A stretch of 64,000 nt of DNA, from assembly GCF_014076495.1 (NCBI RefSeq), contig NZ_CP043575.1:3348001-3412000 (forward strand), written 5' to 3'. Positions 1 through 64,000 of the stretch are shown in pieces. This DNA comes from Comamonas koreensis. Lineage in GTDB: Bacteria; Pseudomonadota; Gammaproteobacteria; Burkholderiales; Burkholderiaceae_C. The notes below the pieces were generated by a model that made no database searches, had not been told where the DNA came from, and saw only the letters and a list, made by a program, of their open reading frames with translations. Both the position numbers and the translations under genes were made by a program. The first letter of the stretch is position 1, and each line of letters starts with the position of its first letter.

Positions 1-2
1 CC

Positions 3-3000
3 GCATCGGCCAAAGGCACGCCTGCCACCCTGTCCCAGGCCAGCGCCGGCGTGCAGATTGTGCGGGATGGCCAGACGATGGCGGCCCCCGCAGGCACGGC
101 CTTGCAAGTGGGTGACAAGATCATCGTGCCAGCCGATGGGAGCGCGCAGGCGCAGTTCAGCGGTGCCGGTGGCCAGAAGCTCGTGGGCACGTTTGCGGGC
201 GGCACCGAGGCCACGCTGGGCTACCAGGCAGGCGCCGACGGCACAGGCGCGATGGCACTGGATCTGGCCTCGGGCAAGGTCGATGTGGCCCCTGCCGGGG
301 ACGACACCGACGCCTTGGGCCTGGTGGTGACCCAGGAAACGGCCGAAGCCGGTGGCTCTACCTTGGGCGATTTTCTGCTCGCCGGCCTGGTGGGCATTGG
401 TGGCGGCGCGCTGATTGCTGCGGCGCTGGACAGCGGCGACGATGACGACGACCGGACGCCGCCCATCAACCCCACCAATCCAACGAACCCCACCAACCCC
501 ACGGATCCGACCAATCCGACCAACCCTACCAACCCGACGGATCCCACCAGTCCTACGGATCCGACCAACCCCACCGATCCCACCAACCCAACGAATCCGA
601 CCAATCCCACGGATCCGACCAACCCTACCAATCCAACGAACCCCACAAACCCTACGAACCCAACGAATCCGACCAACCCCACCAATCCAACGAACCCGAC
701 TAACCCAACGAATCCGACCAATCCGACGGATCCTACGAACCCGACCAATCCAACCAATCCTACGGATCCCACGAATCCGACCAACCCTACGAACCCCACC
801 AATCCGACGAACCCGACGGATCCTACGAACCCGACCAATCCAACCAACCCCACGGATCCCACCAATCCGACCAACCCCACCAACCCTACGAATCCGACGG
901 ACCCTACCAATCCGACGAATCCTACCAACCCGACCAACCCCACGGATCCCACCAATCCGACGAACCCGACCAACCCTACGGATCCCACCAATCCAACCAA
1001 TCCTACGAACCCCACGGACCCTACCAACCCTACCAATCCGACTAACCCAACGGATCCCACGAACCCGACCAATCCAACCAACCCGACGGATCCAACGAAT
1101 CCAACCAACCCGACCAATCCTACGGATCCGACCAACCCCACCGATCCTACGGACGGCCATGGCCTGATCACCTCGGTCGAGGACGTACTGGGCGCGCTGG
1201 GCGGTGGCACCTTGGTGGCGCCCGTCACGGATCTGGTCAATTCGCTGATCAACCCATCGACGGGAACCCTCGCGGTGGTGACCAGCGTGCTGGAGCAGTT
1301 GACGAACACCAATGGTGGCCCTCTGGGTGTGCTGACCGAGCTGGTCGATGGCCTGGTCAATATCCAGGACCAAGGGCTGGAGCCGCTGGTTTCCACGCTC
1401 AACCAGCTGATCGCAGGTCTGGGCGATCCCACATCGACCGAAGGCATTCCCGGTCTGGTGAACCAGGTGTTGGGCGGTCTGCTCGGTGAGAACAGCCCGC
1501 TCGGTGAGCTGCTTGCGGGCGTGGGTGGTCTGCTGGGCGGCTTGCTGGGCGGCGGCTCCGGCACGCCGCCCGGTGGTACGGACGGCCCCGGCATCGTGAC
1601 CACGGTGCAAGACGTGGTGGACGGTTTGCTCGGCGGCACGGTGGCAGAGCCGGTGGGCCAGTTGATCGACAGCCTGCTGCACCCGACCGATGGCACGCTT
1701 GCAACCGTGACCGGTTTGCTCGAAGGCCTGACCAGTGTCGAAGGCGGCCCCCTGGGTGTCTTGACCGAGTTGGTCCATGGCCTCACCCAAGTGGACGGCC
1801 AGGCGCTGCAGCCGCTGATTGGTACCTTGAACGAACTGATTGCCGGCTTGGGCAGCATTGGTGAAGGTGGTATCAGCGGCGGCCTGATCGGCTCCATCGT
1901 CGACAGCATCTTCGGCGGCCTGGTGCCTGGCGGTGGTTCCACCGACGGCGGCCTGGTCACGACGGTCCAAGAGGTTGTCGATGGCCTGCTGGGCGGCACC
2001 GTGGCAGAGCCTGTGGGTCAATTGCTCGACAGCCTGCTCAATCCCGGCAACGGCACCCTCGCCACCGTCACCTCGGTGCTCGAAGGCCTGACCTCGGTAG
2101 ACGGCGGCCCGCTGGGTGTATTGACCGAGCTGGTCAGTGGCCTGACCCAGGTCGAAGGCCAGGCGCTGCAGCCCGTCATCGGCACCTTGAACGAGCTGAT
2201 TGCCGGCCTGGGCAATGTGGGTGAAGGCGGCCTGGGCGGCGGCATCATTGGCAGCATCGTCGGCGGTGTGCTGGGCGGCCTGGTGCCTGGCGGCGGCGCC
2301 ACCGATGGCGGGCTGGTCACCACGGTGCAGGATGTCGTAGATGGCTTGCTGGGCGGCACGGTGGCTGAGCCGGTGGGCCAGTTGCTCGACAGCCTGCTCA
2401 ACCCGGGCAGCGGCACGCTCGCCACGGTCACCTCCGTGCTGGAAGGCTTGACCTCGGTCGACGGCGGTCCGCTCGGTGTGCTGACCGAGTTGGTCAGCGG
2501 CTTGACCCAGGTGGAAGGCCAAGCCCTGCAGCCTGTGATCGGCACCTTGAACGAGCTGATTGCCGGGCTGGGCAGCATCGGTGAAGGCGGCTTGGGTGGA
2601 GGCCTGGGCGGTGGCCTGATCGGCAGCATCGTCGGCGGTGTGCTGGGCGGCCTGGTCCCGGGTGGCGGCGCCACCGATGGCGGCCTGGTGACTACGGCGC
2701 AGGATGTCGTCGACAACCTGCTGGGCGGCACCGTGGCCGAACCCGTCGGCCAGTTGCTCGACAGCCTGCTCAACCCCGGTACGGGCACCCTCGCCACGGT
2801 GACCTCGGTGCTCGAAGGTCTGACCTCGGTCGAAGGCGGCCCGCTGGGTGTATTGACCGAGCTGGTCAGTGGCCTGACCCAGGTCGAAGGCCAAGGGCTG
2901 CAACCGGTCATTGGTGCCTTGAACGAGCTGATTGCCGGCTTGGGCAGCATCGGCGACGGTGGTGCCGGCGGCGGACTGGGCGGTGGCCTGATTGGCACCG

Positions 3001-5015
3001 TGGTCGGCGGTGTGCTGGGAGGCCTCACCGGCGGCAATGGCGGCTTGCTGGGCGGCCTGACCGGTGAAGGCGGCCTTCTGGGGGGCCTGACCGGCGACGG
3101 TGGTCTGCTGGGCGGCGTTGTCGGCGGAAACGGTGGCCTGCTCGGCGGCCTCACTGGTGAAGGTGGGCTGCTCGGTGGCTTGACCGGTGACGGTGGTCTG
3201 CTGGGTGGATTGCTGGGCTCCGGCTCCGGCGGCGCCGATGGCAGTGGCGTAATCACTACGGCACAAAACCTGGTCGGCGATCTGGTCGGCGGCACGGCCG
3301 CAGCGTCGGTCAATACCGTGGTCGATACCCTCCTCAACCCACAAAGCGGCGCATTGGCCCCTGTGACCAGCGTGGTAGAAAGTCTCACCCATACCGGCAG
3401 CGGGCCGCTGGGCGCCGTCACCTCGGTGGCCCATGGCCTGACCCAGTTGCCTGGCCAGGCGCTGGAGCCGGTCGTCTCTGCCGTGCACGATGCCGTCGCA
3501 GGTCTGAGCGGCGGCGCCTCTGGTGGCGCAGTCGGCGGCTTGCTCGGCGGCCTGACTGGAGAAGGCGGCCTGCTCGGCGGCTCGAACGGTGACGGTGGCC
3601 TGCTGGGCGGTGTCATTGGCGGCAACGGCGGCCTGCTGGATGGTCTGACCGGTGAAGGCGGCCTGCTTGGTGGCCTGACCGGTGACGGTGGTCTGCTCGG
3701 CGGATTGCTGGGCAATGGCGCCGGCGGTGCCGATGGCAGCGGTGTAGTCACTACGGCACAGAACCTGGTCGGTGACCTGGTTGGCGGCACCGTCGCAGCG
3801 CCGGTCAACGCGGTGGTCGATACCCTGCTGGATCCACAAGGTGGCGTCCTTGCACCGGTGACCATCATTGTCGAAGGCCTGACCCAGAGCGGCAGCGGCC
3901 CCTTGGGTGTCGTGACCTCGGTGGCCAATGGGCTCACCCAAGTGCCTGGCCAGGCGCTGGAGCCGGTCGTCTCTGCCGTACACGATGTCATTGCGGGCCT
4001 GAGCGGCGGCACCTCCAGTGGTGCGGTCGGCGGCTTGCTGGGCGGATTGACGGGAGAAGGCGGCCTGCTCGGCGGCCTGACCGGTGACGGTGGCCTGCTG
4101 GGTGGTGTCGTCGGTGGCAATGGCGGCCTGTTGGGCGGCATCACCGGCGAAGGCGGTCTGCTCGGCGGTCTGACCGGCGACGGTGGTCTGCTGGGTGGCG
4201 TGGTCGGCGGCAATGGCGGCCTGTTGGGCGGCATCACCGGCGAAGGCGGACTGCTCGGTGGCCTGACTGGTGACGGTGGTCTGCTGGGCGGATTGCAGGG
4301 CAATGGCTCCGGCGGCGCCGATGGCAGCGGTGTTGTGACCACGGCGCAGAACCTGGTCGGTGATCTGGTCGGCGGCACCGTCGCAGCGCCGGTCAACGCG
4401 GTGGTCGATACCTTGCTGGATCCGCAAAGCGGCGTATTGGCACCGGTGACCAGTGTGGTCGAAAACCTGACCAGCACCAGCAGCGGCCCCTTGGGCGTTG
4501 TGACCTCGGCGGTCAATGGCCTGACGCAGGAGACGGGCCAGGCACTGGAGCCGGTGGTCTCGGCCGTACACGATGTCCTGGCCGGGCTGGGTGGCGCCAC
4601 CTCGGGCGGCGCAGCAGCGGGCCTGGGCGGTGTGGTCGACGGCCTGCTCGGTGACCAGGGCGTACTGGGCAGCGTGCTGGGTAGCACCGGCGCAACGGGG
4701 GGGCTGCTGGGCGGCCTGACCGGCAACACGGGCCTGGTCAGCGGCTTGCTGGGTGACAGCGGCGTGGTCGGTGGCCTGCTCGGCGGCAACACCGGCCTGC
4801 TCTCGGGCATCACCAGTGAGCACGGCCTCGTAGGCGGTCTGCTGGGCGGCAGCGGCGTGCTCGGTGGCTTGCTGGGCGGCACGGCAGCCCCACACTTCGT
4901 GGCCAGCACGGCCGGCAGCGCGCTGCAGCCGGTGGCCACCGCCATCAGCAGTGTGGCCAGCGGCGATGCACACAGCGTGCTGCCGCAGGACCTGCTGCAC
5001 CACCAACTGGCCTGA
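3..5015 (+). CDS. Giant repeat adhesin, type I secretion substrate (5' end outside window)
   Basis: The reading frame is open from the first bases, so the true start lies left of the window; 1670 residues are visible. A GTG at 51 could be read as a start, but the residues before it continue a typical N-terminal module of LapA/BapA-type adhesins. Order: a beta-rich retention-like module (about residues 1-105), a hydrophobic Gly/Ala segment ending in an Asp cluster (GDDDDD, about 125-150), a Pro-Thr-Asn/Asp stalk, eight related repeats of about 90-100 residues, Gly-Leu-rich linkers (LLGGLTG repeats), and a C-terminal tail ending HHQLA. I see no RTX nonapeptides. A Pal-like lipoprotein and a type I secretion operon follow on the same strand, so the inferred role is an exported, cell-anchored adhesin or biofilm matrix protein. 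Family assignment is from architecture only. Confidence 0.8.
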   Translation, partial: ASAKGTPATLSQASAGVQIVRDGQTMAAPAGTALQVGDKIIVPADGSAQAQFSGAGGQKLVGTFAGGTEATLGYQAGADGTGAMALDLASGKVDVAPAGDDTDALGLVVTQETAEAGGSTLGDFLLAGLVGIGGGALIAAALDSGDDDDDRTPPINPTNPTNPTNPTDPTNPTNPTNPTDPTSPTDPTNPTDPTNPTNPTNPTDPTNPTNPTNPTNPTNPTNPTNPTNPTNPTNPTNPTNPTDPTNPTNPTNPTDPTNPTNPTNPTNPTNPTDPTNPTNPTNPTDPTNPTNPTNPTNPTDPTNPTNPTNPTNPTDPTNPTNPTNPTDPTNPTNPTNPTDPTNPTNPTNPTDPTNPTNPTNPTDPTNPTNPTNPTDPTNPTDPTDGHGLITSVEDVLGALGGGTLVAPVTDLVNSLINPSTGTLAVVTSVLEQLTNTNGGPLGVLTELVDGLVNIQDQGLEPLVSTLNQLIAGLGDPTSTEGIPGLVNQVLGGLLGENSPLGELLAGVGGLLGGLLGGGSGTPPGGTDGPGIVTTVQDVVDGLLGGTVAEPVGQLIDSLLHPTDGTLATVTGLLEGLTSVEGGPLGVLTELVHGLTQVDGQALQPLIGTLNELIAGLGSIGEGGISGGLIGSIVDSIFGGLVPGGGSTDGGLVTTVQEVVDGLLGGTVAEPVGQLLDSLLNPGNGTLATVTSVLEGLTSVDGGPLGVLTELVSGLTQVEGQALQPVIGTLNELIAGLGNVGEGGLGGGIIGSIVGGVLGGLVPGGGATDGGLVTTVQDVVDGLLGGTVAEPVGQLLDSLLNPGSGTLATVTSVLEGLTSVDGGPLGVLTELVSGLTQVEGQALQPVIGTLNELIAGLGSIGEGGLGGGLGGGLIGSIVGGVLGGLVPGGGATDGGLVTTAQDVVDNLLGGTVAEPVGQLLDSLLNPGTGTLATVTSVLEGLTSVEGGPLGVLTELVSGLTQVEGQGLQPVIGALNELIAGLGSIGDGGAGGGLGGGLIGTVVGGVLGGLTGGNGGLLGGLTGEGGLLGGLTGDGGLLGGVVGGNGGLLGGLTGEGGLLGGLTGDGGLLGGLLGSGSGGADGSGVITTAQNLVGDLVGGTAAASVNTVVDTLLNPQSGALAPVTSVVESLTHTGSGPLGAVTSVAHGLTQLPGQALEPVVSAVHDAVAGLSGGASGGAVGGLLGGLTGEGGLLGGSNGDGGLLGGVIGGNGGLLDGLTGEGGLLGGLTGDGGLLGGLLGNGAGGADGSGVVTTAQNLVGDLVGGTVAAPVNAVVDTLLDPQGGVLAPVTIIVEGLTQSGSGPLGVVTSVANGLTQVPGQALEPVVSAVHDVIAGLSGGTSSGAVGGLLGGLTGEGGLLGGLTGDGGLLGGVVGGNGGLLGGITGEGGLLGGLTGDGGLLGGVVGGNGGLLGGITGEGGLLGGLTGDGGLLGGLQGNGSGGADGSGVVTTAQNLVGDLVGGTVAAPVNAVVDTLLDPQSGVLAPVTSVVENLTSTSSGPLGVVTSAVNGLTQETGQALEPVVSAVHDVLAGLGGATSGGAAAGLGGVVDGLLGDQGVLGSVLGSTGATGGLLGGLTGNTGLVSGLLGDSGVVGGLLGGNTGLLSGITSEHGLVGGLLGGSGVLGGLLGGTAAPHFVASTAGSALQPVATAISSVASGDAHSVLPQDLLHHQLA
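471..1154 (+). repeat. Tandem 9-bp repeat encoding a Pro-Thr-Asn/Asp stalk
   Basis: About 76 consecutive nine-base units encode Pro-Thr-Asn or Pro-Thr-Asp, with one Pro-Thr-Ser. Thr, Pro and Asn codons vary synonymously from unit to unit, while the amino-acid pattern is nearly perfect. A run of Pro-Thr-X triplets is expected to form an extended, stiff linker, here between the membrane-proximal module and the repeat domains. Confidence 0.95.
1155..4590 (+). repeat. Eight imperfect adhesin repeats with Gly-Leu-rich spacers
   Basis: Repeat units begin near 1155, 1584, 1948, 2308, 2683, 3240, 3738 and 4320. Each has the pattern VTT.Q..V..LLGGTVA.PV, then TLA.VTSVLEGLT, then GPLGVLTELV.GLTQ, then ALQPV...LNELIAGL. 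Units 2-5 are close to each other (TVAEPVGQ form). Units 6-8 form a second subfamily (TVAAPVNAVVDTLL form). From unit 5 onward the units are separated by Gly-rich GLLGGLTGEGG / GLLGGLTGDGG spacers of varying copy number. This implies two rounds of duplication within the gene. Confidence 0.9.
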
Positions 5016-5070
5016 TGCACAGCGCGCCCTGCGCTGATCAGTGACCCGCTTCCATCCCCATGGGTCTGCA

Positions 5071-5097
5071 GCGCTTGCCTGGTTTCCAGGCAAGCGC
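5071..5097 (+). promoter_or_regulatory. Perfect 12-bp hairpin between adhesin and lipoprotein genes
   Basis: GCGCTTGCCTGG, loop TTT, then the exact reverse complement. There is no downstream T-run, so it is not a classical intrinsic terminator. It sits 56 bases after the adhesin stop and 21 before the next start, and may protect the mRNA end or reduce read-through. Confidence 0.7.
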
Positions 5098-5118
5098 GGG
5101 GCCCCATCAAGGATTGCC

Positions 5119-5637
5119 ATGTTCAAACTTCTCCCTCTTTCTGCCGCCGCTGTGCTGGCCCTGGGCCTTGCGGCCTGCGGCAGCAGCTCCACCACCTCCA
5201 AACGCGAAGAGCACCATTACGCGCTGTCCAAGCCTTCGGCCGAGCCCGCCCAATCGGGCGTGGCACCAGTCGTTGCCACCGCACAGCCGGGCAAAAAAGG
5301 GCCGGCCGATACGGCCCATACCGTGTATTTCGACTTTGACTCCTATACCGTGCGCCCGGCTGACCGCCCCGTGCTGGAGAGCCATGCACGCTGGATGCGC
5401 AGCCACCCTGGCCAGTCGCTGACCTTGCAGGGCCACACCGATGCGCGCGGCGGCATCGAATACAACCTGGCGCTGGGCCAAAAACGGGCCGAGTCGGTGC
5501 GCAGCAGCTTGCAGACCCTGGGGGTCGACCCCGCCCGTGTCGAGGCCGTGAGCTATGGCAAGGAACGCCTGGCCGATACCGGCAGCAGCGAAGAGGCCCA
5601 CCAGCGCAACCGGCGGGTGGAGTTCGAATACCGCTGA
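5119..5637 (+). CDS. OmpA/Pal-family peptidoglycan-binding lipoprotein
   Basis: 172 residues. The start at 5119 is chosen because AAGG lies nine bases upstream and the protein then begins with a lipoprotein signal ending in the lipobox LAAC (Cys at about residue 20). Residues about 65-172 are an OmpA-like domain: YFDFDSYTVRP, the peptidoglycan-binding stretch LQGHTDARGG, and a C-terminal NRRVEFEYR. Length and layout match Pal. Its place between a giant adhesin and its secretion operon, and not beside tolB, suggests a dedicated cell-wall anchor for the adhesin or exporter. That role is inference. Confidence 0.9.
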   Translation: MFKLLPLSAAAVLALGLAACGSSSTTSKREEHHYALSKPSAEPAQSGVAPVVATAQPGKKGPADTAHTVYFDFDSYTVRPADRPVLESHARWMRSHPGQSLTLQGHTDARGGIEYNLALGQKRAESVRSSLQTLGVDPARVEAVSYGKERLADTGSSEEAHQRNRRVEFEYR

Positions 5638-5713
5638 GTGCCCTCTGCCCCGGCCTGGCATGGCGTCCTGCATCGCCCTGCCCCCTTGCCTTGTCTCAGC
5701 CCCTGGAGGACAT

Positions 5714-7252
5714 GTGTTGGCGCACCAAGCACCCCACCGCTGGAACAAACAGGCCAGCCTGGTCCAGCAACTGGGCCTGGGCCTGGACTATTTGAAGACC
5801 CGCACCAGCCCCCTGCCCGAGCCGTTTGGCGACTGCATCTTGCTGCTGAGCGTGGCAACACCAGGAGAGCCTGTGGCGACCTTTTATGTGCGCCGCGCCA
5901 CGCTGGAGGCGGCCTGGCGCGCCGGCACCACCCAGGTGCGGCAATGGGCCTGGAGCCGCAACCTCGACTGCCTGGAGCTGCGCATTGACTGGCCATCGCG
6001 CATCAGTGCGCTGCAAGGCAGCGCCGCACCGGCCAACCAGCGCCCTGCGGTCTCGGCCTGGGCGCTGGCCGACGAGAGCCTCGAGCAGGTGCAACTGGTG
6101 CCGCCCCAGCGTTGGTCGGCAACAGCCCCGGCACCGAGCGCATGGCTGCCTGGCATGGGCGAGCAGCCGGGCCGCCTGCCCCGTGCGCACTGGCTGCTGC
6201 ATCTGCAAGGCCTGTTTGTCAACAGCGAAGGCCGTCTGACGCAGCTGCCGCGCGCTGACACGCCCCCGTTGCCGACCACCGGCGCCACCTTGCTCCAGAG
6301 CGAGGCCAGCATCGCCACGCTGCAGGCGCTGGCCGTGCCCGAGCCAGCACACGGCCCCTGGAGCAACGAACGCCTGGAGGCCTTTTGCGCGCGCATCTAT
6401 GCGCTGCTGCTGGTGCAGCAGCGCTACCAGCAGCAGACGGGCGAGGCGCCCCCCCAGCAGCGCGGCCTGTCCCAGCTGCTGGGCCGTGCCGCGCAGCAGC
6501 TGTGCCAGCAGATCCAACGCCACCAGGCAGATGGGACGCAGCGCTTGCACCACGCGCTGTGCCTGCTGGTACTGGCCCGCTATGCACAAAGCCAGCAGAC
6601 CGAACCGCTGGACAGCGTGCTGCCGGTCATGGCCCAACTGGCCCAGCGCCTGGCCCCCGGCAAGGTCGTGACTGCGCACAGCGACTTGCAGCCACCGCTG
6701 CCCACGCCCAAACCGTCAGCATTGGCGCCCGCCTGGCGCCTGGTGGCGCTGGCCGCCTATGCCGATTGCATGGGTGCGTTGGGCTGCGCATCCACTGCGG
6801 TCGCAGCGCCCAGCGATGCACCATCCGCCCCACCCGGCGCCGCCCTAGGCAGCAGCGCCAGTACCACCAGCATGGCCACGCCTGAGATGGCTGCGCTCGA
6901 AGCGCTGACCCGGCACTGGCTGCAGTGGCACCTGCTGGCCCATGGGGGCGCCTCCTCGGCGCAGCCCGATTGGTCTGTGGTGGCGGTGGCCGAGCTGGCC
7001 CTGCAACCGGGCTTGGTCCAGGCCCGCAGCCACCTTCAAAGCTGCAGTTGGCTGGCTGCGCTGCGCAAAACCTTGCAAGCCCAGCTGCCGCAATACCTCC
7101 ACCCCGAAGCGGCCATGTTTATGGCGCCCGATGCGCGAGAGCAAGCCGCTTTTATTGAGCCATTTACCGGTGCAGACCCTTTGCAGGCCAACAACTGGCG
7201 TATTTACCAGTGGATTCACCATATTGCTGTTCCGCAATTAATTAATTTTTGA
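5714..7252 (+). CDS. Uncharacterised 513-residue protein of the adhesin/secretion locus
   Basis: I do not recognise this family. The start is placed at GTG 5714 or the adjacent TTG 5717, because GGAGGA lies just upstream and the frame before it overlaps the lipoprotein gene. There is no signal peptide or clear membrane span. The protein is rich in Gln, Ala, Leu and Trp, with an N-terminal part that looks alpha/beta (about residues 1-200), a Gln-rich helical middle (about 210-330), a low-complexity Ala/Ser/Pro linker near 360-390, and a hydrophobic C-terminus ending PQLINF. It follows the Pal-like gene by 76 bases and precedes the secretion operon promoter region, suggesting a cytoplasmic accessory factor. 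Confidence 0.7.
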   Translation: MLAHQAPHRWNKQASLVQQLGLGLDYLKTRTSPLPEPFGDCILLLSVATPGEPVATFYVRRATLEAAWRAGTTQVRQWAWSRNLDCLELRIDWPSRISALQGSAAPANQRPAVSAWALADESLEQVQLVPPQRWSATAPAPSAWLPGMGEQPGRLPRAHWLLHLQGLFVNSEGRLTQLPRADTPPLPTTGATLLQSEASIATLQALAVPEPAHGPWSNERLEAFCARIYALLLVQQRYQQQTGEAPPQQRGLSQLLGRAAQQLCQQIQRHQADGTQRLHHALCLLVLARYAQSQQTEPLDSVLPVMAQLAQRLAPGKVVTAHSDLQPPLPTPKPSALAPAWRLVALAAYADCMGALGCASTAVAAPSDAPSAPPGAALGSSASTTSMATPEMAALEALTRHWLQWHLLAHGGASSAQPDWSVVAVAELALQPGLVQARSHLQSCSWLAALRKTLQAQLPQYLHPEAAMFMAPDAREQAAFIEPFTGADPLQANNWRIYQWIHHIAVPQLINF

Positions 7253-7551
7253 TTAGCAAATACCCTCAATTTGTTGAACATTCACATAGAAAAAAGCTTT
7301 AAGACTCCCGCTCCGCCAATATTTATATAACCCCTATATTTAGTATCTGGGCGGGTGACATTTGTCATAAAAAAATACAATTTCTTACCATCGCCGTTCC
7401 GCGCTATGTTTGATAAAAATCAAAGTAAATTACAAGAAATGGCGGACTAAACCGCAGTCGAGTTTCCGAGTTAATAAGAAAAACCAATAAATAAATAGTG
7501 TATTTGTGCAGCGCAACAGTGGATCGCTGAGAGGAATTGGGAGAGACCAAC
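7253..7551 (+). promoter_or_regulatory. AT-rich upstream region of the type I secretion operon
   Basis: About 300 non-coding bases, strikingly AT-rich against the high-GC flanks, with long A and T runs typical of a regulated promoter or a nucleoid-protein target. It contains the short inverted repeat TGACATTTGTCA at 7356-7367, a candidate operator. GGGAGAG lies ahead of the ATG at 7552. No specific regulator site is recognised. Confidence 0.55.
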
Positions 7552-9426
7552 ATGATCGAGTACCTGCTACCCCGCGCCTTGGTGTCACGCACCGAAGCCA
7601 CGGCGCAGGCCCAGGAGGCCGAAGCGGCGACGGCCAGCCCGTTCGCTGCTGCCATGGCGACCTCGTTCGCCCATGCCAAAGGCCATTTGCACCAGGCCGT
7701 CTGGCTGTCACTGCCCATCAGCTTGCTCGGGCTGCTGCCCTCGATCTTCCTGCTGCAGGTCTATAACCGTGTCATCTCGCGCGGCGGCACCGCTACGCTC
7801 ACCGCCATGGTGGCCGGCGTACTGTGCATGCTGGCGCTGGAGCTGTACCTGCGCCGCAAGCGCGCCCGTGCGCTGCGGGAAGCGGGCGCCACGATCGACC
7901 GCGAAGTCTCCCAAAACCTGATGCGCTCCATGCTGGCCCATCCGCTGCTCACTTTGGAGCAGCGCTCGGCCACGCAGTGGTTGCAGCTGTTTCGCGATGT
8001 CGGCTCGATGCGCTCGTGCATCTCGGGCGGCGTGGCCTCCTCGGTGCTGGATCTGCCAATGGCTCTGCTCGCGCTGATCGTGATCGGCATCATCGCCTGG
8101 CCCGTGCTGCCGGTGATCGTGGTGGCCATGGTCGTGCTGGGCGTGCTGGCCTGGTGGTGGGCCGATGAGGTGCGCAGTGGCCGGGTCGAAGAAGTCGAGC
8201 AGGCGCGCCAGCTCGACCGGGGCACGGCCGAGATCTGCAATGCGCGCGGCACCCTCAAGGTGCTGGGCTATGACGCAGCGGCCCAGCAGGCCTGGCAATC
8301 GGGCTATGACCGATGGCTGGCCGAGAGCTTTGACAAAAACGGCGAGATGGAAAACGCCAAGGAAACCAGCCATGTGCTGCTGACCTTGTTCTCGGTCGCC
8401 GTCATCACCGTGGGCGCGCTGGCCATCAATGCGCAGTGGATGAGCATCGGCAGCCTGATGGCGGTGAATCTGCTGTCGGGCAAGGCCCTGGGCCCGATTG
8501 CCCAGCTGGCCAGCAACTGGCGCTCGCTGGCCCGTGCCAACGAAGCCACGGCCCGCCTGCAAAAAGCACTGGAAGAGCCGCTGGAGCCCGAGAGCCAGCG
8601 CATTGCGCTGCCCCGCCCGCGCGGCGTGTTTCGCTTGGAGCAGGCCAGCTTCCAGTACCCTTCAGGCCACTTGGCGCTGGACCAGGTGTCGCTGCAGATC
8701 GGCCCCGGCGGCATCCATGCGATCCTGGGCCGCAATGGCGCGGGCAAATCCACCCTGGCCAAGCTGCTCGCCGGCCTGTACCAGCCCACGCAAGGCACGA
8801 TCTCGATCGACGAGTACGACATGGCGCAGTTCCCGCGCAATGACCTGGGCCGCTGGGTCGGCTGCCTGGCACAGCAAACCTACTGGTTCAGCGGCCCCAT
8901 TGTCGATATCTTGCGCATGGTCAGCCCCGATGCCGATGACGGCCAGATTCTGGCGGCCTGCCAGCTGTCGGGCGCGCACAGCTTTATCAGCCGCCTGCCC
9001 CAGGGCTACCAGACTGTCCTGGGCGAAGGCGGCGCGGGCCTGTCAGCCGGCGAGTTGCGCAAGCTCGGCCTGGCCCAGCTCTTCCTGCGCAACCCCTCGG
9101 TGCTGATTCTCGATGAGCCCAGCAACGACCTGGATTTCGAGAGTGAAACCGCGCTGCTGCAAACCCTGCGCCAGATTGCGACCAAGCACACGGTCATCAT
9201 CGTCACCCATTCGCTGCGCGTAGCCTCGCTCGCCCAGCATATCTACCATGTGCGCGGTGACGGCCAGGTGGACCAGGGCCAGCCCGAGCAGATGCTGCCG
9301 CTGCTCTTTGGCGTCAGCAGCAAGCCAGCGGCCGCTGCCAACGAGGCCACCGCATCGCGCAGCGCGGCTGCCGCCAAGCCATCGGCCGCACCCGGCCCGG
9401 CGCAGGCCCAGGAGTTGGCATCATGA
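7552..9426 (+). CDS. Type I secretion ABC transporter (permease-ATPase fusion)
   Basis: 624 residues. An N-terminal extension is followed by the transmembrane domain (about residues 40-330, including the conserved YNRV region) and a C-terminal ABC ATPase. The ATPase has Walker A GRNGAGKST (Lys399), signature LSAGELRKLGLAQ, Walker B VLILDEPSNDLD and H-loop IVTHS. No N-terminal C39 peptidase or intact C39-like domain is visible, so it resembles PrtD/LapB-like exporters for unprocessed substrates. An Ala/Pro-rich tail follows the ATPase. It overlaps the adaptor gene by ATGA, and with it and the TolC-type gene would form the exporter for the adhesin encoded upstream. Confidence 0.93.
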   Translation: MIEYLLPRALVSRTEATAQAQEAEAATASPFAAAMATSFAHAKGHLHQAVWLSLPISLLGLLPSIFLLQVYNRVISRGGTATLTAMVAGVLCMLALELYLRRKRARALREAGATIDREVSQNLMRSMLAHPLLTLEQRSATQWLQLFRDVGSMRSCISGGVASSVLDLPMALLALIVIGIIAWPVLPVIVVAMVVLGVLAWWWADEVRSGRVEEVEQARQLDRGTAEICNARGTLKVLGYDAAAQQAWQSGYDRWLAESFDKNGEMENAKETSHVLLTLFSVAVITVGALAINAQWMSIGSLMAVNLLSGKALGPIAQLASNWRSLARANEATARLQKALEEPLEPESQRIALPRPRGVFRLEQASFQYPSGHLALDQVSLQIGPGGIHAILGRNGAGKSTLAKLLAGLYQPTQGTISIDEYDMAQFPRNDLGRWVGCLAQQTYWFSGPIVDILRMVSPDADDGQILAACQLSGAHSFISRLPQGYQTVLGEGGAGLSAGELRKLGLAQLFLRNPSVLILDEPSNDLDFESETALLQTLRQIATKHTVIIVTHSLRVASLAQHIYHVRGDGQVDQGQPEQMLPLLFGVSSKPAAAANEATASRSAAAAKPSAAPGPAQAQELAS

Positions 9427-10751
9427 CGGCCCGCTCCCTTCACGACCTGCCCCAGGTGCTGCAAAACCTGGAGCGGCCACCGGTTCCCGACACGCCCCAG
9501 CCCGGCCGCAACCAGCGCCGCATCGTGCTGGCCGCCTTGGGCGTGCTGGTGCTGGTGGGCCTGTTCTACCCGGTCGAGAACGTCGTGGTCGCCAGCGGCC
9601 AGGTGATTCCCTCCGACCGCGTGCAGACAGTCCAGCATCTGGAAGGCGGCATCGTCACCACCGTCCATGTCAAGGAAGGCCAGGAAGTCCACAAGGGCGA
9701 GCCGCTGCTCGAAATTGACCTGGGCGGCAGCAGCCTGAACCTGGAGCAGTTGACGGCCCGCAGCGCCACCGCGCAAGCCAGCCGCACGCGCCTCACGGCA
9801 GAGAGCCAGGGCCTGGCGCTCAAGGCAACGGATTTCCCGCGCGAGCTCGAGAGCAAGATTGTTCGCGCCGAGCTGGGCGCCTTCTCCTCACGGGCGTTGG
9901 AATACCAGGGCAGCCTGGCCTCGAGCCAGGCCATGCTGCTGCAGGCCCGGGGCGATGTGGCGCAAAGCCAGGCCCGCATCGACGGCCTGCGCAGCAGCCT
10001 GGCGCTGCATGAGCAAGAGGCCGGCATTGCCCAGCAGCTGGCGGCCGAGCAGCTGATTGGCCAGCTCGAAGTGCTCGACAAGCAGCGCGCCCTCACCTTG
10101 GTGCGCACCGACCTGGCCGCCGCCGTGCAAAGCCTGGTCAGCAACCGCGCCAAGGTCGAGCAGGCGCAGGCCAAGATTCTGGAAACCCAGGGCGCGTTCC
10201 GCCGCCGTGCCTCCGAAGAGCTGGCCCAGACCGAGCGCGAGCTGCTCAGCCTGAGCGAAGACCTGTCCCGCGCGCGCAACCAGCGCAGCCGTACCGTCGT
10301 GCTGGCCCCGACCGACGGCGTCGTCAAAGGGCTGCGCAGCTCGGGCGCTGGCTGGGTGGTCAAGCCCGGCGAGGCGATTTTGGAAGTCGTGCCCGACAAG
10401 GACGAGGTCATCGTCGAGGCCCGCCTGAACCCGGCCGACCGGGGCTATGTGCGTGCTGGCCAGGAAACCAAGGCCAAGGTCAGCGCCTACGACTACCTGC
10501 GCTATGGCTTTGTGCCCGGCAAGGTCACCCTGGTCTCGGCCGATGCCGACCACGACCCGAACGTGCCCGATTCGCCGTCGTATTTCCGCATCCAGGCCAG
10601 CCTGGCCCAGCCCTGGGTCGGCCGCAAGGACAACCGCATCACCACCGGCATGCAGGCCGAGCTCGATCTGCTGCTGGGCCGTGAACCCTTTATCTGGTAT
10701 TTGCTGCGCCCCGTGCTGCATATCCAGAGCGAAGCTTTCCGGGAGCCTTGA
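9423..10751 (+). CDS. HlyD-family type I secretion membrane fusion protein
   Basis: 442 residues, overlapping the ABC gene by four bases. A short cytoplasmic N-terminus is followed by one membrane segment (about residues 30-50). Then comes a biotinyl-lipoyl-like half-motif (VQHLEGGIVTTVHVKEGQEV), a long periplasmic helical hairpin (about 95-290), and the second half (VVLAPTDGVVKGL). The typical HlyD C-terminal beta domain ends near IWYLLRPV. This is the periplasmic adaptor joining the inner-membrane exporter to the outer-membrane channel. Confidence 0.93.
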   Translation: MTARSLHDLPQVLQNLERPPVPDTPQPGRNQRRIVLAALGVLVLVGLFYPVENVVVASGQVIPSDRVQTVQHLEGGIVTTVHVKEGQEVHKGEPLLEIDLGGSSLNLEQLTARSATAQASRTRLTAESQGLALKATDFPRELESKIVRAELGAFSSRALEYQGSLASSQAMLLQARGDVAQSQARIDGLRSSLALHEQEAGIAQQLAAEQLIGQLEVLDKQRALTLVRTDLAAAVQSLVSNRAKVEQAQAKILETQGAFRRRASEELAQTERELLSLSEDLSRARNQRSRTVVLAPTDGVVKGLRSSGAGWVVKPGEAILEVVPDKDEVIVEARLNPADRGYVRAGQETKAKVSAYDYLRYGFVPGKVTLVSADADHDPNVPDSPSYFRIQASLAQPWVGRKDNRITTGMQAELDLLLGREPFIWYLLRPVLHIQSEAFREP

Positions 10752-10754
10752 GCG

Positions 10755-12668
10755 ATGCGCCTCTTTGCCCCCGCACCCCTTAGCAGCGCGCCGCTTGGCC
10801 AGGCGGCCAGCTTGCCCGCGCGCTACCTGGCAGCCCAGCCACGCCTGGCTTGCGCCGGGCGCGCCGAGCCGCAGGGCGCCTCGGTCTGGGGGATTGTCTG
10901 CGCGCTCACCATGGCCTGGGCGAGCAGCGATCTGCAGGCGCAGGGCTTCTCCGATGGCACCGTGCCGGCGCAGGAGGCCAGCCAGTCCGACGCCATGCCG
11001 GTGCTGGAGATGCCGCTGCGCGTGCAAATGGCTGAACCTGCGCCAGAAAGCCGCGATAGCGCGCCTGCGCTTGCCAGCAGCACCGCACCCAGCGCAAGCG
11101 TAGAACTGGCAGCTCCCACGCCGGCCGCCCCCGTCGTTCCCGCCAGCACCGCACCTGCCGCCGCACTGCAGCTGGCACCCAAGCTGATGCCAGGCACACT
11201 TGCAGGCAACGCGTCCCAGCAGCAGCTGCTCACAGCGCTCTACACGATGCTGAGCGACCACCCCGATGTGCGCAAGGCGCGCGCCGCCGTGGAATCAGCC
11301 GGCTACGACACCCACACGGCTGAGGGCGCGCGCTGGCCCAGCTTCAAACTGGGCACCTCCGCCGGCAATGCGGCCCTGCCCCAGGGCGGGCGGCGCAGCT
11401 CGTACACGGCGGTGAACGCCGAGGTGCGCATGAACCTGCTCGATGGCGGCGCCATCAGCGCCGGCATCGATGCGGCCCAGGCCATGGAAGCGGCGCAAGG
11501 CAGCGCCCTCTACACCACGCGCCAGAATGTGCTGCTCGATGCGCTGTCGGCCTTGCTAGAGCTGCACCGCTTCCAGACCAAGGCCCGCATTGCCGCCGAG
11601 TCGGCCGAGATCATCGGCCAGCTCGCCCGGGTGGAAGAGCGCCGCGCGGAGCTGGGCGCCGTGGGCCGCAATGACCTGCGCCAGGCTGCATCGCGCCGCG
11701 CCAGCGCACTGGCCCAGCAAAACGCGCTGGAAGCCCAGCGCATCGATGCGCAGGCCCGCTTTACCCGGTTCTTCAACTACATCCCGAGCCTGTCCTGGCT
11801 GCCCGAGCCCCAGGTGCCCAGCTTCTGGGTGCCGACCAATGAGCAAGCGGCGCTGCTGGCTGCCGAGGACCAAAGCGCCGAGCTGCGCGAGATCGGCCAC
11901 CTGATCGAGCGCGCCCAGGCCGAGGTCGAGCGCAGCAAGGCCCAGCGCTGGCCCACGGTGGCCGCCGTCGTCTCGCACACGCGCGATCCCAAGAGCGTGC
12001 TCTACACCGAAGGCACCCGCTACGGCGTGGAGCTGAACTGGAACTTTGGCAATGGCTTTGAGCTGCGCGACCGCATCCTCAAGGCCATCAGCGAGCTGCA
12101 GGCCCAGCAGGCCCAGCAAGAGGCCGTGCGCCGCCAGGTGCATGAGGCTGCGTCCTCCGCCTGGGGCCGCTGGCAGGCAGGCCGCGCCCGCGAGGCCCAG
12201 CTGCGCGATGCCGTGCGCGAAGCCAGTGCCGCCTTTGAAGGCTACCGGCGCCTCCTGGAAGTGGGCCGGGGCAACCTCTCGCAGGTGCTCGATGCCCAGC
12301 TCGACGTACAGCGCCTGATGCTGGACGCAGCCGACGCCATGTATGACCAGCGCATCAATGAATTGCGCCTGACCCGCACCACCGGCCAGTTGCTGCCCCG
12401 CGACTTGCCCGAGCACTGGCTCGACCAGCTCTTTGCCCAGCGCTCTGCGAATGCCCCCGCGCCTGCCACTGCGCAGCGCCCCTTTGCCAGCCCTGGCCCC
12501 GCGCCACTGGCTGGCAGCCGCGCAGCCCCTGCCCGGCCTGGAACCCCCTATACCTCACCCCCTGTTTTGACTGCGCAGCACCTGCCGCTGCGCCTGGACC
12601 ACCGATGGGACACGCAGCTGCTCAGCCAGCCGCAAGGCTCCGGTGCAGCGCGCGCACTACGCTGGTAA
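10755..12668 (+). CDS. TolC-family outer-membrane channel of the type I secretion system
   Basis: 637 residues, starting three bases after the adaptor stop with GGGAG upstream. The signal-like hydrophobic segment (WGIVCALTMAWASS, about residues 45-60) is unusually far from the start and is followed by an Ala/Pro-rich spacer. The true N-terminus could therefore be later, though no better start is obvious. Residues about 150-560 show the paired TolC repeats (SDHPDVRKARAAVESAGYDT, LLDALSALLELHRF, RGNLSQVLDAQLDVQRL). The Pro/Ala-rich C-terminal tail (about 565-637) is an extension beyond the usual family end. Confidence 0.9.
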   Translation: MRLFAPAPLSSAPLGQAASLPARYLAAQPRLACAGRAEPQGASVWGIVCALTMAWASSDLQAQGFSDGTVPAQEASQSDAMPVLEMPLRVQMAEPAPESRDSAPALASSTAPSASVELAAPTPAAPVVPASTAPAAALQLAPKLMPGTLAGNASQQQLLTALYTMLSDHPDVRKARAAVESAGYDTHTAEGARWPSFKLGTSAGNAALPQGGRRSSYTAVNAEVRMNLLDGGAISAGIDAAQAMEAAQGSALYTTRQNVLLDALSALLELHRFQTKARIAAESAEIIGQLARVEERRAELGAVGRNDLRQAASRRASALAQQNALEAQRIDAQARFTRFFNYIPSLSWLPEPQVPSFWVPTNEQAALLAAEDQSAELREIGHLIERAQAEVERSKAQRWPTVAAVVSHTRDPKSVLYTEGTRYGVELNWNFGNGFELRDRILKAISELQAQQAQQEAVRRQVHEAASSAWGRWQAGRAREAQLRDAVREASAAFEGYRRLLEVGRGNLSQVLDAQLDVQRLMLDAADAMYDQRINELRLTRTTGQLLPRDLPEHWLDQLFAQRSANAPAPATAQRPFASPGPAPLAGSRAAPARPGTPYTSPPVLTAQHLPLRLDHRWDTQLLSQPQGSGAARALRW

Positions 12669-12749
12669 GAGGTACGGGTTTCCACAGCGACAGGCGCTTG
12701 CCCACGCCTGCCACTGTTTTTCAGCTGGGCTATGTAAATGGAGAGCATC

Positions 12750-12935
12750 ATGACCAACATCATCAAGAACTTCTGGAACGATGAAGAAGGCGCGACCGCC
12801 ATTGAGTATGGGTTGATTGCAGGGCTGATTGCCGTCGGTCTGCTGGTGGCATTGACCGATATCGGTACCAAGCTGAAAGTGGTTTTCGAGAAAATTGGTA
12901 CTGCCCTGACTGCCTCCGGCACCGCAGCTCCCTGA
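12750..12935 (+). CDS. flp: Flp/Fap-type pilin
   Basis: 61 residues. The ATG at 12750 is preferred over 12738 because GGAGAG lies four bases ahead of it. A short charged leader (NFWNDEEG) precedes the cleavage point and the hallmark hydrophobic stretch ATAIEYGLIAGLIAVGLL. This is the major subunit of the tight-adherence pilus; the prepilin peptidase is encoded ten bases downstream. Confidence 0.95.
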   Translation: MTNIIKNFWNDEEGATAIEYGLIAGLIAVGLLVALTDIGTKLKVVFEKIGTALTASGTAAP

Positions 12936-12945
12936 GCGCCTCAAC

Positions 12946-13500
12946 GTGACTACCACTGCCTTCACCTGGATCCTGCTGCTGTGGCTCGTCGCCATAGCAG
13001 TCATGGATCTGCGCAGCCGCAAGGTGCGCAACTGGATGGTGCTGCTGGGCCTGGCCACAGGCTTGGCAGCACTGTTCGGAGGTGCACAGCCGTTCGACAT
13101 GCTGGCCTGGCAAGGCCTGGCAGGTATGGCGGTGGCCTTTGTCGCGCTGCTACCCCTGTACGCCATCCGCTGGATGGGCGCCGGAGATGTCAAGTTTGCG
13201 GCGGTCGCTGGCCTGTGGTTTGGGCTGTCCCCCTATCTGCTGGCCATCTGGCTGGGTGCAAGCCTGCTTGCCGGTCTGCACAGCATGGTCGTATTGGGGT
13301 GCCGCAGCCTGCTGCGCAGCCCCCAAGGCGCGTTGCTGCTGGCCAGACTGCCCCTGCTGCAGCCCGTACTGGCAGCCGGTGCAGATGCGCCTGCCAACGA
13401 CCGGCCTCGTGGCCCCCAGCGCAGCATTCCCTATGCCGGTTATATGGCGCTGGTGGCGATCGTGCTGATGATGCGCAACTCCGTGCCTTTCCAGGGTTGA
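12946..13500 (+). CDS. cpaA: Prepilin peptidase, TadV/CpaA type (A24 family)
   Basis: 184 residues with a GTG start. A multi-span membrane protein with the two expected aspartate sites: MDLRSRKVRNW in the first loop and the GxGD-type motif GAGDVKFAA near residue 80. It lacks the N-terminal methyltransferase domain of PilD, as is usual for TadV/CpaA. It would cleave the Flp prepilin and the TadE/F-type pseudopilins at the inner membrane. Confidence 0.93.
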   Translation: MTTTAFTWILLLWLVAIAVMDLRSRKVRNWMVLLGLATGLAALFGGAQPFDMLAWQGLAGMAVAFVALLPLYAIRWMGAGDVKFAAVAGLWFGLSPYLLAIWLGASLLAGLHSMVVLGCRSLLRSPQGALLLARLPLLQPVLAAGADAPANDRPRGPQRSIPYAGYMALVAIVLMMRNSVPFQG

Positions 13501-13545
13501 AGGACTGCTGACATGCACCTCTATTCACCTCCACCTCCCATGTGT

Positions 13546-13589
13546 TTTGCTGTCGCCCCCTGGGCCGCACACGCTGCCGCGACAGCAAA
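13546..13589 (+). promoter_or_regulatory. Hairpin between cpaA and cpaB
   Basis: TTTGCTGTCG and its exact complement CGACAGCAAA flank a 24-base loop, 46 bases after the cpaA stop and 36 before the cpaB start. There is no T-run. It may set apart the highly expressed pilin/peptidase message from the assembly genes, by attenuation or mRNA processing. Confidence 0.55.
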
Positions 13590-13625
13590 GCATATGCCGC
13601 GTTCAACCTCTAGGAGCCCTCAACC

Positions 13626-14663
13626 ATGAACCTCACCAAGATACTGGCCGGCCTGCTGCTGGTCCTGGCCTTGGCCCTGGGCCTGGGCGCCTTGCTGCTG
13701 GGCCGCCAGACAGCCAATCGGCCGGTGGCACCGACCACGGCGCCAAGCAGCGGTGCTGCCAGCCAAGCGGCGCCCACCTTTGCCGTTGTGGTGGCTGCCA
13801 AGCCCATAGCGGCAGGCCAGCGCCTGGTGGCAGACGACCTCAAGATCGCGCAGTTGCCAGTCGCCGTGGCCTCCAGCTTCTCCAACACCGATGCTCTGCT
13901 GGGCCGCACCACCACGATGGCGCTGGCGCCCGATGCACCGCTCTTTGAGCAGCAACTGATCAGCGGCCTGGCCTTGCAGGTCGAGCCCGGGCAACGCGCG
14001 GTGTCCGTCGGTATCCGCGAGGCCATGGCTGCTGGCCACCATGTGCGGCCCGGCGATTTTGTCGATGTGTTCTTTACGCTGGATGGCAAGACCGACGCGA
14101 CGGAGGTGGACAGCCAGACCCGGCTGCTGCTGGCACGCACCCGGGTGCTGGCCTATGGCCCAGCCAGTGTCGAGAACCCCCCGCTCACCCAGGCCCAGCG
14201 CCAGCAGGAAGAGCAAGAGGCCGCCAAGACCGGCAGCAGCGGCAATGCGGCGCGGCGCAATACGCAAGATGCCCAGGCGGCTCGCAGTGCCGCGACCGCC
14301 GTGCTGGCCGTGCCTTTGCAGGATGTGGAGCGCCTGACCCTGGCCGAGAAATACGGCCAGTTGAGCCTGGCGCTGCGCCACCCCGATGACAGCCGCGTGC
14401 CCGACCCGGCCCTGTTTGCCGCGCTGCCCACGGTGCTGCAGCCGGTAGCAGGCAAGCTGGCCAAGGGCGAGGAGCTGCAGGGCATGGACCGCTCCTTTGC
14501 CGGCCTGCGCTTCAAGGACCTGGCAACCGGCGCCGACAGCAAGCCAGTGCGCCGCCCTGCCACCGTCACGCAGGCCAGGGCGCCAGCGCCGGCCGCGCCC
14601 TTGGCGCCACCACGCACGCTGGAGGTCTACCAAGGCGCGAGCGTGCAGACCGTACGTTATTGA
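13626..14663 (+). CDS. cpaB: Flp pilus assembly protein CpaB/RcpC
   Basis: 345 residues; AGGAG lies ahead of the start. An N-terminal signal-anchor (about residues 5-25) is followed by a SAF-type domain (AKPIAAGQRLVADDLKIAQLP, about 58-120) and the RcpC-like domain with VGIREAMAAGHHVRPGDFVDVFFTL (about 128-160) and VLAVPLQDVERLTLAEKYGQLSL (about 225-250, given in two parts of one segment). The C-terminus is Pro/Ala-rich. It is a periplasmic partner of the secretin, encoded next. Confidence 0.92.
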   Translation: MNLTKILAGLLLVLALALGLGALLLGRQTANRPVAPTTAPSSGAASQAAPTFAVVVAAKPIAAGQRLVADDLKIAQLPVAVASSFSNTDALLGRTTTMALAPDAPLFEQQLISGLALQVEPGQRAVSVGIREAMAAGHHVRPGDFVDVFFTLDGKTDATEVDSQTRLLLARTRVLAYGPASVENPPLTQAQRQQEEQEAAKTGSSGNAARRNTQDAQAARSAATAVLAVPLQDVERLTLAEKYGQLSLALRHPDDSRVPDPALFAALPTVLQPVAGKLAKGEELQGMDRSFAGLRFKDLATGADSKPVRRPATVTQARAPAPAAPLAPPRTLEVYQGASVQTVRY

Positions 14664-14669
14664 TGGCTG

Positions 14670-14688
14670 CCGGGGTTGTCAGCCCCGG
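14670..14688 (+). promoter_or_regulatory. Short GC hairpin between cpaB and the secretin gene
   Basis: CCGGGG and CCCCGG flank a seven-base loop just after the cpaB stop. It has no T-run, so it is an intercistronic structure and not a terminator. Confidence 0.4.
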
Positions 14689-14761
14689 TTGACCGCGCCA
14701 CACAGGCGCACACGGGCCCGCAAGGCCCGGAACCAGAACGAGACAGACGAGGGAACCGACT

Positions 14762-16156
14762 ATGAGAACCACCGCACTCGCATCCGCCGCCTGGCTGCCG
14801 CTGCTGGCCAGCACCTTGGCCGTGCAGGCCCAGCCTGTGGCCCCCGCTGCCGTGAGCGTGCAACCCTTGGCGCTGGTGCAAGGCCAGCAGCAGCTGTTCA
14901 AACCCGGTATTGCCATTGCACGCATCGCCATTGGCGACCCAGCCGTGCTGGATGTGCAGGTGCTGGGCGAATTGCCCCAGACCGGCAAGCCCGCCGCTGG
15001 CAAGGCTGCCGCCCCGCGCCCTGCCCGCCCGGCCGAGCTGCTGCTGACCCCCAAGGCCGCTGGCAGCACCACCTTGATGGTCTGGCCCAGCCAGGGCGAA
15101 CCGCAGACCTGGAGCGTTGTGGTCAGTGGCCCGCGCCTGTTGCTGGAGCGCCGCCTCCAGTCCCTCCCTGAGCACGCGCGCGCCTCGGCAGAACTGGCGG
15201 CCACTGCGCCCAAAGGCACGCCCTTGACCGACCGCGCCCAGGTGGATGTGCGCAGCAATACCGTGCAGGTGGATGTGCAGGTGGTGGAGTTCAAGAAATC
15301 GGCCATGCGGCGCGCGGGCGTGCAGCTCAACAGCGGCGGGGCCAATGACCATGGCTTCCAGTTCGGCGTCTACACCCCGGGCAGCAATGGCAGCAGCAGT
15401 GGCTCTTCCAGCGGCAGCGGCGGTAGCGGTGGTAGCGACAATGGCACGACAGCCATTGCCAGTGCGATGAACCTGGTGCTCGGCTTTGGCCGGGCCTTCA
15501 GCGGCCGGGGCATTACTGCGCAGCTGGGTTTTCTCGAAGGCAATGGCCTGGCGCGCGTGCTCGCCAAACCTACCTTGGTGGCCCACAGCGGCCAGACCGC
15601 AAGCTTTCTGGCCGGTGGCGAGATCCCGATCCCCGTGCCCAGCGGCGGCAGCAACAATATCTCCATCCAGTACAAGGAGTTTGGCGTCAAGCTGCAGCTG
15701 ACGCCGACCATTCTGTCCAACGAGCGCATCGCCCTCAAGGTGGCGCCTGAGGCCAGCGACCTGGACTACACCCAGGGCGTGACGATCAATGACATCTCGG
15801 TGCCCGCGCTGCGCACCCGCCGTGCCGACACCTTTGTCGAGCTGGCCGATGGCGAGAGCTTTGTCATTGGCGGGCTGGTCAGCCGCTCGACCCTGTCCAA
15901 TGTCAACAAGGTGCCGCTGCTCGGTGACCTGCCCATCCTGGGCACCTTCTTCAAGAACCTCAACTACTCGCAGGAAGAGACCGAGCTGGTGATCATCGTC
16001 ACGCCCCGCCTGGTGCAGCCGCTGCCCGCCGGCACCAACCTGGAGGCACTGCTGCCGGGCGCGCAGCAGGAGCTGCCCAATGCGGGCCGCGTCTGGGCAC
16101 CGTATGCGGTAGGCGCGCCCTATGCCGACTCCCCCCTGCCCGGCTTTTCGTACTGA
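14762..16156 (+). CDS. rcpA: Tad outer-membrane secretin RcpA/CpaC
   Basis: 464 residues with a signal peptide (about 1-22) and GAGGG before the start. The N-terminal region has the pilus-secretin domain (GIAIARIAIGDPAVLDVQVL and a SGPRLLLERRLQSL BON-like segment). A Ser/Gly-rich insert lies near residues 205-225. The C-terminal secretin domain carries LAKPTLVAHSGQTASFLAGGEIPIP and VPLLGDLPILGTFF, ending TELVIIVTPRLVQPL. It forms the outer-membrane pore for the Flp pilus. Confidence 0.95.
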   Translation: MRTTALASAAWLPLLASTLAVQAQPVAPAAVSVQPLALVQGQQQLFKPGIAIARIAIGDPAVLDVQVLGELPQTGKPAAGKAAAPRPARPAELLLTPKAAGSTTLMVWPSQGEPQTWSVVVSGPRLLLERRLQSLPEHARASAELAATAPKGTPLTDRAQVDVRSNTVQVDVQVVEFKKSAMRRAGVQLNSGGANDHGFQFGVYTPGSNGSSSGSSSGSGGSGGSDNGTTAIASAMNLVLGFGRAFSGRGITAQLGFLEGNGLARVLAKPTLVAHSGQTASFLAGGEIPIPVPSGGSNNISIQYKEFGVKLQLTPTILSNERIALKVAPEASDLDYTQGVTINDISVPALRTRRADTFVELADGESFVIGGLVSRSTLSNVNKVPLLGDLPILGTFFKNLNYSQEETELVIIVTPRLVQPLPAGTNLEALLPGAQQELPNAGRVWAPYAVGAPYADSPLPGFSY

Positions 16157-16160
16157 TGCC

Positions 16161-17564
16161 ATGAACAAGGACTCGCTCACCCCCAGGCCCGGGCAGGCCC
16201 GGCCTGCGCCGGCCGATGCCAGCGAGCGCCCGGCCCTGCGCGCCGTACCACCTTCACTGACCCCAGTGCCTGCCACCGCCAACCCCGCAGGCGACAGCCC
16301 GGCCACCGTGCCGCTGCCGCTGCTGCTGGTGCAGGCGCCCGCGCCGCAGGGCGCGCTGGCGCTGGCCTGGATGCAGCGGCTGCTGGGCGGCGCCCAGCCC
16401 CATGTCGCTCCCAGCCTGTATACGGTGGCCGAGCAAGTGCAGCAGCTGCAGCCCCAGGCGGTGCTGGTGCAGTTTGACAGCGCCAATGTCGATGCAGCCA
16501 CTGCGCTGGTGGCCCAGCTGCAGCAGGCCTTTCCGCATATCCCGCGCCTGGCGATTGGCCATGCGCAGGACGCCCCATGCCTGCTGGCAGCATTGCGCGC
16601 CGGCGTGCAGGATTTTCTGGATCTGGATGCACCGCTGGACCCGGCCCAGCGAGTGGTGAGCCAATTGCTGGCCCGCCCCGCTGCCGTAGACCAGCGCCGT
16701 GCCGATGCCGCGCCCATCACCGCACTGCTCTCGGCCCGGGCCGGCTTGGGCTGCAGCCTGCTGGCATCGCACCTGGCCTGGCATCTGCAAGAGGGCCTGA
16801 GCCCTGCGCGCAGCGGCAAGGCTGCTGTGCCAGCCAGCCACACCGCCGAAGGGCAGAGCTTGCATGCCTTGCTGCTGGACATGGGTGCTTCCGGCGGTGA
16901 CTGCGCCATCTACCTCAACACCCCGGGCGAGTTCAGCCTGGCCGATGCGCTCAGCCAGCAGCGGCGCCTGGACAAGCGCATGGCGGCCAGCGCGCTGTCG
17001 CGCCACCCCAGCGGCCTGCGGCTGCTGACCATGCCCCGCCATGCCGCGTTGCCAGCGGCCGGAGAGATCGACGCACTGGTCCAGCGCCTGGGCCAGTATT
17101 TTGAGCACCTGGTGCTGGACCTGGGCGCAGACACGCCCCTGCCGGTGCTGGCCGAGGTGCTGCCCCAGGCCAGCCAGATCTGGCTGGTCTGCGACCAGAG
17201 CGTGGCCAGCGTGGTCTGGACTGCCGAGCTCCTGCAGCAACTGCAGGCCATCGGCATTGCACCCGAGCGCATCGAGCTGATTGTGAACCGCCATGACAGC
17301 CGGCTGGAGCTGGCGGCCAGCCACATGGCGGCGCAGTTGCAACTGCCGTTGCTTGGCAGCATTCCCGAGCGCCGCCGGCCACTGATGCAGGAGGTCAACC
17401 GGGGCCTGCTGCTGCAGGCACAGCGCCGCAGCGAGCCCTATGTGAAGGCGGTCGGCCAGCTCGCCGACCAGCTGCTGGCCGCGCACCATCCACAGCGTGT
17501 GGGCCACCGCAGCGGCGCGGCCGGGCCCTTGCAACACCTTCTCCAGCGCCTGCGCGGACACTGA
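16161..17564 (+). CDS. tadZ: Pilus localisation ATPase-like protein TadZ/CpaE
   Basis: 467 residues. The ATG at 16161 is four bases past the secretin stop. A Pro/Ala-rich start and a receiver-like domain (about residues 50-170) precede a MinD/ParA-like domain. Its deviant Walker A region reads SARAGLGCS, with Arg where MinD-type proteins have the signature Lys. The Walker B-like strand HALLLDMGAS and the motif LVLDLGADTP follow. TadZ proteins are known to have atypical P-loops, so it may bind nucleotide poorly. Function in the family: polar placement of the Tad machine. Confidence 0.88.
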   Translation: MNKDSLTPRPGQARPAPADASERPALRAVPPSLTPVPATANPAGDSPATVPLPLLLVQAPAPQGALALAWMQRLLGGAQPHVAPSLYTVAEQVQQLQPQAVLVQFDSANVDAATALVAQLQQAFPHIPRLAIGHAQDAPCLLAALRAGVQDFLDLDAPLDPAQRVVSQLLARPAAVDQRRADAAPITALLSARAGLGCSLLASHLAWHLQEGLSPARSGKAAVPASHTAEGQSLHALLLDMGASGGDCAIYLNTPGEFSLADALSQQRRLDKRMAASALSRHPSGLRLLTMPRHAALPAAGEIDALVQRLGQYFEHLVLDLGADTPLPVLAEVLPQASQIWLVCDQSVASVVWTAELLQQLQAIGIAPERIELIVNRHDSRLELAASHMAAQLQLPLLGSIPERRRPLMQEVNRGLLLQAQRRSEPYVKAVGQLADQLLAAHHPQRVGHRSGAAGPLQHLLQRLRGH

Positions 17565-17572
17565 AAACCACC

Positions 17573-18898
17573 ATGACGACCACGGACTACACCACCTCCG
17601 CCGCCGCTGCCAGCGAGAACCTGCAGCATGCCCAGCTGCTTGCCGATCTCAAGAACCATGCCTATGAGCACCTGCTCAGCCGCATTGAGGAGCTGGGGGC
17701 GGAGTTTGGCCGCTGGTCCCAGGCGGCGATTGCGCAGTTTGTGAAGCTCGAGCTCGACAGTTTTATCCGCCTGCATGCGGTGCCGGTCAATGAGCAAGAG
17801 GCCCGCCAGGTGGCCGAGGCGCTCAGCCGTGAGCTCACCGGCCTGGGCCCGCTGCAGCCGCTCCTGGAAGATGCGCGCGTCGAGGACATCCTCATCAATG
17901 GCTACCGCGACATCTATGTCTCGCGCGGCGGCATACTCGAGCGCGAAGCCTCGCACTTCAAGGACGACGAGCATGTGCTGCGCATTGTGCGGCGCATTCT
18001 GGCGCCGCTGGGGCGGCGCCTGGACGAATCCAGCCCCATGGTCGATGCCCGCCTGCCCGATGGCGGCCGCATCAATGTGATCATCGGCCCGCTGGCCATC
18101 GACGGCCCCACGGTCTCGATCCGCAAGTTCCGCAAGGACCCGCTCACGCCCAAAGACCTGGTCGAGCTGGGCAGCTTCAGCGAAGACATCTGCCGCATTC
18201 TGGAGATGGCCGTCAAGGCACGCTGCAACATCCTGGTGAGCGGCGGCACCAGCTCGGGCAAGACCTCCTTGCTCAACGCCCTGGCCAGCTTTATCCCGAG
18301 CAACGAGCGCATCGTGACCATCGAGGACACCGCCGAGCTCGCCCTCAACCACAGCCATGTGGTGCGGCTGGAGAGCCGCCCGGGCAGCTTCGATGGCTCG
18401 GGCCATGTGAGCATCCGCGACCTGCTGGTCAACAGCCTGCGCATGCGGCCCGATCGCATCATCGTTGGCGAAGTGCGCAGCGGCGAAGTGCTGGAGCTGC
18501 TCCAGGCGATGAACACCGGCCACGATGGCTCGATGGGCACCATCCATGCCAGCTCGCCGCGCGAATGCCTCTACCGCGCCGAGATGCTGGCCGGCTTTGC
18601 CGGCTTTCAGGGCAGCGAAGTGAGCCTGCGCCGCCAGATTGCCAATGCGGTGGACTTTATCGTGCAGATCGGCCGCCTCTCCAACGGCCGCCGGCGCCTG
18701 CTGTCGCTGACCGAGGTGACCGGCATGACGGACAACATGATCTCCACCCAGGAGCTCTACCGCTACGAGGCCCAGACCGGCCCCGACGGCCAGGAGCAGG
18801 ACCACTGGATCTCTATGGGCATCTCGCCGCATTCGCCCAAATTGCTGGCCTGGTGGCGGGGCCAGCAGCAGGCCGGCAGCGGCGGAGGACAGCGATGA
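17573..18898 (+). CDS. tadA: Tad secretion ATPase TadA/CpaF
   Basis: 441 residues, eight bases after tadZ. The N-terminal helical domain is followed by the type II/IV secretion ATPase core. Walker A is SGGTSSGKTS (Lys230). The Asp box is VEDILINGYRDIY, the Walker B/His region is LRMRPDRIIVGEVRSGEVLELLQAMNTGHDG (cited in two segments across residues about 283-315), and GTIHASSPREC follows. A hexameric motor that powers pilus polymerisation at the inner membrane. The tadB start overlaps its stop (ATGA). Confidence 0.95.
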   Translation: MTTTDYTTSAAAASENLQHAQLLADLKNHAYEHLLSRIEELGAEFGRWSQAAIAQFVKLELDSFIRLHAVPVNEQEARQVAEALSRELTGLGPLQPLLEDARVEDILINGYRDIYVSRGGILEREASHFKDDEHVLRIVRRILAPLGRRLDESSPMVDARLPDGGRINVIIGPLAIDGPTVSIRKFRKDPLTPKDLVELGSFSEDICRILEMAVKARCNILVSGGTSSGKTSLLNALASFIPSNERIVTIEDTAELALNHSHVVRLESRPGSFDGSGHVSIRDLLVNSLRMRPDRIIVGEVRSGEVLELLQAMNTGHDGSMGTIHASSPRECLYRAEMLAGFAGFQGSEVSLRRQIANAVDFIVQIGRLSNGRRRLLSLTEVTGMTDNMISTQELYRYEAQTGPDGQEQDHWISMGISPHSPKLLAWWRGQQQAGSGGGQR

Positions 18899-19881
18899 AC
18901 ATCCACCCAGTCGTTTTGGTCATCGCCGCCCTCGCCTGCGCGCTGCTGGCCCTGGCGCTGTGGCTGTTCTCCCGTGCGCGCCAGCAGCAGGCCCGGCAAT
19001 CGATTGCCGGCCATATGCAGCGCAGCCGCGATATCCAGCGCGATCTGCTGGCCCCCTCAGCCGCCGCCCCGATGCCGGGCATGGCAGCCGACCCCAGAGC
19101 TTCTGCAGCCTTGCCTGCTGCGCTCACGCCCTCGGCCTCGGCCTCGGCACGGCAATGGTTGTATGACCATCTGGGCTATGGCGCCTGGGGCATTACGCCA
19201 CGGGGTCTGGCCATGATTGCTGCAGTGGGCGTCGTGCTGGCCATGCTGATTGCGATGCAGGCCGGCGCACTTTTGGGCCTGATGGTGCTGGCCGTCTATG
19301 CGCTGCTGACCTGGTTTGGCATCTGGCACCGGGTGAGCAAGCGCCGCGCCAAGATGCTCTCGCTGCTGCCGGGCTTTCTGGACAATATGGTGCGGCTGAT
19401 CTCCATCGGCAACTCGCCCCACGCCGCCTTCCAGTTTGCCAGCGGCAATGTGCCCGAGCCGCTGGGCAGCGCCTTGCAGCATGTCAATGCGTCCCTCAGC
19501 GTCTCGCCCGATCTGGGCCAGGCGATGACACAGCTGGAGCGCACCTGGAAGCTGGCCGAATTTGGGCTGCTCGCTGCGGTCTTCCGCATGAGCACGCGCT
19601 ATGGCGGCCGGGTGGACCAGGTGCTCGAACGTGTGTCCGCCTATATCCGCGACCGCCAATCGGCCGAGCGCGAGCTCCATTCCCTCTCGACCGAGGTGCG
19701 TCTTTCAGCCTGGATCCTGGCCTTGCTGCCCATCATCGTGGGCAGCTTGATCATGCTGCTCAACCAGGGCTACTTCCTGCGGCTGTGGCAAGACAGTACC
19801 GGCCAAAAAATGATCTTTATCGCAGCAGGCCTGGAAGTATTTGGCTCCTTTCTGCTGTACCGGCTGGCACGCCTGAAATAG
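18895..19881 (+). CDS. tadB: Inner-membrane Tad platform protein TadB
   Basis: 328 residues. The ATG at 18895 overlaps the tadA stop, with GGAGG upstream. An N-terminal anchor (about residues 5-25) is followed by a Pro/Ala-rich cytoplasmic part, two membrane spans (about 100-140), the T2SSF domain (LLPGFLDNMVRLISIGNSP through TRYGGRVDQVLERVSAYIRD) and two C-terminal spans. It pairs with TadC to form the inner-membrane core on which TadA acts. Confidence 0.93.
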   Translation: MNIHPVVLVIAALACALLALALWLFSRARQQQARQSIAGHMQRSRDIQRDLLAPSAAAPMPGMAADPRASAALPAALTPSASASARQWLYDHLGYGAWGITPRGLAMIAAVGVVLAMLIAMQAGALLGLMVLAVYALLTWFGIWHRVSKRRAKMLSLLPGFLDNMVRLISIGNSPHAAFQFASGNVPEPLGSALQHVNASLSVSPDLGQAMTQLERTWKLAEFGLLAAVFRMSTRYGGRVDQVLERVSAYIRDRQSAERELHSLSTEVRLSAWILALLPIIVGSLIMLLNQGYFLRLWQDSTGQKMIFIAAGLEVFGSFLLYRLARLK

Positions 19882-19970
19882 GGAGTCCGACTGATGTCTC
19901 GACCCACATTCCTGAACGACCGCCGTTATTCGCCTCCTCCAGAGCCTGTTTGCTGCACGGAGGATTGCCG

Positions 19971-20960
19971 ATGACCAGCGATCAACTGTGGATTGCCAGC
20001 CTGGTGCTGGCTGCGCTGGGGCTGCTGATGCTCGCAGGCAGGCTGCTGCTGCGCCAGCACCGCAGCGAACGCACCGAGTTGCGCGTCGCGCAGTTGCTGC
20101 GGCAGCGCGAGGCGACAGCTGCGGTGATTCAACCCTTCCCCATACCCGGGCTGCAAGCGCTGCCAAGCTCCGCATCGCAAAGTGAGCAAGAAGCGGCCCA
20201 GCAGATGATCGATCGTCTCAAGCCGCCTGCCTGGTTGGACACCGGACTGGCAAAGGCCTTGTTTGCGGACGAGGACCGCAAGCTCATGGAGCAGGCAGGC
20301 ATCGAGATGGCACGTGGCGCCTTCACATTTGTCACCAGCCGCATCTTGCTGTGCCTGGCCCTGCCTGTGTTGGCGCTGCTAATTTTCGAGCCACAGGGCA
20401 CCACCGCCGTGTTCCAAGGCTTTGTAGCTTTCAGCCTGGGCCTGATGCTGCCCAAGTGGATTTTGCGCTCCAAGGCAACGACACGCCGCAAGCAAGTCGT
20501 CGAAGAACTACCCCTGTTTGTTGACCTGCTGCGCCTGCTGCAGGGCGTGGGCCTGAGCATTGACCAGAGCCTGCATATTCTGGCCTCTGAGTTTGGCAGT
20601 GTGCTGCGCGTGCTGAGCGCCGAGCTGGGCCTGGCCAATCGGCTCTACAGCTCGGGCCGCACGCGTGAGCAGTCGCTGCAGCGCCTGGCGATGCTGGGCG
20701 CGGACGACGACATGAGTGCCGTGGTCAACCTGCTGGTGCAGGTGGACCGGCATGGCGGCGCAGTGCAAGAGCCGCTGCGCGAGTTCAGCCTACGCCTGCG
20801 CGAGAAGCGCCAGGCCAATTTCAAGGAAAAGATCGGCACGATCACGGTCAAGATGACCGGCGTGATGGTGCTGACCTTGCTGCCCGCCTTGATCGTGATT
20901 ACCGCAGGGCCTGGCTTTACCGCGGTGATCCGCTCACTGTCGGCGATAGGAGGGAAATAA
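19971..20960 (+). CDS. tadC: Inner-membrane Tad platform protein TadC
   Basis: 329 residues. The start at 19971 is supported by CGGAGG ten bases upstream; the 89 bases between tadB and this ATG have no separate gene. Membrane spans lie near residues 10-27, 120-160 and 300-325. The T2SSF domain contains ELPLFVDLLRLLQGVGLSID and VNLLVQVDRHGGAVQEPLREF. It is the partner of TadB. Confidence 0.93.
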   Translation: MTSDQLWIASLVLAALGLLMLAGRLLLRQHRSERTELRVAQLLRQREATAAVIQPFPIPGLQALPSSASQSEQEAAQQMIDRLKPPAWLDTGLAKALFADEDRKLMEQAGIEMARGAFTFVTSRILLCLALPVLALLIFEPQGTTAVFQGFVAFSLGLMLPKWILRSKATTRRKQVVEELPLFVDLLRLLQGVGLSIDQSLHILASEFGSVLRVLSAELGLANRLYSSGRTREQSLQRLAMLGADDDMSAVVNLLVQVDRHGGAVQEPLREFSLRLREKRQANFKEKIGTITVKMTGVMVLTLLPALIVITAGPGFTAVIRSLSAIGGK

Positions 20961-20962
20961 CT

Positions 20963-21982
20963 ATGCGCCATCACCTCAGCAACACCCGAACAAGTTCAAT
21001 GCCGCTGCTGGCCTTGGCCGCTGCGCTGCTGACCGGCTGCGCCTCCAAAGGCCCGCAAGGTTATGGCGCCGCCGAACAAAGCACGGCAGCCCAAGCCCAG
21101 CAGCAAATGGAAAAGGCCGCGCAGCTGACCCAGATCGATCCGCAGCAGACTTATCTGAACCTGATTCGCCAGATGCAGCAGGCCAACCAGTGGTATGCGT
21201 CGCTGGCGCATACGCAGGCCTTTGAGCGCCAGTACGGCAGCCAGCCGCAGATCCGGCTGATGCGCGCCGATGCACTGCGCAATACCGGCCAGGGCCCATT
21301 GGCCGAGCAAGGCTACCAGGCGCTGCTGGCCGACCCCGACAGCAGCACCGTGGCCCGCGCGCGGCGCGGCCTGGGCCTGCTGTATGCCAGCCAGGCCCAG
21401 TACCCCAATGCCATTGCGCAACTCGAGATGGCGCGCCAGATCAACCCCATTGATGCCGATGTGCTGAGCGACCTGGCCTACGCCCATATGCTGGACGGCC
21501 AGACCGAGGCCGCCCATCTGCCAGTGTTGCAGGCAGCGCAGCTGGCCCCGGGCAATGCCCGGGTGCAGCTCAACCTGGCCCTCTACCTGATGGCCAGCGA
21601 CCAGAAGGCACAGGCCTCGCAACTGCTGCAACGCCTGAGCCAGCCCGCCACCAAGAATGTGCCCGCGCTGATCGACGCGAACTCGATGCAGACCTTGCAG
21701 GCCCAACTGCAGACCGTGCAAACCGCCATGCGCCGGCGCAACGGGGGTGAGCTGCCAGCGCCAGTACCGGCTGCGGCGGCGCCCTTGGTGGACGGCGCAG
21801 CACTTGCGGTCAGCCCGCTTCCAGCTGTGGCTACAGACCCGATCGCGGCGCCGGCTGCAACGCCATCTGCAGGGCCTGCTGCCGGCCCTGGGCCTGCCGT
21901 GCCCACGGCCTTGCGCAGCACAGCCGCTGGCAACGACAGCCCGCACATCACCAATACCCCGGCACGCCCCATTGCGCCTTAG
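20963..21982 (+). CDS. tadD: TadD-type TPR lipoprotein
   Basis: 339 residues, with GGAGGG before the ATG. The lipoprotein signal ends at LLTGC (Cys about residue 28). Residues about 45-250 are TPR-like helices (RARRGLGLLYASQAQYPNAI, ARVQLNLALYLMASDQKAQA). The last about 80 residues are Ala/Pro-rich. TadD proteins act as pilotins or assembly factors for the secretin. Confidence 0.88.
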   Translation: MRHHLSNTRTSSMPLLALAAALLTGCASKGPQGYGAAEQSTAAQAQQQMEKAAQLTQIDPQQTYLNLIRQMQQANQWYASLAHTQAFERQYGSQPQIRLMRADALRNTGQGPLAEQGYQALLADPDSSTVARARRGLGLLYASQAQYPNAIAQLEMARQINPIDADVLSDLAYAHMLDGQTEAAHLPVLQAAQLAPGNARVQLNLALYLMASDQKAQASQLLQRLSQPATKNVPALIDANSMQTLQAQLQTVQTAMRRRNGGELPAPVPAAAAPLVDGAALAVSPLPAVATDPIAAPAATPSAGPAAGPGPAVPTALRSTAAGNDSPHITNTPARPIAP

Positions 21983-22000
21983 CACCACCAGGAGTAACTC

Positions 22001-22444
22001 ATGTCTCAGTCCCTTTCTCTCCCCACCTGGCGTTCCGTGCTGCTGGGCCTTGCTGCTTGTGCGGGATTCTCGGTCACCGCGGTGCGTGCCGAATCCAGCC
22101 GCGCCGTGGCATCGGTCCAAGCCGAGGTGCCCAGCCTGGAGATGACACGGCCAGCGCATGTGGTGGAGATCGCCGAGCGCGCCTCGCCCGCCACGCAGCC
22201 CTATATTCCGCTGGCCACGGAGAACAGCAATCCTTCGCTGGAAAACCCCGTCATCTGGCGCAGCCGCCCGCTCATCATCGGCAACGCCACCGAGCGCCTG
22301 CTGGCCATGCAGACCGCATCGCCCGGCGTACACCCCCGCGCCATCGATGGCGAGCAGGCCAGCCGCAGCTACCAGCGCTACCTCAAGAGCTTTGAGACCA
22401 AGATCCCCGAGCGCTTTGAGACCGGCATGGATGTGAAGCAGTAA
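22001..22444 (+). CDS. DUF3613-family Tad-associated protein
   Basis: 147 residues with an N-terminal signal peptide (about 1-30) and AGGAG before the start. The C-terminal half has the DUF3613 pattern: IGNATERLLAMQ, then SRSYQRYLKSF, then IPERFE. The family is found in Tad loci of proteobacteria and its function is not known. Probably periplasmic. Confidence 0.8.
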   Translation: MSQSLSLPTWRSVLLGLAACAGFSVTAVRAESSRAVASVQAEVPSLEMTRPAHVVEIAERASPATQPYIPLATENSNPSLENPVIWRSRPLIIGNATERLLAMQTASPGVHPRAIDGEQASRSYQRYLKSFETKIPERFETGMDVKQ

Positions 22445-22467
22445 CACTTACCGCCCAGGAGCCCGCC

Positions 22468-23019
22468 ATGCGCCCGCACCCCACCCCGTTCATGCACCGC
22501 TGCAGGCGTTCGCGCCAGCAGCGCGGGGTATATGCGTTGGAGTGGGCGATCATCTTCCCGGTGTTTTTTGTGCTGCTCTACGGCATCGTCTGCTATGGCC
22601 TCACCTTTCTGGTGCGCCAGTCCATGCAGTACGCGGTCGAAGAAGGCGCCCGGGCGGCACTGCGCTACCCCAGCTCCACGATCATCGGCAGCAACCCGCC
22701 CACCTGGGCCTTTCGCAGCTTGCAGGCGCGCCGCACCACGGCCAATGCGCTCAGCTGGCTGCCCGCCGAGCTGCGGCCCGCCGAGGGCGATATCGACTTC
22801 ACCCTTTGCCACCTGGCAGACACTGCCTGCAACCAGGACACTGCGCTCAATCCCGCGCTCGACTGCAATATCGAGACCCCTTGCCTGGTGCTGGTCAGCT
22901 ACCGCATCGCCAACTACCGCCAGGGCGCGATTGCGCCGGCGATCCCGGGGCTGGGTCTCATACTGCCGGCCAGCCTGCAGGCCCAGGCCAGCTTGTTGGT
23001 TGACAGGAGGATGCTATGA
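22468..23019 (+). CDS. tadE: TadE-like pseudopilin
   Basis: 183 residues, AGGAG upstream. A short basic leader precedes the TadE signature RGVYALEWAIIFPVFFVLLY, where the prepilin peptidase is expected to cut before the conserved Glu-containing hydrophobic helix. The periplasmic part holds four or five Cys (CHLADTACNQ, CNIETPC), suggesting disulfides. Overlaps the next gene by ATGA. Confidence 0.9.
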   Translation: MRPHPTPFMHRCRRSRQQRGVYALEWAIIFPVFFVLLYGIVCYGLTFLVRQSMQYAVEEGARAALRYPSSTIIGSNPPTWAFRSLQARRTTANALSWLPAELRPAEGDIDFTLCHLADTACNQDTALNPALDCNIETPCLVLVSYRIANYRQGAIAPAIPGLGLILPASLQAQASLLVDRRML

Positions 23020-23519
23020 AGCAGCCCTGCACCAGCCGCTGCGCAGGCGCACCGGGACCGCAGCGTGGCGTCGCGGCCATCGAGTTTGCCTTGATTGCGG
23101 TCTTCATGATCGTCATGCTGCTGGGCCTGACGGTGTACTGGCGGGCGTTCCAGGCGCAGCAGTCGCTCACGCGGGCAGCAGGAGATGGCGCGCGCGCCAT
23201 TTTGGGTGTGCTGGCAGCGGGGGTCAGCGACCCCTGCCACCCCACGCAGGCCGCAGCCAACCGCGCCACCATCCAGCTGCGGGTGCTGCAATCGGTGCGC
23301 TCCAGCCTGGAGCGCAGTGACGTACCCGGTACCGTGGCCGACCAGCTCACGGTCAGCCCCATCCAGTGGCAAGCGGCCTGCCCCAGCACAGGCACCGGCA
23401 GCGCCACCTTTGAGCTGCGCTACCAGCTCGCGCCATTGTTTGGCACGCAGAGCGTGTGGGTCACCGAGCCCCGGCAGCTCTATGAAAAAAGCGTGGTGCA
23501 CTTTGCATCGCTGCTGTAA
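23016..23519 (+). CDS. tadF: TadF-like pseudopilin
   Basis: 167 residues; the start lies inside an ATGA overlap with AGGAGG upstream. The signature RGVAAIEFALIAVFMIVMLL is a TadE/F hydrophobic helix after a basic leader. The periplasmic domain has two Cys. It likely works with the two neighbouring pseudopilins in Flp pilus initiation. Confidence 0.87.
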   Translation: MKQPCTSRCAGAPGPQRGVAAIEFALIAVFMIVMLLGLTVYWRAFQAQQSLTRAAGDGARAILGVLAAGVSDPCHPTQAAANRATIQLRVLQSVRSSLERSDVPGTVADQLTVSPIQWQAACPSTGTGSATFELRYQLAPLFGTQSVWVTEPRQLYEKSVVHFASLL

Positions 23520-23533
23520 GGAGGATCTGCACC

Positions 23534-25378
23534 ATGTCCGCCTGTAGCCCCCTATCCCTCCAACGCGCCCTGCCCTTGGCCCAGCGCGGCGCCGTGCTGC
23601 TGCAGTTTGCGCTGCTCGCCGCGGTGCTGGTCACCTTGCTGGGCACTGTGCAGATTGGCTATATGTACTACGCCAAACGCGATCTGCAGCGCATCGCCGA
23701 TGTGGCCGCGCTCGAAGCGGTCAATGCCATCACCTATGGCAACTCGGCCACCTGCGGGCTCGGCCAGGCGGCAGCCAACCAAAGCGTGACCACCCAGCTA
23801 CGCCTGTCGCTGGACAATGAGCAGCGCCGCATCGACTGCGGCCACTGGGACAGCAGCAAGGCCGATGCGCTGCGCTTTGGCCTGGGCAGCAGCCCGATGA
23901 ACGCGGTGCGCGTGCAGCTGCAAGGCGAGGTGCTGCAGCTGCTGCCCTTTGTGGGCTCGCGCCTGGTGGCAGCGGCTGCGACCGCCGCCAAGGACAGCGA
24001 GCCGGTGGCCGCGTTCTCGATCGGCTCGCAGCTGCTGCGCTTCAACAACAATGGCCTGCTGGGCCGCATCACCGCGCTGGTGGGGCTGGATATCCAGCGG
24101 CTCACCATCCTCGACAAGGACGGCATCGCCAATGCCAAGATCACGCCTTCGGGCCTGCTCAAGGTGCTGGGCCTGCCCATTGGCGTCAACGACCTGGCGT
24201 TGCTCACCCCCAATGACCTGGCCAATGTGAATGCCTCGGTGATCGACCTGATCGACGCGGCGATCAATGCCGGCAGCGACAGCCTGCTCAATGCCGGCGT
24301 CGACATTGCTGCGCTGGTCGATCTGCGCGCCTACCTGGCGGCCTTTCAGCTTGCCAACATCAAGCTGCCGCTGGGCGGTGACAAGGGCCTGCTGGCCGTC
24401 ATCTCCGCAGGGGGCGCTGCCTCGCCCATCGGCGCGGGACTCGATGCCGCCATCGGCCTGGGCGACCTGGTGCGCACCCACCTGGTCGCTGCCAACGGCA
24501 CCAACAGCGTGGCGCTGGGCCTGGGGCTGCCGGGCATTCTAGACGCCAACCTCACCGTGGTGGAGCCGCCACGCAATGCCATCGGCCCGGCCAATGGCCA
24601 GACCAAGGCGCGCAGCGCCCAGGTGCGCCTGACCGTCAACATCGGTGAGCAAAAGAATGTCAGCACGCCCGGCTTGCTCACTGCACTGCTGGGTAACCTG
24701 CTGGGTATCCGCGTGCACATCCCCATTCAGGTCGATCTGGTGCGAAGCACCGGCACGCTCGAAGCCATCCAGTGCACCCCCGCCCGCAATGACCGGCGGG
24801 CCAATATCTCCGTGCGCTCGGCAATTGGTGACGTCTGCATTGGCCAGCTCAATGCCAATGGCGTTTGCCAAAAGACCGAGCTGGTGGACCTGAACCTGCT
24901 CAACCTGCTGGGCGGGCTGCGCGTGCAAAGCAAGCTGTCTACGTCGCTGCTGCAAGGCGCCAGCTACACATCGCCGCCCAATGCCCAGGCCTGCCCCTAC
25001 AACAGCAGCAATGTGGACGAATGCCTGGTCGGCATGCAGGTGGACGTGGAGCGCTCCAGCGGCCCCAATGGGCTGCGGCTTGGCACAACAGTCAGCAATT
25101 TGTTGAAGCAGGTGCCGGCACTGGTGGGGGATGTGCAAAACGCCGAGTACTACGGCGTGCTGGGCGGCCTGCTTGGCGGGCTGCTGGGCGGTTTGCTCGG
25201 CGGGCTCAATGCGCTGCTCAATGTGATCGTCACGGTCGTGAGCGCCCTGCTAGCGCCCCTGCTCAACACCATTGGCGGCGCGCTGGACCTGCTGCTGCAA
25301 GGCCTGGGCATCGAGCTGGGCCGCGCCAGCGTGGATCTGCTGGGCATCCAGTGCGATACCGCCCAGATCGTGCAATGA
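23534..25378 (+). CDS. tadG: TadG-like pilus protein
   Basis: 614 residues, AAGGAGG upstream. The N-terminal TadE/TadG-type helix reads RGAVLLQFALLAAVLVTLLG, followed by KRDLQRIADVAALEAVNA, typical of the putative Flp pilus assembly TadG domain. A large periplasmic region with several Cys follows. Near the C-terminus is a run of GGLLGGLLGGLLGG (residues about 541-556) and a hydrophobic segment. I see no von Willebrand A motif, unlike classical TadG. Confidence 0.85.
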   Translation: MSACSPLSLQRALPLAQRGAVLLQFALLAAVLVTLLGTVQIGYMYYAKRDLQRIADVAALEAVNAITYGNSATCGLGQAAANQSVTTQLRLSLDNEQRRIDCGHWDSSKADALRFGLGSSPMNAVRVQLQGEVLQLLPFVGSRLVAAAATAAKDSEPVAAFSIGSQLLRFNNNGLLGRITALVGLDIQRLTILDKDGIANAKITPSGLLKVLGLPIGVNDLALLTPNDLANVNASVIDLIDAAINAGSDSLLNAGVDIAALVDLRAYLAAFQLANIKLPLGGDKGLLAVISAGGAASPIGAGLDAAIGLGDLVRTHLVAANGTNSVALGLGLPGILDANLTVVEPPRNAIGPANGQTKARSAQVRLTVNIGEQKNVSTPGLLTALLGNLLGIRVHIPIQVDLVRSTGTLEAIQCTPARNDRRANISVRSAIGDVCIGQLNANGVCQKTELVDLNLLNLLGGLRVQSKLSTSLLQGASYTSPPNAQACPYNSSNVDECLVGMQVDVERSSGPNGLRLGTTVSNLLKQVPALVGDVQNAEYYGVLGGLLGGLLGGLLGGLNALLNVIVTVVSALLAPLLNTIGGALDLLLQGLGIELGRASVDLLGIQCDTAQIVQ

Positions 25379-25423
25379 AGACAGGAGTGAGCGCAGCGAC
25401 ATGAAGAACCGAGGGAATAGAAC

Positions 25424-26854
25424 GTGAATCAGAACGATTTGGTCATCTACGTCTGGGAAGGCCAAGCGGACATTGCAGAGCGCGTGGAGCGCTGCATGGT
25501 CAACTTGGATGTGGACGTGGTGCGCGCCGATGGCCTGAACCTGTCGCCCGTGGTGGCGCAGGGGGGCAACGCCATTGCCGTGGTGAGTGTGTCGGTGCTG
25601 GAAGGTGCGCGCTTTACGCGCCAGGGGATCGAGGGCAATTTTGGCGGCATGCCGGTGCTGTGGGTCAGCGCCAAGCCGCGTGGCGAAGGGCCGGGCACCT
25701 ATGCCACCGAGTACTCCCATGTGCTGCCCTTTGACTTTACCGGCGCCGAGCTGCGCGCGATGCTGGTGCGCATTGTGCGGCGGCTGCAAAGCACCAAGCA
25801 CAAGCAGCCGCGGGGCGACGACATCATCGCCGAGGCCGAGTGCATGCTGGCCCTGCTGCGCGATGTGGACACCTTTGCCGACTGCGAGCACAGCGTGCTG
25901 ATCTTTGGCGAGACGGGCACCGGCAAGGAGCGCGTGGCCGAACGCCTGCATGAGCGCAACACGCACTACGGCCAGGGGCCCTTTGTCGTGGTCAACTGCG
26001 GCGCGATCCCCGACGGCCTCTTTGAGTCGCTGTTCTTTGGCCATGCCAAGGGCTCGTTCACCGGTGCGGTGACGGCGCACAAGGGCTTTTTTGAGCAGGC
26101 CAATGGCGGCACTCTGTTTCTTGATGAAATCGCCGACCTGCCGCTCTACCAGCAGGTCAAGCTGCTGCGCGTGCTCGAAGAGCGCACGGTCACCCGGCTG
26201 GGCGCCACGTCTCCGGTGGCGCTGGATTTCCGCCTGGTGGCGGCCACCAACAAATCGCTGCGCGAGCTGGTGCATGCCGGGCGCTTCCGCGCCGATCTGT
26301 TCTTTCGCCTGGCGGTGATCGAGCTGCAGATGCCCAGCCTCGAAGAGCGGGGCGAGGCCGACAAGCTGGCCATCTTCAACAGCATCTTGCGCAAGGTAGT
26401 GGGCGAGGAGATGATGGAGCGCCTGGGCGGGCCGCCGATGTTCATTCTCGATGCGATTGCGCAGATGTACTTCCCCGGCAATGTGCGCGAGCTGCGCAAC
26501 CTCGCCGAGCGCATTGGCGTAGCCGCCCGCCAGACCCAGGACTGGCATGCCGGCGGCGCCACCGATCGCCTCTTGCAGCAGGCCCAGAGCCTGTCGGCGG
26601 CGACCTTTCCGCTGGAGACCGCTGCGGCCGGACCGCTGCTGGCCGAGCGCGGCAACTGGGACCAGGAAGAACGCAACCGCATCATCGAAGCGCTGCATGC
26701 CAACAGCTGGAAGCGCCAGAACACCGCCCAGCAGATGGGCATCAGCCGCAAGGTGCTGTGGGAGAAGATGCGCAAATACCAGATCTCGGACGGCGAGCCG
26801 CTCGTGCCCTTGGCACCGGCCGCTACGCATGCCAATGACCACCTGCCCCTGTGA
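25424..26854 (+). CDS. Sigma-54 enhancer-binding regulator
   Basis: 476 residues, GTG start with GAGGG eight bases upstream. An N-terminal receiver-like domain (about residues 1-120) lacks an evident phospho-acceptor Asp context. The AAA+ domain has Walker A GETGTGKE (Lys168), the sigma-54 contact loop as GSFTGA (commonly GAFTGA), Walker [14 protein letters not shown] and a [10 protein letters not shown] segment. A Fis-type helix-turn-helix closes the protein ([20 protein letters not shown]). Located at the end of the Tad cluster, so likely its activator. I could not find a clear -24/-12 promoter in front of flp or the secretion operon. Confidence 0.9.
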
Positions 26855-26880
26855 CCCTTGACCCCGACCTTTTGCCGACC

Positions 26881-28158
26881 ATGACAGACAAACCTCTGAT
26901 CGTTTTTGTAGGTGCGGTCTACCCGAGCCAGTACAGCCTGCTGTGCAGCCACCTGCGTGCCCAGGGCATCGCAGATGCCTGGTTCATGACCACGCCCGGC
27001 CACAAGGCCAACCACGAAAAGCACTGCGACCACCTGCTGTCGTTCCAGCCCGACGGCCTGATCGTCGGCCCCCAGAGCTACTACTACTCGGACAAGGTCG
27101 AGCGCTCGGCGCGCATCTGCCGGGGCGTGCTCAAGGCGCTGGAAGACTTTGAAACCGCCCAGGGCCGCAAGATCGATGTGGTCGTCGCCCATTCGCTCTG
27201 GGGCGCGCCCAATTGGCTCTATGGCGAGCTGCAAGCCGCCATCATCAGCTATATCGAGTTCCCCAGCTACCTGGCCCATGGCTGGGATGCCGCCTACCCG
27301 CCCGACCAGGCCCAGCGCCTGGGCGACCGCAACACCGAAATGCTGAGCTTTCACCAGGTGCTGTGCAGCGACCTGACCATCGTGCCCAGCGCCTATGCGC
27401 GCTCGATGTTCCCGCCGCTATTGCAGGACCGGATTGCGGTGCAGTTCGAGGGCTTTGATATCCAGCCGCCGCTGCGCAATTTCGGCACGGCCAGCAATGA
27501 AGCATCCAAATCGGGCGGCGGCGGCAAGCCCTTTACGATCGCGTTCTCGGCGCGCGATCTCTCGAGCGCCAAGGGCTTTGAGACCTATATCCGGCTGGTG
27601 GACCGCATGGTGCGCGAAGGCGATGGCCAGAACACCCGCTTTATCGCCATAGGGGATGCCAAGGCCTCTACCTATGGCTATGAGCAGCAATGGGTGGAGC
27701 GGCGCTACGGCGGCAAGGTGGAAAGCTTTCGCGACCACCTGCTCAAGGTCTACCCCGCCGCCGATGTGATCGAGTTCCCCGGCCACCTGCCCTATGCGCA
27801 GTTCTCGGCGCTGCTCGCCGAGGTCGATCTCTTCCTCTACCCGCTGCGCTATGGCGTGGCCAACTGGGGGCTGATGGAGATCCTGGCGCGCGGGGGCTGC
27901 GTGATTGGCTCCAACTGGGGCTTTGCGCCAGAGCTGATCACCCATAACGTCAACGGCCTCCTGCTGCCCGACAACGACGACGACTGGATTGAGGCGATAC
28001 GGCAGCTGCGCCGCGACCCGGCCCGGCGCCAGCGCTATGCCCTGGCCGCGCTGGAGACCGGCAAGGCCTACCATATCGCCAAGGTGGCGCCCCGCTTTAT
28101 GGCGCTGTTTGCGCGGGCCATGGCCAACCGCAAGGCGCCGCTGGTGGCGCCGCGCTGA
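26881..28158 (+). CDS. Glycosyltransferase (GT4-like)
   Basis: 425 residues from the ATG at 26881; a GTG at 26851 overlapping the previous stop is an alternative. The N-terminal Rossmann strand reads [12 protein letters not shown]. The C-terminal half shows GT-B features: the acceptor/nucleotide loop [19 protein letters not shown], then [20 protein letters not shown] and [15 protein letters not shown]. Cytoplasmic transfer of a sugar to a surface glycan or pilus/adhesin component is plausible from its position, but the substrate cannot be read from sequence. Confidence 0.82.
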
Positions 28159-28171
28159 CCGGAGCTGTTAT

Positions 28172-28873
28172 CTATACCGCTTGCTTCCAACGCGCGAAGC
28201 CCTGTGCGCGCAACGCGCATGCTGGGCATTCGCCGCAGCCATAGCCCCAGTCATGGCGCTCGCTGCGGTCGCCCTGGTAGCAGGTATGGGTGTCTTCCTG
28301 CACCAGCGCGGTCAGGGCGTCGCCGCCCAGCTCTTGCGCCAGCTGCCAGGTGGCCGCCTTGTCAATCCACATCAAAGGCGTCTCCACCACCAGCTGCCGG
28401 CCCAGGCCCAGGCTGAGCGCCACCTGCATGGCCTTCATCGTGTTATCGCGGCAGTCGGGGTAGCCGGAGAAGTCGGTCTCGCACATGCCGCCGACCAGCA
28501 CCGTGCACTGGCGGCGGTAAGCCACCGCAGAGGCCAAGGTCAAAAACACCAGGTTGCGCGCCGGCACAAAGGTATTGGGCAGGCCGTCGGCCTGGTAGGT
28601 CAGCGCGGCGTCGCGGGTCAGCGCCGTATCGCTGATCTGGCCGAGCACATCAATATTGAGCAGGTGGTCCTCACCCAGCTTCGCCGCCCACTGCGGGAAC
28701 TGCGCGCGCAGGTGAGCCAGCACGGTGCTGCGGCACTCCAGCTCCACCCGGTGGTTCTGGCCGTAGTCAAAGCCAATCGTTTCGACCTGGGCATAGCGGC
28801 TCAAGGCCCAAGCCAGGCAGACGGTGGAATCCTGTCCACCCGAAAAAAGTACCAGCGCCTTGGCGTCTTGCAT
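28172..28873 (-). CDS. queC: 7-cyano-7-deazaguanine synthase QueC
   Basis: 233 residues from the ATG at 28873, which has GGAGAAG six bases upstream; an earlier in-frame ATG at 28888 is less well placed. The PP-loop is SGGQDST (residues 11-17). The zinc site near the C-terminus has four Cys in HTCYQGDRS and [14 protein letters not shown]. The enzyme converts 7-carboxy-7-deazaguanine to preQ0 using ATP and ammonia, in queuosine biosynthesis. Convergent with the glycosyltransferase gene 13 bases away. Confidence 0.95.
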
Positions 28874-28933
28874 GCTGCGCTTCTCCATCCATCAAAAATC
28901 AAAAAACCAGGCTTGTGTTGGCAGGGGCCAGAC

Positions 28934-29338
28934 TCAGCGCCCGCCCCAGGCCGTGCTGGCATCGGTGAGCGCATCGCTGCGCGTGGCCGAGAGTATCGCG
29001 TCGAGCAGGCCGGGAAAACGGGCATCGAGGTCCTCGCGCCGCAGCGACAGCAGGTTCTCGCGCCCCACGGGGCGCTGCCAGATCACGCCGCTGCTGCGCA
29101 GCACGCGCCAGTGGTGCGTCATGGTCGATTTGGTCTGGTCGCGCAAAAGCGCCGTGCAGCTGCGCTCCTGGCCATCGGCCAGCACACGCACGACCGCCAG
29201 GCGCGTGGGGTTGCCCAGGGCGGTGAGCACATTTTCCAAATGGATCTGCGCAGCTTCAGGGTGGTGAGGGATCATCCGGGGTCCATGCGCCAACGAGGCG
29301 CGTGCATCGGCCTGCCAGGCCAGTTCAAAGGGCGCCAT
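28934..29338 (-). CDS. ArsR-type winged-helix regulator
   Basis: Up to 134 residues; a second in-frame ATG at 29275 would give 113. The winged-helix core reads LTALGNPTRLAVVRVLADGQ, TKSTMTHHWRVLRSSGVIWQ and GRENLLSLRREDL. The pattern STMTHHWRVL is the DNA-recognition helix. No obvious metal-binding Cys motif is present, so it is probably not a metal sensor. A perfect palindrome 71 bases upstream is the likely autoregulatory operator. Confidence 0.85.
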   Translation of the reverse strand: MAPFELAWQADARASLAHGPRMIPHHPEAAQIHLENVLTALGNPTRLAVVRVLADGQERSCTALLRDQTKSTMTHHWRVLRSSGVIWQRPVGRENLLSLRREDLDARFPGLLDAILSATRSDALTDASTAWGGR

Positions 29339-29409
29339 TCTGCCTGCGTCTTCACGCCCGGCAGCAAGATGGGCCCTATTGTCCCCAATCGGGCAATACC
29401 CATGTTAAC

Positions 29410-29429
29410 AGTACGATTGTCTTCGTACT
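29410..29429. promoter_or_regulatory. Palindromic operator candidate between arsR-type gene and fusA
   Basis: AGTACGA, six-base spacer, TCGTACT: perfect seven-base arms. It lies in the divergent region 72 bases from the regulator start and about 130 from fusA. ArsR-family proteins bind such interrupted palindromes; assignment to this regulator is inference. Confidence 0.6.
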
Positions 29430-29557
29430 ATTAATATCATCCTTTTCTGGCCCTGTGCCGGTGCTGTCTTGAAGGCGCCGGATGTCGCAAAGTGGGAGCG
29501 CGCAGGGCTGTAACAAGCAGCTGAGTCCAGCTGAAAAACCGACCCAAGGAGGTCAAC

Positions 29558-31669
29558 ATGGCCCGCCATACCCCCATAGAACGCTATCGCAACATCGGCA
29601 TCTCTGCGCACATCGATGCCGGAAAAACCACGACGACCGAGCGCATCCTGTTCTATACCGGGGTGAGCCACAAGCTGGGCGAGGTGCATGATGGCGCCGC
29701 CACAATGGACTGGATGGCCCAGGAGCAAGAGCGCGGCATCACGATCACCTCGGCCGCGACGACGGCCTTCTGGTCGGGCATGGAACGCAACTTTGCGGCG
29801 CACCGCATCAACATCATCGACACCCCCGGTCACGTGGACTTCACGATCGAGGTCGAGCGCTCCATGCGCGTGCTCGACGGCGCCGTCATGGTCTATGACT
29901 CGGTGGGCGGGGTGCAGCCGCAGTCCGAAACCGTCTGGCGCCAGGCCAACAAGTACAAGGTGCCGCGCCTGGCCTTTGTCAACAAGATGGACCGCATTGG
30001 TGCGGACTTCTTCCGCGTGCGCCAGATGATGGTGGACCGCCTCAAAGCCAACCCTGTGCCCATCGTGATTCCGATTGGTGCCGAGGCCGAGTTCTCGGGC
30101 GTGATCGACCTCATCAAGATGAAGGCCATCATCTGGGACGAGGCCTCGCAGGGCATGAAGTTCGAGTACCGGGAGATTCCCGCCGAGCTGCAGGCGACGG
30201 CGCAGGAGTGGCGCACCAAGATGGTGGAAGCCGCTGCCGAAGCGAGCGAAGCGCTGACCGACAAGTACCTGAGCGATGGTGATCTGCCCGAGGCCGACAT
30301 CATTGCCGGCTTGCGCCTGCGCACGATTGCCACCGAGATCCAGCCCATGCTGTGTGGCTCGGCCTTCAAGAACAAGGGTGTGCAGCGCCTGCTGGACGCC
30401 GTGGTCGAGCTCATGCCGTCGCCGCTGGATGTGCCTGCGGTGACCGGCCACAGCGAAGACGAGAACGACAGCACGGTGCTCAGGCGCCGCGCCGACGATG
30501 GCGAGAAGTTCTCTGCCCTCGCCTTCAAGCTGATGACCGATCCCTTTGTGGGCCAGCTGACCTTTGTGCGCGTCTACTCGGGCGTGCTCAGCAAGGGCGA
30601 CCTGGTCTACAACCCGATCCGTGGCCGCAAGGAGCGCATTGGCCGCATCGTGCAGATGCATGCCAATGAGCGCCAGGAAATCGACGAGATCCGCGCCGGC
30701 GATATTGCCGCCTGCGTGGGCCTCAAGGAGGTGACCACCGGTGAGACCTTGAGCGACCCGAGCGCGCCCATCATCCTGGAGCGCATGTCCTTTCCTGAGC
30801 CCGTCATCGCGCAAGCGATCGAGCCCAAGACCAAAGCCGACCAGGAAAAGATGGGCATTGCGCTGTCGCGCCTGGCCGCCGAGGATCCGTCGTTCCGCGT
30901 GCGCACCGATGAGGAATCGGGCCAGACCATCATCGCCGGCATGGGCGAGCTGCACCTGGAGATCATCGTCGACCGCATGAAGCGGGAGTTCAATGTGGAG
31001 GCCAATGTGGGCAAGCCCCAGGTGGCCTACCGCGAGACCATCCGCAACACGGTCAAGGATGTGGACGGCAAGTTTGTGCGCCAGTCGGGCGGCAAGGGCC
31101 AGTATGGCCATGTGGTCTTCACCCTGGAGCCGATGGCGTCCGGCGAAGGCTTTGCGTTTGTCGACGAGATCAAGGGCGGTGTGGTGCCGCGCGAGTACAT
31201 CCCCGCCGTTGAGAAAGGCGTGCGCGAGGCGCTGGCAACCGGCGTGCTGGCCGGCTACCCGGTGGTGGATGTGCGTGTGCGCCTCACTTTTGGTTCGTAC
31301 CACGATGTGGACTCGTCCGAGCAGGCCTTCAAGATGGCGGCCATCTTCGGCTTTAAGGAAGGCATGAAGAAGGCCAACCCGGTCATCCTGGAGCCGATGA
31401 TGGCCGTCGAGGTCGAAACGCCCGAGGACTATGCCGGCACGGTGATGGGCGACCTGTCATCGCGCCGGGGCATGGTCCAGGGCATGGATGACATCGCCGG
31501 TGGCGGCAAGAGCATCAAGGCCGAGGTCCCCTTGTCCGAGATGTTTGGCTATGCCACGCAGCTGCGCTCGATGACGCAGGGCCGCGCCACCTACACGATG
31601 GAGTTCAAGCGCTACACCGAAGCGCCAGCCCATGTGGTAGCCGGTATTGCGACCCGGTCGAACCGCTAA
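29558..31669 (+). CDS. fusA: Elongation factor G
   Basis: 703 residues, full family length, with AAGGAGG before the start. GTPase motifs are [14 protein letters not shown] (G1), [13 protein letters not shown] (G2 region), DTPGHVDF (G3) and [10 protein letters not shown] (G4). Domains II-V follow, with the domain IV/V parts [12 protein letters not shown] and [12 protein letters not shown]. It catalyses ribosomal translocation. It is not next to rpsL, rpsG or tuf here, so it may be the second EF-G copy known in many Burkholderiales. Confidence 0.96.
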
Positions 31670-31703
31670 GCGACCGGAGATGCCAGCTGCTGCTGGCTGA
31701 ACC

Positions 31704-31740
31704 CAGGCCCACCGCCCACCAGGCTGTGGGCCTGTTTTTT
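31704..31740 (+). terminator. Intrinsic terminator of fusA
   Basis: Stem CAGGCCCAC / GTGGGCCTG with a 13-base loop followed by TTTTTT, 35 bases after the fusA stop. Confidence 0.9.
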
Positions 31741-31821
31741 GTCCGCTGTCCGCCTGCGCTCACGCAAGTGCCCGGCCAGATGGCTGGGCTGCCTTGCCTT
31801 TCGACACCAGCCAATGCGCCA

Positions 31822-32712
31822 CTAAGTTACATCCACAAATCGCTCTGCGAGCCAGTCAATAAACACCCGCAGCCGCGCCGACGGCTGGCGGCTGTAGGGG
31901 TGCAGCACCGAGACGGGCATCGGCGGCGGTGGCAGATCGGGCAGCACCTCCAGCAACTCGCCCTCTTGCAGCGCCTGCGCAATGCGGTAGCGCGGCACCT
32001 GCACCATCCCCAAGCCTGCCAGCGCAGCGCCGGTGTACAGATCGGCGCCGTTGACGGTGATGCTAGGTCTCAAGCGGCGCTCGACCACCTGCTTGCCCAC
32101 GCAAAACTCCAGCGCCACCGGCCGGCCCGTGGCGCTGGAGACATAGGCCACAGCGGCATGCTGCGCCAGGTCATCGAGCGACTGCGGCAGGCCATGGCGC
32201 TGGGCATAGGCACGGCTGACGACCGTCACCTGGCGCAGCGACGCCACCTGGCGCCCGATCAGCGATGAGCTTTGCAGGCTGCCGGCCCGCAGCACGCAGT
32301 CCACCCCTTCGCGTACCAGGTCCACCAGCCGGTCGTCTTCGGCCATGTGCAGTTGCACCTCCGGGTACTGGTCCGCAAACGCCCCCAGATGCGGCATCAC
32401 AAAAAAGCGCGCCAAGGTTCCCTGCAGGTTGACCCGCAGCAAGCCCTGCGGCGGCGCATGGCGAAAGGCGCTCTCGGCCTCCTGCAGATCGGCCAGCAGC
32501 CGGGTGCAGCGGCGGTAGTAGTCCTCTCCTTCGGCCGTCAGCCGCACCTGGCGCGTGGTGCGGTCCAGCAGGCGCGCGCCCACCCGCGCTTCCAGCCGCT
32601 GGACCAGGTTGGTCACCGTGGCACGCGGAATCTGCAAATCATCCGAGGCCTGCGCAAAGCTGCTGCGGTCGGCCACCCGCACAAATACCTGCATTTCCTG
32701 AAAGCGGTCCAT
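31822..32712 (-). CDS. LysR-family transcriptional regulator
   Basis: 296 residues, usual family length. The N-terminal helix-turn-helix has MQVFVRVADRSSFAQASDDL, RATVTNLVQRLEARVGARLL and DRTTRQVRLTAEGEDYY. The C-terminal substrate-binding domain (about 90-290) resembles the CrgA-like group. Divergent from an SDR gene, its probable target. Confidence 0.93.
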   Translation of the reverse strand: MDRFQEMQVFVRVADRSSFAQASDDLQIPRATVTNLVQRLEARVGARLLDRTTRQVRLTAEGEDYYRRCTRLLADLQEAESAFRHAPPQGLLRVNLQGTLARFFVMPHLGAFADQYPEVQLHMAEDDRLVDLVREGVDCVLRAGSLQSSSLIGRQVASLRQVTVVSRAYAQRHGLPQSLDDLAQHAAVAYVSSATGRPVALEFCVGKQVVERRLRPSITVNGADLYTGAALAGLGMVQVPRYRIAQALQEGELLEVLPDLPPPPMPVSVLHPYSRQPSARLRVFIDWLAERFVDVT

Positions 32713-32831
32713 CGCAGCAACGCCAACCCAAAGCGGCGTAGATTATTAAAGTAAACCGAATTATAAAATTCAAATCAGTGCAATGATCTTTTGAATGGAA
32801 TAGTGAAAAATCCAGCCATTCGATCAACGAT
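32713..32831. promoter_or_regulatory. Divergent promoter region of lysR-type and SDR genes
   Basis: 119 AT-rich bases. The inverted repeat GAATTATAAAATTC (32758-32771) has five-base arms and fits the kind of dyad found in LysR boxes. No other feature is clear. Confidence 0.5.
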
Positions 32832-33581
32832 ATGAAAGCAGACATGACCAAGCCCACATCCATTGCCCTGATCACCGGCGCATCGCGCGGCATCGGTGCC
32901 ACCATTGCCCGGCGCCTGGCCCACGACGGCCATGCCATCGCCATCAACTACGCCAACAACGCGCAAGAGGCCGAAGCACTGGCCCAGGCGCTGGTGCAAG
33001 AAGGTGGCCAAGCGATGGCCATCCGCGCCGATATCTCGCAGGCTGACCAAGTGCAGGCGATGTTCAGCGCCGTCGAGAAGCAGCTGGGCCAGATTGATGT
33101 GCTCGTCAACAACGCCGGCGTGCTCGCCACCAGCACCCTGGCCGAGACCAGCGACGCGCTGTTTGCCAAGACCTTTGCGATCAACACCCAGGGCGTGTTC
33201 AACACGCTGCGCGAAGCGGCCACGCGCCTCAACACAGGCGGGCGCATCATCAACCTCTCGACCACCGCGCTGGCGCTGAACCTGCCCGGCTACGCGATCT
33301 ACAACGGCAGCAAGGCTGCAGTCGAGGCCTTTACCCGCGTGTTCGCCAAGGAGCTGCGCGGCCGCCAGATCACCGTCAACGCGGTAGCCCCCGGCCCGGT
33401 CGCCACCGAGCTGTTCTTTGCCGGCAAGAGCGAGGCGCAAATTGAGCACTTTGCCAAGATGCCGCCGCTGGAGCGCCTGGGCGAGCCCGAGGACATCGCG
33501 GCCGTGGTCGCCTTTTTGGCGAGCAAGGAGTCGGGCTGGATCAACGGGCAGGTGCTGCGCGCCAATGGCGGCGTGGCCTAA
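32832..33581 (+). CDS. Short-chain dehydrogenase/reductase
   Basis: 249 residues. Classical SDR: cofactor loop TGASRGIG, NNAG at about residue 94, and catalytic Ser-Tyr-Lys in NLSTTAL and YAIYNGSK. The sequence near NYANNAQEAEAL suggests NADP(H) use, but substrate is unknown. A second in-frame ATG at 32844 is possible. Likely controlled by the divergent LysR-type regulator. Confidence 0.9.
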   Translation: MKADMTKPTSIALITGASRGIGATIARRLAHDGHAIAINYANNAQEAEALAQALVQEGGQAMAIRADISQADQVQAMFSAVEKQLGQIDVLVNNAGVLATSTLAETSDALFAKTFAINTQGVFNTLREAATRLNTGGRIINLSTTALALNLPGYAIYNGSKAAVEAFTRVFAKELRGRQITVNAVAPGPVATELFFAGKSEAQIEHFAKMPPLERLGEPEDIAAVVAFLASKESGWINGQVLRANGGVA

Positions 33582-33626
33582 ATCGCCACCCCACTCTGCA
33601 AGACACCCGGGTTGAGGCGCCTTGCC

Positions 33627-34775
33627 TCACCACTCCGCCACACTGCCATCGGCATGGCGCCATACCGGGTTGCGCCAACGGTGGCCCTCTTTGGCGCGCT
33701 CGGCCACATAGGCCTCGTTCACCTCGATGCCCAGGCCCGGGCCGCCGGGCATCGCCACATAGCCGTCCTGGTAGTCAAAGGCATCGCGGTTGTGCACGTA
33801 GTCGAGCAGGTCATTGCCCTGGTTGTAGTGGATGCCCAGGCTTTGCTCCTGGATGAAGGCGTTGTAGCAGACCGCATCGATCTGCAGGTTGGCCGCCAGC
33901 GCAATCGGGCCCAGCGGGCAATGCAGCGCAACGGCCACATCGTAGGCCTCGGCCATTGCGGCGATCTTGCAGGTCTCGGTGATGCCACCGGCATGCGACG
34001 GATCGGGCTGGATGATGTCGACACCGCCCTGCGCAAACACGCGCTTGAAATCCCAGCGCGAATAGAGGCGCTCGCCCAGTGCAATCGGAGCGGCGCCAAG
34101 GGCGGCGAGTTCGGGGATCACCTCCAGGTGCTCGCTGAGCACGGGCTCTTCGATGAACATCAGGTTGAAGTCGCGCAGCTCGCGCATCAGTACCTTGGCC
34201 ATGGGCTTGTGCACCCGGCCGTGGAAGTCCACGCCAATGCCGATGTGCTTGCCCACCGACTCGCGGATCATCGCCACATTGGCCACAGCCTGCTCCACCT
34301 TGGCGTGGCTGTCGATGTACTGCATCTCCTCGGTGCCATTCATCTTGACGGCGGTAAAGCCCCGCGCCACGGCGGCTTGCGCTTGCGCCGCCGTGTCAGC
34401 CGGGCGGTCGCCGCCAATCCAGGAGTAGACGCGGATACGGTCGCGCACCTTGCCGCCCAAGAGCTCATGCACGGGCACACCCAGCGCCTTGCCCTTGATG
34501 TCCCACAGCGCCTGGTCGACGCCAGCAATAGCACTCATCATCACCGGCCCGCCTCGGTAGAAGCCGGCGCGGTACATCACATTCCACAGGTCCTGCACGT
34601 TGCGCGGGTCGCGGCCCACCAAGTAGTCGGAGAGTTCCTCGACCGCTGCAGCCACGGTGTGGGCGCGGCCTTCGACCACCGGCTCGCCCCAGCCAACGAT
34701 GCCCTCGTCGGTTTCGATCTTGAGAAAGCACCAGCGCGGTGGCACGATAAAGGTGGTGAGCTTGACGATTTTCAT
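33627..34775 (-). CDS. dgoD: D-galactonate dehydratase
   Basis: 382 residues, the same length as Escherichia coli DgoD. It shares its landmark segments, such as [37 protein letters not shown] and a C-terminal WRNP.WRH.D.SVAEW. Enolase-superfamily ligands are seen in VDFHGRV, FIEEPVL and GERLYSR, with the general base region [11 protein letters not shown]. It dehydrates D-galactonate to 2-keto-3-deoxygalactonate. Last gene of the sugar-acid unit; kinase and aldolase genes are not in the window. Confidence 0.93.
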
Positions 34776-34837
34776 GGGAAGAACTGAGAAAAATGAGGGT
34801 GGGAATCAGCAGTGGTGGCTGGGGCTGGTGCGCAGGC

Positions 34838-35875
34838 TCACTCAAAGTCCAGCAGCACCTTCATCGCCTGCGAGCGGTCGGCCGCCAGCGCAAAGGCGCG
34901 GGCCGAATCGCGGTAGGACAAGGTGGCGGAGATCAGCGGCTTCACATCGACCAGCCCCTTGTTGAGCAGGGCCACCGCAGTGGCAAACTCCTCATGGAAG
35001 CGGAACGAGCCGCGCCAGTCGAATTCCTTGGCCACCAGCGTGTTGATCGGCAAGGTCATCTCGGCACCGGCCAGCCCCAGCTGCACGATGGTGGCGCGCG
35101 GGCGCAGCACATCGAAGGCGCCGCGCAAGGCATGCGGGTTGCCGCTGGCCTCGAACAGCACATCGAACTGGCCCTTGTCGGCCGCATAACGGGCCAGGCC
35201 ATCGGACGACTCGCCCACATGCACGACCTCATCGGCGCCCACCTGCAAGGCCTTGGCCAGCGGGTGCGCGCTCATGTCGGTAGCCACAATGTGCGCGGCG
35301 CCTGCGCGGCGCGCGGCGATGATGGCCAGCGCACCAATCGGCCCACATCCCGTCACCAGCACCTTACGGCCCAGCAGCGGGCCGGCCCGCTGCACGCCAT
35401 GCAGCGCAACTGCCAGCGGCTCGGCCATGGCCCCTTCGGCATCGCTCACCTGCGCGGCCAGCAGATGGGCCTGGTGCGCCTCGATGACGATCTGCTGGCG
35501 AAACGCCCCTTGCACATGGGGCGTGCGCATCGCGCTGCCGTAGTAACGCATGTCCAGGCAGTGGTTTTGCAGGCCCATCTGGCAAAAGCGGCACTGGCCG
35601 CAGGGCCAGCTGGGGCTGACTGCGATGCGCTGGCCGGCAGAAAAGCCTTGCACATCAGCGCCTACCGATTCGATGACGCCCGAGACCTCATGGCCCAGCA
35701 CCATCGGCTCCTTGATGCGCACCGTGCCAAAGCCGCCGTGCTGGTAGTAATGCAGGTCAGAGCCGCAGATGCCGCCGCAGCGCACCCGCACCAGCATCTG
35801 GCCAGGCCCAGGCGCAGGCGCGGGGACGGATTGCACCCGCAGATCGCCGGGTGCGTGGATAACGAGCGCTTCCAT
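34838..35875 (-). CDS. idnD: L-idonate 5-dehydrogenase-like zinc alcohol dehydrogenase
   Basis: 345 residues. The catalytic zinc region is GGICGSDLHYYQHGGFG and GHEVSG. The structural zinc Cys cluster is CGQCRFCQMGLQNHC, and the Rossmann loop is VTGCGPIGALA. The stretch DLHYYQHGGFG followed by RIKEPMVLGHE is typical of idonate dehydrogenases. It would oxidise L-idonate to 5-ketogluconate. Sits between dgoD and a dctP gene. Confidence 0.85.
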   Translation of the reverse strand: MEALVIHAPGDLRVQSVPAPAPGPGQMLVRVRCGGICGSDLHYYQHGGFGTVRIKEPMVLGHEVSGVIESVGADVQGFSAGQRIAVSPSWPCGQCRFCQMGLQNHCLDMRYYGSAMRTPHVQGAFRQQIVIEAHQAHLLAAQVSDAEGAMAEPLAVALHGVQRAGPLLGRKVLVTGCGPIGALAIIAARRAGAAHIVATDMSAHPLAKALQVGADEVVHVGESSDGLARYAADKGQFDVLFEASGNPHALRGAFDVLRPRATIVQLGLAGAEMTLPINTLVAKEFDWRGSFRFHEEFATAVALLNKGLVDVKPLISATLSYRDSARAFALAADRSQAMKVLLDFE

Positions 35876-35917
35876 ATCAGAAATTCCTAGGTTGGTGTGT
35901 GATGGCGCACTGAAGGA

Positions 35918-36943
35918 TCAGCGTTTGGTATTGCGGTAGATGGCCAGCGCTGCATAGAACGACTGGGCAAACTCCTGGCCGACGGTCGCCTGGTTCTTGT
36001 CGATCACCGGCTGCACCGCAGCGCGGATCTTTTCCAGCTCGGCAGCGGGCATCTCGCCCACCTGCATGCCATGCGATTGGAGCTGGGCGACCACCTCGCC
36101 AGCCTGGCGCAGCTCTTCGCTGCGCTGCAGGGTGCGGGCCTTTTCGGCGGACTGCTGCACGGCCTGCTGCTGCGCGGGCGTCAGGCCCGACCACCATTTC
36201 TCGGACGCGATCAGTGCGACGGGCGTGTATACATGGTTGGTGATGGTCAGGTACTTCTGCACCTCGTACATCTTGTTGGCATACATGTCGACCACCGGGT
36301 GCTCATAGCCATCGAGCGCCTTGATCTCCAGCGCGGGATAGACCTCGGAGAAGGCCATCGGCACGGCGTTCATGCCCATGGCATTGAAGCTGGCCAGCGC
36401 CATCGGGCTTTGCATCACGCGCACGCGCAAACCCTTCATGTCCGCCAGCGTCGCCAGCGGCCGCTTGCTGTTGGACATATTGCGGAAGGCGCCGCCCGCC
36501 CAGACGAGGCCACGCATCTTCATATCGGCAATGTCGCCCAACATCTGGCGGCCCACGGGGCCATCGAGCACATGGGCGGCCTCGGCATCGCTGGCAAACA
36601 GAAACGGAAAATCAAAAATCTGCAGCGCCTTCTTGCGCGCGGCGATGGGCGAGAGCGCGCCCATGTACAGGTCCTGCGTGCCGCTTTGCACTGCAATCAG
36701 CATCTTGTCTTCGCTGCCCAAGGTGGCGCTGCTGTACACATCGATCTGCACCTTGCCATCGGTGGACTTGGCGACATCGGCGGCAAACTGCTTCATCGCG
36801 ATGGCGCGGGGGTGCGAATCGGCAAAGGAATGGCCCAGGCGTGCGCGCTTGCCCTCCTGGGCTTGCGCGGGCGCCAGGCCCAGCACCACCAAGGTGGCGC
36901 AGGCCAGGCCTGCAACGAGGCTGCGGCGTGGAATCAATTTCAT
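35918..36943 (-). CDS. dctP: TRAP transporter solute-binding protein (DctP type), copy 1
   Basis: 341 residues from the ATG at 36943, with GGAG upstream. The twin-Arg-containing signal (RRSLVAGLACATLVVLGLAPAQA, cited as residues 5-27) is followed by the mature domain: LGHSFADSHPRAIAMKQFA, the carboxylate-anchoring Arg in GLRVRVMQSP (about residue 165) and PLATLADMKGL. A periplasmic receptor for an acidic sugar, paralogous to the one at 39082-40095. Confidence 0.92.
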   Translation of the reverse strand: MKLIPRRSLVAGLACATLVVLGLAPAQAQEGKRARLGHSFADSHPRAIAMKQFAADVAKSTDGKVQIDVYSSATLGSEDKMLIAVQSGTQDLYMGALSPIAARKKALQIFDFPFLFASDAEAAHVLDGPVGRQMLGDIADMKMRGLVWAGGAFRNMSNSKRPLATLADMKGLRVRVMQSPMALASFNAMGMNAVPMAFSEVYPALEIKALDGYEHPVVDMYANKMYEVQKYLTITNHVYTPVALIASEKWWSGLTPAQQQAVQQSAEKARTLQRSEELRQAGEVVAQLQSHGMQVGEMPAAELEKIRAAVQPVIDKNQATVGQEFAQSFYAALAIYRNTKR

Positions 36944-36977
36944 GGTTGGCTCCTTGTCTTTTTTGGGCAAAGCCCGC

Positions 36978-37009
36978 CCTTGGCGCTTGCTGCTTGCAAG
37001 CGCCCAAGG
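36978..37009 (-). promoter_or_regulatory. Strong intercistronic hairpin between dctM and dctP copy 1
   Basis: CCTTGGCGCTTGC and GCAAGCGCCCAAGG pair around a five-base loop with one bulge, inside the 103-base gap. There is no terminator T-run directly after it. Such structures often stabilise or segment messages so that the binding protein is made in excess. Confidence 0.65.
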
Positions 37010-37046
37010 CTCTTCAATGAATGGGTTTGGGGTGACGGTTTGAGGC

Positions 37047-38327
37047 TTAGCGGCTCATCATCTCCAGCGGCCACATCACGATCTGCGGGAACACCACGAG
37101 CAGGAACATCACAATCGTCTGGGCCACCATGAACGGAATCACCCCCTTGATGGCGCCGCTCATCGGTATCTTGGCGACCCCGCAGACGACATTGAGCACG
37201 GTGCCCACCGGAGGGGTGACCAGGCCGATGGCGTTGTTCATGATGAACAGCACGCCGAAGTAGACCGGGTCGATGCCCGCCTGCTTGAGCACCGGCATCA
37301 GCACGGGCGTCATGATCAGCACCGTGGGCGTGAAATCCAGCGCCGTGCCCACCAGCAGTACCAGCACCATCAGCGCAAAGGTAAGCAGCATCTTGTTGTC
37401 CATCAGCGGCTCGACCAGCGCGGCCAGCTGCTGCGGAATGTTCGCGGTGGTGATCAGCCAGGCCGATACACCGGCGGCCGACACCAGGAACATGATGATG
37501 GCCGTGGTCTCAGCTGCGCGGTAGATCAGGCCAAACAGCTGGTTCAGCTTGATCTCGCGGTAGACGAACATGCCCACCAGCAGCGAGTACATCGCAGCCA
37601 TGACGGCGGCCTCGGTCGGGGTGAACCAGCCGAACTTCAGACCACCGATGATGACCACCGGCAGCACCAGCGCCCACAGCGATTGGCGTGTGGCGGCCAG
37701 GCGTTCAGCCGTGCTGCGCTTGGGCTCGGTGACGATCGGGTCACGGCCAATGCACCAGCGCCAGGCCAGCAAGATCGCGGCACCCATCAACAGGCCCGGC
37801 ACAATGCCGGCGATGAACAGCTTGGTGATGGACACGCCACCGGTCACGCCATACAGAATCATTGCGATCGATGGCGGAATCACCGGCGCGATGATGCCGC
37901 CGCAGGCGATCAAGCCGCAGGAGCGGTTGACCTCATAGCCGGCCTTGCGCATCATCGGCACCAGCACGGCGGCCAGTGCCGCCGTATCGGCCACGGCCGA
38001 GCCCGAGAGCGAGGCCATGATGACCGCAGCGCCCACGGCCACATAGCCCAGCCCGCCCCGGATATGGCCAATCCAGGCCATGGCCATGTGGATGATGCGG
38101 CGCGTCATGCCGCCGGCGTTCATGAATTCGCCCGCGAGCATGAAAAACGGCACGGCCAGCAGTGGGAAGCTGTTGGCGCCATCCCACATGTTCTGCACCA
38201 CGATCTGCGGATCGGTAAAGCCCATGTAGTACATCAGCGCCAGACCGCAGCCGATCAGCGCAAACGCAATGGGCATGCCCAGCGCCATCAGGCCCAGCAG
38301 CGACGAGATAAAAATGAAGATGGTCAT
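37047..38327 (-). CDS. dctM: TRAP transporter large permease DctM
   Basis: 426 residues, with AAGGAGGT seven bases before the start. About twelve hydrophobic segments, and typical features such as GMPIAFALIGCGLALMY, SGSAVADTAALAAVLVPMM and FGVLFIMNNAIGLVTPPVG. It overlaps dctQ by four bases. Sodium-coupled uptake across the inner membrane. Confidence 0.95.
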   Translation of the reverse strand: MTIFIFISSLLGLMALGMPIAFALIGCGLALMYYMGFTDPQIVVQNMWDGANSFPLLAVPFFMLAGEFMNAGGMTRRIIHMAMAWIGHIRGGLGYVAVGAAVIMASLSGSAVADTAALAAVLVPMMRKAGYEVNRSCGLIACGGIIAPVIPPSIAMILYGVTGGVSITKLFIAGIVPGLLMGAAILLAWRWCIGRDPIVTEPKRSTAERLAATRQSLWALVLPVVIIGGLKFGWFTPTEAAVMAAMYSLLVGMFVYREIKLNQLFGLIYRAAETTAIIMFLVSAAGVSAWLITTANIPQQLAALVEPLMDNKMLLTFALMVLVLLVGTALDFTPTVLIMTPVLMPVLKQAGIDPVYFGVLFIMNNAIGLVTPPVGTVLNVVCGVAKIPMSGAIKGVIPFMVAQTIVMFLLVVFPQIVMWPLEMMSR

Positions 38328-38917
38328 GCGCGACCTCCTTGGGACCGGGCCTGCGATGGGGTCTGCTCCTGCATGGCGTGCTCGGCCTCGCGTGCCTCTT
38401 CCATGCCCTCTTCCTGCACATCGATCAGCTCATCGTCCGCCACCTTGCCCAGCACCAGACGCACCAGGTTCGACAGGCAGATGAAGCCAATGGCCGCCCC
38501 GGTGAAATAGCTCACACCGTAGACCCAGAGCATGCTCAGTTGGGCCACCGGAGAGGCATTGCCCGCGATGATGTCGTGCTGCAGCCAGGTGCCGTAGACG
38601 ATATAGACGCAGCACAGCAGCATGATGGCCTGGCTCAGGCCCCAGCACACGCGGCGGCCGGCCAGCGGCATCATCTGCACCATCAGGTCCACCCCCAGAT
38701 GGGCGCGCTTGCGCATGCCCACGATGGCGCCCAGAAAGGTCAGCCACACAAAGGCAAAGCGCGGCACCTCTTCGGACAGATCAATGCCGGTATTGAAAAA
38801 CAGCCGCAGCATCACATTGCCGAACACCATCACCAGCATGACGAGCATGCACAGCACCATGGCGATTTCCAGCGCGCGCGTCAGCCCGTCGGCGAGCATT
38901 TTGAGTACCTTGCCCAT
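38324..38917 (-). CDS. dctQ: TRAP transporter small permease DctQ
   Basis: 197 residues with four membrane segments and the DctQ pattern EEVPRFAFVWLTFLGAIVGM. An acidic cytoplasmic tail (VADDELIDVQEEGMEEAREA and on) extends beyond the usual end. Overlaps the dctM start. Confidence 0.93.
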   Translation of the reverse strand: MGKVLKMLADGLTRALEIAMVLCMLVMLVMVFGNVMLRLFFNTGIDLSEEVPRFAFVWLTFLGAIVGMRKRAHLGVDLMVQMMPLAGRRVCWGLSQAIMLLCCVYIVYGTWLQHDIIAGNASPVAQLSMLWVYGVSYFTGAAIGFICLSNLVRLVLGKVADDELIDVQEEGMEEAREAEHAMQEQTPSQARSQGGRA

Positions 38918-38984
38918 GGCAACACCTTTCCCGGCAGCGCGGCCTTGTGCCGTGCCGCCACCTGAATGCTTGTATGTCTATGCC

Positions 38985-39011
38985 GGCAGCGCCGCGCCAT
39001 GAGGCGCTGCC
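38985..39011 (-). promoter_or_regulatory. Perfect intercistronic hairpin between dctP copy 2 and dctQ
   Basis: GGCAGCGCC / GGCGCTGCC with a nine-base loop, in the 164-base gap after the upstream dctP. No T-run. It mirrors the hairpin on the other side of dctQM. Confidence 0.65.
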
Positions 39012-39081
39012 AGAACCTTGAAAAGAAATGCAGGGAGCGGACCCAGCCTATGCCGGCCTGGGCCCATACCCTTCCTGGGCC

Positions 39082-40095
39082 TTACTGGGCCTTGCGCGCC
39101 TGCTCGATTTCGGCAAAGAAGCCCTTGACGAACTCATCGCCGATCTGCGGCGAGAACTTGGCCAGCACGGGCTTGATCTTGTCCTGCATGCGTGCCAGCT
39201 CGGCAGCGGGCATGGTGTCCACCGTCACACCGGCCTTCTTGAAGTTGTCGATGGCCTGGCTGTCGCCTTCATCGAGCAGCTTGCGCTGCAGCAGGCCCGC
39301 TTCGGTCGCGGCCTTTTGCACACCGGCCTTGTCGGCGGGCGAGAGGCCATCCCAGAACTTCTTCGATGCGACCAGGGCCGACGGCGTGTAGACGTGGTTG
39401 GTGATGGTGATGAACTTCTGCACTTCCTGCATCTTGTTGGCCCACATGTGCTGCAGCGGGTTCTCCTGGCCGTCGAGCGCCTTGATCTCCAGCGCCGGGA
39501 ACACCTCGGCAAAGGCCATCGGGGTGGCATTGGCGCCCAGGGTCTTCCAGGTATCGAGGGCCACCGGGTTGGTCATCACGCGGATCTTGAGGCCGCTCAC
39601 ATCCTCGGGCTTGGCCACGCGGTGCTTGCTGTTGGACAGGTTGCGAAAGCCCATGCCGGTCCAGGTCAGGCCCACCAGGTTGGCCGGTGCGATCTTCTCG
39701 AAAATCTTCTTGGACGAGGCGCCATCGAGCACCGCATAGACTTCGGCCGAGTTGCGGAACATGAAGGGCAGATCCCAGACCTGCACTTCCTTGATCCGCG
39801 AGGACAGCGGCGCCAGGGTGCCGATGTACAGATCCTGCGTGCCAGCCTGCACGGCCTGCAGTTGCTTCTCGTCGCTGCCCAGCACCGCGCTGTGGTAGGC
39901 CTGCACCTTGACATTGCCATTGGTGTAGGTGGATGCGAGCTCGGCGAACTTGTTCATCGCGATGGCTTGCGGGTGGCTCTCGGGCATCGCATGGCCGACG
40001 CGGGCCTTGACTTCGGCATAAGCGGCGCCAGCGCCCATTGCCGATGCCGCCAGGGTGGCCAGCACGATGCGGCGCAGTTGGAAGTGAGTGGTCAT
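39082..40095 (-). CDS. dctP: TRAP transporter solute-binding protein (DctP type), copy 2
   Basis: 337 residues from the ATG at 40095, with GGAG eight bases upstream. Signal peptide about 1-27 (ATLAASAMGAGAAYA). The mature part has VGHAMPESHPQAIAMNKFA, SGLKIRVMTNPVALDTWK and TITNHVYTPSALVASKKFW, all closely paralleled in copy 1. Same ligand class as copy 1, but the substrate-binding residues differ enough that two sugar acids could share one permease. Confidence 0.92.
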   Translation of the reverse strand: MTTHFQLRRIVLATLAASAMGAGAAYAEVKARVGHAMPESHPQAIAMNKFAELASTYTNGNVKVQAYHSAVLGSDEKQLQAVQAGTQDLYIGTLAPLSSRIKEVQVWDLPFMFRNSAEVYAVLDGASSKKIFEKIAPANLVGLTWTGMGFRNLSNSKHRVAKPEDVSGLKIRVMTNPVALDTWKTLGANATPMAFAEVFPALEIKALDGQENPLQHMWANKMQEVQKFITITNHVYTPSALVASKKFWDGLSPADKAGVQKAATEAGLLQRKLLDEGDSQAIDNFKKAGVTVDTMPAAELARMQDKIKPVLAKFSPQIGDEFVKGFFAEIEQARKAQ

Positions 40096-40160
40096 CTGTC
40101 TGTCTCCGTCTTTGTTGTCAATCGAAAAAAGCCGGCGCTGCTGGCCCGGCATGCTGAGAA

Positions 40161-41408
40161 TCAGGGGGTCTGCAGGCTCCCATCGGCCAGGCGCGTCTGC
40201 GTCCAGGTGGTCACTTCGCTGCTGCAGGGGTACTTGGCCGCTTCGCGCTCGTCAATGTCCACACCCAGGCCGGGCAGGTCATTGGCGTAGACATAGCCAT
40301 TGCGGAATGTGGGCAAACCGGGGAACACGGCCAGCAGCGCATCGCGCGGGCCCTTGAGCGCCTGGATCACAAAATTGGGCGGCTCGGTGCCCGACCACTC
40401 TTGCACGCCAAAATTGCGCGAGGCCAGGTCGATATGGATATTGGCCGCATGCGCCAGCGGCGACATATCGCCCGGGCCATGCCAGGCTGTGCGCACGCCG
40501 TACTGCTCGGCAAACAGCTGCAGCTTGCGCGCCGGTGTGATGCCGCCCACCTGGCTCAGGTGCACGCGGATAAAGTCAATCAGCCGCTCGGCGATAATGC
40601 CGCGCCATTCAAAGGGGTGGTTGAACAGCTCGCCCTGGGCCAGCGGCACATTGGTCTTGTCGCGCAGCTGGCGCAGCCAGTCGCCCTCCTCCAGCGCAAT
40701 CGCGTCTTCCAGAAAGAACAGCTCATAGGGCTCCAGCGCCTGCGCAAAGCGGATGGCATCGGCGGGTTTCAAGCGCTCGTGCACGTCATGGCACAGCTCC
40801 ACCTCAAAGCCGATGCGGCTGCGGATGGCGTCAAACATCTTGAGCGTCTCGCGCATGTACTTGCGCGCATCCAGATAGATGCCGTCAGCGGCGCCCCGGG
40901 GCGCCGTGCCGGGCGCCGCGCCAAAACCGCCACCGCCATAGCCGCCGCTTTGGCAGCGGATATGGGTGATGCCCTGCTCGCGGTACTTCTGGATGTTGTC
41001 GCAGAGCTCTTCCAGATCCCGCCCATCTGCATGGCGGTAGATGGGCACGCCCTCGCGCAGCTTGCCGCCCAGCAGTTGGTACAGCGGCATGCCGGCCTGC
41101 TTGCCTTTGAGGTCCCACAGCGCCATGTCCACGCCCGAGATCGCATTGTTCTCGATGGGGCCGTTGCGCCAGTAAGCGTTCTGGTGCATCAACTGCCACA
41201 GCTCTTCAATCCGGCTCGCATCGCGGCCGATGAGGAGCGGGCGCAGGTACTGCTCGACCAGGCACTGCACTGCCAGATGGCGGTAGGCAAAGGTGGCGCA
41301 ACCCAGGCCGAAGAGGCCGGGCTGGTTGGTCTCGATCCTGACGACCAGCAGGTTGATTCCCTCGGGCGCCGTCGCGATGACTTTGACGTCGGTAATCAGG
41401 GTAGCCAT
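40161..41408 (-). CDS. ManD/RspA-type sugar-acid dehydratase (enolase superfamily)
   Basis: 415 residues. Landmarks of the D-mannonate dehydratase/RspA group are NNAISGVDMALWDLKGK, PIYRHADG, ELCHDVHERL, FFLEDAI, LSQVGGIT and HGPGDMSPLAHAANIH. Members dehydrate D-mannonate and/or D-gluconate to 2-keto-3-deoxygluconate, some with low activity. With idnD and idnO encoded alongside, gluconate is a sensible substrate. Fourteen bases after idnO. Confidence 0.87.
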   Translation of the reverse strand: MATLITDVKVIATAPEGINLLVVRIETNQPGLFGLGCATFAYRHLAVQCLVEQYLRPLLIGRDASRIEELWQLMHQNAYWRNGPIENNAISGVDMALWDLKGKQAGMPLYQLLGGKLREGVPIYRHADGRDLEELCDNIQKYREQGITHIRCQSGGYGGGGFGAAPGTAPRGAADGIYLDARKYMRETLKMFDAIRSRIGFEVELCHDVHERLKPADAIRFAQALEPYELFFLEDAIALEEGDWLRQLRDKTNVPLAQGELFNHPFEWRGIIAERLIDFIRVHLSQVGGITPARKLQLFAEQYGVRTAWHGPGDMSPLAHAANIHIDLASRNFGVQEWSGTEPPNFVIQALKGPRDALLAVFPGLPTFRNGYVYANDLPGLGVDIDEREAAKYPCSSEVTTWTQTRLADGSLQTP

Positions 41409-41422
41409 GGTGCCGCGCCCGC

Positions 41423-42193
41423 TTACAGCACCGCCAGCCAGCCGCCATCCACATAGATGATCTGGCCGTTGACGTAGTTGGATGCACCCGAGGCCAGGTA
41501 GATGGCCGTGCCCACCAGCTCATCGGGCCGGCCCCAGCGCTGCGTGGGGTTGCTGGCCTTGACCCAGGCATCAAACGCGGCGTTGTTGACCAGCGCCTCG
41601 TTCATGTCGGTGAGGATGTAGCCCGGGCCGATCGAGTTGGCCTGGATACCATGCATGGCCCACTCAGCGGCCATCGCCTTGGAGAGCATCTTGATGCCGC
41701 CCTTGGCCACCGTGTACGGCGCCACCGTGGCACGGGCCGCCTCGCTGGTCAGCGAGCCGATATTGATGATCTTGCCGCCCGTCCCGCGTTCGATCATGCG
41801 GCGCGCTGCGGTGCGGCCCACCACAAAGGCCGCCGTCAGGTTGGTGTTGATGACCCGGCTCCAGTCCTCCAGCGACACATCGAGCAGAGGCTCGCGGTGC
41901 TGGATGCCGGCATTGTTGACAACGATATCGATCGCGAGGCCTTGGGCATCGAACGCAGCAAAGGCCGCTTCTACCGCCGCCTGGTCGGCCACATCAAAGG
42001 CCGCCCCTTGGGCTTTGAGGCCCATGCCCTGCAACTGCGCCACAGCCGCATCCACTGCTGCCTGCTGGCGGCTGTTGACCACCACCGTTGCCCCCGATTC
42101 CGCCAGGCCCTGGGCCAGCGCCAGCCCAATGCCGCGCGAGGAGCCGGTAATCAGCGCCGTACGGCCCGACAGATCAAACAGGGAACGAGACAT
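41423..42193 (-). CDS. idnO: Gluconate 5-dehydrogenase-like SDR
   Basis: 256 residues, AAGG upstream of the start. SDR motifs are TGSSRGIG, NNAGIQHR and the catalytic YTVAKGG; the C-terminus is SNYVNGQIIYVDGGWLAVL. NNAGIQHREP and GPGYILTDMNEAL are characteristic of IdnO/gluconate 5-dehydrogenases, which reduce 5-ketogluconate to gluconate. First structural gene of the sugar-acid operon, directly behind an operator-like site. Confidence 0.87.
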   Translation of the reverse strand: MSRSLFDLSGRTALITGSSRGIGLALAQGLAESGATVVVNSRQQAAVDAAVAQLQGMGLKAQGAAFDVADQAAVEAAFAAFDAQGLAIDIVVNNAGIQHREPLLDVSLEDWSRVINTNLTAAFVVGRTAARRMIERGTGGKIINIGSLTSEAARATVAPYTVAKGGIKMLSKAMAAEWAMHGIQANSIGPGYILTDMNEALVNNAAFDAWVKASNPTQRWGRPDELVGTAIYLASGASNYVNGQIIYVDGGWLAVL

Positions 42194-42234
42194 GGAATGG
42201 CGACCTTGAGAATTTCAGAAGTCGCCATCATCGG

Positions 42235-42255
42235 TTTATTTGTATGATGATTGAA
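42235..42255. promoter_or_regulatory. Putative GntR-regulator operator upstream of idnO
   Basis: Contains TTTGTATGATGA, 42 bases before the idnO start. The same sequence occurs in opposite orientation at 43054-43075 in front of the GntR gene. Confidence 0.65.
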
Positions 42256-42330
42256 TCAGAGCAAACCCTAGGAAATACGCCACCCTTGCGCTTTGCGCGA
42301 CAGCCGCGCGAAACCTGGATGTACAGGCTT

Positions 42331-43062
42331 TCAGGCGGGTGCGCCCCAACGGGCAATCGTGTCGGCCAGCAGTGCCCGCATCCACAGCTGCGCATCATCG
42401 GCACTGCGCCGCTCAATCGCCGCCAGCACCTTGCCGTGCATCAGCAGACCATCATTGAACTGCCCGGCCTGCTGGGCATTGACGGTGAGCAAGGACTCCA
42501 GCGCCGAGGCCACAATGCCGCCCAGCGAGATCAGCAAGGGGTTGCCCGTGGCCTGCAAGATGCTCTGGTGGTAGGCCAGGTCGGCGACCACCCATTCATC
42601 AATGGACGTTGCGGCCTCCATCGCCGCAAAGGCCTGCTGCAGCGCCAGCAACTGCGCATCGCTGTGCATGCGCGCTGCCAGCGAGGCAGCGGCCGGCTCC
42701 AGAATGCCGCGCATGACCATCAGGTGCCGGCCCAGCTCCTGGTCCACCCCCTGGCTGCAGAGCCAACCCAGCACATCGGCATCAAACAGGCTCCACTGCT
42801 CCTGCGGCCGCACGCGCGTACCGGTGCGGGGCCGCGCCTCCAGCATGCCCTTGGCGCTGAGCGCCTTGATCGCCTCGCGCACCGCAGTACGGCTCACCCC
42901 CAGCCGCTCGCACAGCTCCTCCTCATTGGGCAAGGTGGCGCCAGGTCCGTACTCGGGACTGGCAATCAGCCGCCCCAGGCTGTCCATCACCTGGTGGTGC
43001 AGACTGCTGCCGGGCTGTGACGATAAGGACATGGGAATCGGTGGTGGTATAGATTCATTCAT
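42331..43062 (-). CDS. GntR-family (FadR subgroup) regulator of the sugar-acid operon
   Basis: 243 residues from the ATG at 43062; alternatives are 43065 and 43032, none with a clear ribosome site. The winged helix shows LPNEEELCERLGVSRTAVRE and EARPRTGTRVRP. The all-helical FCD ligand domain follows (about 95-230), with LAYHQSILQATGNPLL. Its neighbour operon encodes sugar-acid uptake and oxidation, so the inducer is probably a sugar acid. Confidence 0.9.
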   Translation of the reverse strand: MNESIPPPIPMSLSSQPGSSLHHQVMDSLGRLIASPEYGPGATLPNEEELCERLGVSRTAVREAIKALSAKGMLEARPRTGTRVRPQEQWSLFDADVLGWLCSQGVDQELGRHLMVMRGILEPAAASLAARMHSDAQLLALQQAFAAMEAATSIDEWVVADLAYHQSILQATGNPLLISLGGIVASALESLLTVNAQQAGQFNDGLLMHGKVLAAIERRSADDAQLWMRALLADTIARWGAPA

Positions 43063-43075
43063 CATACAAAATAAA
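43054..43075. promoter_or_regulatory. Putative autoregulatory operator at the GntR gene start
   Basis: TCATCATACAAA (43060-43070 region) is the inverse of the element in front of idnO. It overlaps the candidate starts at 43062 and 43065. This means either a leaderless message or a true start at 43032. Confidence 0.6.
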
Positions 43076-43266
43076 ACGGATGGGGGCCAGCGTCTGCAGA
43101 CTTCGAGTGCTGACCACGCCTTGCGGCAGATCATGCCCGCCTTCTGCGCCCAAGCACGGGACTCGCCTTTGCAGATGCGACACGCAACCGCGCTGCATGC
43201 GAACCGCCGCTTACATGTGTACGCCATCGCTTTGGTGCCGTGATGAACCCACACCCCCGTTTCCCA

Positions 43267-43291
43267 GCAAAAGGCCGCCCGAAGGCGGCTT
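43267..43291 (-). terminator. UUCG-loop terminator of the large IPTL-CTERM gene
   Basis: On the minus strand: GCCGCC, loop TTCG, GGCGGC, then CTTTT, 23-47 bases past the stop of the 1000-residue surface protein gene. Confidence 0.8.
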
Positions 43292-43313
43292 GTGAGGGCG
43301 ACAGCCCGAGCCG

Positions 43314-46300
43314 CTATACGCGACGGCGGCCCTTGCCTGCCACACCGACCATGCCCATCGCCGCCAGCAGGCCGGAGGCCAGCAAGATGCCCCATGTGCT
43401 GACGCTAGGCACCGGTGTAGGCGCGACGACCGTTTGCACAAAGACCTGGCTGTCCTCTGCCGGGTAATTTGCATCACCGCTGTACCGCGCCACAATCTCA
43501 TGTGCCCCCAACGCATACAGCTTGTTCGTGGTCAGGCTGGCTGCGCCATCCACCAAGGGGGCAACGCCCAGCGAAGTGGTGCCGTCAAACACTTCCAAGC
43601 TGCCCGTGGGCACAGGCGCAGCCTTGGTCTGCAGCGCAGCACGCTTGGCAGCATCAAAGGCTACCGCTACGCCAAAGGTCACGTTCTGACCAGGCTGCGA
43701 GGGATTGAGGCTGGACGAGACCGTGATCGACGAGCCCCCTTGGCCGACTGCAATGGTCTGCTGCACCTGCTCAGCCGCATCAAAATTGGCATTGCCCAGC
43801 TGGTTGGCATTGATCACGCAGTTGCCCACGCCGTTGAACTCCACCACGGCCGCAGTCACGCTACAGACAGAAGCACTTGCAGCGTCAATCGCAAAAGTCA
43901 CCGCATTGCCGGATTGACCGCCGGTGGCTGTCACCGTGTAGGAACTACCGACCTTGGGTGTCGCAGGGACGTTGGAGCTAAAACTAATCACCTGCGCACC
44001 CTTGCTAACGGTCACATTCCGCTGTATTTGCGGGGCGGCCAGGTAGTTGTCATTGCCAGCCTGGTCCGCCTGGACCGTGCAGACCCCCGCAGCAACCATG
44101 GTGATGACCGAGCCATTGGCCCCGCCTGACGAGCAGATCGCAGCACTGGCCGGCGCAACACTGAACGTCACCGGCAGGCCCGAGGCTCCACCGGTAGCCG
44201 CCACCGAGAAGGTGCCGTTCTCACTGTAGGCCGGAGCAGCGGGAGTCACATCGATCGCGGAAATCACTTGTGCAGCTTTGGTGATGGTGACATTCAAAGT
44301 TGCCTCAGTGGCAGCGTTGTAATTGGTATTGCCGGCCTGGTTGGCCAACAAAGCACAGACCCCACTACCCAAGATGGAGACGGTGTTGCCACTGATCGAA
44401 CACACTGCACTGCTGGACGCTGCCACGCTGAAGACCACTGGCAAACCGGAGGCGCCGCCAGTGGCAGCCACCGAGAACGAACCACCGGCGCTGTACACCG
44501 GGCTGGCAGGGGTCGCAATAAAGGCGGAAATAGCTTGCGCGGCTTTGCCGATGGTGACATTCAATGAGGCCTGGCTGGCCACGCTGTAGTTGGCATTACC
44601 CGCCTGGTTGGCCTGAAGCGCACAAACGCCGCTGGCAGCCATAGTGACGGTGCTGCCTGCGACGGTGCATACACTTGGGGTCGTCGAGCTGTATACCACT
44701 GGGTTGCCAGAGCCACCGCCAGTGGCCGTGACGGTAAATGTGCCGCCTGGGGCATAGACAGGGCTGCCGGGGATTGCCGCAAAACCGCTGATGGCCTGAC
44801 TGCCTTGTGCGATGGTCACGGTATAAGCCCGTGAACCACTGAAGCCGTTGCTGGACGTCGCTTGCACCGTGAAGTTAAACGAACCTGCCGCTGTCGCTGT
44901 TCCGGACAGTACGCCTGCAGGAGAGAGCGTCAGCCCAGTGGGCATTGTGCCTCCCGTTACCGAGAAGGTGTAGGGACCAGTGCCACCATTAGCGCTCGTT
45001 GCCGTCAGGGTCTGCGAGTACGCGCCATTGAACGCGCCGTTGGGCAAGGTAGCCGGATTGACGCCGACGGCTACGGTCACACAGCTCAGATTGGCGTTGA
45101 CCACATTGCTGCTGATGGCAGTACCGGATGCATTGGCCACGCTGCACAGCTGCCCCGAAGGCGCACTTGAAACACTGATACTCCAGTTGGCACCTTGTGG
45201 AAGCTGCGTAGCAAAGTTGTAGCTGCTAGCGGCTTGCGCCACCACGACTTGCTGGGAACTAGCAGGATTGGTTGCATTGAGCTGCAATGTGACGCTGGCA
45301 GTCTGCCCTGAAGCAGCTCCGCCCACAGAGAATGTACTTGGCGCAAAACAAAGAAGTGCTGCGCCATTTCCGGCCTGCACGCCATTGTTAATAGTGACTG
45401 CCGACATACCGGTAGCCCCTGAGGAGCCACCGGCACCGCCGCCGCCACCACCATTCCAGTTTTGCTGGCAAGCTGTGGTACCTACACCGGCGCCGCCACC
45501 GCCTGCACCTACAGTGGCACCGCCACCGCCACCGCCGCCAAACCCGGCGCCGCTGAACGAACCAGAAAAGTTGAACGAGTCACCACCATCGCCATTGCTG
45601 GCGTTGCCGGGCGTAGCGGGGAAGGTACCACACCCTCCACCGCCAGTACCACCGGTGCCTACCGTGCCGCCTGCGCCGCCAAAGGGGCCAGGGCCACCAG
45701 GTACTGTGGCACCTGCGCCGCCAGTTCCACCTCCACCTACACCGCCATTGCCACCGGCAATGACATTGGCGGTGCTCCAGCCCGCATTGCCGCCACCACC
45801 GCCTCCGCCTGCTATTGCAACCCGGTTGCCGATGCCATTACCGCCTATGCGAAGGTCTGTCGCCCCACCGCCAATACCATCAGCCCCCTGGCCAATGCCG
45901 CCAGGGTTGACGGCCTGCGATCCCTGCCCACCGACCCAGACGGACAAGGTGGCACCAGGAGTAACAGCCACAGTGCCTCGCACACGCCCGCCAAGTCCGC
46001 CACTGCCGCCGGGCGAATTGGGGCTACCGCCAATGGTCCCCGCTCCGCTACGGCCTGAACCACCCTGCGCTCCGCTGAGGTAGGCCGTGAGGCTAAAGAC
46101 ACCGGCAGGCACTGTGACGGTCTGCTCTCCGCCTGTGAATCCGAAGGCCGCAGGCGTCTCACCTACTGCGCAGCTCTGTGCGTTGACCGATGCAACACCC
46201 AGCAAAGCAGCAAGACCGAGAAGCCATGAAGCACCTCTTTGCAGGCCCCTCTGCGACATAGGGGGAACACTGCGTTTCGCTGCAGATGCATCGCGTAATA

Positions 46301-46316
46301 CATTGGGTATGCGCAT
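43314..46316 (-). CDS. Large Gly-rich, Ig-like repeat surface protein with IPTL-CTERM anchor
   Basis: 1000 residues from the ATG at 46316 (AAGG seven bases upstream). A signal peptide ends near residue 46 (LLGVASVNA). A Gly-rich domain (about 80-330) has GGSGGLGG and GGGGGGGNAG runs. A putative Ig domain (about 418-505) and four related repeats of about 88 residues start near 507, 594, 682 and 774 (pattern QAISGFAAIPGSPVYAPGG, then CALQANQAGNANY). An Ig-like domain (about 856-950) carries GALGAHEIVARYSGDANYPA-like features, and the IPTL-CTERM tail reads VPSVSTWGILLASGLLAAMG, then RRR. The tail predicts sorting by an exosortase-H-type system; none is encoded in the window. Confidence 0.88.
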   Translation of the reverse strand: MRIPNVLRDASAAKRSVPPMSQRGLQRGASWLLGLAALLGVASVNAQSCAVGETPAAFGFTGGEQTVTVPAGVFSLTAYLSGAQGGSGRSGAGTIGGSPNSPGGSGGLGGRVRGTVAVTPGATLSVWVGGQGSQAVNPGGIGQGADGIGGGATDLRIGGNGIGNRVAIAGGGGGGGNAGWSTANVIAGGNGGVGGGGTGGAGATVPGGPGPFGGAGGTVGTGGTGGGGCGTFPATPGNASNGDGGDSFNFSGSFSGAGFGGGGGGGATVGAGGGGAGVGTTACQQNWNGGGGGGAGGSSGATGMSAVTINNGVQAGNGAALLCFAPSTFSVGGAASGQTASVTLQLNATNPASSQQVVVAQAASSYNFATQLPQGANWSISVSSAPSGQLCSVANASGTAISSNVVNANLSCVTVAVGVNPATLPNGAFNGAYSQTLTATSANGGTGPYTFSVTGGTMPTGLTLSPAGVLSGTATAAGSFNFTVQATSSNGFSGSRAYTVTIAQGSQAISGFAAIPGSPVYAPGGTFTVTATGGGSGNPVVYSSTTPSVCTVAGSTVTMAASGVCALQANQAGNANYSVASQASLNVTIGKAAQAISAFIATPASPVYSAGGSFSVAATGGASGLPVVFSVAASSSAVCSISGNTVSILGSGVCALLANQAGNTNYNAATEATLNVTITKAAQVISAIDVTPAAPAYSENGTFSVAATGGASGLPVTFSVAPASAAICSSGGANGSVITMVAAGVCTVQADQAGNDNYLAAPQIQRNVTVSKGAQVISFSSNVPATPKVGSSYTVTATGGQSGNAVTFAIDAASASVCSVTAAVVEFNGVGNCVINANQLGNANFDAAEQVQQTIAVGQGGSSITVSSSLNPSQPGQNVTFGVAVAFDAAKRAALQTKAAPVPTGSLEVFDGTTSLGVAPLVDGAASLTTNKLYALGAHEIVARYSGDANYPAEDSQVFVQTVVAPTPVPSVSTWGILLASGLLAAMGMVGVAGKGRRRV

Positions 46317-46694
46317 GGGAGACCTTGCGGTTAAAGAATCGTCACATAGCAAAATGTTGCGTGCGCATCATTTTGTTGCAAGTTGACGTGCGCGTAATTT
46401 AGTGGGTATTTACTATTTTTACCATCCCCAAAAATAGTGATATTTATGTAGCCAAGCATGTATTTCACCCTTGAGTACCAGCACCTGGCCTACAAAAAAG
46501 CGAAAAGCTATCGATATCGCTGAAAATTCAACGAATAAGCATTTCCGCGCTACCCCATGCTCGACATCAGCGTGGACACCCTGCCGATCTTGGCTGCATC
46601 GGGTTATCCGGAGGGAACTTCAACGCTGACCCCGCTGAAAGGCCGCCTCGCCGCGCAGAAATCCCAGCCATCACCGGACAGAAGTCACTTGGCA
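46317..46694. promoter_or_regulatory. Non-coding region between large surface-protein gene and yggS
   Basis: 378 bases, AT-rich on the left part, where the promoter of the surface-protein gene must lie. Two inverted repeats are visible: GCAAAATG...CATTTTG near 46347-46378, and ACTATTTTT / AAAAATAGT at 46412-46438. I see no convincing gene. Confidence 0.5.
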
Positions 46695-47510
46695 TCAAGT
46701 GGCAGCGCACTCGCCAGCCACCGGCCAGTAATAGCTGTCCGGCATGGCCCGCGCACCAAAAATCGCCTGCCCCACACGCACGACGGTAGCACCCTCCTCC
46801 ACCGCCATCTCGTAGTCCCCCGACATGCCCATCGACAGCCCATCCAGGCAGATACCGGCCGGCGCGTCCTGTCGCAGCTGATCGCGCAAGCCACGCAGGC
46901 GCACAAAGCACTGGCGCACCTGCGCGGCCTCGGCAGAAAACAGCGCCAAGGTCATCAGCCCGCGCACACGCAGCGCAGAGAAAGCGGGCAGCGCCTTGAC
47001 GAATGCAGCAGCTTCCTCAGGCGGCAGGCCATACTTGCTCGCCTCGCCCGAGGTGTTGATTTGCACAAAGACATCCAAGCTGCGCCCTTCCACTTGCAGG
47101 CGCCGCTCGAGCGCCTCGGCCACACGCAGGCTGTCCAGCGCCTGAAACTCGGTTGCAAAACGCGCCACCAGCTTGGCCTTGTTGGTTTGCAGGTGGCCGA
47201 TGACCGACCACTGCAGATCGGGCAAATCCTGCATTGCCTCCCACTTGCCATAGGCCTCCTGCGGCTTGTTCTCGCCCAGCATGCGGCAGCCGGCGGCATA
47301 GGCCAGGCGCAGGCTGGACTCGGGCTTGGTCTTGCTCACAGGCAACAGGCGCACTGCCGCCGGGTCGCGCCCCACCCGCTGGCAGGCCGCCGCGATGCGG
47401 GCCTGGACGATGGCCAGGTTGTGGCGAAAGTCATCGACGGACTCGGCCTGTGGCCAGCGGCCATGCTGGTCATGCCGGGTCGAGGTGGTGAACTGACTGT
47501 GTGCTTTCAT
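46695..47510 (-). CDS. yggS: YggS-family pyridoxal-phosphate homeostasis protein
   Basis: 271 residues from the ATG at 47510, with GAGAAAG seven bases upstream. The PLP-binding lysine lies in LLPVSKTKP. Family blocks include GENKPQEAYGKWEA, WSVIGHLQTNKAKLVARF, INTSGEASKYGLPPEE and LSMGMSGDYEMAVEEGATVV. A one-domain barrel protein without known catalysis that buffers PLP. The N-terminus is about 30 residues longer than usual. Probably co-transcribed with the two genes upstream. Confidence 0.93.
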   Translation of the reverse strand: MKAHSQFTTSTRHDQHGRWPQAESVDDFRHNLAIVQARIAAACQRVGRDPAAVRLLPVSKTKPESSLRLAYAAGCRMLGENKPQEAYGKWEAMQDLPDLQWSVIGHLQTNKAKLVARFATEFQALDSLRVAEALERRLQVEGRSLDVFVQINTSGEASKYGLPPEEAAAFVKALPAFSALRVRGLMTLALFSAEAAQVRQCFVRLRGLRDQLRQDAPAGICLDGLSMGMSGDYEMAVEEGATVVRVGQAIFGARAMPDSYYWPVAGECAAT

Positions 47511-47553
47511 GCCAATGCTTTCTCTGGTGCGTAGGTGCGAGCCTGCCGGCAGA

Positions 47554-47823
47554 TCAATCGCAGTGCTGCAGTTCAATGATGGCAAAGCCGCTGCGAGCGA
47601 TCTCTTGCTCCACCGATGGCGCAGCCGCTTGGACGTGGCAAAAGCGGCATGCCTGCGCTGTCAACGATTCAGCTGGCAGCTGCTTGGCGGCCAGATAGCG
47701 GCGGCCATGCGCCAACACGGCATCGATCCCCTTATCGGGCTCCTGGTCACGCACGAGGATATCGAAATGCATTCTGCGCCCGTCGGGCCGCAGCACATAG
47801 GTGTCAAACACAGCAATCTTCAT
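47554..47823 (-). CDS. DUF2024-family small protein
   Basis: 89 residues; GAGG before the start. The N-terminus MKIAVFDTYVLRPDGRRMHF is the family hallmark, followed by a CRFC motif (residues about 59-62) and a C-terminal EQEIARSGFAIIEL. Function unknown. Lies between the AhpD-type gene and yggS, all on the minus strand with gaps of about 45-50 bases. Confidence 0.85.
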   Translation of the reverse strand: MKIAVFDTYVLRPDGRRMHFDILVRDQEPDKGIDAVLAHGRRYLAAKQLPAESLTAQACRFCHVQAAAPSVEQEIARSGFAIIELQHCD

Positions 47824-47873
47824 TCAGTACCTCTTGGGCAGCAACAGGTCGATGGGGAGCGCAGGTGCAGAGC

Positions 47874-48401
47874 TCACTTCAGCGCAACCTTCGGAAAATC
47901 CACTGGCACATCCAAGGCAACATTGATGTAGTTGGTAAACAGGTTCAAAGCCACATGCGCGATGATCTCAACCACCTGCTCGTCGCCAAAACCGACCTGG
48001 TGCAGGCTGGCAATGTCGGCATCGCTGATCTGCGCACGCTGCGCCACCACCTTCAACGCAAACGCCAACGCAACTGCGGTTTTGGCATCACCCGAATGGC
48101 CAACCTGGGCGGCCGACATATCGGCCAGGCTGGCACCGGCCTTTTGGCCCAGCACCGTGTGGGCGGCCAGGCAGTATTCGCAGCGGTTGTAGTTGGCAAT
48201 GGCAACCGCCAGTTGCTCGCCAAGCTTCGCACCAATGCTGCCCTTGCCCAGCGCGCCAAAGGCGGCCCACATGCTGTGCAACGCGGCGGGAGAGTTGGCG
48301 ACCGCCTTGAACATATTGGGCGTGGCACCAAAGGCGCTGTGGATCTGGGCCATCACGGCTTGGCTGGCGGCGGGGGTGTTGTCGGTAGAAACGCGGGACA
48401 T
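47874..48401 (-). CDS. AhpD-type carboxymuconolactone decarboxylase-family protein
   Basis: 175 residues. The redox motif CEYCLAAHTVLGQKAG gives the CxxC-and-His arrangement of alkylhydroperoxidase AhpD-like proteins. Upstream is the helical NRCEYC region; downstream is a typical helical tail. Expected to reduce peroxides or serve as a small-molecule decarboxylase-like protein. Divergent from an AraC-type regulator, a frequent pairing for this family. Confidence 0.87.
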   Translation of the reverse strand: MSRVSTDNTPAASQAVMAQIHSAFGATPNMFKAVANSPAALHSMWAAFGALGKGSIGAKLGEQLAVAIANYNRCEYCLAAHTVLGQKAGASLADMSAAQVGHSGDAKTAVALAFALKVVAQRAQISDADIASLHQVGFGDEQVVEIIAHVALNLFTNYINVALDVPVDFPKVALK

Positions 48402-48446
48402 GAAAGACTCCTGAAGGGGTTGAAACGCAGAGCCAGTATGCGTGCC

Positions 48447-48463
48447 CCAAATGTATAATTTGG
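48447..48463. promoter_or_regulatory. Palindrome over a TATAAT box between ahpD-type and araC-type genes
   Basis: CCAAAT, GTATA, ATTTGG: perfect six-base arms around a five-base centre that overlaps TATAAT (48454-48459) on the plus strand. It fits an operator for the AraC-type regulator or a shared promoter element. Confidence 0.6.
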
Positions 48464-48499
48464 ACTAACTAATTCACAAATAACACCAATTCGTACATC

Positions 48500-49372
48500 A
48501 TGCAGCCCCCAGCCCCTATCGACCGCCTCTCCAGCATCCTGGAGCGCTTTCGCGTCAAGGCGCAGCTGCACCACTCCGGCGCGTTGTGCGGACTGACCCA
48601 CTTTGATGCCGGTGAGGGCTTTGGCTACCTGCATGTGCTGCGCCGTGGCGAGCTGGAAGTGAGCCACCCCGGTGCCCGCGATGTGCCGCAATTGCTGCGC
48701 TTTGACGAGCCCACCGTGCTGCTCTACCCTGCCCCGTTCACGCATCGCTTCCACAACCCGCCGCAAGAAGGCGCCGACTTCAGCTGCGCGCGCCTCGTGT
48801 TTGAAGGCGGGTCGGCCAACCCGCTCGCCCGCTCACTGCCGCCTTTAATAGCTTTGCCGCTGGCCCAGGTGCCCGGCATGGACATGGCGCTGCAACTGCT
48901 GCTGTCCGAAACCGGCCAGCTGCGCTGCGGCCAGCGCCTGCTGGTCGATCGTCTGTTTGAAGTCGTCGTGATCCAGCTGCTGCGCTGGCTGCTGGACCAC
49001 CCGCAGGACGCGGGCATCCGCCCTGGCCTGGTCAATGGCATGTCCGACCCACGCTTGGCCCGCGCCCTGGTCGCCATGCACGAAGCCCCAGGCGACGCCT
49101 GGACCTTGGAGCGCATGGCAGCGCAAGCGGGCATGTCGCGCACCGCGTTTGCCAACACCTTTCGCGATCTGGTGGGGCAAACGCCTGCCGATTATTTGAC
49201 AGGTTGGCGTGTGGCACTGGCCCAGAACGGGCTGCGCGAGAGGCGCTCGATCAAGGTGCTGGCGGAGGAGCTGGGGTATGCGAATCCGTCCGCCTTGTCG
49301 CGGGCGTTTGCGGGGAAGGTGGGGGTGTGGCCTCGGGAGTGGTTGGCGACGCTGGTTCAAGCCCATCCTTAA
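48500..49372 (+). CDS. AraC-family transcriptional regulator with cupin domain
   Basis: 290 residues. The N-terminal half (about 10-170) is an AraC-type cupin ligand domain. The C-terminal double helix-turn-helix has MAAQAGMSRTAFANTFRDLV, GQTPADYLTGWRVALAQNGL and VLAEELGYANPSALSRAFAG. Divergent from the AhpD-type gene, which it likely controls. Confidence 0.92.
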   Translation: MQPPAPIDRLSSILERFRVKAQLHHSGALCGLTHFDAGEGFGYLHVLRRGELEVSHPGARDVPQLLRFDEPTVLLYPAPFTHRFHNPPQEGADFSCARLVFEGGSANPLARSLPPLIALPLAQVPGMDMALQLLLSETGQLRCGQRLLVDRLFEVVVIQLLRWLLDHPQDAGIRPGLVNGMSDPRLARALVAMHEAPGDAWTLERMAAQAGMSRTAFANTFRDLVGQTPADYLTGWRVALAQNGLRERRSIKVLAEELGYANPSALSRAFAGKVGVWPREWLATLVQAHP

Positions 49373-49512
49373 GCTGCACCTCGGCTCTGCACATTGACGC
49401 TCGGAGACACATGTTTTATGGATCTAATGAACCAAGGGCATCTCCATGGAATATTTGCCCACCAACCTTTCACTGTGAAAATCACTAATTTTGGGGATTG
49501 CACGTAAAAGAA

Positions 49513-49545
49513 CTCTTATATCAAATGTTATTTTTTATATAAGAG
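49513..49545 (+). promoter_or_regulatory. AT-rich hairpin that sequesters a ribosome-binding site
   Basis: CTCTTATAT (49513-49521) pairs exactly with ATATAAGAG (49537-49545) across a 15-base loop. The right arm contains most of the AAGAGG Shine-Dalgarno element (49541-49546) of the gene starting at 49554. The arrangement resembles an RNA thermometer or other translational switch. Confidence 0.55.
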
Positions 49546-49553
49546 GCTAAACA

Positions 49554-50555
49554 ATGCGCGTTCTTCATACTCTCAGGATCGGTATTCTTTCTGCAGGGCT
49601 GGCATCAGCAGGCTTGGCCAATGCTGCCGTAGAGACATTTTTCGGAGAGGATGCTGTTAATGGATCTGCCAGCGCACCCAGACCTCAATCCGATGCCGCG
49701 CGGGATGCATTTATTGCGCGACTGAATGGCGCAAACACTGAGAATTTTGATGCGATCAGTGCAGGCACGCCGGCGCCATTTTCTGTGAACATGGGCGCAT
49801 CTGGAACCGCAACTCTTTCCGGATCAGCAACGGTTACCAACTTTTTGGGAAGTGGCAGATTTGCTACGTCCGGCTTCAACTTTATAGAGACCAGCACCAA
49901 CTTCACCATTAGCTTCTCATTGCCACAGACCGCTTTTGGATTCTATGCGACAGACATATCCGATTTTGGCGGACAGTTGAGCATCACCTATTCAGATGGC
50001 ACATCCAGTACAGTTGCCGTCCCACATAGCAATCCCGCCACAGATGGCTCAGTATTTTATTATGGCCTCATAGATATGGACAATCCATTTGTCTCTGTTG
50101 TTTTTAATAACAGTAATGCAACGGATATCTTTGGCTTTGATGATTTAACTGCTGGCACTGCAGCCCAGGTGATTCCGCCGGTTTCTATCGCCACTGCAAG
50201 TCTGCCAGCAGGAATGCATGGCAAAGACTATTTACCATTTACTGTAGAAGCAACTGGCGGACTCGCTCCGTTGACTTGGAGCGCAAACAATCTTCCTGCT
50301 GGACTTCTTCTTGACCCGGTAACCGGCGTCTTATCTGGCAGACCTACACAGAGCGGCACATTCACGGTGGATATTTCCGCAACGGATGCCAGTAGCCCCA
50401 CGTCGCTCAGCGATACCAAGTCGTTCACGATAGAAATCACAGCGGTGCAAGCAACTGCAGCTCCCACACCGGTGCCAACCCTCGGTATCTGGGCTACCGT
50501 TGCTCTTTCGTCCCTGCTTGCGCTCTTTGGTTGGACGCGCCGCCGCCAGTATTAA
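49554..50555 (+). CDS. IPTL-CTERM surface protein with Ig-like domain
   Basis: 333 residues, AAGAGG upstream. Signal peptide about 1-24 (GILSAGLASAGLANA). The middle region (about 50-200) resembles extracellular beta-sandwich domains of PEP-CTERM-type proteins. A putative Ig domain occupies about 205-295 (ATGGLAPLTWSANNLPAGLL, TGVLSGRP). The C-terminal sorting signal is PTPVPTLGIWA, a hydrophobic helix and RRR. Its base composition is lower in GC than the neighbours, which suggests acquisition. Second protein of this anchor class in the window. Confidence 0.87.
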   Translation: MRVLHTLRIGILSAGLASAGLANAAVETFFGEDAVNGSASAPRPQSDAARDAFIARLNGANTENFDAISAGTPAPFSVNMGASGTATLSGSATVTNFLGSGRFATSGFNFIETSTNFTISFSLPQTAFGFYATDISDFGGQLSITYSDGTSSTVAVPHSNPATDGSVFYYGLIDMDNPFVSVVFNNSNATDIFGFDDLTAGTAAQVIPPVSIATASLPAGMHGKDYLPFTVEATGGLAPLTWSANNLPAGLLLDPVTGVLSGRPTQSGTFTVDISATDASSPTSLSDTKSFTIEITAVQATAAPTPVPTLGIWATVALSSLLALFGWTRRRQY

Positions 50556-50640
50556 TCTGGCTGAGAATGCGCCCGCAGATCCCGTGGCTACTGGCCTTGC
50601 ACCCAGCGGCAAATGACAGACCTAGATGCCTGAAGGGCGT

Positions 50641-50665
50641 AAAAAAGCCCGCTATACAGCGGGCT
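50641..50665 (-). terminator. Intrinsic terminator facing the prophage side
   Basis: On the minus strand: AGCCCGC, loop TGTATA, GCGGGCT, then TTTTTT. It would stop leftward transcription from the small prophage genes, or from guaA before insertion if the boundary call is right. The rest of 50556-50865 holds the attachment-site candidate and AT-rich sequence, with no convincing gene. Confidence 0.85.
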
Positions 50666-50714
50666 CAGCAGGGAATGCCTTCAAGCTAATTCTGGCTTAC
50701 TTTCTAAAGCCAGC

Positions 50715-50726
50715 TCACTCCCACTC
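50715..50726 (-). other. Putative prophage attachment site (guaA 3'-end core)
   Basis: The minus strand reads GAGTGGGAGTGA. This is the coding end of guaA (Glu-Trp-Glu-stop), but no guaA gene precedes it here. guaA 3' ends are a known integration site for genomic islands and phages, with this same core. If so, intact guaA should lie beyond the right end of the prophage, outside the window, reading toward it. Confidence 0.6.
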
Positions 50727-50865
50727 CAATATATACAAGGACTTTAAGCTGTTGATTAACAAAGATTTTTCGATTGATCAAAATCGAATAACCATCTTGC
50801 TAACCATCAGCTATTACTGCTCTAACTTGCTCGACTTTGCCATTTACAAGCTGGCCACATGATGG

Positions 50866-51165
50866 TTAAGCAGCGATCCTCACATCGAATCTGGTTTCCT
50901 CGTTCATCTTACGGGCGCCGAGGGCAAGCTGAGCAGCCTTGACATAGGCCTTGTGGAAAGACTCCGCCTTGCTCTGCATGTCCTTGGACAGGGTGATCCC
51001 ATCGTCGCCCAAGGCGGTCATGTAGGCCTTGTAGCTTGAGCTCATGGCCTCAGTATTGCGGAACTCGCCCTGCAGGACCTTGGAGAATTTTTGGACCACC
51101 TCTTGGATGGCCTGGTCGGTCATCTTGCTGGGTGCGTCGTGAAGCGTGACGATGATGTTGGACAT
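50866..51165 (-). CDS. Small SOS-linked prophage protein (unknown)
   Basis: 99 residues from the ATG at 51165, with AAGGAG eight bases upstream. It starts MSNIIVTLHDAPSKMTDQAI and is largely helical, Lys/Ala-rich and without Cys. A canonical LexA box lies 40 bases ahead of the start, so expression after DNA damage is expected. The start (a short beta strand, then helices) and the LexA control recall DinI-type proteins, but I see no diagnostic match. Function unknown. Confidence 0.75.
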   Translation of the reverse strand: MSNIIVTLHDAPSKMTDQAIQEVVQKFSKVLQGEFRNTEAMSSSYKAYMTALGDDGITLSKDMQSKAESFHKAYVKAAQLALGARKMNEETRFDVRIAA

Positions 51166-51205
51166 TTGGACTCCTTGTTGATGGAGCCCGAAGTGTAGCC
51201 AAACA

Positions 51206-51221
51206 CTGTATTTATGTACAG
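51206..51221 (-). promoter_or_regulatory. LexA-binding site (SOS box)
   Basis: CTGTATTTATGTACAG fits the CTGT-N8-ACAG consensus with an AT-rich centre. It lies 40 bases upstream of the 99-residue gene and just past the end of the Rap1a-like gene. Confidence 0.85.
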
Positions 51222-51226
51222 TATTT

Positions 51227-51595
51227 TTACTTCTTACCCTCCTTCGGAGGGCAAGGAAAGGCGTCCTGCAATGCTTCGATCGTGAGATCCACCGCCGGCT
51301 GATGGCGTTTTTTCGCATTGTCTTGAAGATGGTTGTAGACAACATCAACGATCTGTCCTCCAGTGACAGTATGCGGAATGCAAAAAAGAATTTTATTTAA
51401 ACTATCAATAACTCCTCTCACATAGCCATAACCCAGCGCCTGATCAAACACCGCGTCGGCAGGAGGAGGGCCTCCTGCTGGTGTCGGCTGTTTGAAGTCA
51501 TATAGCGCTTTGAAAAGTTTATTTCCTGAATAGGTTTCTGCATGTGCCCCCAATGAACACAAGGTAGCAGCAAGTACAAGCGCAATAGCTTTCAT
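51227..51595 (-). CDS. Rap1a/Tai-family immunity-like protein
   Basis: 122 residues from the ATG at 51595; longer upstream extensions lack a start context and would remove the signal peptide (MKAIALVLAATLCSLGAHA). The mature part fits the Rap1a/Tai family: GNKLFKALYDF, then GYVRGVIDSL, FCIPHTVTGGQIVDVVYNHL, the RHQPAVDLTIEAL segment and AFPCP. Two Cys likely form a disulfide. Known members are periplasmic immunity proteins against type VI amidase effectors. In a prophage this is likely a lysogenic conversion gene. Confidence 0.8.
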   Translation of the reverse strand: MKAIALVLAATLCSLGAHAETYSGNKLFKALYDFKQPTPAGGPPPADAVFDQALGYGYVRGVIDSLNKILFCIPHTVTGGQIVDVVYNHLQDNAKKRHQPAVDLTIEALQDAFPCPPKEGKK

Positions 51596-51662
51596 GACGT
51601 TCCAGCCAATAATGATTCCACCCATTATGGACAATTCTGTAACTCCAATTAACAATGGCACA

Positions 51663-52040
51663 ATGAAAGCTGCATTTTTTATCCTTGCCTCTGCGCTATC
51701 CCTCACGGCATGCGGGTCCTGGTCCCATCCACAGTACACAGGGGACGCTGGCCGTGCGCAGTTTGAGCGCGACAAGGCTGAGTGCGTGCAGTCCGCGCAA
51801 AGCAACGCGAAGGCGCAACCCGCTGCAGCTGTGCCTGCCAGCAACCGCCCCACAACTTACTCTGTTCACACGCAGGACATGGGAGGCGGCTACACCTCCG
51901 CGACCGTGACGCCTACCTCTCCCGCTGCCGGCGCTCCCGTGGCGAGCAAGTACGATGGCGGCGCGAAGAACGTGGCGCAGGTCGCATCTCGCGATGCGTG
52001 CCTGCGCGCCAAGGGGTGGAGCTTCTCCACCAGCAATTAA
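51663..52040 (+). CDS. Small prophage lipoprotein
   Basis: 125 residues from the ATG at 51663, where the lipoprotein signal starts (FFILASALSLTAC, Cys about residue 17). The mature part contains RAQFERDKAECVQSAQSNAK, a Thr/Pro-rich stretch and the C-terminal RDACLRAKGWSF, giving two further Cys. This ECV...CLRAKGW layout is common in small uncharacterised lipoproteins of Burkholderiales. It reads opposite to the polyvalent gene, overlapping its stop by four bases, and divergently from the Rap1a-like gene, which fits a moron. Confidence 0.8.
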   Translation: MKAAFFILASALSLTACGSWSHPQYTGDAGRAQFERDKAECVQSAQSNAKAQPAAAVPASNRPTTYSVHTQDMGGGYTSATVTPTSPAAGAPVASKYDGGAKNVAQVASRDACLRAKGWSFSTSN

Positions 52041-55000
52041 GGCTGTTCCGCCCCCGCCAACGAATTGACAGCCTGTGCCCGCATGGTCTTGGGCACAGAC
52101 TTGAGCACGCGCATGTCCTTGTCGGTCTGCGCCTGCTTGGCCCGGCTCTTGATGGTGGATGGATTGATCACAATCGGGGTGTCGGGATAGCGATCATTCC
52201 ATTTGTCGCGCTCTGCCAGCGCCGCGTCGAGCGCCTTTTGATCGTTGTCGACCACCGCCTGGGTCAGCTTTCCAGTTATCTGCCCCTGACGCTTGCGCAG
52301 CAGCGCGGCGTCCTGCATCAGCGGGCCGGTGCTGCGCGACTTCTCAGCGTTGGCAGTTGGGTTGAAGCCCAGCAGTTTGGTTACGCCGGCCGACTTCGGC
52401 AAGTCCATCACCTTGCGGCCGCGCGTGTCGGTGTTGTGACCCTTGGTCATGATCTCGATGCCTGCGGCTGCGTTGCGCACCGCAGTCGGCGCCAGGTTCA
52501 GTGCTGCCTTGCCGACGTTGCCCTCGTCCATGGCGCCGACAGCGTCCGAAGCCTGGCCTACCAGGGAGAAGATCGGGCCCAGGACCTCGGTAGATTCTCT
52601 GCTCTTCATCGAGTCGGAGTTTGAAGGGCGCAGCGCACCGGTGCCGGGGACCAGATTGCCCAGCCCCAGGCGGCCAGAGAAGTCCAACGGGAGCTGGGCA
52701 GACACGCCATACAGCGCCAGATCGCCGAAAGTCTTGCCCAGCATCGAGTACGCCCAGTCGCGCTTGTTGCGCTTCATGTTGGTGTTGAACCCCATCATCT
52801 GACCGGCAGTGTCGATCAGGTCATCCAGGTCCTGAGCAAAAGGCAAGCCCTCCTCACCCGACGCCAGGATCAGCACCGCCAGCATGGTCAGCGCCGCGCG
52901 CTTGCCGCCCGGCCCAGCGCGGTACATGCGGTTGAGCAGCTCCAGGTAGGTCAGGCTGTACTGCTTGAAGGTGAACAGAAGGCGCCCCACGGTCGAGCGC
53001 GCCAGGTTGGGGCGGCTGACCTTGTTGTAAATGCCCTGCGTCTGGTTCACAGCGCGCACAGCAAAGGCGTAGACATCCCTTTGGCCTTGCTCCTTCGCCA
53101 TGTTGTAGGCCGCGATGAACGACAGCCGGCGGTTGAAGCCTTCGGCTGCAGCGAACATGGAACCCCAGAGAGTGAAGAAGGCCTGAGCTCGTGCACGGGC
53201 CGAGTCGCCGCCCGCCTGCACCTTATCTCCCAGCCCGGGCACCTTGGCGGCCAGGCTCACCAGCTTGGCGGACAAGCCGCGGGTGCCAGCGCTGTACAGG
53301 TGGAAAATCTCCTGTGCATCGACGATACCCTCCTGGCTGGCCCGCTTGAGCGCGGCGCGCAATTCAGCGTCGGCAATCTGCTTGCGACCCATGGCATATG
53401 GCAGCGCCTTGGTGAGGTGCGGCACGGGATTGCCGAATTGCACCAGGTATGGTGCAGTCATCATCACGGGTTGCGTCATGTTCACGATGGCCGATGCCAC
53501 ATTCCCGCCAAGGAACCACGCAAAAGCCAAGCTGCTCGCCATGGCCCCGCCGTCGTTGTTGTCGCCCATGAACTTGCGCAGTGCAATCGCCTCGTCGCGC
53601 ACATCACCCTTTGCCTGGGGGATGTAGCGGATAGCGTTGTTGATGTCGCGGCTGAAATAGCGCTGGCTTGCCAGGCGGGCATTGCTGGTGATGAAGCTCG
53701 ACAGGACGCGCGGCAGATCCGTGCTGTAGCCAGGCGTACCCTTGCGCTCAAGGCGGCGCTTCAAGGCGCTGCGCTCGGACAGTGCGGCTTCGTAGTATTT
53801 CTGTGTGACCGTGTCAAAGCCAACGATGTCGGCGAACAGAGCAACGGTTTCCGGCGTGATGCCCTGTAGCAGCTCGTGGCTGCGCTTGGAATCGTGCCCA
53901 TGCTCGGTGAGGTACTGGGTTGCCGGATACTTGCGGCGCGCGGCCTTAAGCGCTGCATTGGCTTCGGCCTGCGTCTCAAACTTCTCAAACAGTACAGTCT
54001 GGCGGTTACCCTCTGCGTCATAGGCAATCTGGCCATCCACATCGAGCGCGGTGACGGTGACGGTGTAATCACCGAAGCGCATCAAGGGCGCGTAGCCAGC
54101 CTTAGCCAAGTTCTCCGCAGTGGCAAAGATCTGCCCCACCTTCGTGCGCGACTCCTGCATGCGCGCGATCTGCGCCCCGATGCTGGCCGCGATGTCCGGA
54201 TCGCGCAGCGCCATGCCTTCCATCGCCTTGGTCGAAGTGTCGATTTGCTTATCGAATTCCCCTAGGATCAAATCTTTGGCTTGGGCTGGGTCGTCCATCA
54301 CCGAGCGGCGCGCTCCTTCGGGCAGATAGGATCCGGCGATTGCATAGGCCTCTGCCGCTGCCACCTCCATGAGGCTGGCGTCAATGGCAGCGCGGGCTTG
54401 GCCGTAGGCGGCCACAGCCAAGTCATCCATCTTGAACTTTGAGCGCAGCTCGGCCTCGCTGAACACTTTGCCGTCCATCACGCTCTCACCGGCCAGCGTG
54501 CCTGCAAACAGGGCCGCCGACGCCTTTCCGACAGGAGACTTATCGCCCTGCCCCATCACCAGCTGCTTGAACGCCTCAGCCACACCGTCTACCTTCGGCA
54601 GAACCATGGGGGCCAACTCGGAGGGGCGCAGCGCGGTCAGCGAAACAGCCGACTGCTGCGCATTGATCAGACCGAAGACTTTCCCGAAGTGCTTATCTTT
54701 CAGCGCTTTGTTGTACTGGGTGGACAGGCTCTTGTCGTACCAGTTGAACGACTTGAACCGCGCAGGCTGGGCTACGGCTTCGATGGCTTTGCCGCTCGCC
54801 GAGTCTGCAATGCTTGCAGGCCCCTGGCTTGAATCCTTGCGGTTGAAACGAATGTCAGCGTTAGCTGGTTCAAAGTTACCGTTGTTGCCGATGGCGCTCT
54901 TGATCTGCTCAGGGCGGAAGGCAACGATTTCCTTTTCGCCGCCCTTGTGCTCGATAATGATCCCGTCGTAGCCCATCTTGGCGAGCGTGTCGCGCACATG

Positions 55001-58000
55001 CTCGGTATCCATTTCCGCGCCTGGCTGGTCCATGACCCGCTCCACCACGCTGCGCGGTGCTGGGTTCTGGATCGATAGATAGACCTCCATCACGTTGCCC
55101 GAGCCTTGGGTGTACGTCTCAGCGGCCGCTCGTGCGCTGGCGAAGTAGAAGCCGGTGCCCCAATCAGTGTTGCCGTCGCCCTCGCCGCTGAATTCGTCGC
55201 TGAATTCCGTGAACACCTCAGGGGTGCCGTGATAAACCACCATCGGCTTACCTTCAGCATCAACAACCTTGCTATCGCCAAACCAGCGCTTGAAGGCCGC
55301 AGTATCGGTTTGCTTTACATCTTGAGTGTGGGGCTCGCCATTGCCTTGATAAATGTTTTGCAATACACTTCGGATAGCTCCAACATTGTTTTTGGCGCCA
55401 GTGTGGTCCCCAGCTTCGGCTGCATCGCCCCTGGTCTTGAACGCCCCTTGTTGGAGCTTTTCTTTTAGCACTACCTCGTGCACATACAGACGGCTGGCGT
55501 GATCGTCTGACTTGACCAGCGCAATCTCGATCATCTCCTTGCCGGCCAGGTTGACCGGTGCTGCGATGTAGTAAACCATCCCAGCCCCGCGCGATCCGTC
55601 CATCGGTTCACTGTGAATGATCTTGCCCCTTGAGAGCACATCAGGCACGGCCGCGAAGGCATTGGCCTTGTCACGGCTGATGCCGTGCGAGATGCTGGAC
55701 TTGACTGCTCGTTCGTCCAATTGGACCGCACCAATCCCTGCCACCTTGATAACCTGCTGACCTCGGTCGCGGAACCATTGCGGCACCTTGTCCGTGAGCT
55801 TCTGGCCATCAGGTGCAAACTCATCACCCTTCGTAGATGCGACCGGCGCGCCATCCAGGAACCGGCGGACATCATCCTTGCGATTGAAGTTCGGATCGAT
55901 GCCTGCTTGCTTGTTCAGCCGCGACTGGTTCAGGTGATACTCGCCCATGACCTGGCCGGCAATCTCCATGACTGCCTTGAAGTCAGTCACAAAACGGTCT
56001 GTGCGCTTGCTGTAACCCAGCGAGGTGAGTGCCTTCTGGATCAAGCGGGCCACAGCCATTTGCACCTGGACCAGCAACTGCTTGTTGGAATTACCGACAG
56101 CACGCCAGAAGTCAGGGTCCATAAAGCCATCGGAGAAAACTTCGCCGACGAACTCCTCAATTTGCTGGTGAGGCTGGAGATGATTGGGAGCAACATCAGA
56201 GCCAAAGAACTTGGTTTCAAGTTCGTGCTCTTTGATGTAGGGCTCGATGGCGTCCAGCAGCCGGTCGTAAAGCGCTGGATTGGTCTTTGCCAGGATGTGG
56301 GCGAACTCATGTCCCAACACCGCGATATGCGGACGCTGGGAATCAACGTTCAGATAGATGGCTCCTTTGTACGTGACGCCATTGAAGTCCACCGCTTCTC
56401 CGCGGGAGTTAACGGGCGCTCTTTCGGTAGGCCGGATTTGAACCTGAATAACCGGGAGGCCCAGCGACTGCGCCAGTGATAGAAGACTCTCGTCTCCAGC
56501 GGTACGCCTTCCTTCCACGAGACGCGCAGCTCCGAAATCGCCTCCAAGTCCGTCATTGAGAGCGGCGACAGCTCTCTGTGTATCTGGCGAAAGATCTGGA
56601 GTGGAGTTTTCTTGGTTGGCATCGCTGTCCTTGCGGCTGAACTTAGGCGCCTCGATGGCTTCGGACAAGTGTTCCTGGCGAATGAACCACTTGCCGCCCT
56701 TGTTCCAAGTATATGGATCGGCCAATTGTGCCTGCTCTTTGGTCAGGCCTGCGCGCCAGACCCCGTGGAGCGTCTTGCCGCGCTTGGTGACATAAGCTTC
56801 AATGGGCTCCTCGCCTCTCCATGTTTTGTTCGCAGGCGCCGCACTGCCGCGCTTGCTCTCGGCCACAACCTTCGCCTGGTCCGCAACGCTGGGCGCATCC
56901 TTGGCGCGAGCTGGCAGGCCAATATCCTCCAGTCGGTCGAACAGATCGGCGACACTGTCCACGCTGGTGAGGTCGATATGGCGGGCTGATCCGTAGGCAG
57001 CGCGCTTTTCCTCGCTCGCCTGCTTTTCCAGCACCACGATTCGGGCGGCGACCGCTGTGCCGGCGCGCTCAAATGCCACCTGAGGCAACGCAACGTCGGC
57101 CATCAGCACTGCGTCCGGGACCAAGCTTTCGCCCTTGTCGTTTGCGCCATAGAGCCAGTCGTTCAACCGCTTATCGGCCGCCGGGCCGGTGGGGATCAGG
57201 GCTACCAGGCGGCCACCATCGCGCAGATGCCCCCAGGCCTTGGCAACGTGCTCTATCGCCGTCTTGCCACCCACACCAAAGGGCGGGTTCATCACGATGG
57301 AATCGAACTTGTTGGACTTGGCCAGGTCCTCAAACACGCCATCAACAACGCGATCCTCGGCCGGGTTGATGTTCAGTGCCAGGCGGGCGCGCAAGGTGCT
57401 CGAAGGTTCCACCACCGTGCGCTTGACGGCATCCGGGAACCAGCGCGCAATGGCGCCATGGCCGGCGCTGGGCTCCAGCGCATCGTCACCTGGGCGCATG
57501 TCGGCCCACTGCACCATCTTCAACCCCACCGGCTCGGGGGTGGCGAAGTAGTCTTTCCCCTCCTGTGCCTTCGTCTTGGCGTTCTTTTTCTGTGTGCCGA
57601 AATAGTAGGCCTTGGCTCGATCCCATTCAGTGAGCGCACCATTGATCTGCCGATCGCGCGCCTTGCCACCCTTGCCCTCGCCCTCGTGCCCCGGCTCGTA
57701 GTAGTCGCTCTCCTCAAACGCCTGGATGAAAGAATCCTTGAGCGCGCGCGCTTCTTCGCCCAGGCTCAGATTCTCGGCTGCGCTGGCCCGCCCGGCGATG
57801 GTGCCTGCGAAGGTGTGCTTCTCCCAGCTGGTGCCGGTGTTGAAGTAGCGAATGATGGCGTCCGACACCTGGCCGGTGCGGTAAATGCGGCCTTCTTGCT
57901 GGATCGCCATAGTGGGTGCTGAGGGCTGCCCCAGGTTAACCAGCACGCGCTGATACTTCCCGGTCGTGTCGTGACCACTCCAGCCCGCATTTTTGGCAGA

Positions 58001-61000
58001 CTGCACCAGAAGCACTGCAGGCAGCTCGGAGTCGTTGTTGAACTTCTTGTAGCGCTCGAGCATTGCCTTGGCTTTCTCGTCGCCGTTGACCGGCATGACC
58101 TGGTCTCCGAAAGCCCGTTGGTACGCCTCAATGGGCGACAGCATGTTCTCCAGGCCAGAGGACAGCAGGTCCTTGAACTCTCGGCGGAACTCCGACACCG
58201 CCTCGGCCAAGGCCGCGCGCTGGTCAGCGGTCAGGGACCCGTACTCACCGAGCTGCTCAACTGACACGTTGAACGGGTTGAAGCCACCACCCTTTTTGTA
58301 GTCGTGAAAGACAACTACCTTTCGGCCCATTTCGAGTTGCTTGCGCACATAGGGAATGCTGTGCTCCGCCTTGATGGCCTCCAGGAGATACCTGCGGGAC
58401 AAGTAGTCGAATGACCCACGGATCAGCTTGTTGAGATTCTGGTAGGTCTTCGGGTCCTTGCCCTCGGCCCGGCTCTGCTCGTCCATCCACTGGAAAACCG
58501 CGTCGATGCGGTTGCCCAGATCCGAATCAATCAGGACGAAACGGCGGTCATAGTCAGCAGCAACATCCAGTACACGCGACGAAAGCACACCCTCGCGCTT
58601 GAGCCAGGTGTTGAAGTTGCGTTGCATCAGGCCGCTGTCCACCCCGGCCTCGGGGGCGGTCAGCTTGTTGTAGCGCATGCGGTAGCCGAAGTGCTGCATC
58701 ATGAACTGCTCGCGGCCGTTGCCGGAGTTGTATGCGGCGCCTTCTGCCTGGGGATACTCAAACAGGTATCCATTGGCCCAGTCCACCGTCTTCTCGTAGG
58801 CGAACGGCGTGGCCGACAGGAACAGCGCGCGGGGGCGCTTCTCCCCTTGGTTGGCCGCCACAAAGGCCTTTTCCTGCTCGTAGAGGTCGCGCAGCTCCTT
58901 GTTCAGGTCGTCAATCTTCTCCTGCAGGCGCGAGACATTAACCGCCTTGTCGCCGGCCTCCTCAGCCGCCTTGCGCTCCTCGCTCAGGCGGCGAACTTCC
59001 TCCAACTTGTCGGCGTTCTTGGCGCGGTGACGCGTCCAGGCCCCATCTGGGTGGAGCGTCAGCGCGCGTACCATCCTGAGCGCATCGGTCTCCTTGGCGT
59101 CCTCGGACTGCATCAGCTTTTGGGCCTCATCGGCGACCACCAAATCCCAGGCGCGCGTACTCAGCTGATTGTTTTGGCCCACATTGGCATACGTGGTTAC
59201 GACCACACCGCGCCCCGCATCCTTGGTGTCGGCCAGCGCAGTGATACCGATGTCCAGGCGCTTGCCGGAGTCAATCCAGTCGTTAAGCACCTTCTCGTCA
59301 GGAACCACCACCAGGATGTTGTCTTTGCCTTGTCGCACCTGGCGCGAGATAACACCCAACCCCGTGAAAGTCTTTCCGGTGCCAGTGCCGTTGGTGAACA
59401 GCATGCCGTAGCCGTCTGGCTTGTCAAAGCGTGCTTCGGCCTTGACAACGTCGTCTTGCTGCCCAGGGAGCAGAGATGGCAGTGTGTCGCGGACATTCTG
59501 AATGCCGCGAGAAATGGGAGTGCTTAGTGCACCGCGCTGGCTTGTGCGGGCCTTAGCTGCTTCAAGGCCTGACGCAGCACTTGCTGCAACTGTCGCTGCT
59601 GGGATGGAGTCAGGCGGTACTCCTCCGATGCCAACATCACTGCCTCGCTCACGGAAACCACTTCCGGTAGCGATGCCCGCAAGTTCAGATAGCCCGTCTC
59701 CTGTATGAACGCGCTGATCGCCTCGTTCTCCATCAGGAGCGGCGCCACGATCCGGAACCCCAGAATCACGCTGTTGTCCGTCGTGTACTTCTCCGCGAAC
59801 GCGTCCACCTTCGACTCGATCAGCTTGTCCATCTCGTCCGGATCCGAGCTCATCACCTCCCGCCAGAACGGATCCAGCGGCTGGCTGCGTGCTATCTGGT
59901 TCCAGATCGGGGCGGGTACTTGATGCATTGTTTTGTGCCTGTGTAGGTTTGTCTTGAAGTTTAGCCAATTCGGCGCGTACTGTCTCGGAAGAATCCATCC
60001 CCTCAACGGAGAGGTTGCTGTCTTCCATCATGTCGCGCGCGCCGTTGTACCAGCCGCGCAGGAACGGGCGGATCTTGCTGATAGGGGCGTCCAGGTCGCG
60101 GGCAATGGCCTGGGCAAAATCGGCGAATTTGCGCGCACCGGCTTCGATGTGGAACACCGCGAGCTCAGTGCCGATTGCCAGCATCTCGGGATCAATCCCT
60201 GAATTGAGTTGGCCCAGCTTCTTTTTCAGCCGCTCACGCAGCTCAGCCGCGCGGTCAGCACTCACCAGCTTATTCGCGGCGCCGTATGAGCTATCGGGTT
60301 GGGGGGCGCTTGAATCTTCGGCCTGTTCGCTAGGGCGGATATTCGCGTTGTCGTTCACTGCAGGATTCGCTGATTCCTGCACCTTGGCTCGCTCAATCGG
60401 CCCCTTTTCCAGCTCCTTGCGGCTTGGCATCGTGGAGTGTTGGCGCTGCTGCTCGTTGGGTGCATCAACCCATGCATCACCCTGCTTGCGCACGGCCTGT
60501 ACCGTGACCTTCGCGCTGGCCGTGTCTGACTGAGGCACATAGGAAATAACGCGATCGGTGCCACCGCCATATGATTCAACGATGTTGCCTGGGGTGAAAT
60601 ACTCCGCCGTGGCTGCCTGCGTCTGCTTAGCCGTGAGGGGCTTGGTTTTCTTCCGAGCAGGAGCCTTCTCAACTGGGGCAACAGCCGTCTCAGTGTTGTC
60701 GACAACATCCTGACGAACCGCTTTGGCCGCGATCTCATCCCCAATGGATTGCACCTGTGCCTCTGCCTCCGTGCGATCTGCAGCACCAAGAGCATCTTTC
60801 ACCAAGTCCAGGCGGCGCTGCGTGAGCTTTTTACCAGGGGTGGCCGCGACCTTGTCTGCCTCGGCCTGAGTGATCCCAGAGCTCGCCTGCATCAGCAGTG
60901 CGGCGCGGGCTTGCTGGTCCAACGCATCCCAGCGCGCGCGCACCGGCAGTGGCTTGCCTTCCTCGGTCACGCTGGCAGTGGCGCTGCCTGGAGCGCTCTC

Positions 61001-63820
61001 GGTGACGGGCTGCGCCGCCGCCGGGCGCTCTCCTCCGGCAATTTCCGCCTCTGAGAAGCCCAGCGAGCGCATGGCCTCTGCCTGGCTCACATTGCTCTCG
61101 CCAGACAGAGGATCACCAATATCCAGATCAGGGTCTTCGTCAATAGGCGCAACTTGCTCCTGCTGGGTCGCCCAGTCATAAGCGGCTCGGTCCGCCGCAT
61201 CGCTGGCGTCATATGCGGCCTCTGGTGCTGCGGCTTCCTGGGGGGACTCCACGGCCTCGGGCGCTGGTAGCGCCTCCTGTTGTGGCTGGCCCTGCGCCTG
61301 GGCAGCGTGCTGGTCCAAACCGTAGAACACCGCAAGAGCTGCAGGATCTCCGCGATGCTGCTCCAACACGCGCAGCTCATTCAATTCTGCAGGGGTGAGC
61401 TGCTCGCCACCCTCTTCTACGTAGCTTCCATCCGCGTCCTGCACCACTTCGCCATCGCGCTTGGCGCGCAGGGTTTGGTAGCGTGAAGAAGCTAGGCCCA
61501 GCACTGCCTCGGTGTCCAACTGCGCTGCTGACGCATCAGCGGCCACGCTTTGCTGCACCAACTCGGCAGATGGCTGAGCCACAGGCGCCGCCTCAGCAGC
61601 AGGCTCTGCTTCCAATACCGGTTCCACACGACCGTCGCCCGTGGGCGCTAGGCGGACGGGAGCAGCCGTGTCTTCGGACGGTTGAGCCAGCTGTCCGAAC
61701 TGTGCCCAGGCGGTCAGAGCCTTGTCCTTGGCCTTCATCGCCTCCGCTTCCATGATGCGCTCGGAAGGGCCCTTCTCCGACAGAAAGCTGGTGACCTTCC
61801 CAACTCCGCTGGTGCCGCCAGCCATAATGCCGCCCTGCATCAGCGTCTGAACGATGGTGTCCGCGACCTGGCCCAGGTAGTCGTTGAAAGTTGCACCCTT
61901 GTTCAAGCCCATTTGGGTGAATTTGTCCGTTGCAAATTGCCCGGTAGTCGTCAGTACCTCGCCAGGAACTTCCTTGGAAAGCGCGTGGAAAAGCAAACCC
62001 GCAATCTGGTCAGACGGCATGCCCTTAGCCGCGCCGCGCAGCGCATCGAGCTGGTGCCCGAGGCCAAAGCGTTCCCCAATGACTTCAAATGCGGCAAACA
62101 GGCCAGCTCGCTTGGTGGCGTCGGCGACGGTCAGTTTCTTCTCACGGCCCTCGGCATACTCCTGGCCGAAGCTCTGCGCGGCAATGCCGCCCAGCACCAG
62201 GGCCTGGCCGCCCTTGATGGCCGCGCCGCCCATCAGCAACGGCAGTTGCTGGCCGATGGAGTTGATCGCGCCCTCCAGGTTGCGCGCCATCATGTCGCCG
62301 CGCTCACCAATGGCAGCAGTCTTTTGCCCGATCAGCTTATTGTTGGCGCTGGCAAAATCCTTTGCGAGATCTTCTGCCCCGGTCACATCCGCCGCAAACT
62401 GAGATAGACCCAGCGCGGTCTGGCCGATCCCAAGTGCGGCCTTAGCGATCCCGCGCACTGCTGCGTTGTTCACACCATTGCCTGGCTGGTTTGGATTGAA
62501 CAGCTTGGCAGTCTCGAAATCGAAATCGCTATTGCCTACCGAGGGGTTGGCCAGCAGCTCTTTACCCGCTGGCAGACCTTTGCGTGCAGCATCGTTACCC
62601 ATGGTCTCAGCGAACGCAGCTTGCTCGCCTGCGCGCATGAGCCGCTCGCGGCGAGCCTCGGCACGCGTGTCAAGCGGCGCGGGTGTAAGCGCCTCCTGGT
62701 CTCGGCGCGCATCCACTGCACCCATCTGCTCGGCACGCTGGCGGGCCACCAGTCCTTGCCAGCTGTCCTGAGACTCAAGAACCTTGCGCTGCTCCGGCGT
62801 TGCGGCGTCCCAAGCGCCTTGCACAGCCTGCCTCATCTCGGGGCGCAGTGGAATTCCCCCTGCATTGTTCGCCAGCGTAGGGCTGTTCGCTTGCATATTC
62901 TCCCGCGTGAGCACCGAGCCAGCCTGCGCGGCGGGGTCGGCGGGCAGCTGCGGCTTCTTGCGCTGCATGTGGGGGAACACTCCAAATGCTGCCTGGCCAG
63001 TTTCCGTGGGCGCTGCCGTAGCCGCGGCGGGATCCTGTGTCAGAGGAGGCAAATCGCTGAGGAATTGAGCGCGCAGCGCATCGGCGTCCGAGCCGGCGTG
63101 CGGCTGGATGAATGTGTCGAAGTATGCTTCTTTGGCACCGCGCTGCTGTTGCGCCGACATGGCGGCAAACTCCGGCTTCGATGCCAGCTCGGCCCAGGTG
63201 GGAATGGACTGCTCTTGCGCAGCGGGTTTCAGCTTGGCCAGCGCGGCCGACGCTACGCCGGCGGCGGCAACGCCCTTGCGGATGTAATCGGGGTCCTCTG
63301 CATAGCCGCCTTGCTTGAGCGCGGTGAAGTAGCTTCCGGCGTCCTTGGCGCCCAGGACGTTTCGATAGCGGTCCTTACCAAGCAACCCGGCGAAGTCATC
63401 AGCGAATGCGTCACCGTTCTCGTAAGCGCGGTACTTGTCCACGCTGCCAGTCATGTTGTCCTTGGCCGACACACCCCGGCCCGAGAAGTCCTTGATGTTG
63501 CCTAGATTGTTGGTCCCTGGAATGACTGACTTGCCCCACCCGGTTTCCAGGCCCCACTGCCCGATGATGGCGTCCACCGGCGCGCCAGTCTTCTCGGAGA
63601 CCCGTTGCGCCATGGGAAGCACTTGCCCCACGAAATCGTCCACGTTCTTGGATGGCTTGGAGCCAACGGTGGAGAGGGTTGCAGGTGGTGCGTATTCGGG
63701 GATCGCAGGAGCAGCGGCCTGCTGCACCTCGTTGGAAAAGTCAGCGAGTGCCTGAGCATTGCTGAGGCTTGCGGCCAGAGTGTTGATGTTGAGTTCAGTG
63801 TTCTGGCCGTTTTGCTGCAT
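52037..63820 (-). CDS. Giant polyvalent phage protein (DarB-like, 3927 residues)
   Basis: One intact frame. Modules in order: FlgJ-type glucosaminidase (about 62-188, Glu92 in GQWGLETGWGK); Ala/Gly-rich hydrophobic stretches (about 450-690) that could enter membranes; acidic/Pro-rich spacers; and a superfamily 2 helicase (Walker A NGTGTGKT, Lys1483; DEAQ at 1564-1567; GHDTTGKYQRVLVNLGQPS near 1960). Next come an N6-adenine methyltransferase (EPSAGHGA near 2115; NPPF, Asn2178), a metallopeptidase-like site HEFAH (2504-2508), a possible phage nuclease-like domain (about 2690-2810), and an ADP-ribosyltransferase-like domain (VVYHGTPEVF, about 2840-2990). A long helical C-terminus follows, with LPLDFSGRLGLGNLVPGTG near 3720. 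Phage P1 DarB and large podovirus ejection proteins share this plan: packaged and injected with DNA. Confidence 0.92.
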   Translation of the reverse strand: MQQNGQNTELNINTLAASLSNAQALADFSNEVQQAAAPAIPEYAPPATLSTVGSKPSKNVDDFVGQVLPMAQRVSEKTGAPVDAIIGQWGLETGWGKSVIPGTNNLGNIKDFSGRGVSAKDNMTGSVDKYRAYENGDAFADDFAGLLGKDRYRNVLGAKDAGSYFTALKQGGYAEDPDYIRKGVAAAGVASAALAKLKPAAQEQSIPTWAELASKPEFAAMSAQQQRGAKEAYFDTFIQPHAGSDADALRAQFLSDLPPLTQDPAAATAAPTETGQAAFGVFPHMQRKKPQLPADPAAQAGSVLTRENMQANSPTLANNAGGIPLRPEMRQAVQGAWDAATPEQRKVLESQDSWQGLVARQRAEQMGAVDARRDQEALTPAPLDTRAEARRERLMRAGEQAAFAETMGNDAARKGLPAGKELLANPSVGNSDFDFETAKLFNPNQPGNGVNNAAVRGIAKAALGIGQTALGLSQFAADVTGAEDLAKDFASANNKLIGQKTAAIGERGDMMARNLEGAINSIGQQLPLLMGGAAIKGGQALVLGGIAAQSFGQEYAEGREKKLTVADATKRAGLFAAFEVIGERFGLGHQLDALRGAAKGMPSDQIAGLLFHALSKEVPGEVLTTTGQFATDKFTQMGLNKGATFNDYLGQVADTIVQTLMQGGIMAGGTSGVGKVTSFLSEKGPSERIMEAEAMKAKDKALTAWAQFGQLAQPSEDTAAPVRLAPTGDGRVEPVLEAEPAAEAAPVAQPSAELVQQSVAADASAAQLDTEAVLGLASSRYQTLRAKRDGEVVQDADGSYVEEGGEQLTPAELNELRVLEQHRGDPAALAVFYGLDQHAAQAQGQPQQEALPAPEAVESPQEAAAPEAAYDASDAADRAAYDWATQQEQVAPIDEDPDLDIGDPLSGESNVSQAEAMRSLGFSEAEIAGGERPAAAQPVTESAPGSATASVTEEGKPLPVRARWDALDQQARAALLMQASSGITQAEADKVAATPGKKLTQRRLDLVKDALGAADRTEAEAQVQSIGDEIAAKAVRQDVVDNTETAVAPVEKAPARKKTKPLTAKQTQAATAEYFTPGNIVESYGGGTDRVISYVPQSDTASAKVTVQAVRKQGDAWVDAPNEQQRQHSTMPSRKELEKGPIERAKVQESANPAVNDNANIRPSEQAEDSSAPQPDSSYGAANKLVSADRAAELRERLKKKLGQLNSGIDPEMLAIGTELAVFHIEAGARKFADFAQAIARDLDAPISKIRPFLRGWYNGARDMMEDSNLSVEGMDSSETVRAELAKLQDKPTQAQNNASSTRPDLEPDSTQPAAGSVLAGGDELGSGRDGQADRVEGGRVRGEVHDGQQRDSGVPDRGAAPDGERGDQRVHTGDGLSELAGIATGSGFRERGSDVGIGGVPPDSIPAATVAASAASGLEAAKARTSQRGALSTPISRGIQNVRDTLPSLLPGQQDDVVKAEARFDKPDGYGMLFTNGTGTGKTFTGLGVISRQVRQGKDNILVVVPDEKVLNDWIDSGKRLDIGITALADTKDAGRGVVVTTYANVGQNNQLSTRAWDLVVADEAQKLMQSEDAKETDALRMVRALTLHPDGAWTRHRAKNADKLEEVRRLSEERKAAEEAGDKAVNVSRLQEKIDDLNKELRDLYEQEKAFVAANQGEKRPRALFLSATPFAYEKTVDWANGYLFEYPQAEGAAYNSGNGREQFMMQHFGYRMRYNKLTAPEAGVDSGLMQRNFNTWLKREGVLSSRVLDVAADYDRRFVLIDSDLGNRIDAVFQWMDEQSRAEGKDPKTYQNLNKLIRGSFDYLSRRYLLEAIKAEHSIPYVRKQLEMGRKVVVFHDYKKGGGFNPFNVSVEQLGEYGSLTADQRAALAEAVSEFRREFKDLLSSGLENMLSPIEAYQRAFGDQVMPVNGDEKAKAMLERYKKFNNDSELPAVLLVQSAKNAGWSGHDTTGKYQRVLVNLGQPSAPTMAIQQEGRIYRTGQVSDAIIRYFNTGTSWEKHTFAGTIAGRASAAENLSLGEEARALKDSFIQAFEESDYYEPGHEGEGKGGKARDRQINGALTEWDRAKAYYFGTQKKNAKTKAQEGKDYFATPEPVGLKMVQWADMRPGDDALEPSAGHGAIARWFPDAVKRTVVEPSSTLRARLALNINPAEDRVVDGVFEDLAKSNKFDSIVMNPPFGVGGKTAIEHVAKAWGHLRDGGRLVALIPTGPAADKRLNDWLYGANDKGESLVPDAVLMADVALPQVAFERAGTAVAARIVVLEKQASEEKRAAYGSARHIDLTSVDSVADLFDRLEDIGLPARAKDAPSVADQAKVVAESKRGSAAPANKTWRGEEPIEAYVTKRGKTLHGVWRAGLTKEQAQLADPYTWNKGGKWFIRQEHLSEAIEAPKFSRKDSDANQENSTPDLSPDTQRAVAALNDGLGGDFGAARLVEGRRTAGDESLLSLAQSLGLPVIQVQIRPTERAPVNSRGEAVDFNGVTYKGAIYLNVDSQRPHIAVLGHEFAHILAKTNPALYDRLLDAIEPYIKEHELETKFFGSDVAPNHLQPHQQIEEFVGEVFSDGFMDPDFWRAVGNSNKQLLVQVQMAVARLIQKALTSLGYSKRTDRFVTDFKAVMEIAGQVMGEYHLNQSRLNKQAGIDPNFNRKDDVRRFLDGAPVASTKGDEFAPDGQKLTDKVPQWFRDRGQQVIKVAGIGAVQLDERAVKSSISHGISRDKANAFAAVPDVLSRGKIIHSEPMDGSRGAGMVYYIAAPVNLAGKEMIEIALVKSDDHASRLYVHEVVLKEKLQQGAFKTRGDAAEAGDHTGAKNNVGAIRSVLQNIYQGNGEPHTQDVKQTDTAAFKRWFGDSKVVDAEGKPMVVYHGTPEVFTEFSDEFSGEGDGNTDWGTGFYFASARAAAETYTQGSGNVMEVYLSIQNPAPRSVVERVMDQPGAEMDTEHVRDTLAKMGYDGIIIEHKGGEKEIVAFRPEQIKSAIGNNGNFEPANADIRFNRKDSSQGPASIADSASGKAIEAVAQPARFKSFNWYDKSLSTQYNKALKDKHFGKVFGLINAQQSAVSLTALRPSELAPMVLPKVDGVAEAFKQLVMGQGDKSPVGKASAALFAGTLAGESVMDGKVFSEAELRSKFKMDDLAVAAYGQARAAIDASLMEVAAAEAYAIAGSYLPEGARRSVMDDPAQAKDLILGEFDKQIDTSTKAMEGMALRDPDIAASIGAQIARMQESRTKVGQIFATAENLAKAGYAPLMRFGDYTVTVTALDVDGQIAYDAEGNRQTVLFEKFETQAEANAALKAARRKYPATQYLTEHGHDSKRSHELLQGITPETVALFADIVGFDTVTQKYYEAALSERSALKRRLERKGTPGYSTDLPRVLSSFITSNARLASQRYFSRDINNAIRYIPQAKGDVRDEAIALRKFMGDNNDGGAMASSLAFAWFLGGNVASAIVNMTQPVMMTAPYLVQFGNPVPHLTKALPYAMGRKQIADAELRAALKRASQEGIVDAQEIFHLYSAGTRGLSAKLVSLAAKVPGLGDKVQAGGDSARARAQAFFTLWGSMFAAAEGFNRRLSFIAAYNMAKEQGQRDVYAFAVRAVNQTQGIYNKVSRPNLARSTVGRLLFTFKQYSLTYLELLNRMYRAGPGGKRAALTMLAVLILASGEEGLPFAQDLDDLIDTAGQMMGFNTNMKRNKRDWAYSMLGKTFGDLALYGVSAQLPLDFSGRLGLGNLVPGTGALRPSNSDSMKSRESTEVLGPIFSLVGQASDAVGAMDEGNVGKAALNLAPTAVRNAAAGIEIMTKGHNTDTRGRKVMDLPKSAGVTKLLGFNPTANAEKSRSTGPLMQDAALLRKRQGQITGKLTQAVVDNDQKALDAALAERDKWNDRYPDTPIVINPSTIKSRAKQAQTDKDMRVLKSVPKTMRAQAVNSLAGAEQP

Positions 63821-63831
63821 GTGTCAACCTA

Positions 63832-64000
63832 CTAAGGGAGTCCCATCAATCGCCGAAGGTCGGCATTTGTCGGGGCCATAGTAGGTTGGGCTGGCTTACT
63901 CGTACCACCACCAGCGGCAGGCTGCGCGGCCGGGGGCATCTTGCCACTGCCTGCAGTCTGGATCTGGTCATACAGCTCACTGGCTGCAGCTACATCCGCT
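63832..64000 (-). CDS. Probable virion protein, C-terminal end only
   Basis: An open frame runs in from the right edge and stops at 63832, twelve bases before the start of the polyvalent gene. The visible end is Ala/Gly/Pro-rich (SELYDQIQTAG, then AQPTMAPTNADLRRLMGLP). Position directly upstream of the giant gene suggests another internal virion or ejection protein. Confidence 0.65.
   Translation of the reverse strand, partial: ADVAAASELYDQIQTAGSGKMPPAAQPAAGGGTSKPAQPTMAPTNADLRRLMGLP

Follow-up and report, generated by a model that had tools for sequence, protein, structure and literature searches.

A complete, unannotated second gene appears to lie in the +1 frame inside the giant open reading frame (ORF) of a Comamonas koreensis prophage, as judged by the comparison of related loci. 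The giant ORF takes up part of the window (the whole 64,000-nucleotide stretch of DNA analysed here), and its product is a phage-type polyvalent protein, encoded beside podovirus-like late genes. Start, stop and frame of the nested gene are conserved, and it is conserved above the level of the host frame that encloses it. Giant polyvalent proteins as a class were already described in the main text of a 2017 study (PMC5512222); the nested gene and a short motif at the seams between modules go beyond the original prediction made from this DNA, which missed both.

The giant polyvalent protein

The giant ORF (Table 1) starts with an ATG and is open throughout on the minus strand, while the plus strand in the same register has many stops. 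An uninterrupted frame of 11.8 kb under selection had been predicted without naming a strand, and both points were borne out: dN/dS relative to the nearest relative, L008, is 0.018–0.344 across 13 segments. The catalytic motifs also lie where they had been placed, namely Glu92, GTGKT at residues 1480–1484 (Lys1483), DEAQ at 1564, NPPF at 2178 and HEFAH at 2504. Comamonas odontotermitis and IMG/VR contigs supply relatives with 71–96% identity; another relative, P0122, has N- and C-terminal parts in common with the giant protein and a different central cassette.

Table 1. Features of the giant ORF and the nested gene, in window coordinates.
Feature	Residues	Coordinates	Strand	Basis
Polyvalent protein ORF, 3927 aa		52037..63820	-	Open frame, relatives, dN/dS
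Glucosaminidase domain (Glu92)	69–182	63275..63616	-	PF01832, E 1.7e-16; PDB FlgJ chains, to 1.4e-13
Putative nested gene, family A, 134 codons + TAA	over host 1298–1433	59524..59928	-	+1 frame of giant ORF
SNF2-type ATPase/helicase	about 1441–2080	57581..59500	-	ResIII, 1.9e-7; invariant motifs
N6-adenine methyltransferase (FATP 2092, NPPF 2178)	about 2084–2300	56921..57571	-	PHROG; MTS below cut-off
FSRK, methylase/zincin seam	2394	56630..56641	-	Breakpoint ranking; pLDDT <50
Zincin-like module (HEFAH 2504)	2423–2633	55922..56554	-	Profile match; fold not confirmed
FNRK, zincin/LPD3 seam	2645	55877..55888	-	Motif scan; structure model
LPD3 domain	2674–2779	55484..55801	-	PF18798, E 4.2e-8
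ADP-ribosyltransferase (ART) domain	2854–2983	54872..55261	-	PF18760, E 2.1e-30
FNRK, ART/C-terminal part seam	2992	54836..54847	-	Motif scan; structure model
PLxRFG C-terminal domain, predicted mostly helical	3242–3913	52082..54097	-	NF032893 (NCBIfam), E 2.3e-119

At least two domains of disparate activity are thus joined in one chain. Above their Pfam cut-offs are Glucosaminidase, ResIII, LPD3 and ART-PolyVal (the last with 106.8 bits against a cut-off of 31.2), while MTS (1.8e-4; 21.7 bits vs 23) and SNF2 (0.0012; 18.5 vs 24.9) fall below theirs; PHROG DNA methyltransferases match with E down to 9.2e-24. Among 12 aligned relatives, the helicase residues K1483, D1564 and E1565, SATP 1669–1672 and Q1974...R1978..R1981.GQ are invariant, as are T2094, P2095 and NPPF in the methylase and H2504 and E2505 in the zincin-like module. 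Upstream on the same strand are matches to portal, major head, tail and internal or structural virion proteins, the late-gene neighbourhood of a phage-type polyvalent protein; the 402-aa protein directly before the giant ORF has no PHROG or Pfam match. These profile matches and late genes support the original reading in part, as regards a large polyvalent protein that belongs to a podovirus-like prophage and combines wall-cutting, helicase, adenine methylase and ART modules. The wall-cutting module is there as well, although by Pfam and PDB matches it is a FlgJ-like glucosaminidase and not the muramidase it had been called.

The HEFAH module, taken to be peptidase-like, fared less evenly. It has no Pfam match, but 54 of 290 proteins are matched by a profile built on it, with HExxH or HExxxH in 52 of the 55 matched stretches. 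The predicted structure, on the other hand, did not confirm a zincin fold: the model of residues 2385–3010 has a pLDDT of 55.5 and no fold match at E 0.001. (In three proteins, P0022, P0025 and P0042, HEFYE replaces HExxH in this module, and the metal site is possibly inactive or altered.) The model of the C-terminal part, with a pLDDT of 73.3, likewise gave no fold match at E 0.001. The ART module is listed in the 97% identical relative P0002 and not in P0003–P0006, and the alignment gap of L006 and L007 coincides with it; from these alignments, the module is mobile, having been recently gained or lost.

Iyer et al. (2017; PMC5512222) describe polyvalent proteins built from domains of this kind and propose that they are delivered with DNA; about 36% of the phage-type ones have a zincin-like MPTase. 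Like them, the window protein is encoded next to phage late genes and unites unrelated enzyme domains in a single chain, namely lysozyme, SNF2 ATPase, adenine methylase, ART and LPD, along with a putative zincin. It differs in that its helicase precedes the methylase. P1 DarB also combines an adenine methylase and an SNF2-type helicase in a phage protein, but there the methylase is N-terminal to the helicase (PMC5512222, main text). Of the kinship to DarB that had been suggested, membership in the large polyvalent class is retained and the DarB domain order is not, the helicase motifs lying at 1480–1984 and those of the methylase at 2092–2181. LPD36, which lies before the methylase in the DarB type, is not among the Pfam matches at E up to 1, from a library that may lack a model for it.

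A nested gene in the +1 frame

The helicase–methylase cassette spans residues about 1171–2395, and the nested gene is located in the linker just ahead of the helicase. Relative to L006, host third-position changes fall at residues 1321–1440, and it was this pattern that led to the +1-frame gene at 59928–59524. Relative to L007, dN/dS in the segment 1181–1440 reaches 0.88, with a dS of only 0.043, because the nested gene overlaps this segment.

With a 109-residue core as the tblastn query, 47 of the 51 loci scanned were matched, all 47 in the +1 frame; F116, P1, L045 and L047 gave no match. A profile (HMM) of this family, family A, also recovers L045 and L047, bringing the total to all 49 loci fetched with the SNF2 helicase type, compared to 0/80 and 0/78 for the Strawberry-notch and DarB cassette types. 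The frame was scored as +1 in 48 of these 49, and the one left unscored, L036, is +1 by tblastn. All 51 HMM hits are enclosed in a longer ORF of another frame (L058 and the window being one locus), and in the 48 scored, the nested gene ends 43–127 codons before the helicase Walker A motif. Over the 240 nt before the nested stop, the +1 frame is open in 45/45 loci, whereas in the 17 comparison windows (of 21) that lie wholly off the nested gene it is open in only 0–13 of 41–45 loci (with the anchor 2 nt late). For the same bases, identity in the nested frame exceeds that in the host frame in 44/44 comparisons with the window (means 0.505 vs 0.355), and host third-position divergence is 0.15 within the nested gene vs 0.40 in the helicase for 17 chosen pairs. 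(Three near-duplicates, L009, L016 and L018, were left out of the counts of 44 and 45.)

An ATG is present at the expected start in all 45 family A sequences, the start being taken as an ATG no further than 16 codons upstream of a W-N-E/Q-I-A-like motif; odd sequences required additional patterns. A Shine–Dalgarno 4-mer accompanies this ATG in 34/45, vs 269/3479 control ATGs, the window's own copy being without a strong one. Family A has no match below 0.31 in either PHROG or the PDB, and only weak Pfam matches, the best (1e-4, to TPR_LAA1_C) in 2 of 41 members. Among 299 genomes of the bacterial family searched, only the window's own genome gave a match.

Nested families in other cassette types

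Other helicase–methylase cassettes carry nested frames of their own. In Strawberry-notch-type loci (the best 80 of 225 relatives), a +1-frame family, S, is found in 63/80, and in DarB-type loci (from the best 80 of 191), 71/78 hold a +1-frame family, D1 in 40 and D2 in 31; one S and one D2 hit were unscored for frame. (The type names are taken from the query proteins.) All scorable nested frames are +1, no locus has two nested families, and each cassette type fetched has only its own family or families. These totals of 49, 80 and 78 include near-duplicates, the copies distinct at 90% identity numbering 43 A, 40 S, 32 D1 and 21 D2; the profiles were grown on the counted loci, with at most 45 A, 58 S, 36 D1 and 8 D2 seeds that match by construction. 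The loci were fetched by their enzymes, and nested copies elsewhere could escape.

Shine–Dalgarno 4-mers are enriched in all four families, occurring in 37/48 for A (controls 226/2929), 54/60 for S (167/4286), 31/38 for D1 (166/2345) and 19/30 for D2 (106/1654); no ATG was found for 2/62 S and 2/40 D1. Placement varies with type. The median distance from the end of family S is 262 codons back to the methylase motif and 97 onward to Walker A; D1 and D2 terminate some 200 codons ahead of the methylase motif. Alignment of the families by hhalign gave 0.1–1.9% and showed no homology, though the families may be distantly related. D1 matches the end of phrog_938 (2185 positions) at E 4.5e-24 and has a weak match to TnpV, 0.0077, below the cut-off. 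None of the four families was found in the P1 (50 kb) and F116 stretches fetched. (In Pseudomonas phage F116, L012, a short DNA match to the 3' part of the giant gene falls on the adjacent long ORFs gp59 and gp60.) A +1 frame of at least 70 aa with an ATG and a Shine–Dalgarno sequence is present in 20 of the 24 loci that lack a family hit.

Serratia phage Parlo, Pseudomonas phage Skulduggery and Klebsiella phages ZX1, SopranoGao and LASTA likewise have DarB-like or PLxRFG giant proteins. Family A has matches in the first three and D1 in the last two, the +1 frame being confirmed in Parlo, Skulduggery and SopranoGao, and the nested gene has no listed CDS of its own in any of the five; the same is true across the 9 public phage regions covered, and in Itty13 the listed ORFs run on the opposite strand. 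In Sinorhizobium phage PBC5 (L223), the D1 stretch ends orf33, in a frame continuous with the annotated upstream ORF, which may be either the natural state or a sequencing error. No annotation of the nested families was found, nor a description in the titles and opening abstract lines of open-access papers on overlapping, embedded or nested phage genes or in passages of PMC13299392. No nested gene is mentioned in the sections of PMC5512222 consulted. As in viral overprinted genes (the subject of the review PMC8227390), two proteins would share one stretch in different frames; the difference is that several families recur here in linkers of three helicase–methylase cassette types.

Common gene finders disfavour long same-strand overlaps. 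This bias would cause such nested genes to be overlooked wherever a phage has a giant DarB-like protein. Should they prove to be translated, isolated phages would allow tests of several unstudied protein families and of what is likely an element controlling injected DNA-modifying machines.

A recurrent motif at module seams

The giant protein has three copies of F[SN]RK, one each behind its methylase, zincin and ART modules, and every one of these sites falls inside or borders a model segment with pLDDT <50. The tripeptide FSR ranked first of 2589 for proximity to homology breakpoints (622 vs 62.9 expected) in a set of 41 related query proteins, P0001 and 40 drawn at random from 289; several of the tripeptides just below it in rank are fragments of this motif. 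Enrichment near breakpoints is weak, 1.7-fold (rank 376), for FNR, which stands at two of the window's three seams. When the first 175 proteins were compared for FSR on either side of the zincin, the p value was 2.4e-5 in windows selected post hoc and was not significant over 3951 tripeptides, and a second FSR set (165 sites, 115 proteins) was discarded as confirmation, being non-independent, since the query held both flanks. P1 DdrB and DarA have no F[SNAT]R, and P1 DarB has one FAR.

The F-S/N-R motifs appear to mark module seams, as protease sites, recombination joints or domain-end signatures. We consider it an even question whether they are recombination joints or structural domain ends, as opposed to protease sites. 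The location of FSR at homology breakpoints is consistent with joints, as are a within-ORF codon identity at FSR above expectation (52 vs 36.1 of 87) and the over-use of AGY serine codons there (0.64 vs 0.42). However, FSR serines still use both AGY and TCN codons (in a count of 40 FSR sites across 46 ORFs that extends beyond seams), which suggests selection at the peptide level, and the window's own sites are in or border low-confidence linkers. The zincin might cut at the motif, although P0022, P0025 and P0042 carry it without HExxH or HExxxH. Self-processing of polyvalent proteins is predicted in the main text of PMC5512222, where no cleavage sites were found named and "FSR" and "linker" have 0 occurrences; the seam motif offers candidate sites. 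A literature search for IRFSR found nothing relevant.

What could the nested gene do?

We lean, by a modest margin of confidence, towards an explanation in which the polyvalent protein is delivered with DNA and the nested 134-residue protein serves its own cassette as a cognate chaperone or inhibitor. By analogy with its class, the giant protein would be synthesised late, enter the virion and be ejected along with the DNA; the glucosaminidase would open the peptidoglycan on entry, the helicase–methylase would mark and protect the incoming DNA, and the ART and zincin modules may act on host or self. Delivery and DNA protection are proposed because of membership in the polyvalent class; what is observed for the giant protein is its domains, conserved catalytic motifs, late-gene context and purifying selection. 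The +1 frame of the linker before the helicase would yield a separate protein, most likely from its own ATG, and this would be a cognate partner, most likely a chaperone or inhibitor keeping the enzymes folded but idle in the producer. For the nested gene, conservation, frame, start and type linkage are observed, and the partner role is proposed from that linkage, since no fetched cassette type carries a nested family other than its own; the tie between nested gene and enzymes is, in these sequences, one of co-occurrence alone. The differing place of the nested gene between types lowers confidence in the partner explanation, and also in a broader one. In that broader reading, which is doubtful though possible, several cassette types generally carry a +1-frame linker gene for a cognate small partner that moves with the cassette and has one role despite the different families, and a resident protease cuts the giant chain into modules at the F-S-R seams.

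That the +1 frame is a mere by-product of host amino-acid conservation or composition bias is very improbable. Long spurious frames are indeed common in these loci (6403 of at least 100 codons), but the host frame is the less conserved of the two over the nested gene in every comparison with the window, and the +2 frame shows the reverse pattern. Among related, non-independent pairs, the nested frame is better conserved than the host frame in 862/876 (A), 1527/1542 (S) and 720/877 (D) for +1, and in 3/187, 1/156 and 1/699 for +2. The antisense frames do not fit as well; their corresponding counts for A, S and D are 3/1744, 431/4101 and 36/4639 (-0), 22/332, 280/1289 and 76/1183 (-1), and 11/24, 1/5 and 50/127 (-2), and some of these pairs may be shadows of the +1 gene. 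It is also improbable, though less so, that ribosomes enter the nested frame by +1 frameshifting and not at its own start, which would produce a shortened giant protein made up of the N-terminal part and the small domain. The uniform +1 register would fit, as would the annotated upstream ORF of PBC5, which ends in a D1 domain, and the match of phrog_938 to D1 near its end; the invariable ATG of family A and the Shine–Dalgarno enrichment in all four families argue for separate initiation instead. Somewhat less unlikely is a virion-delivered antirestriction or anti-defence factor that is not a cassette partner, given that small proteins annotated as anti-restriction (DdrA, Ulx, Hdf) are encoded near darB in P1. 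Such a factor is harder to square with families that are tied to cassette type and show no homology to one another, and with the enclosure of every family A hit in a longer ORF.

Other features of the prophage

The large terminase, upstream in the same prophage, is represented by two overlapping ORFs on the minus strand (L004:286-1164 and L004:1127-1918), one a C-terminal and one an N-terminal part, and the copy may be split. No direct repeats of at least 18 nt were found between window positions 50301–52040 and L004/L005. Just past the giant ORF, at window positions 51227–51853 on the minus strand, there is a Rap1a immunity protein domain of either prophage or host origin (1.2e-16).
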